In this document: positions 1-22,334 of the stretch, piece after piece
Layout: every line of letters begins with the position of its first letter
How positions within the stretch are numbered: position 1 is the stretch's first letter
Virus record (IMG/VR): IMGVR_UViG_3300018080_000632
Coordinates: 1-22,334 of that record
Origin: a virus
DNA length: 22,334 nucleotides
Reading direction: 5' to 3' (one strand)
The notes under the pieces: generated by a model
What the model was told of the DNA's origin: nothing
What the model saw: only the letters and a program-made list of their open reading frames with translations
Database searches by the model: none
Position numbers and translations under genes: made by a program

Positions 1-8
1 ATATAAAA

Positions 9-2018
9 ATGGACAAAGCTAAACCAACTAAATATTACAAAAGAGAGCCTAAAAAATCAGGAAAAGGATATAATTACTATTATACAAAAGAGCAATATCA
101 AAAAGCTAAAAAAGAAGAAAAAGGTAAAAAGAAAGACGGATTATTTTCTGGCATAATGTCATTTTTTGGTTTTAAAGATGAAAAACAAGCAGAAGAAAAA
201 GTTAAAGATATATATGAAAAAAATAAAAATGATCTTCAAATTTATTTTAGTGATTTTTTAAGATATACAAATGAATATATAGCCAACAAAGATAAATGGG
301 ATAAAAAACTGTCAAAAAAACAAGTGGTGAGAGATAAAAAAACTGGTAGAGTTTCTTCTATTAAAAAGGAAAAATCTGTTGTTTCTACTGATAAAAAGAA
401 AGGCTTCAGTCTTTCATTGATGAAGAAAGTAGCTGGAATTGTTGGTGGTACTAAAGAAAAAAGTGATACTTTGGCAGGAAAAACAAAAGAACATATTCAA
501 AACTTAGTAAAAAATCAATTAAAAGGTAATAATGGAAATATTGACAAAGTAATAAATGGAATAGAAACCAGAATAAAAAATATAAAAAATACTGGTGGTG
601 ATTTATCAACTTCAACTGAACCATTTCAGTTAGAATATGCACAAAAAATAAAAAAGGAACAGAAATCTAGTGACAGAAAAAGTGAAATCATGGAGTCTGA
701 TGAACCACAAAAAATAGAACGTAAAAATTTTCCAGAAAATTTAACAACATACATAACAAATCCAGATTTTACCTTTAAACCTTATGGTGACAATAGAAAA
801 TTTATAGATAAAAAAATAGAAAAGAAAGACATAAAAGAAGGATTTAATCTGTATGATGGAGAATTCTATATTGTAAAAGGAAGATATGGTCGTGGATATG
901 ATGTTCTTGAAGCTTCAACTGGTAAACTAGCAACACCTCCTGGTGTATATGCAAAAACAATAAAAGAAATGAAAGAGAAAACTATTGATTTTTATAAAAA
1001 TATCGGTAAAGAAGATGTAAATAAACAATTAAAAAAGACTAAAGAAGAAAAGAAAAAACAAATAAAAGAAGCAGAAAAAGAAGTTGAGACATATAAAAAA
1101 GTACAAACAGATAAAAAGGAAAAAATAGAACAAGCTGAGAAAAAAGAAGTAGAAATGTTTCAAAGTGAAAAATTTAAAAATAAAACATTGACTGAATTAA
1201 TTAATATAGATAAAGAATTTTTAACAGAAAAAGGAAAAAAAGAATTAGATAAACTCATAAAAGAAAAAGAATCAAAAGGTATTAGTGCTCAAGAAAAATA
1301 TGATAATGCTCAACAATCAATAGAAACATTCGAAGATGAGTATGAGAAAAGTTATTATTCTGAAAATGAATGGAATGATTATTTAAAAGAAGCTGAAAAT
1401 GAAGAGAGACAAACAATAAAAGATGAAGATAAAGATAGTAAATGGTATAGAGATGCAAAAGATCAGTTAAAAAAAATAAAAATATATAAAGATTCAATAA
1501 AAAACCTCTCAAAATATAAAAATGCAGCAATGAAGGAATCAGGTCAAAAACAATTATTTAAAGCTTCCATTAAAGCTCTACAGGAAGAACTAATTAAATC
1601 CAAAACTATGCCAGTTGGCACAGTATCAAGAGGTAGAAGAAAAGTTGCTGATGGTAAATGGGTTCCTGTCACTCAAGATAAAACAGGTAAAAAAGAAGAT
1701 AAAAAGCCAAAAGACAAAAAAAAAGATAAAGAAAAAAAACCAGATGGAGATAGAGAAGGAAAATTAAATATTATTAAGAATAGCTTAAAAAAGATGGCAA
1801 ATATATTAGCTGAAGCACTTTCCGGTCGAGATGTTGTTGCCCCTACTGCTGGAGCAACTGAAGAAACTGGAGAAAGTATACAAACTTTAAATAGGGAGAA
1901 GAAAAAAGAAGATCAGAAAAAAAAGGACAATAAAAAAAAGGACGAACAGAAAAAGGTAAAAGAAAAGGACAAACAGACTAAGGAGAAGAACAATAAAAAT
2001 GGAAAATCTAAAAAATGA
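9..2018 (+). CDS. Lys-rich putative internal or minor head protein (function unknown)
   Basis: I do not recognise a family. The 669-residue product is extremely Lys/Glu-rich and mostly helical, with long coiled-coil-like stretches (about residues 325-390 and 430-520). A more globular segment lies at about 255-320 (Tyr/Gly-rich, GRYGRGYDVL). A short motif, GTVSRGRRKVADGKWVPV, lies near residues 535-556; I have the impression that similar Gly-Lys-Trp-Val-Pro-Val segments occur in phage minor head proteins, but cannot check. The last 60 residues are almost entirely Lys, Asp, Glu, Gln and Asn. Its place just before the head operon, presumably after portal and terminase, suggests a minor head or DNA-associated internal protein; this is inference. 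The reading frame stays open to base 1 and no ribosome binding site is visible, so the true start may lie upstream. It overlaps the next gene by 20 bases. Confidence 0.7.
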   Translation: MDKAKPTKYYKREPKKSGKGYNYYYTKEQYQKAKKEEKGKKKDGLFSGIMSFFGFKDEKQAEEKVKDIYEKNKNDLQIYFSDFLRYTNEYIANKDKWDKKLSKKQVVRDKKTGRVSSIKKEKSVVSTDKKKGFSLSLMKKVAGIVGGTKEKSDTLAGKTKEHIQNLVKNQLKGNNGNIDKVINGIETRIKNIKNTGGDLSTSTEPFQLEYAQKIKKEQKSSDRKSEIMESDEPQKIERKNFPENLTTYITNPDFTFKPYGDNRKFIDKKIEKKDIKEGFNLYDGEFYIVKGRYGRGYDVLEASTGKLATPPGVYAKTIKEMKEKTIDFYKNIGKEDVNKQLKKTKEEKKKQIKEAEKEVETYKKVQTDKKEKIEQAEKKEVEMFQSEKFKNKTLTELINIDKEFLTEKGKKELDKLIKEKESKGISAQEKYDNAQQSIETFEDEYEKSYYSENEWNDYLKEAENEERQTIKDEDKDSKWYRDAKDQLKKIKIYKDSIKNLSKYKNAAMKESGQKQLFKASIKALQEELIKSKTMPVGTVSRGRRKVADGKWVPVTQDKTGKKEDKKPKDKKKDKEKKPDGDREGKLNIIKNSLKKMANILAEALSGRDVVAPTAGATEETGESIQTLNREKKKEDQKKKDNKKKDEQKKVKEKDKQTKEKNNKNGKSKK

Positions 2019-2196
2019 GTATCATATTGAAAATCCAGAAAAATTTGAGTGTCCTAATTGTAACTCTGTTTATGGTATCAAGAATGATGAAGAAATGATC
2101 TTAAGAAAAATAACTTTTGTGTATTTCAACATGAAAGATAACAAAAAAGTTGTAAAATGTAAGAAGTGCAAAACAATGATAGAAATTAATTCTTGA
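1999..2196 (+). CDS. Small zinc-ribbon protein, Com-like in layout
   Basis: The product is 65 residues with two CxxC knuckles, C18-P-N-C21 and C54-K-K-C57, separated by 32 residues, which is the pattern of a four-Cys zinc ribbon. An AGGAG at 1981-1985 inside the preceding gene supports the ATG at 1999, and the 20-base overlap suggests translational coupling. Small two-knuckle proteins, such as the translational activator Com of phage Mu, have a similar size and CxxC-x(n)-CxxC layout, so an RNA- or DNA-binding role is possible, but sequence similarity outside the Cys residues was not established. The TTGACA of the head-operon promoter overlaps its stop codon. It could instead be a structural zinc-binding head protein. 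Confidence 0.75.
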   Translation: MENLKNEYHIENPEKFECPNCNSVYGIKNDEEMILRKITFVYFNMKDNKKVVKCKKCKTMIEINS

Positions 2197-2221
2197 CATA
2201 TAATTCTATTTATATAATATA
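2193..2221 (+). promoter_or_regulatory. Putative sigma70 promoter of the head operon
   Basis: A perfect TTGACA at 2193-2198 overlaps the TGA of the zinc-ribbon gene. The -10 box is ambiguous: TAATAT at 2215-2220 (16-base spacer) or a perfect TATAAT at 2213-2218 with a short 14-base spacer. It lies in the 82-base gap before the protease gene and has no competing coding explanation. Confidence 0.65.
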
Positions 2222-2232
2222 TCTATTATAGT

Positions 2233-2244
2233 CCATTTATTAGG
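2233..2244 (+). promoter_or_regulatory. CC-W8-GG leader element, copy 1
   Basis: CCATTTATTAGG begins 40 bases after the first T of the -35 box, so it lies at about +5 of the predicted transcript. An almost identical element (CCATTTAATAGG) lies at exactly the same distance from the 18299 promoter. The motif is an imperfect palindrome. It could be an operator or a leader RNA element; function is inferred from position only. Confidence 0.4.
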
Positions 2245-2278
2245 AAAAGTTAGATAATATCTCATATGGAGTATCTAC

Positions 2279-3163
2279 ATGCTTTTTCAAGTAAATGGAC
2301 TAGAAATATCAAATCTTCAAAAATCTTCAGACAATAAAACTGTCCAAGTCGATATTATTGCAAATCATCTTACTGAAGATACAGATGGTGAAACAGTATT
2401 AAAAGAAGCATTCGACAAAGAAACTGTCAATGAGTTTATGGACATTGGTGTCATAGAGTTCTGGCATGAATCAAAACAACCTCTTCTTTCAAAAGCAGAA
2501 AAAATGGAAAATATTCTTGGAACTCCTGTTGCCTTTAGATGGGAAAATGGAAAACCAGTAGTTACTGCATCATTAACTAAATCACATCCAATTGTTCAAA
2601 AAATGTTACCACATCTTGAAGCTGGACAGCCGGTATATGCTGCATCAATAGGTGGATCTAAAGTTGTTTTAGAAGCTAAAGACTCAAATGGTGGTAAACA
2701 TAGAATAATTCCAAAAATAAGATGGGATCATTTAGCAATTGCACCTGCAAATTCTGTTATAAATCGTGAATCCGGAATGAATGTTAGACTTTTGCAGAAA
2801 GCTAATGATATCATGTGCGAATTTGATGATATGAACTCATTTAGAAATAATTCCAACATTATAGAGCAAGAAGAAGTATTGATGAAAGCATTAATGGCTC
2901 CTTCTAGTACAGGTGATCTACAAAATACATCTGGTGGTGTAGTTACAAAGCAAAGTTTAGAGAAAAAACCAGTAAATCTTACTTTTGGTGAAGATGAAAG
3001 TATGATGCTTCTAGATACCATAATAGGAATAAAAGAAAGAAGAATACCAACCGAAAAAAACAAATATATGAAACATTTTGAAGAAAAAAAGAAGAAAGAT
3101 TTTGGTGATAAATCTTATCGCCTTATCAATAAATTTTTTAAATCTAAAAAAGGAGCAATGTAA
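2279..3163 (+). CDS. Prohead maturation serine protease (XkdF-like)
   Basis: Predicted head maturation protease that processes capsid and scaffold during prohead maturation. The N-terminal half (about residues 1-165) has the layout of phage prohead proteases of the XkdF / S78-like group: a strand with EFWHES placing a candidate catalytic His at 63, a YAASIGG loop with candidate Ser 123, and RWDHLAIAP around 148-156. The position just before scaffold and capsid genes is typical of the family. Residues 203-228 carry a KALxxP...DL...GG...QSLE segment also found in the capsid protein. The tail beyond it (229-294) is very basic and may be an autoprocessed extension or a scaffold-contacting tail. 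GGAG at 2268-2271 supports the ATG. The fold is inferred from motifs; the fold class is more certain than the catalytic residues. Confidence 0.82.
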   Translation: MLFQVNGLEISNLQKSSDNKTVQVDIIANHLTEDTDGETVLKEAFDKETVNEFMDIGVIEFWHESKQPLLSKAEKMENILGTPVAFRWENGKPVVTASLTKSHPIVQKMLPHLEAGQPVYAASIGGSKVVLEAKDSNGGKHRIIPKIRWDHLAIAPANSVINRESGMNVRLLQKANDIMCEFDDMNSFRNNSNIIEQEEVLMKALMAPSSTGDLQNTSGGVVTKQSLEKKPVNLTFGEDESMMLLDTIIGIKERRIPTEKNKYMKHFEEKKKKDFGDKSYRLINKFFKSKKGAM

Positions 3164-3164
3164 C

Positions 3165-3941
3165 ATGATAACAAAAGAAGAATTGTTACAAAAAGGAATT
3201 TCTGAAGAAATTGCGGATGAAATAATTTCAAAAATTGATTCAGAAGAAGATGAAAGTTCCCTCCAGCTTCTACAGAAAGCACTAGGAGATCCAAAAGTAG
3301 AGGATCTCTCTAAGGCCGATGGAGGGGATGAAGAAGGGGATCAGGACGATGATGATGACAAAGATGATTATAACGAAAAGTATATGAAAAAACATATGAA
3401 ACGTTATATGAAAGCAAATAAATCATCATGCTCAAAAATGATGAAAGAGGTCGGAGAAAAAATGACTAAAGCCATTGATGATATCGATCTTGATTCTGAA
3501 GGTGCGGTTGTGGAAATGACTGATTTAGCACCTTTTCTTGAGTCTCAAAAAGAGTTTAATGAATCTCTTACAAAAGCACTAGGTCATTTAGCTGAAGAAA
3601 TTGTTACAATTAAAGGTGACAATGAAAAATCTTATGATTTACTGAAAAAAGCTGCTAGTGTTCAAGTAGAGCAGGCTGCTGCTATTGATGGGTTTCTTAA
3701 TACTCCTCAAGGTAGAAAATCTAAAGTTGTAGCTGATGGTGCTGATCTTTCTAAAGCTAGTAAAGAGAATGTAAATGATCAAGCTAAAATTTACACAACT
3801 CTTATGAAAGCTGTAAAAAATGGTGACACTGATGCTGGAGCAGTTATATCAGCATATGAAGTTGCTGGTAAAAATGTAAATCGTTTAAATGATAATCAAA
3901 GAGCATTCATAAGCGATCTTTTAAGTAAGGAGGCCAAATAA
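3165..3941 (+). CDS. Acidic scaffold-like head morphogenesis protein
   Basis: The 258-residue product has a helical N-terminus, a strongly acidic run (about residues 52-67, Asp/Glu with Gly), a Lys/Met-rich helix (72-87), then helical segments and a compact C-terminus. This composition and the position between protease and capsid genes are those of a phage scaffolding protein. The start at 3165 is chosen because AAGGAG (3150-3155) lies 9 bases upstream; the frame is open further upstream but would overlap the protease heavily. Residues 38-54 contain KALGDP-KVE-DL-SKAD-GG, a slightly shorter version of the motif shared by protease and capsid protein. It could alternatively be a capsid accessory protein retained in the head. 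Confidence 0.7.
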   Translation: MITKEELLQKGISEEIADEIISKIDSEEDESSLQLLQKALGDPKVEDLSKADGGDEEGDQDDDDDKDDYNEKYMKKHMKRYMKANKSSCSKMMKEVGEKMTKAIDDIDLDSEGAVVEMTDLAPFLESQKEFNESLTKALGHLAEEIVTIKGDNEKSYDLLKKAASVQVEQAAAIDGFLNTPQGRKSKVVADGADLSKASKENVNDQAKIYTTLMKAVKNGDTDAGAVISAYEVAGKNVNRLNDNQRAFISDLLSKEAK

Positions 3942-3943
3942 TT

Positions 3944-5452
3944 ATGAGATCTGAAGAGTTTTTAATGCTTGCCGATACTGAAATGGGTATTTCCAGTAAA
4001 GATGAAATGGAAGCACTTAGTAAAGCACTTTTGGCTCCAGGTAGTTCAGATGATCTGTACAATACACCTGGTGGTAGTCTTACAATGCAATCTCTTGAAG
4101 GGATGCTTGCAGACTTAACGTTAAATACTACTGATTTTACGTTATGGCAAGACATGAATAAAATAAAAGCATATTCTACAGTAGAAGAATATGATCAACA
4201 AATAGGACTTGGTATTTCTGATGGTGGATTCGTTGGACAAATAGAGAATCCAGAATTTAGAGATCCTGATTTCTTAAAGCAAATTGCTATTGTTAAATTC
4301 CTTTCTGAGGGATGGACTGTAGGTGATGTTGCTGCAGCAACAAATACTATTATAGATCAAAGAACTAGATCTCAAAGAGCTGCTATGAATAGATTGTTGA
4401 GAAATCTTAACAAGTCTCTTTATAATGGCGATAGTTCATTAATTCCTGAATCTATTGATGGTATTTCAGCTACTATAGCAGCAAAAGGTTCTACTCAACA
4501 AGTTAAAGATATGCGTGGTGGAAATGTAACCATGGATGTATTTAATTTAATGGGTCAACTTATTACAGAAGGAAACGGGCATGTTGAGAATTCTAAATTA
4601 TATGTATCTCCTGCTGGATTACAAAACATTTCTAAAATAATAGAAAGTGGTGCTGTATCTACTGGTGATAGAAAGATCGCTCAAATGGGTTCTAATGGAA
4701 TAACAATTGGTGGAAAAATTGATGAAGTTATGACTGCATATGGTCGTATGACTCCAAGAATGGATAAATTACTTGGATTATCATATGAATCTGCTGTGGT
4801 TCCTCAATACTATGATAACGCAAGTCAAACATGGATTGAAGGTACAACTTCAGACAAAGCACCATCTATGCCATCTATTGAATTAACTAATGCTCCTAGT
4901 GTTACTAATTCATTATTTAGTGCCGGTACAGTTAGACCTTCTGGAGTAAAATATAATTATAGAGTCGTTGCTGGTAATAAATATGGAAGATCAAAAGCTT
5001 CTGTTGCAGTTGAATCTACTTCAGTAGTTGCAGCAGGTGGTGGTATTTCTATAGCAATTACACCTGCATCTGGTGATTCAGGTTCAAAACTTCCTACTTA
5101 TTTTGAAATTTATTCTGAAAAAGTTGGTGGAAGTGGTGAATATAGATTAATGACAAAAGTTGCAGCTAATACAAGTCCATTGACTGTTGTTACTTATGTC
5201 GATAAAAATGATTATATTCCTGGTACAGCAAGAATGTTTATAATTGATCAAACTAGTGTTGGTGAAAGTAGAGTTATGGCTTTTAGTCAATTACTTCCTA
5301 TTCATAATACTGATTTAGCTAAAGTTGGTCGTTATTCTCAAGGACTTATTAACCTTTATGGTGTTCCTAAGTATTACAAACCTAATATTCTTGTAGAAAT
5401 TCGGAATATTAACGTTGATCAAGCTAATGTAAATAAATTTAATCTTGTTTAA
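3944..5452 (+). CDS. Major capsid protein with inserted Ig/Fn3-like domain
   Basis: The 502-residue product is the best candidate for the HK97-fold capsid subunit: it follows protease and scaffold, is preceded by a near-ideal AAGGAGG (3927-3933, 10 bases from the ATG), and has an N-terminal arm followed by a typical mixed region (about 60-300). Residues 1-52 are helical and end in the KALxxP...QSLE segment (27-52) shared with the protease, so they may form a removable delta-like domain. Residues about 305-430 are Ser/Thr/Val/Gly-rich beta sequence with YNYRVVAGNKYGRS, an Fn3/Ig-like signature, probably a surface-exposed inserted domain. Residues 430-502 return to capsid-like sequence, so the Ig-like part is internal. 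The fold assignment is inference from order and sequence character. Confidence 0.85.
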   Translation: MRSEEFLMLADTEMGISSKDEMEALSKALLAPGSSDDLYNTPGGSLTMQSLEGMLADLTLNTTDFTLWQDMNKIKAYSTVEEYDQQIGLGISDGGFVGQIENPEFRDPDFLKQIAIVKFLSEGWTVGDVAAATNTIIDQRTRSQRAAMNRLLRNLNKSLYNGDSSLIPESIDGISATIAAKGSTQQVKDMRGGNVTMDVFNLMGQLITEGNGHVENSKLYVSPAGLQNISKIIESGAVSTGDRKIAQMGSNGITIGGKIDEVMTAYGRMTPRMDKLLGLSYESAVVPQYYDNASQTWIEGTTSDKAPSMPSIELTNAPSVTNSLFSAGTVRPSGVKYNYRVVAGNKYGRSKASVAVESTSVVAAGGGISIAITPASGDSGSKLPTYFEIYSEKVGGSGEYRLMTKVAANTSPLTVVTYVDKNDYIPGTARMFIIDQTSVGESRVMAFSQLLPIHNTDLAKVGRYSQGLINLYGVPKYYKPNILVEIRNINVDQANVNKFNLV

Positions 5453-5468
5453 AAGTAGGTAAAAAGAT

Positions 5469-5783
5469 ATGACAGCATATAAATCGCCAGTAGGCAAACC
5501 TTTTAATGAACTTTCTTTTGCAGATATGTTAAGTAATCAGGTTGTTCTATCAGGTCAAGATGTAAGTTTTACTGTTAAAGAAGGAACTTTTTTATTAACT
5601 TCTTTAAAGGTTGATGGAGCAGGATCAATAACAATTGTTGATGGGAAAGGAAACACTATTGTAAGTGGAGTTACTGATTTTAATCAACCTGGAAATCCTA
5701 TAAGATGTGATTATGGAGTTACATTAACTGGTGATGTTCTTATAGCGGTTGGTGCTGCGTTTTTTGGAGTATTTGCGAAATGA
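5469..5783 (+). CDS. Small beta-rich capsid accessory protein (decoration candidate)
   Basis: The product is 104 residues of alternating hydrophobic and Gly/Thr/Ser residues with many predicted strands and no signal peptide or membrane segment. It lies directly behind the capsid gene, where phages often encode head decoration or cement proteins. An AGGT at 5456-5459 is only a weak ribosome binding site. I do not recognise a specific family. Its last four bases overlap the start of the next gene, so it is part of the head operon. Function is inferred from position and composition. Confidence 0.65.
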   Translation: MTAYKSPVGKPFNELSFADMLSNQVVLSGQDVSFTVKEGTFLLTSLKVDGAGSITIVDGKGNTIVSGVTDFNQPGNPIRCDYGVTLTGDVLIAVGAAFFGVFAK

Positions 5784-6046
5784 AATTATCAATAGAAGAA
5801 ATAATGCAATTACAATATATACTTCCAGTTCAAGGGGATTTAAAAACTCTTGAACTGGTTGAAAAAATTGTTAATAAATCAATGATTAAAGACTCAAATG
5901 TTAAAGAAAAGGATATAGATTTTACAGATCATGAAATTGATTGTATGCAAGATTTTATAAAATTTTTAAATGATCAAAAACAATTGAGTTTTAAATCATT
6001 ATCTTTAATAAGAAAAATTATGAATAACAAAGGAGATTCAATATGA
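5780..6046 (+). CDS. Small helical head-operon protein of unknown function
   Basis: The 88-residue, helical, charged product starts within the ATGA overlap with the preceding gene and ends within an ATGA overlap with the next, so it is translationally coupled on both sides. The N-terminal part (ILPVQGDLKTLELVEKI, residues 14-30) resembles a pattern I associate with short phage proteins encoded near capsid genes, but I cannot name the family. There is no Cys cluster, membrane segment or signal peptide. Conservation of position inside a tight head operon suggests a head assembly or accessory role; this is inference. Confidence 0.6.
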   Translation: MKLSIEEIMQLQYILPVQGDLKTLELVEKIVNKSMIKDSNVKEKDIDFTDHEIDCMQDFIKFLNDQKQLSFKSLSLIRKIMNNKGDSI

Positions 6047-6456
6047 CTATACATCAAAGTGCATTTGATGCATCTCAAGGTAGTCCAAATATTGAAGTTC
6101 TACAATATTTGCAAGATAATTGGGGTAAAGATGAAATAAGTGCTGCTTTACGAGTAGCTAAAGTTTCTATTACCGCATCAGGTACAGCAGGAGTGGCAGC
6201 AGTTATTCCAGTTGGAGCTGAAATATTAGATGTTCATTGTATCTGTAAGGCTACTGTTGGCAGTGGATCGGCTCAAGTTAGAGTTGGTGGAGCTGGAGCA
6301 GTGATTTCTGATGCATTAACAATGGCAACTAATGATGCATTAACTAGAGCTTCTAGTATAGATACTACATATAACGTTGTTGGATCAGATGGTATTGAAG
6401 TTGTTACCAATTCTGATAATGATCGTGGTGATGTTTTTATTACTTATAAAAAGTAA
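6043..6456 (+). CDS. Beta-sandwich-like capsid accessory or head-fibre protein
   Basis: The 137-residue product has a short helical N-terminus (about 1-38), then an Ala/Gly/Val/Thr-rich beta domain (39-137) with strands such as GVAAVIPVGAEILDVHC and a C-terminal GDVFITYKK strand. This is the look of a small virion surface or decoration domain. AAAGGAG at 6029-6035 lies 7 bases before the ATG, stronger than the signals of the two genes before it, which fits a high-copy structural protein. It is the last gene before the terminator at 6471. No specific family is recognised. Confidence 0.65.
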   Translation: MTIHQSAFDASQGSPNIEVLQYLQDNWGKDEISAALRVAKVSITASGTAGVAAVIPVGAEILDVHCICKATVGSGSAQVRVGGAGAVISDALTMATNDALTRASSIDTTYNVVGSDGIEVVTNSDNDRGDVFITYKK

Positions 6457-6470
6457 TTAAAAAGAATATA

Positions 6471-6512
6471 AAATCTACATATCCTTAAAATAGAGATATG
6501 TAGATTTTTTTT
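6471..6512 (+). terminator. Rho-independent terminator of the head operon
   Basis: A perfect 13-base inverted repeat (6471-6483 with 6495-6507, core ATCTACATATC / GATATGTAGAT) with an 11-base loop is followed by a run of Ts to 6512. It lies 14 bases after the stop of the last head-operon gene. Confidence 0.9.
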
Positions 6513-6533
6513 AAAAATAGAGAATGAATTAAA

Positions 6534-7469
6534 ATGAGCGAATGTACAGAAAATAGATCAGGATTTGCATTTAATAATCCAGATATATCAAGTGATTATC
6601 ACGCTCCAAGTTGGGGTCTTTTGGTTACTGCTGATGAATTACGATATGATGAAATGTTTGGAAATGCATTAATAGCTGAAGCAGATAGTCAATCTATTAC
6701 AGATGATCAGTTATTGGATTATGCTAGACTAGCAATTAGACACATGGAAGTAGAATTAAATATTGATATTTTACCTCGAAGAATAAGATATGATGATCCA
6801 ATCGGTGAAGATGGAAATGAAGAACCAAGAACTGATTTTGATGATTCAGATTTTACATCAAGAATGACTGCAAAACAATTAGAAGCATTATATTTAAGAG
6901 AACCTGGTTATTCATATAAAGTAATAGCTGCACGAAAAGAGTCAAGAGTAAAAATGAGACGTAGACCAGTAAGAGATCTATTAACAGCAAAATTTGTTGA
7001 CCCTTATTATGGTAATACAGTAATAGATCTAATGCCATATAGAATTGTAAAAAAGGGATTCACTGGTGTTTGTCATTTTAGACCAAGACAATTAACGACT
7101 AGAACTAATTATTATGCTTATATATGGACAAATTATTTATTTAGACCTTACAATAATGATATACAAAGCTTGTATTTATTAGATTATGAAACAGGATATG
7201 AGAACTGTCAAGATGTCCCAGATGAATTCAGGAATATTATTAAAAAACTTGCTGCAGTTACTCTTATGAATATATATGGTGATGGTAAATTAGCTGCTAT
7301 TGCATCAAGATCAGTAAATTTGAATTCAGTTAGTGAATCAATCAATACAACACTAAGTGCTACAAGTGCTACATTCGGTGCAAGAATAATGCAATATCAA
7401 AAAGAAATAAAAGCATGGTTTACTCAAAATAGATCAAAATACAGTCGAACATCAATAGGTCGATTATAA
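6534..7469 (+). CDS. Putative head-tail connector (adaptor) protein
   Basis: The 311-residue product lies first in the neck block after the capsid operon. The C-terminal third contains a helix-rich segment with the pattern VPDEFRNIIKKLAAVTLMNIYGDG, then SVSESINTTLSATSATFGARI and a final helix with KEIKAWF. This pattern (Ser-rich loop, 'sesi', 'atsatfGaRI') I associate with phage adaptor or head-completion proteins that close the portal. The middle has basic stretches (RKESRVKMRRRPVRD) that could contact DNA or portal. The ATG at 6534 has only a weak GAGAA upstream, and no promoter is seen between the terminator and this gene, so expression probably relies on read-through. It could be another neck component. 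Confidence 0.65.
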   Translation: MSECTENRSGFAFNNPDISSDYHAPSWGLLVTADELRYDEMFGNALIAEADSQSITDDQLLDYARLAIRHMEVELNIDILPRRIRYDDPIGEDGNEEPRTDFDDSDFTSRMTAKQLEALYLREPGYSYKVIAARKESRVKMRRRPVRDLLTAKFVDPYYGNTVIDLMPYRIVKKGFTGVCHFRPRQLTTRTNYYAYIWTNYLFRPYNNDIQSLYLLDYETGYENCQDVPDEFRNIIKKLAAVTLMNIYGDGKLAAIASRSVNLNSVSESINTTLSATSATFGARIMQYQKEIKAWFTQNRSKYSRTSIGRL

Positions 7470-7852
7470 TGATAGTTCAAAAATTCAAACAAGGAACTCA
7501 TGAAATAAAAATTGAAATTGCTGAGAATCTTGAAGACATGAAAAAAAATGGATTTAAAGATGGACAATTTAATAAATATTATGTTGATGGTAAATATGTA
7601 GATACATATGGGGAAATGATTGGATATATAATAGAAGAAAACAGAAAAAATAGAGAATCAATTATCCCGAATAGAGAAAAAACTGAAGAACTACGAAAGA
7701 AAATGATACAAAATACTAATAATGATATAATAAAATCACTGGATATATTAAAAGAACAATACAGAGTCATGGGTGTTCCTTATGAAATGTTACAAAAAAT
7801 AGAAGATATATCATTAAAAATAAACGGTGCTGGCGTAAGGACTGAGAAATAA
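7469..7852 (+). CDS. Neck-cluster hypothetical protein
   Basis: The 127-residue product begins in a TAATG overlap with the connector gene and ends in a TAATG overlap with the next, so it is coupled on both sides. The N-terminal half carries a small mixed domain (HEIKIEIAENLEDM, then FKDGQFNKYYVDGKYVDTYGEMI); the second half is helical and charged. No membrane segment, Cys cluster or signal peptide is visible. Family not recognised. The position between connector and zinc-knuckle neck protein suggests a virion neck or assembly role, without further evidence. Confidence 0.55.
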   Translation: MIVQKFKQGTHEIKIEIAENLEDMKKNGFKDGQFNKYYVDGKYVDTYGEMIGYIIEENRKNRESIIPNREKTEELRKKMIQNTNNDIIKSLDILKEQYRVMGVPYEMLQKIEDISLKINGAGVRTEK

Positions 7853-9018
7853 TGGGTACAAATAATAACATTGGACAAGAAAATGCTGTAACTGTTTTTG
7901 GTAATCCTGAAAGTTTTAATAAATTAATTAAAAATCATGGTCAATTATGCAAAGTAAAACAATCTATTGTATGTCCATGTACTGTAAATAATAGTGGAAG
8001 TCCAGATTTATATTGCGATATTTGCAATGGAGAAGGATATATATATACATATCAAAAAAAATTCTTAGTTGTTGACGAAAATTCTAGAACATGTGGTAAA
8101 AAAGTTTTTCCTTTCTGGACTCCAATAGTATCAGTTGAAAAGGTTCAAAATGTTACATCCGAAGTTCAAGGCGGTATCCAAAACTTAGAAGTTGAAAGTT
8201 TTACAGATAATGAAATAATATTAACTGAAGAAATAAATAATTATGAGAAAAAAAGAGTAACATATTATTTTGATGGATTATCATATGTGGAAAGTGACCA
8301 GCTTATAGTTGACGAAAATAATGGAATAATGTATACAACTCAAACAGAATTTGATTCAGGGTATCAATCAAGTAATCCACTAAAAGCATATGCAGATATA
8401 GCAAAAATAGTAAGAATTTGGAATATTGACACAAATGTAGAAATAACAAATTTTACATTTGAAGGTAATACAATATTAACAAAAGAACCAATACAGTCAG
8501 AAAAAATGTATGCAGAATATTATTATTCAGATTTAACTCAAGTAATAGCAACTGATATAAACACTAGAGATAATAATGAAGATTGGACTCATGTGCTCAA
8601 AAGTGGTGAAACAAGAATGGCTTTCTATCCTTATTTCGATTTATCAAAAGGAGATATAATAACAATTTCTGCGACAGTTCTATATAAAAATGAAACATTA
8701 AACCATATAGGTAATTTAGATAAATTATGGGAAATTGAAATATTCGACTTAGGGAGTACAATATTAGATATTGATGGAAATATTTACAATTTAGGTACAG
8801 ATTATATTCTTCAAGGAAGACATATTAAATGGATAGGTAACAAGCCAAGTGATAATAAAACTATATCATTAAGATATGGATATAAACCATCATTTATTAT
8901 ATTTGAGGATAATCCTCAACCGAATTCTGCTGAAAATAAACAATATCCAGTATTAGTTTTGGTTAAAAGTTGGTCAAAAATAGACAAAGATGATATAGCA
9001 AGGTTGGTAAATAGTTAA
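7852..9018 (+). CDS. Putative neck (head-completion/stopper) protein with zinc knuckle
   Basis: The 388-residue product has an N-terminal zinc-binding cluster: C41-P-C43, then C55-D-I-C58-N-G-E-G, a DnaJ-like CxxCxGxG arrangement. The remainder is beta-rich; the C-terminal third (about 300-388) has strands around IFDLGSTILDIDGNIYNLGTDY and a RYGYKPSFIIF strand. Small phage proteins with such Cys clusters occur in neck regions, so a head-completion or stopper role is likely but the exact homologue cannot be named. TAAGGA at 7836-7841 lies 10 bases from the ATG. The last base of its TAA is the first base of the next gene's ATG. Confidence 0.6.
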   Translation: MGTNNNIGQENAVTVFGNPESFNKLIKNHGQLCKVKQSIVCPCTVNNSGSPDLYCDICNGEGYIYTYQKKFLVVDENSRTCGKKVFPFWTPIVSVEKVQNVTSEVQGGIQNLEVESFTDNEIILTEEINNYEKKRVTYYFDGLSYVESDQLIVDENNGIMYTTQTEFDSGYQSSNPLKAYADIAKIVRIWNIDTNVEITNFTFEGNTILTKEPIQSEKMYAEYYYSDLTQVIATDINTRDNNEDWTHVLKSGETRMAFYPYFDLSKGDIITISATVLYKNETLNHIGNLDKLWEIEIFDLGSTILDIDGNIYNLGTDYILQGRHIKWIGNKPSDNKTISLRYGYKPSFIIFEDNPQPNSAENKQYPVLVLVKSWSKIDKDDIARLVNS

Positions 9019-9785
9019 TGTCAACACTAGTAGCAAAATTTAGTGATTATGCAATACAATCAATAGAATTTTTTATTGAAAGTATAGAATCAGAGCTATC
9101 TCAAAGAGACTTAAAAGGTCTTTTTAATAATAAAATAGAAATAATAAATGTAACAAAACAACATCCATTAGCAACATTAATGGCTGCTCAATTATCAGAA
9201 CAAAGAAATGCTGATAATTTAAGATCAAATATTATTCCTGCAATTAGTGTAACCCCTGGAACTTTCGGAGAAGATGGATTTACTTTAGGTCAATCATATA
9301 AACCTTCTGTTGTAGATGATGATTTTATAGATGATTTAAAATTTTATCTTGATGAAGATATGACAAAAAAAGATATATTAAGAAACTTATTAATTACTGA
9401 AGATCAAATAAATACAATTATAAGTGAATATAGAAGAACCCCTGCTGGTGGTATGAGGGTTCAACAGAATGAATGGCAAAAAAATGAAGAAATAAATATA
9501 TCGGTATGGTCTGATACAGCAGATATTGACATAATTCTTGGTACATTAATGGATAGTATTATGGCATTTATCCAAGTTGGATTTGTTGGTGACAACTCAA
9601 AAATAAGAAATATGAAACTTCGAATTACAAAAGGATTAACAAATTTTAATTTTGGACGTGTATTGTATGGTTCAGAATATAACTTGACATTTACTAATAT
9701 ATATAATAATTTTGCAATATATACTGATGATGTCGTTAGTGGACATGATTTTGATGGAACTTTTGTAATACCAAGTGGAGAATAA
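9018..9785 (+). CDS. Putative tail terminator / tail completion protein
   Basis: The 255-residue product lies immediately before the sheath gene apart from one small gene, the usual place of tail terminator proteins. The C-terminal part (about 160-245) has the pattern NEEINISVWSDTADIDIILG, a helix, then FGRVLYGSEYNLTFTNIYNNF, which resembles the alpha/beta fold of tail completion proteins. The N-terminal 130 residues are helical and acidic. TAATG overlap with the preceding stop. It could instead be a second neck component. Confidence 0.55.
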   Translation: MSTLVAKFSDYAIQSIEFFIESIESELSQRDLKGLFNNKIEIINVTKQHPLATLMAAQLSEQRNADNLRSNIIPAISVTPGTFGEDGFTLGQSYKPSVVDDDFIDDLKFYLDEDMTKKDILRNLLITEDQINTIISEYRRTPAGGMRVQQNEWQKNEEINISVWSDTADIDIILGTLMDSIMAFIQVGFVGDNSKIRNMKLRITKGLTNFNFGRVLYGSEYNLTFTNIYNNFAIYTDDVVSGHDFDGTFVIPSGE

Positions 9786-9789
9786 CAAT

Positions 9790-9969
9790 ATGAATAAAAA
9801 AAAGGATAATTTAATAACATTAAGTGGATATTTGTCAACATACAATAGACAAAGAAACCTTGATAAAGTTATCACTTCATGGTATGTAAAAAAATATAAT
9901 GACAATAAAAAAAGAAGTATTGTAGATTGGGAAAGTATTATTCAGTCTTTTTTTAATGAAACTGAATAA
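9790..9969 (+). CDS. Small charged protein upstream of tail sheath
   Basis: The 59-residue, basic product begins with MNKKKDN and contains an aromatic helix around SWYVKKYN and a C-terminal WESIIQSFF. The ATG at 9790 is preferred over an in-frame GTG at 9775 because GGAG at 9777-9780 is correctly spaced for it and the GTG has no binding site. Function unknown. Its position between tail terminator and sheath suggests a tail assembly accessory. Confidence 0.5.
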   Translation: MNKKKDNLITLSGYLSTYNRQRNLDKVITSWYVKKYNDNKKRSIVDWESIIQSFFNETE

Positions 9970-10033
9970 TAAACGATATTAATTAAAACCTGCAAAAGAA
10001 GCGTGGTAAAACAAATAAACATGGAGAAAGACT

Positions 10034-11797
10034 ATGGCACGATATTATGATTTTGCAGGTCAAAGAATTATTTTACCTGGAGCATATACTAAAAGAATAT
10101 TTCCAGTAGATCAAGGTGCTGGTGCTATTACTGGTCTTGCAATTATACTTGGAGAAGCTACAAAAGGTGGTATTCCATATAATGCATTTGAAGATATAGA
10201 GGATTGCATCAATGTTGTAGAAGGACAAGCTCAAGCATTGAATGTTTTTGGTGGTGGTGACATCTATTATGGAGCAGAATTTTATCTAACTCCATCTAAA
10301 GATGAAAGATTCAATAAACCATCTCAAGCAAATTGTATTGTAGTTAATCAAATGACTCAGGCTGATACAGAAATAGATGCAAGTGCGGTTCCTATAATTG
10401 ATGTAGCATTTAATAAATATGGAACAGATGGCAATACTGCTGCTGTGAAAATATCAAGTGGTTCCAACGTTGGCAAGAAAATTGATGTAATTTATAAAGG
10501 TAATTCAATATTAGATGAAGATGATGTTGATCTTCCATTGATGTCAATACAATATAATGGAGCAGGAAGTGCATGTGCTTTAACTATAAATGGCACAACA
10601 TTAACCACAGTTTGCACTGGAGCATCATCAGATGATTTAAGTATTACACTTTCTGAATATACTGATATGGGTAGTCTTATTAACTATATAAACAATCAAG
10701 CAAACTACACTTGTTCTTTAACTGGAAAAAGTGATGAGGTAACGACCGTTTTTGACGCATTAACATCTCAAGATATAAAAACTGCTTCATATTCATGTGT
10801 AGGTACAGTCGAAGCAATAATAAGAAGCCTTAATTCTACTGGTGATCTAACTGCTGTATTACATGATTCTGCCGCAAGAACAATACCAGACAATATGTCT
10901 GAATTCCAATATTTTACAGGTGGAACTGTTAGTGCAGCAACTACTCAGGATTGGACTGATGCATTGATAAAACTTGAGAAATATAATCTAAATAACATTA
11001 TTGCTATGTCTGGAAGTAGTACAATTCATTCTCTTGTACAAGATCATGTAGAAAGAATGAATTCTGTAAAAGAAAAAAAATACAGACAAGCTGGTTTCGG
11101 AGCCGGTAGTTCAACAACAAGTAAAAGTGCTAGAATTGCTGAAATGAAAGCTTTAAATTCGGCATATATTGAATACTGTGTATCAAAATTCAAAAGATAT
11201 GATTATGTTAATAATATTGCTGATGTTGAATTCGATCCATATTACTTATATCCTCTTATTTCTGGACTTAGATATGCTAATAATGTTGGCATGGATGTTG
11301 TTTTCAAATATGTAAATGTAGTAAGTACTGATGAAATTAAAAGAAAAGATCAAGAGGATTATGCTGAAGCTGGAGCAACATTAATCCAAAAAACAACAAA
11401 TGTCAATAATCAAAATAATTTTGAAATAAAAGTTAATAATACAGTATATCAAGGGTCTCAAGTAACAAGAACTAATCCTAGTGTAGTATATTCTATAAAT
11501 GTATTAACAAAAGACTATGAAGAGCAAGTTACTGAACAAATTAGATCTTTAGATGTTGTTGCTAATTCTGTTATAATAACAAAAATACAGAACTGGATAA
11601 CAACATTTTTATTTCCAAAATATAGAGATGATTATGGTTGGACAACAAATGGTCCAAATGGTCAAAAAGCATTTGATAATGTAAGTTTTGAACAAGATGG
11701 TGAAACATTTACTACAACAGCAACATTAACTATGAGTGTTACTCCACGTTTTACTTTTAATTTCTTTACTTTCATAACACCAGGACAGAATGTATAA
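10034..11797 (+). CDS. Contractile tail sheath protein
   Basis: Sheath subunit that surrounds the tail tube and contracts on infection. The 587-residue length fits large sheath proteins. Family-type signatures are seen: N-terminal strand with IILPGAYTKRIFPVD; central YFTGGTVS followed by a TQDWTDALIKLEKYNLNNI segment and hydrophobic strands (about residues 293-330); DHVERMNSVKEKK helix; C-terminal EEQVTEQIRSLDVVANSV, DDYGW and VTPRFTFNFFTF segments that form the core and the linking arms. An insertion-like Cys-containing beta domain lies at about 165-285. GGAGAAAG (10023-10030) precedes the ATG. The tube gene follows after 16 bases, the usual sheath-tube order. Confidence 0.9.
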   Translation: MARYYDFAGQRIILPGAYTKRIFPVDQGAGAITGLAIILGEATKGGIPYNAFEDIEDCINVVEGQAQALNVFGGGDIYYGAEFYLTPSKDERFNKPSQANCIVVNQMTQADTEIDASAVPIIDVAFNKYGTDGNTAAVKISSGSNVGKKIDVIYKGNSILDEDDVDLPLMSIQYNGAGSACALTINGTTLTTVCTGASSDDLSITLSEYTDMGSLINYINNQANYTCSLTGKSDEVTTVFDALTSQDIKTASYSCVGTVEAIIRSLNSTGDLTAVLHDSAARTIPDNMSEFQYFTGGTVSAATTQDWTDALIKLEKYNLNNIIAMSGSSTIHSLVQDHVERMNSVKEKKYRQAGFGAGSSTTSKSARIAEMKALNSAYIEYCVSKFKRYDYVNNIADVEFDPYYLYPLISGLRYANNVGMDVVFKYVNVVSTDEIKRKDQEDYAEAGATLIQKTTNVNNQNNFEIKVNNTVYQGSQVTRTNPSVVYSINVLTKDYEEQVTEQIRSLDVVANSVIITKIQNWITTFLFPKYRDDYGWTTNGPNGQKAFDNVSFEQDGETFTTTATLTMSVTPRFTFNFFTFITPGQNV

Positions 11798-11813
11798 ATA
11801 GGAGGAAAATAAT

Positions 11814-12272
11814 ATGGCTTTTAGACAAGCAGGAGAACCACAAGGACCAGTAGGATCAGGGATAGATTGTTTTCTAATGCAAGATAATACAATCCTTGCT
11901 TATTCTACAGATTTAAATATATCTGAAGATTATATGCTAGATGGCATACAAACGTTGGGGTATTATGGATTTAGGGATTTATTATCTTTAGGCTACGATT
12001 GTAACATGACAATGGGAACGTTTTTGTTAAGAGGTGCAGATATAGCTGGAAGTGTATCAATACCAGGATGGCAGCCTGATCAAAATAATAATATCAACAG
12101 CTCAGGATTATACACTTTTACGGGTTTAGATGTTCACACTTTAACAGTGCTTTTTACTGCCATGGGCGTCAAATATGGTGGTGGAGATACGACTGTAGCT
12201 CAAGGGGCACTCATGAACAGGCAGACAAGATGGCGAGCGAGGATGCTAATCCCAGGATTGTCGACGAGCTAA
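11814..12272 (+). CDS. Tail tube protein
   Basis: The 152-residue product has normal length for myovirus tube proteins (about 140-170) and follows the sheath gene, preceded by a strong AGGAGG. It has a compact beta-rich pattern (GSGIDCFLMQDNTILAYSTDLNI, then ISGWQ-like loops) with a C-terminal RQTRWRARMLIPG strand. GC is about 40% over the gene by hand count, above the roughly 20-30% of neighbours, and reaches about 54% over its last 110 bases (12161-12270) with codons rare elsewhere here (GCG, TCG, ACG, CGA, AGG). The gene ends beside the homing endonuclease on the opposite strand, which may explain this. Confidence 0.85.
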   Translation: MAFRQAGEPQGPVGSGIDCFLMQDNTILAYSTDLNISEDYMLDGIQTLGYYGFRDLLSLGYDCNMTMGTFLLRGADIAGSVSIPGWQPDQNNNINSSGLYTFTGLDVHTLTVLFTAMGVKYGGGDTTVAQGALMNRQTRWRARMLIPGLSTS

Positions 12273-12279
12273 TTTTTAC

Positions 12280-12333
12280 ATAAGGCTTAAATGTAATATG
12301 TTGTTATTCATATTTAAGCCTTATAATTTTTTT
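12280..12333 (+). terminator. Rho-independent terminator after tail tube
   Basis: A perfect 13-base inverted repeat (12280-12292 with 12312-12324, core AAGGCTTAAAT / ATTTAAGCCTT) with a 19-base loop is followed by seven Ts (12327-12333). It works for the + strand; on the minus strand no T-run follows, so endonuclease transcripts may not stop here. The last codons and stop of the minus-strand endonuclease lie in the right arm and loop. Confidence 0.85.
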
Positions 12334-13167
12334 ATAAAAATTTTTCCAATATTCTCTATTTGCATTTGTTTTTGTGTGGCATGATTTACATAGAGTTATA
12401 AGATTTTTTTCACAACAATTTTCTTTAATGTAATCTATATGATGAACATCTCCATTTTTTATTTTCTTATTACATTCAGGATTTTGACATATGTTGCCAT
12501 CTCTATTTCTAACTTTCAACTTTAATGATTTATCAAATTCAATTGGATAGTGCTCAAAAGACACTCCTCCTCTCCATGCTGGATGATTTTCTTTATTTTT
12601 AAATCTTTCTTTTGCTTTTTTAGATAATAAATTCCTTGTTTTTCTTGAATGTTTTTTACCATAAAAATGATTACCTTCTCCAGAAAAAGCTTTTGATAGT
12701 TTAATTTTCATTTCTTCTGATAAATATATTTTTTTATTTCTTCTTTCTTTATTCCATGCTTCAGACATCTTTTTTTTTGTTTTTTCTGATAATTTTTTTC
12801 CATTGTTTGGATGATTTTTACCACTCGTAGATTTACTCATTTTTTTCTTTGATTCTTCTGTATGCTTACGCCCATACATCGGATGATTCTCACCTTTGTA
12901 TTTTTTCATAATTTTTGAATGTTTTTTCTTATTCTCATCTAATTGCATATAGTGTGTTGTATCTTTGTATTTGTTTTTTAATTTTTTTGATATTTTCTTT
13001 CTAACTTCTGGTCTTTTGGATGGATTATTCTCTCCACATAATTTATTTTTATGTTCTTCTGAATGTTTATAATGGTATATTATATAATCATTCCAACTCC
13101 CATCACGTCTTTTTTTTACCGGTTGCCCACAACCACATTTACATAATTTAACATTTTTCTTATTCAT
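12304..13167 (-). CDS. HNH homing endonuclease with NUMOD3 repeats
   Basis: Free-standing HNH homing endonuclease, predicted to cut a sister phage allele and be copied with its flanks. The 287-residue product has an N-terminal CKCGCG cluster (C9-C13), several NUMOD3-type repeats of the form GENHPMYGRKHTEESKKKM (about 45-60, 92-111, 116-135, 163-182) that bind DNA, and a C-terminal HNH domain (about 215-275): C227-N-P-E-C232, H242-H243-I-D-Y, N255 and C260-K-S-C263. The NUMOD3/HNH combination is known in phage homing endonucleases. It is the only minus-strand gene. No ribosome binding site precedes ATG 13167, but a consensus promoter does. Encoded between two + transcription units. Confidence 0.9.
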   Translation of the reverse strand: MNKKNVKLCKCGCGQPVKKRRDGSWNDYIIYHYKHSEEHKNKLCGENNPSKRPEVRKKISKKLKNKYKDTTHYMQLDENKKKHSKIMKKYKGENHPMYGRKHTEESKKKMSKSTSGKNHPNNGKKLSEKTKKKMSEAWNKERRNKKIYLSEEMKIKLSKAFSGEGNHFYGKKHSRKTRNLLSKKAKERFKNKENHPAWRGGVSFEHYPIEFDKSLKLKVRNRDGNICQNPECNKKIKNGDVHHIDYIKENCCEKNLITLCKSCHTKTNANREYWKNFYKKIIRLKYE

Positions 13168-13173
13168 TTAATA

Positions 13174-13202
13174 AATATACATAAAAATCTTGTCTATGTC
13201 AA
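13174..13202 (-). promoter_or_regulatory. sigma70 promoter of the HNH endonuclease
   Basis: Read on the minus strand: TTGACA (complement of 13197-13202), a 17-base spacer, and TATATT (complement of 13174-13179). Initiation about 7 bases downstream falls at about 13167, the A of the start codon, which predicts a leaderless transcript and fits the absence of a ribosome binding site. Confidence 0.75.
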
Positions 13203-13216
13203 TACATTTTTTATCA

Positions 13217-13245
13217 TTGACAAAAAAAACAATTTTTTATACTAT
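13217..13245 (+). promoter_or_regulatory. sigma70 promoter for the tail chaperone - tape measure block
   Basis: TTGACA at 13217-13222, a 17-base spacer, and TACTAT at 13240-13245. The same hexamers and spacer occur at 18299. It lies in the 117-base gap that also holds the divergent endonuclease promoter, and would restart transcription after the tube terminator. Confidence 0.78.
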
Positions 13246-13284
13246 TCAATAAAATAGTTGTAAAAGTAAGAATGGAGTAAAAGA

Positions 13285-13647
13285 ATGAATACAAACCTAT
13301 TAACATTAGAGGATGAGAAATTCAAAACTGTAGAAGTAAAAGGATATAAATTCAAGGTGAAATTTATTTCACCTTTGGATAGAATCCAAATAACACAAAA
13401 GAGATTGGCTTTTCAAAATGGAAATCCAGTTGAATGCTTGACTCAAGATGAGTTTACATTTCTTGAAAATATTGCAACAATAGATGTTTGCACTGATGAA
13501 TATCCGGATGGATTCGATTCTAATAAGTCGTGTGTAAATTGGGATGACTCTGAAATCATAAATGAGTTAGCAACTAACATAAGAACACATACCCTTGATA
13601 TTGAATCAAGGTTAAAAAAAAATAAACCTATTGGAGGAAGCGAATAA
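13285..13647 (+). CDS. Tail assembly chaperone, short form (gpG-like)
   Basis: The 120-residue product lies between tail tube and tape measure, where tail assembly chaperones bind and protect the tape measure protein. It has a beta-rich start (VEVKGYKFKVKFISPLD) followed by helices, as chaperone G proteins do. GGAG at 13274-13277 supports the ATG. Near its C-terminus the frame passes through nine As (13614-13622), and the next frame opens at 13616 just downstream, so a fused longer form is likely to be made by frameshifting. Assignment rests on position, size and this frameshift context. Confidence 0.75.
   Translation: MNTNLLTLEDEKFKTVEVKGYKFKVKFISPLDRIQITQKRLAFQNGNPVECLTQDEFTFLENIATIDVCTDEYPDGFDSNKSCVNWDDSEIINELATNIRTHTLDIESRLKKNKPIGGSE
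13614..13622 (+). other. A9 slippery run for chaperone frameshift
   Basis: Nine consecutive As in the chaperone gene, where the alternative frame opens from 13616. The frame change needed is +1 (or -2, or a polymerase gain or loss of As). A short inverted repeat, AGGTT (13609-13613) and AACCT (13625-13629), flanks it. The upstream frame ends at 13647. Confidence 0.65.
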
Positions 13648-14089
13648 AAACAAATATTTTATAGATGGATTTCTAATAAAACATTGTGATATTTATCCTT
13701 CTAATTTTAACAAGGAAGATCTCTTTTACGAACAAAAGGTCTTTCTTGTTTATTTACTAGGATTGACACCATCGATGGAAGAATGGTCTTTTAATATGGA
13801 TTTTATTAATAAAAAAGATAAAATAGATAGAATAGAATCAATTGAATTAAGTAAAGAAGACTTAGATATGGCAAAATTACATGGTAAAGATATAAAGAAA
13901 TTGAAAGAAGAAAGACTAAAAAATCATAAAAAACAATTAATTAAAGATTTAAATGATAAATTTGGTATTAAAAATGATGAAGAAAAAAGAAATAATGTAA
14001 AAATAAATAATACAAAAAAAGATAAAAAAGAAGATTTATGGGATATACTAGCTGGAAAGAATCTAATAGGAAATAAAAACAATGGCTGA
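13631..14089 (+). CDS. Tail assembly chaperone, downstream frame (GT-like extension)
   Basis: The 152-residue frame overlaps the end of the previous chaperone. It begins with aromatic-rich, helical sequence (KNKYFIDGFLIKHCDIY, then LFYEQKVFLVYLLGLTP) and ends in a long charged helix. The nominal start is a TTG at 13631 with no upstream binding site, and the first in-frame ATG (13775) also lacks one, so independent initiation is unlikely. The frame is open from 13616, so it is most likely the C-terminal part of a fusion made through the A9 run at 13614-13622. GGAGG at 13633-13637 has no in-frame start codon at a suitable distance. Its end overlaps the tape measure start by 8 bases. Confidence 0.75.
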   Translation: MEEANKNKYFIDGFLIKHCDIYPSNFNKEDLFYEQKVFLVYLLGLTPSMEEWSFNMDFINKKDKIDRIESIELSKEDLDMAKLHGKDIKKLKEERLKNHKKQLIKDLNDKFGIKNDEEKRNNVKINNTKKDKKEDLWDILAGKNLIGNKNNG

Positions 14090-15677
14090 TTATAAAATAA
14101 AATTTGAATACAAAGGTATTGGAAAACAAGCTAGTGGTATTCGACAAAAGGTTCTTCAAGCTCAAAAAAGTGCTAAAAAAGATGGACAAGCATCTACATC
14201 TTCAAAAGATGTTCAATCAATAAATTCAATCAAAAAACTAGATACTACAATTCAAAAGCTTATTGCATCAAATAAGTCTCTTGAAAACTCTATAAAGTCA
14301 CAATCAAAAATGCCAGGTCGAGGCGGTGGTGGCAATTTGCCAGGTGGTGGTGGAACAGGTGGTATTGGTGGAATGGGTAGAATGGGAGCATCTATTCCAA
14401 TTTTAGGTGCTGCTATTGCAGCATTTGGATTTATAGCAAAAAAAATAAATGATGTTGGAAACGCATACATACAAAAAGCTGGTGAACAAATAGGAAATGT
14501 TGGAGTCGGTGGATTTCGATATGGAAGAGGCGTGTATAAAGCATCAGAAATGGGTGCTGGGATGAAAGCCTATGGAATGAAATCAGGTAAATTTGCAAAA
14601 GGAACAAGACCAGATCAGACTGCATTAGATGTTGGTGCTATATATGGACTATCTGCCCAAGAAACACTTGGTCAAGCTGGTTTAATAAAAAGAGCTGGTG
14701 GAGACTATGGAAAAATAGCAGCACAAGGAAGAGGTTCTGGAATACAAACAGAAATTCCAATGCTTATGACTGGAATATCTAGTATCATGGAAGAATCAAT
14801 AAGAAATGGTATAAATACTTCTGATATGTCAAAAGACATAGGAAAAGAGGTTTCTGCATTAACAATGAAGACAAGTGGCAAAAGTGTTGATGCAGCAATG
14901 AATATAATAAAAAGTTTTAGTGGTGTAAAAGCAAGTGTGAGTCGTGGTCAAATTGGTACATTCGAAGGGATGTATGCAACAAAAGCATCAAGAAATGTAC
15001 TGATGGAAAGTTTGACTGGTAAAAATAAAACAGATTTTCTAGAAAGATTAGAAAAAGAAGGCAGTATAAGTGCAGAGCAAAGAAAAAAACTTTCTGGTTT
15101 GGGTAAAGATGCTACTTTTGCAGATGTAACTAAGTCTATAGGTGGAGCAGGTGCATTTTTCTTACAGAAAAAAACTTCTGCTGAAGCAGGACCAGCAAAA
15201 TTGTTACGTGGAACAATGAAAGAGTTTCAAAAAACATATGGAACTGGATCTGAAGCTATGCAAAGAGCTTCTAATATTTATGCTCAACAAGGAGGAACAT
15301 TAAATCAAGAACAATTTAGAACTGCATGGATGACAGCAAAAGGTGATCCAGTTGATAGAGCTGCTGAAGGTGCTAAAGAAATAAGGAAACAGGCTAGAGG
15401 TGTTGAAGTATCAAAATCAGGAATAAATGTAGGTAGACAAATCCAAAGAGAAAGCTTTTTACTAAGACATGGAGAAGATTTTGCAAAAGCATCTGTAATG
15501 ATGGAAAGACAATTATTGTCTATGGCTGAACAAACTATTCCAGCAGTTAAAACAGGGTTCAGCGCAATGTTAAATACTATGAATTCATATATGAAAAAAC
15601 AACAAGAGTTTGCAGAAAAAATAAGGACAGGGAATGCCGATCCTATAAATAATTTTATTTATAGATTGTTTAAATAG
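14082..15677 (+). CDS. Tape measure protein
   Basis: Sets tail length and is threaded through the tube. The 531-residue product has a helical N-terminus (1-78), a Gly-rich linker (79-102), one membrane-like segment (103-119, ILGAAIAAFGFIA core), then an Ala/Gly/Lys-rich mostly helical body and helical C-terminus. It follows the chaperones and precedes the hub, the canonical order. At about 0.15 nm per residue an 80 nm tail is predicted, short for a myovirus. AGGAAA (14068-14073) lies 8 bases before the ATG. The hydrophobic segment may act in membrane passage of DNA. Confidence 0.85.
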   Translation: MADYKIKFEYKGIGKQASGIRQKVLQAQKSAKKDGQASTSSKDVQSINSIKKLDTTIQKLIASNKSLENSIKSQSKMPGRGGGGNLPGGGGTGGIGGMGRMGASIPILGAAIAAFGFIAKKINDVGNAYIQKAGEQIGNVGVGGFRYGRGVYKASEMGAGMKAYGMKSGKFAKGTRPDQTALDVGAIYGLSAQETLGQAGLIKRAGGDYGKIAAQGRGSGIQTEIPMLMTGISSIMEESIRNGINTSDMSKDIGKEVSALTMKTSGKSVDAAMNIIKSFSGVKASVSRGQIGTFEGMYATKASRNVLMESLTGKNKTDFLERLEKEGSISAEQRKKLSGLGKDATFADVTKSIGGAGAFFLQKKTSAEAGPAKLLRGTMKEFQKTYGTGSEAMQRASNIYAQQGGTLNQEQFRTAWMTAKGDPVDRAAEGAKEIRKQARGVEVSKSGINVGRQIQRESFLLRHGEDFAKASVMMERQLLSMAEQTIPAVKTGFSAMLNTMNSYMKKQQEFAEKIRTGNADPINNFIYRLFK

Positions 15678-15683
15678 GAATTT

Positions 15684-17450
15684 ATGGAAAGTTCAATATT
15701 TTTAGATACAATAACAAAAGACAAAAAAATAATATTTAATGCTGGTGCTGAAGCATCAATTGATTATGCTGAAAGACAAAATAGTTTTGTACCTGATGTA
15801 CAACTTATTTTTAGTCCATTTGGTCTACCATTTGTTCCAATTGAAATATTAGGAACAAATACAAATCAAGTAATAACTAATTTGAACTGGACAAAAGATA
15901 GAAATAATCCTGGTGGAATATTAAATGTTGAAATTGTTCCAGATGCAAAAACAATAAAAAGAATTGTTGATACAATAAACAAAGTATCATTTAATCTATA
16001 TTCAAAAATATGGGGAGAACTTGGAGTTGATCTAGAAGATCTATTTAAACCAATGACTTTATGTCAATTATGGATAAATGGATATCATGTAATGACTGGT
16101 ACAGTTCGAGCTTGCCAAAGATCATCATCTGTTACAAATGAAGATAAAAGTGTTTCGTATAGCATAATACTTGATGAATTAGGTAATTTCTATAATATGA
16201 ACACATTATCTCTTGATTCAATATTAACAGACGGTCTTCAAACTCAAATAGTAGATGCAATTAAAAAAGGATTGGAATTACAAGCAACAATAAAAGGAAA
16301 TACACTTGCTGTTGGTATAAAATCAATCATAGATGCATTTAAATTAACAAATCTTGAAGCTGGTGTATCAATGTCAGATGGATTCCTAATTTTATATAGA
16401 TTATTATCTGAAGTAAATCCTTTAGGTGGTATTGCAAATTTGTCTTTTGCAAATTTTGTAACATCTGACTCTAGTCTTTTCCAAATAAATTCTCAAGGTG
16501 GTGGCCAAAATTCTGTTTGGTCTTTTTTGAAAAATTTTATACCTACTCCTTGGATGGAGTTTTTTACAGAAAGTGGTGGAAGAACGATGGTTACTGATTC
16601 TTTTGGGTCACCATCAGTACTATTTCCAGGATTTAATTATGTAGTTGCTAGAAGTGTTCCATATAGTAATCCATTATTAGGAACTGTCAATCCTGTTCAC
16701 TTACCATCTGTATTGCCATTTGATTTAACTGCTATTCAAATGATGATTGGTGGTGATTTTATAATAATAACAGATGATATTATTATGGAAAAAACATTAG
16801 GATTTGACAGTAGTAATCAAAACACTGTATTTCATTCAAGATATTCATCAAAAGGTGCAACAAATAGTCCAGATTTGAATGATAAAGGAATAAAATCAGT
16901 AGGTCCACTAAATCCTTTTGCTAGTGGCGGTATAGGAACTTTTGGTGCTAGAGAAATGTTCGGATCTATAGATTGTACATCATTAATAGGACTTGGAACA
17001 ACATCAAGTTATGTTGAAAGAATAGCAAAAAACGTACTTGGATTACCTAATACTATATTATCAAAACCTGCATTAAGTAATTTGTTATCAACATGGTTTA
17101 GAAATCAATCTAGATTCAGGGAAGGTCAAGTAACAGTTAAAAACATACCATATGCCAGACCAGGTATGTACTGTTTATATTTACCATCTTTATCTGGGAA
17201 AAAACCAGAAAACTTACGTGATATTGGATTGTATTATATAGACTCTTTAAGTCATTCGTATTCATTACAAAATACAGATATATCTTTTAGTACAACTTTA
17301 AATCTAATTAGAGGAGTTCCAGTTCCAACAACAGTTGCACAAACAGCATTATTATTATTTGATTTTGAAGTTGTACCTCCTGAATCGGGTTTGTCAGATG
17401 GTGAATATACAATATTAAAAACATTAAGGAATGCAGCAAAGGCAATATAA
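15684..17450 (+). CDS. Baseplate hub protein (gp27/D-like)
   Basis: The 588-residue product lies between tape measure and spike, the usual place of the central hub that joins tube and spike. It contains an ITNLNWTKDRNNPGGILNVE segment near 85-104, typical of hub domains, the motif SVWSFLKNFIPTPWMEFFTE (about 275-294), and a C-terminal beta-rich part with VTVKNIPYARPGMYCLYLP (about 485-503) and DIGLYYIDSLSHSYS. Thus it probably has beta-barrel domains like the T4 gp27 group. AGGA at 15676-15679 precedes the ATG closely. The final base overlap is absent; the spike gene begins 1 base after its stop. Confidence 0.72.
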   Translation: MESSIFLDTITKDKKIIFNAGAEASIDYAERQNSFVPDVQLIFSPFGLPFVPIEILGTNTNQVITNLNWTKDRNNPGGILNVEIVPDAKTIKRIVDTINKVSFNLYSKIWGELGVDLEDLFKPMTLCQLWINGYHVMTGTVRACQRSSSVTNEDKSVSYSIILDELGNFYNMNTLSLDSILTDGLQTQIVDAIKKGLELQATIKGNTLAVGIKSIIDAFKLTNLEAGVSMSDGFLILYRLLSEVNPLGGIANLSFANFVTSDSSLFQINSQGGGQNSVWSFLKNFIPTPWMEFFTESGGRTMVTDSFGSPSVLFPGFNYVVARSVPYSNPLLGTVNPVHLPSVLPFDLTAIQMMIGGDFIIITDDIIMEKTLGFDSSNQNTVFHSRYSSKGATNSPDLNDKGIKSVGPLNPFASGGIGTFGAREMFGSIDCTSLIGLGTTSSYVERIAKNVLGLPNTILSKPALSNLLSTWFRNQSRFREGQVTVKNIPYARPGMYCLYLPSLSGKKPENLRDIGLYYIDSLSHSYSLQNTDISFSTTLNLIRGVPVPTTVAQTALLLFDFEVVPPESGLSDGEYTILKTLRNAAKAI

Positions 17451-17451
17451 A

Positions 17452-18285
17452 ATGAACAGACAAAGAAAATTAGATAATAATATAGGAAACGACACTCATG
17501 TAAGAGACCATGCTGGAAATAAATTCTCTGAACAAAATCATTCATCCACTCAAATGATAATTGGTGAGGTATTATTACCTGAATCAGAACCTATATTTAG
17601 ACAAAATATGGTTACTGTAAAACTTGCAAGGGGTGGTCGAATAACAAGTGTTGCATATCCTGGAGCATTTATCGATCCAATTACTGGAAATTTACATGGA
17701 TCATATGAAGGTCCTATTCCTGGTCAAATGGTTGCAGTTGGTTTTGAAAATGGTAATATGAATGCACCTTTTGTTGTAAATAGATATCCATATCAAGGAT
17801 CTGGAAACACTTTAGTAGAACAATCATATATTAATCCATTAACAAAAGCAGGGTTTCATGCATTTGATGTAATGATGGGCCATTTCTCTGGATCATTTCT
17901 TAGTTTTAATACTGGAATAGTACCTTCAGTAGCGGTTCCTGGGAGTGTTACACTGAACAGTGTTACTGATTTTGATTTAAATAGTGGATCTAATATATTA
18001 TTAGAATCTTTAATATCGGCTGAATTAAAAAGTGAAATAGTTAAAATAACTGGTAATACACATATAGAATTAAATGGAAACACTAATTTTGCAGTAAAAT
18101 ATAATGAATTAAAGACTGCATTTGATCTTTTAAAAACAGAATTGAATAATTTTATAACAGTATTTAATATTCATTCTCATACTGGAGTAACATCAGGTGG
18201 TTCTTCATCTGGACCAAGTTCATCTCCAGGAACTCCAGCTACAGCAGATATAAGTGCTTCACAGAATGCAAAGGTTTTGATGTAA
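17452..18285 (+). CDS. Baseplate spike protein (gpV/gp45-like)
   Basis: The 277-residue product has an N-terminal OB-fold-like part (about 30-115: MIIGEVLLPESEPI, VTVKLARGGRI, PIPGQMVAVGFENG), a beta-rich middle (140-215) suited to a trimeric spike, and a C-terminal segment with NIHSHTGVTSGG (His 241 and 243) followed by a Ser/Pro/Gly stretch. A paired HxH at this place is known in some spike proteins to bind iron at the tip. Start at 17452 is chosen because the alternative ATG 17431 has AAGGA directly adjacent, while AAAGG (17438-17442) is well placed for 17452. The gene follows the hub, as in other myoviruses. Confidence 0.8.
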   Translation: MNRQRKLDNNIGNDTHVRDHAGNKFSEQNHSSTQMIIGEVLLPESEPIFRQNMVTVKLARGGRITSVAYPGAFIDPITGNLHGSYEGPIPGQMVAVGFENGNMNAPFVVNRYPYQGSGNTLVEQSYINPLTKAGFHAFDVMMGHFSGSFLSFNTGIVPSVAVPGSVTLNSVTDFDLNSGSNILLESLISAELKSEIVKITGNTHIELNGNTNFAVKYNELKTAFDLLKTELNNFITVFNIHSHTGVTSGGSSSGPSSSPGTPATADISASQNAKVLM

Positions 18286-18298
18286 AAAAAAATATAAA

Positions 18299-18327
18299 TT
18301 GACAAAAAAACAAAGAATCTATACTAT
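18299..18327 (+). promoter_or_regulatory. sigma70 promoter of the baseplate block
   Basis: TTGACA at 18299-18304, a 17-base spacer and TACTAT at 18322-18327, in the 91-base gap after the spike gene. The same hexamers and spacing occur at 13217. Confidence 0.8.
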
Positions 18328-18338
18328 ATAAACATAAG

Positions 18339-18350
18339 CCATTTAATAGG
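18339..18350 (+). promoter_or_regulatory. CC-W8-GG leader element, copy 2
   Basis: CCATTTAATAGG lies 40 bases after the first base of the -35 box, at the same offset as the copy at 2233 (11 of 12 bases the same). Possible operator or leader element. Confidence 0.4.
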
Positions 18351-18376
18351 TTGTTATCATAGGAAAAGGAATAAAA

Positions 18377-20158
18377 ATGAATCTTCCCACATTGATACAA
18401 CAATTATACGGTGAATTCTCTCTAACCGGATTATTTTCGTTTGAATTTGTAGATAAAAGTAGAAATACTATAACTGAAATATTTTTTATGATACCACCAA
18501 AAACAAAAAATGTTTCTGAACCAACCAGATCTTCTACTATTCCAACACTTGGCAGTAATTATAACTTAGATGCTGGAAATGCTACAAAAACAGTAAATTT
18601 ATCAGGTGATCTGTACTTTCCATATGTAGGTAGTCCTGATAATCCGGTCGCAAGAAATAATGACGGATTAGATAATACAATAGATGGATTAAATGAATTT
18701 TTAAAATTACAATGGATGCTTGTTAGATATCGTGATTACACAATGACGAAAGATTCAAAAATGACTGTTCCATCAACAGTACAAGCAAAAAGTAAAGAAA
18801 TAAATACATTATATAAAAAGGTTTCAAAATTATTAAAAGAAAAAGTTGGATGCCTATATGATGAAATACAATTAATATATCATGACTATGATATGGATGA
18901 TCATTATTACTGTAGAGTTAATAATTTCTCAAGTAGCCAATCAAGTGAAAAATATATAGTAGCAAATTATACAATAGATCTAGAATGTTATGAAAGAGAT
19001 ACTGTTCAAAATAGAAATTTAAATCCTCAAATAAAAAGATCATCAAATGAAGAATCTGATGTAATAAATTCTCAATTGCAGTCGATAAATTTCAATGAAA
19101 GCTTTGAAAATATTCAAGCAGAAATTGGATATAATTTTAACTTTTTATCTACAGTTACATCGATAGATACTATTATTAATGATATAGATGATGCAAATAC
19201 ATCAATACAAGCTGGACAAAGTACAATATTAGATGTTATGCCAATTTTAATTAAAAGTTTAATAGACAATACTAATGCATCATTAAATTTTTTTATAGAC
19301 ACTTTTCTTTCTATTGAACAAAAAACATTATACGAAAATGGTGATGCAACAATAGATGATTATGTTAGTAATGACTTGTTAGAATTTTATAATTCTTTAC
19401 AAAAAATAAAAATTGAAGCAGAAACAATGAATGGAGTAATAATTTCGTTAGTTAAGCAGGATGAAATAAGATATTATGAAGATGCTGATGATTATACATT
19501 AACAACTGGACAATTCGATTTAGAAGATTCTAGTAAAGTTGAAAATGATACTACTTTTTACTATTACACCGTACAAGATGGTGATAATGCTAGAATTATA
19601 GCTCAAAAAGAATTAAATGATCATGAAAAATTTATAAGTATATTAAAAATAAATAATATATCTGAAAATGATTTTATTGATGGGAATTTAATTGGACAAA
19701 AAATAAAAATTCCATTTGATGTCAGTGTTGTATCAAGAGGTTCTGATAATCTAATTTTTGAATCAAATTTTGACGATGTTGATTTATTTTTATATGGAAC
19801 AGACTTAAAAACAGACATAAATAACAACATCGAAATATCAAGCCATGAAGATATATTAGATCAAAGTGGAATAGATAATGCATTCGATAACGTAACAAAC
19901 AGAATATTAAATTTAAAAGGTAGTTTGAATGTATTTAATCCAAATTGGGGAACGATTGCAATTGATGATAGCAATGCACCATTATTAGTAAAGATAGATA
20001 GATATTTATCAGATGTTATTGAACAAATTCAAGAAGAACCACGAGTTGAAGCAGTCCAGCTAGATATTGATTCATTAAAATTTAAAGATGAATCAATAAG
20101 TGCATCATTTAAGGTGTTTTTTATAGGAACATCTGAATCACGAGAGGTATCAATATGA
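18377..20158 (+). CDS. Baseplate protein: N-terminal wedge/tail domain + LysM + gp25-like domain
   Basis: The 593-residue product has three parts. Residues 1-210 are a baseplate domain with EIFFMIPPKTKNVSEPTRSS and VNLSGDLYFPYVG, a pattern of LysM-containing tail proteins. Residues 230-390 are helical and acidic. Residues about 395-447 look like a LysM (YYYTVQDGDNARIIAQK ... GQKIKIP). Residues about 470-593 resemble T4 gp25 / phage W: an N-terminal LYGTDLKTD and the EPR motif at 554-556, conserved in gp25/TssE. This would combine a peptidoglycan-binding module and wedge nucleator in one chain. AAGGA at 18366-18370 precedes the ATG. The ATGA overlap couples it to the J-like gene. Confidence 0.78.
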   Translation: MNLPTLIQQLYGEFSLTGLFSFEFVDKSRNTITEIFFMIPPKTKNVSEPTRSSTIPTLGSNYNLDAGNATKTVNLSGDLYFPYVGSPDNPVARNNDGLDNTIDGLNEFLKLQWMLVRYRDYTMTKDSKMTVPSTVQAKSKEINTLYKKVSKLLKEKVGCLYDEIQLIYHDYDMDDHYYCRVNNFSSSQSSEKYIVANYTIDLECYERDTVQNRNLNPQIKRSSNEESDVINSQLQSINFNESFENIQAEIGYNFNFLSTVTSIDTIINDIDDANTSIQAGQSTILDVMPILIKSLIDNTNASLNFFIDTFLSIEQKTLYENGDATIDDYVSNDLLEFYNSLQKIKIEAETMNGVIISLVKQDEIRYYEDADDYTLTTGQFDLEDSSKVENDTTFYYYTVQDGDNARIIAQKELNDHEKFISILKINNISENDFIDGNLIGQKIKIPFDVSVVSRGSDNLIFESNFDDVDLFLYGTDLKTDINNNIEISSHEDILDQSGIDNAFDNVTNRILNLKGSLNVFNPNWGTIAIDDSNAPLLVKIDRYLSDVIEQIQEEPRVEAVQLDIDSLKFKDESISASFKVFFIGTSESREVSI

Positions 20159-21570
20159 GTATCATATTAAAAGTATATACAAAAGATCAATTATTTGACA
20201 TGTTTAAAGGTAAAATATTATCTGATAATGTTGGATTAACTGATTTTAATTCAGGATCTAAAATAAGAACATTATTAGAGTCTAATTCAGAAATAATATC
20301 TGCAATATCAATAGATCATAAAGAAGCTATATATAAAGCAATTCCTATAGCTCTTTATGAGGGTTTCGGATTTGAAAAGATACCGGCATTATCTTCTAGT
20401 GGATTTATACGACCATATAGAAAACCAGCGATATGGATTAAATACACTGGCTCTGGAACTTCTGCTAAAGTTACAACGAATGCAACAGATATTTCATCTG
20501 CTGTAATTGGTGCTCCTGCTGATGCTTTTTCTTTTGATTATGCAACTTATGACAAAACGAGTGATATAGTTACAGCAATTGATGCATTGTCAAATTGGTC
20601 TGCCACATTAGTTAAGGATGTAAATTCAGATACTTTATATCAATATAATGCAGAAGAAGTTATTGGATCAATGAATTATTTATATGGAGATGGATTTGAT
20701 TTAATGCTATCAACTGATCCAGCAATTACTGTTCCAGTTGGATATTCTGTAACTATTGATAATAATACAATTTTAACAACATCTGAACAAACTATTTTAG
20801 CTGGAGATTCAGGAGTACAGTGCCCTGCTGAGTTTCAAACAGAAGGTACTGTTGGAAATATATCTGCTAATTCTATAGATACAGCTCAAGGGAAAGGATA
20901 TATAAATTCAGTAATAGATGGAATAGAGAATGTAATAAATGATACTGCTTTTTCTGGAGGAGCGACAGAAGAAACTGATGAACAGAGAAAAACAAGATTC
21001 TCTGAATCGGTTAATTCTCTAAATGCTGGAACAAAGGATGGGATTTTATCTGCAATACGAACAATTGCGGGTGTTAGATCGGCTGGAATGAGAACATCTT
21101 TTCCATTCAAAGGAACAAATACTATTATTGTAGATGATGGAACTGAAACAATATCAGCAGAACTATTAGCAGCAGTTGAAAAAGTGTTATATGGAGATCC
21201 TAATGATATAATAAATTATCCAGGAAAAAATGCTGAAGGAATTGGATACACTATTACTGCACCTACAATTGTTGATGTTAATATTAGCGTTTCTGTGTTG
21301 AGATTGCCGAATGTTAGTGTAGATTTGACAGAAATCTCAACAGATGTTCAAACATCTATAGAACAATATGTTAATACTAGAGGATTAGGTGAAAACGTGC
21401 TATTAAGTGAAATAATAAGAGTAGCAAAAAATAGTAATGCAGCAGTATATGACATTACAATAAGTAGTCCATTATCGAATATAGCTATATCTGAAAATGA
21501 ATTTTCCAAAACAGGTTCAGGGACAAGTGGTACTGTTAATGTAACTGTTTCAATAGCAACAAGTATATAA
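20155..21570 (+). CDS. Baseplate wedge protein (J-like)
   Basis: The 471-residue product has the layout of the Baseplate_J family: helical N-terminus, a beta domain (about 120-240), a GGATEETDEQRKTRFSESV segment (near 263-281), a TKDGILSAIRTIAGV helix, and a C-terminal ferredoxin-like segment (VDVNISVSVLR) followed by SEIIRVAKNSNAAVYD. This GG-x-D-E-x-R motif is typical of the family. Forms part of the wedge that joins gp25-like and I-like proteins. GAGAGG at 20142-20147 and an ATGA overlap with the preceding stop support the start. Confidence 0.85.
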   Translation: MSIILKVYTKDQLFDMFKGKILSDNVGLTDFNSGSKIRTLLESNSEIISAISIDHKEAIYKAIPIALYEGFGFEKIPALSSSGFIRPYRKPAIWIKYTGSGTSAKVTTNATDISSAVIGAPADAFSFDYATYDKTSDIVTAIDALSNWSATLVKDVNSDTLYQYNAEEVIGSMNYLYGDGFDLMLSTDPAITVPVGYSVTIDNNTILTTSEQTILAGDSGVQCPAEFQTEGTVGNISANSIDTAQGKGYINSVIDGIENVINDTAFSGGATEETDEQRKTRFSESVNSLNAGTKDGILSAIRTIAGVRSAGMRTSFPFKGTNTIIVDDGTETISAELLAAVEKVLYGDPNDIINYPGKNAEGIGYTITAPTIVDVNISVSVLRLPNVSVDLTEISTDVQTSIEQYVNTRGLGENVLLSEIIRVAKNSNAAVYDITISSPLSNIAISENEFSKTGSGTSGTVNVTVSIATSI

Positions 21571-21581
21571 GGATAAAATAT

Positions 21582-22217
21582 ATGATAACAGATAGAATGA
21601 ATAGCAATTTACAACTTTTGTTTAACATAGAAGATCCAATATATAAAAGTTTTTTTTGTGATAAAGATGGTACAGTACCTTCTACGATTACAAAACCAAC
21701 AGATATTGATATAGGTGCAATAGCAAGTCAAATAGAATATTTAAGAAAATTGTCTTTATGTTTAATTGATCAAATGTTTATAGATAAAGCAGAAGGTGAA
21801 TTTTTAACATATACACTTAATGAATTTTTTAATAGTTTAAGATTAGAGAATGAATCCGATGTTGAATGGGTATCAAGAACAGTCGCGAAAGTATTTAACC
21901 CTAAAGTATCAAGAGCTGCTATAATTTTTTCATTACGACCATACTCCAGTCAGGAACCAGAGATAATAAATATTTTATCAGAAAGTGCATTCGCTGATTT
22001 TTCTTTTGCCGATGTTTATGTTAGTGATACAACAATACTTAATGGAGACACTATAATAATATTACCAGCTATTGCAGAAAGTTTTCAGAGTTCATTCTTT
22101 ACTATAAAAGTTACAATATATGACACTGAAACTGATAAAATTGCAACTGTTATTGATTTATTGAATAATATAATTGCTGCTGGAATAACATATGTCTTAC
22201 AGATAATTTATACATAA
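21582..22217 (+). CDS. Putative baseplate protein (I-like)
   Basis: The 211-residue product follows the J-like gene, where phages encode tail protein I or its analogues. It is helical in the first half (LRKLSLCLIDQMFID, TYTLNEFFNSLRL) with EWVSRTVAKVFNPKVSRAAI in the middle, and beta-rich in the second half. No family signature strong enough to name is visible. AAGGAT (21569-21574) overlaps the previous stop and lies 7 bases before ATG 21582. Probably a wedge tip or connector for the fibre gene that follows. Confidence 0.6.
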   Translation: MITDRMNSNLQLLFNIEDPIYKSFFCDKDGTVPSTITKPTDIDIGAIASQIEYLRKLSLCLIDQMFIDKAEGEFLTYTLNEFFNSLRLENESDVEWVSRTVAKVFNPKVSRAAIIFSLRPYSSQEPEIINILSESAFADFSFADVYVSDTTILNGDTIIILPAIAESFQSSFFTIKVTIYDTETDKIATVIDLLNNIIAAGITYVLQIIYT

Positions 22218-22236
22218 GATAAAAAGGGATATAAAT

Positions 22237-22334
22237 ATGAGAGATATAAGAACATTAAATTTCGCAGAGGGTCAAAAGATTGAGTCAGATGAGGGTATGA
22301 AGAAGATTGGAGATTTGGCTTATCGTAATTTAGG
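22237..22334 (+). CDS. Start of a baseplate/tail fibre gene, truncated by window end
   Basis: The ATG at 22237 follows AAAGGGAT (22223-22230). The 32 visible codons begin MRDIRTLNFAEGQKIESDEG and stay open to the window end. A structural protein after the I-like gene is usually a tail fibre or fibre-attachment protein, but 32 residues do not prove it. Confidence 0.5.
   Translation, partial: MRDIRTLNFAEGQKIESDEGMKKIGDLAYRNL

Follow-up and report, generated by a model that had tools for sequence, protein, structure and literature searches.

Proteases of the T4 gp21 and phiKZ types cut after a glutamate at a short motif, and it is to these enzymes that the x-x-E and S-x-E rules belong. In the herpesvirus UL26/UL26.5 system, the tail of the protease is also found in an abundant assembly partner and is removed by self-cleavage. 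SPN3US gp245 is likewise self-cleaving (PMC10052503), and the HK97 capsid protein, gp5, is cut at K103/S104 (PMC10275583). In phages that have a separate scaffold, the N-terminal arm (N-arm) of the capsid protein forms a helix contacted by the scaffold, while in mature heads the N-arm joins neighbouring subunits (PMC12749128). Members of the Herelleviridae, such as SPO1, A511 and phage K, encode a portal, a prohead protease, a scaffold and a capsid protein of the gp6.1/Cps type.

The stretch of DNA analyzed here (the window, a virus record of 22,334 bases) carries the head and tail operon of a contractile-tail phage. Its gene order and capsid family are common with those of SPO1, A511 and phage K, as are a predicted K/[AS] cleavage site with which the capsid arm begins and a copy of that arm in the tail of the protease. 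The proteins of these phages are, however, only ∼25% identical to those of the window, the arm sequence of the window (KALLAPGSSDDLYNTPGG) is peculiar to its clade, and the window protease falls below the Peptidase_S78 cut-off. HK97 resembles the window lineage in the lysine that precedes serine at the capsid cut and in a protease, gp4, with a helical tail after the core; unlike the window, its scaffold is the delta domain of the capsid protein itself. No arm copy was detected in the HK97 and D3 proteases, gp4 against the gp5 arm scoring 29 (null 24 ± 3.8). The proteases of T4 (gp21) and of the phiKZ/SPN3US type have a core fold like that of the window protease, but in the window lineage the site is apparently K/[AS], and what is conserved is a long arm that follows the cut. 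The herpesvirus protease and scaffold follow the same logic with a similar core fold; there, the protease has its tail in common with the scaffold, and this tail binds the capsid protein, whereas in the window the shared tail is the arm of the capsid protein, which is encoded by a separate gene.

The head operon and the layout of its protease

The genes of the operon are arranged in the order: a protein without family assignment (9-2018), a small protein, the protease, the scaffold and the capsid (Table 1). The capsid protein falls in the SPO1/A511 family by PHROG 752 (SPO1-type major capsid protein; profile match over residues 12-494), by tblastn and by PDB entry 9vel.

Table 1. Head-operon features, by position in the window
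Feature	Position	Strand	Basis
Prohead protease, 294 aa	2279..3163	+	Predicted core fold; invariant H63/S123; PHROG 3698
Protease catalytic core, residues 9-156	2303..2746	+	Conservation and AlphaFold model
Likely catalytic His63 and Ser123	2465-2467 and 2645-2647	+	Conservation
Capsid N-arm copy in protease tail, residues 203-246	2885..3016	+	tblastn, local alignment, residue counts
Protease C-terminal helical domain, residues 238-293	2990..3157	+	pLDDT ∼90 over most of domain
Scaffold, 258 aa, many K[AS] sites	3165..3941	+	K[AS] count; gene order as in SPO1
KALGDPKVEDLSKADGG in scaffold: two ordinary K/A sites, no arm copy	3276..3326	+	
Major capsid protein, 502 aa	3944..5452	+	PHROG 752 (E 4e-69); matches SPO1 Gp6.1, PDB 9vel
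Likely capsid propeptide, residues 1-27	3944..4024	+	Alignment to A511 K23/S24; 9row
Capsid N-arm, residues 27-72, counterpart of protease copy	4022..4159	+	Alignment, residue counts

The first protein of the operon, rich in lysine and glutamate and 669 aa in length, occupies the place expected of a portal and has no PHROG or Pfam match. It has common ends (MPxGTVxxxxxKxAxGKWV and ILAEALSGRDV) with a relative encoded upstream of the protease in contig L003. In the same contig, which is from a near relative, another head-operon protein (6246-6902) opens with the same motif, MPVGTVSKGRKKIAEGKWI, and contains an ADP-ribosyltransferase domain of the ART-PolyVal type (E 4e-22); its counterpart is absent from that place in the window. 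A likely homing endonuclease of 287 aa, bearing three NUMOD3 motifs (E 2.5e-29), is encoded on the minus strand (12304-13167); its gene separates the one after the tail sheath gene from the next tail gene.

Pfam PF04586 (Peptidase_S78), which matched 13 of 30 aligned relatives, gave no match to the window protease even at E 0.1. Residues H63 and S123 are unchanged in an alignment of 35 relatives and are likely, by this conservation, to form the catalytic pair. In an AlphaFold model of the window protease built from 35 sequences, a confident core and a confident helical C-terminal domain are connected by a low-confidence linker that contains the arm copy and is not packed against the core. Structure comparison of the modelled core gave T4 gp21 (Z 12.7, rmsd 3.2 over 144 residues) and, at Z 6-7, the herpes proteases. 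The protease of an SPO1-like relative yielded a similar model. Seating of the copy in the active site of its own protease was set aside, as both models show the low-confidence linker, although this argues only weakly against it. In a profile comparison, the C-terminal domain of the protease was not recognizable as a copy of the scaffold C-terminus (probability 0.8%).

The capsid N-arm is duplicated in the protease tail

When the whole record was searched by tblastn with the capsid protein, the sole second match was the protease segment (capsid residues 20-64, 47% identity, E 4e-7), and no further arm copies were found in the window. The local alignment score of protease and capsid was 87, versus 24.2 ± 3.7 for shuffled proteases (p ∼2e-10). 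An earlier, sequence-only reading of this DNA had counted 17 of 26 identical residues and 56 of 78 identical bases between protease residues 203-228 (2885-2962) and capsid residues 27-52 (4022-4099), and both counts are exact. The similarity begins at a K/A site and continues beyond the QSLE motif, with 20 of 44 residues identical over protease residues 203-246.

The copy was then sought in 65 operons related by capsid, whose capsids are <90% identical to each other; they were taken from annotated phages (including SPO1, A511, other Herelleviridae, and Thermus and Pseudomonas phages) and from IMG/VR contigs. In 43 of the 65, the protease matched the N-arm of its own capsid at p < 1e-3. By these alignments, the copy is common to the window virus and most of its relatives, including SPO1 (protease KSLEAGYEVDPEKMEGGDVFRKESLDKDLKNLSY, capsid KALEAGHTVNPLDLEGGGAFRVESLERSLHNLSF) and a Staphylococcus Kayvirus. 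Further examples are Thermus phage Cumys (protease TAGDPHALDPKSGLTGVPAIRRESLE, capsid TAGDPHALDFKAGLSGVPAIRLESLE) and A511 (protease KSWTTGHGTTPDTQVNAGALRRESL, capsid KSFTTGYGITPDTQTDAGALRREFL). In several phages the similarity is >35 residues long. As an independent check, only one PDB sequence resembles the SPO1 protease, namely that of the SPO1 capsid (protease 161-217, capsid 15-71). A significant copy was absent in about one-third of the 65 operons, including some protease-scaffold fusions; by local alignment score, none was significant in Leptospira LE1, Bacteroides DAC19 or Chryseobacterium MA9V-3.

Fusion of protease and scaffold (∼450-780 aa), with a shortened arm copy at the junction, was observed in many IMG/VR relatives (e.g., L015, L016, L030, L076 and L098) and in Chryseobacterium phage MA9V-3. 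Many of the fusions have retained a K/[AS] site together with the distal half of the arm (ESVDxxLK...) but not its middle. In contigs without a protease (L020, L022, L026, L027, L045 and others), the protease profile matched the capsid gene itself (E ∼1e-5); the arm copy can mislead annotation, and it explains why protease searches in this lineage can match capsid genes. For Bacillus phage SBSphiJ4, the annotated protease (L093, 1812-2354) has only 180 aa and no counterpart to the front part seen in Goe7 and other relatives; a misassigned start or a frameshift in this record is the probable cause.

Had the copy originated once and then drifted freely, the tail of each protease should resemble its own capsid no more than it resembles others. 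The opposite was observed. In all 577 comparisons among loci with <40% capsid identity, own pairs outscored crossed pairs, and they still did so in 577 of 577 when the first 8 residues of the arm were left out. With the copy masked in the protease tail, own versus crossed pairs stood at 310 to 248, and with the next capsid segment at 270 to 267; since both controls are nearly even, composition is not the cause of the tracking. Among loci unselected by score, the own pair won in 865 of 873 cases (<30% capsid identity), and between closely related phages the difference disappeared, as expected. Such pairs are not independent of phylogeny. For 16 distant representatives, the diagonal sum was 1066, versus 580 ± 59 for permuted pairings, the maximum of 200,000 permutations being 897. 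The own-specific identity peaks at arm positions 3-15 (60% versus 22%) and is smaller in the distal part of the arm (43% versus 28%).

Within the operon, the two segments are separated by 1.1 kb, as would suit a recent local duplication or gene conversion devoid of function. Synonymous codons speak against such an event: in the window, 11 of 20 identical residues share a codon (10.0 ± 2.1 expected by chance), in the family 323 of 726 do (324.7 ± 12.8 expected), and no single locus exceeds z 1.9. Moreover, the copy is found in very distant phages. Recent copying was accordingly ruled out on the chance-level codons and retains only a negligible probability, and the duplication that had been proposed from the window alone is real but old. 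Since the synonymous codons are at chance, the match appears to be held by selection on both proteins; on the sequence evidence, the copy is ancient and is maintained at the protein level.

No description of the arm copy was found in the open literature, and we know of no report of it in SPO1, A511 or phage K. The literature most likely to mention it (the work on A511 processing, the SPO1 genome and HK97 gp4 encapsidation) lay outside the coverage, so its novelty is provisional.

Probable cleavage at lysine in capsid, protease and scaffold

According to its database record, A511 has a mature capsid peptide that starts at S24, after K23 and 23 codons into the gene. The capsid chain of phage 812, as deposited (9row, 439 aa), aligns with A511 beginning at residue 24 and therefore has the same start. 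A511 K23 aligns with K27 of the window capsid. Of the 65 capsids, 64 have lysine at this position, with which the motif opens, and 61 have K[AS]. By comparison with the A511 and 812 capsids, which are ∼25% identical to that of the window, the latter is likely to be cut between K27 and A28, with removal of the propeptide. Self-processing of the protease tail, as had been suggested, is plausible, and its likely site by the same alignment is between K203 and A204 (2887/2888). According to the modelled layout, this cut would part the core from the arm copy and the helical domain. The proposed tie between the duplicated segment and proteolytic maturation is supported.

The place of the cut appears to differ from that first suggested. 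The sequence-only reading, invoking the x-x-E and S-x-E rules, had both proteins cut after QSLE and the motif removed as a tag. QSLE is indeed present in both window proteins, but SLE occurs in only 46 of 65 capsids and is missing in 19, A511 among them. In the relatives examined (A511 and 812), the mature capsid starts upstream of the SLE position, directly after the lysine at the start of the motif. Cleavage after QSLE is disfavoured, and the tag version as a whole is very improbable; the protease of this lineage fits a K/[AS] cutter. Because the cut lies at the start of the motif, the segment would not be removed from the capsid but would stay on it and become the mature N-arm.

The motif had also been assigned to the scaffold, as a third protein keeping its first part. 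The pairing of protease and capsid holds, but the scaffold does not belong with them: its letters KALGDPKVEDLSKADGG are present but are unlike the arm beyond KAL. The best local alignment of scaffold and capsid arm falls in another stretch, at chance level, and six sister scaffolds keep only the K-A-[IL] site and the [LF]-x-K-A site that follows, whereas P and DL are not conserved in them. The scaffold was consequently rejected as a carrier of the motif. Scaffolds are instead full of K/[AS] sites that are arm-like only around the cut. The window scaffold, when read as the longer open frame that starts at 3078, has 11 K[AS] pairs versus 6.6 expected, and 34 scaffolds of the lineage have 368 versus 187 expected, twice the expectation, while the capsids of the lineage show no excess (141 versus 133 expected). 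At the third place before the cut, the scaffold sites favour a capsid-like residue; beyond the residues beside the cut they have nothing in common with the arm. As these sites do without it, the arm appears dispensable for cleavage.

A proposed role of the copy in the prohead

For the same reason, cleavage alone is inadequate to account for the 20-40 further residues that are conserved. Together with the scaffold-contacted N-arm helices of other phages, this points to docking: at a probability of roughly one in two, the copy is a mimic of the N-arm by which the protease docks at the prohead site that a capsid arm would bind, and it is then shed by self-cleavage. The main step would take place before the self-cut, when the copy would stand in for the capsid arm and occupy its place on the scaffold or inner shell, such that the protease is incorporated at the right position in the prohead. 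The protease would then cut itself at K203/A204, a site of the same type as that of the capsid, and the active core thus freed would remove the capsid propeptides and degrade the scaffold at its many K/[AS] sites. Counting against docking, HK97 does without a copy, and roughly one-third of the operons show no significant one. The N-arms are, moreover, disordered in HK97 and D3 proheads, so that the prohead may not offer a preformed site for the arm.

The strongest rival to docking is that the copy serves solely as a substrate for self-cleavage, an exosite reading the sequence from P1 to about P20', with the capsid arm and the protease tail both keeping the residues that fit it. The similarity does start at the cut site, and the own-specific identity is strongest just behind it. 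Tracking of the own capsid is predicted by docking and would also be expected of an exosite that diverges along with its two substrates. The K/[AS] sites of the scaffold, presumably cut by the same enzyme, nevertheless lack the arm; the similarity in several phages extends beyond 35 residues, and the fusion operons retain the distal half of the arm rather than its middle. We consider this explanation unlikely, though worth serious attention.

Considerably less probable is a structural role after cleavage, in which the C-terminal fragment would remain within the head and occupy arm positions at particular sites, the portal vertex being one example. The cut would yield a fragment that starts exactly like the mature capsid, with a helical domain behind it, and protease peptides were detected in particles of Listeria phage CKA15; the authors of that study, however, regard the protease as residual (PMC12282133).

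The docking reading bears on the placement of the protease in proheads, a step of which little is understood except in a few model systems. For this lineage, the cleavage site to expect is corrected from S-x-E to K/[AS], and a copy that stays matched to its own capsid across very distant phages pinpoints the stretch to be deleted or labelled. Tests could begin immediately, because the relatives include tractable laboratory phages (SPO1) as well as the Staphylococcus Kayviruses. In its broadest form, which we hold more tentatively than docking itself, the maturation enzyme would mimic the capsid throughout this lineage: a co-evolving imitation of the capsid arm would position the protease via the binding site of the arm and would then be discarded by self-cleavage.
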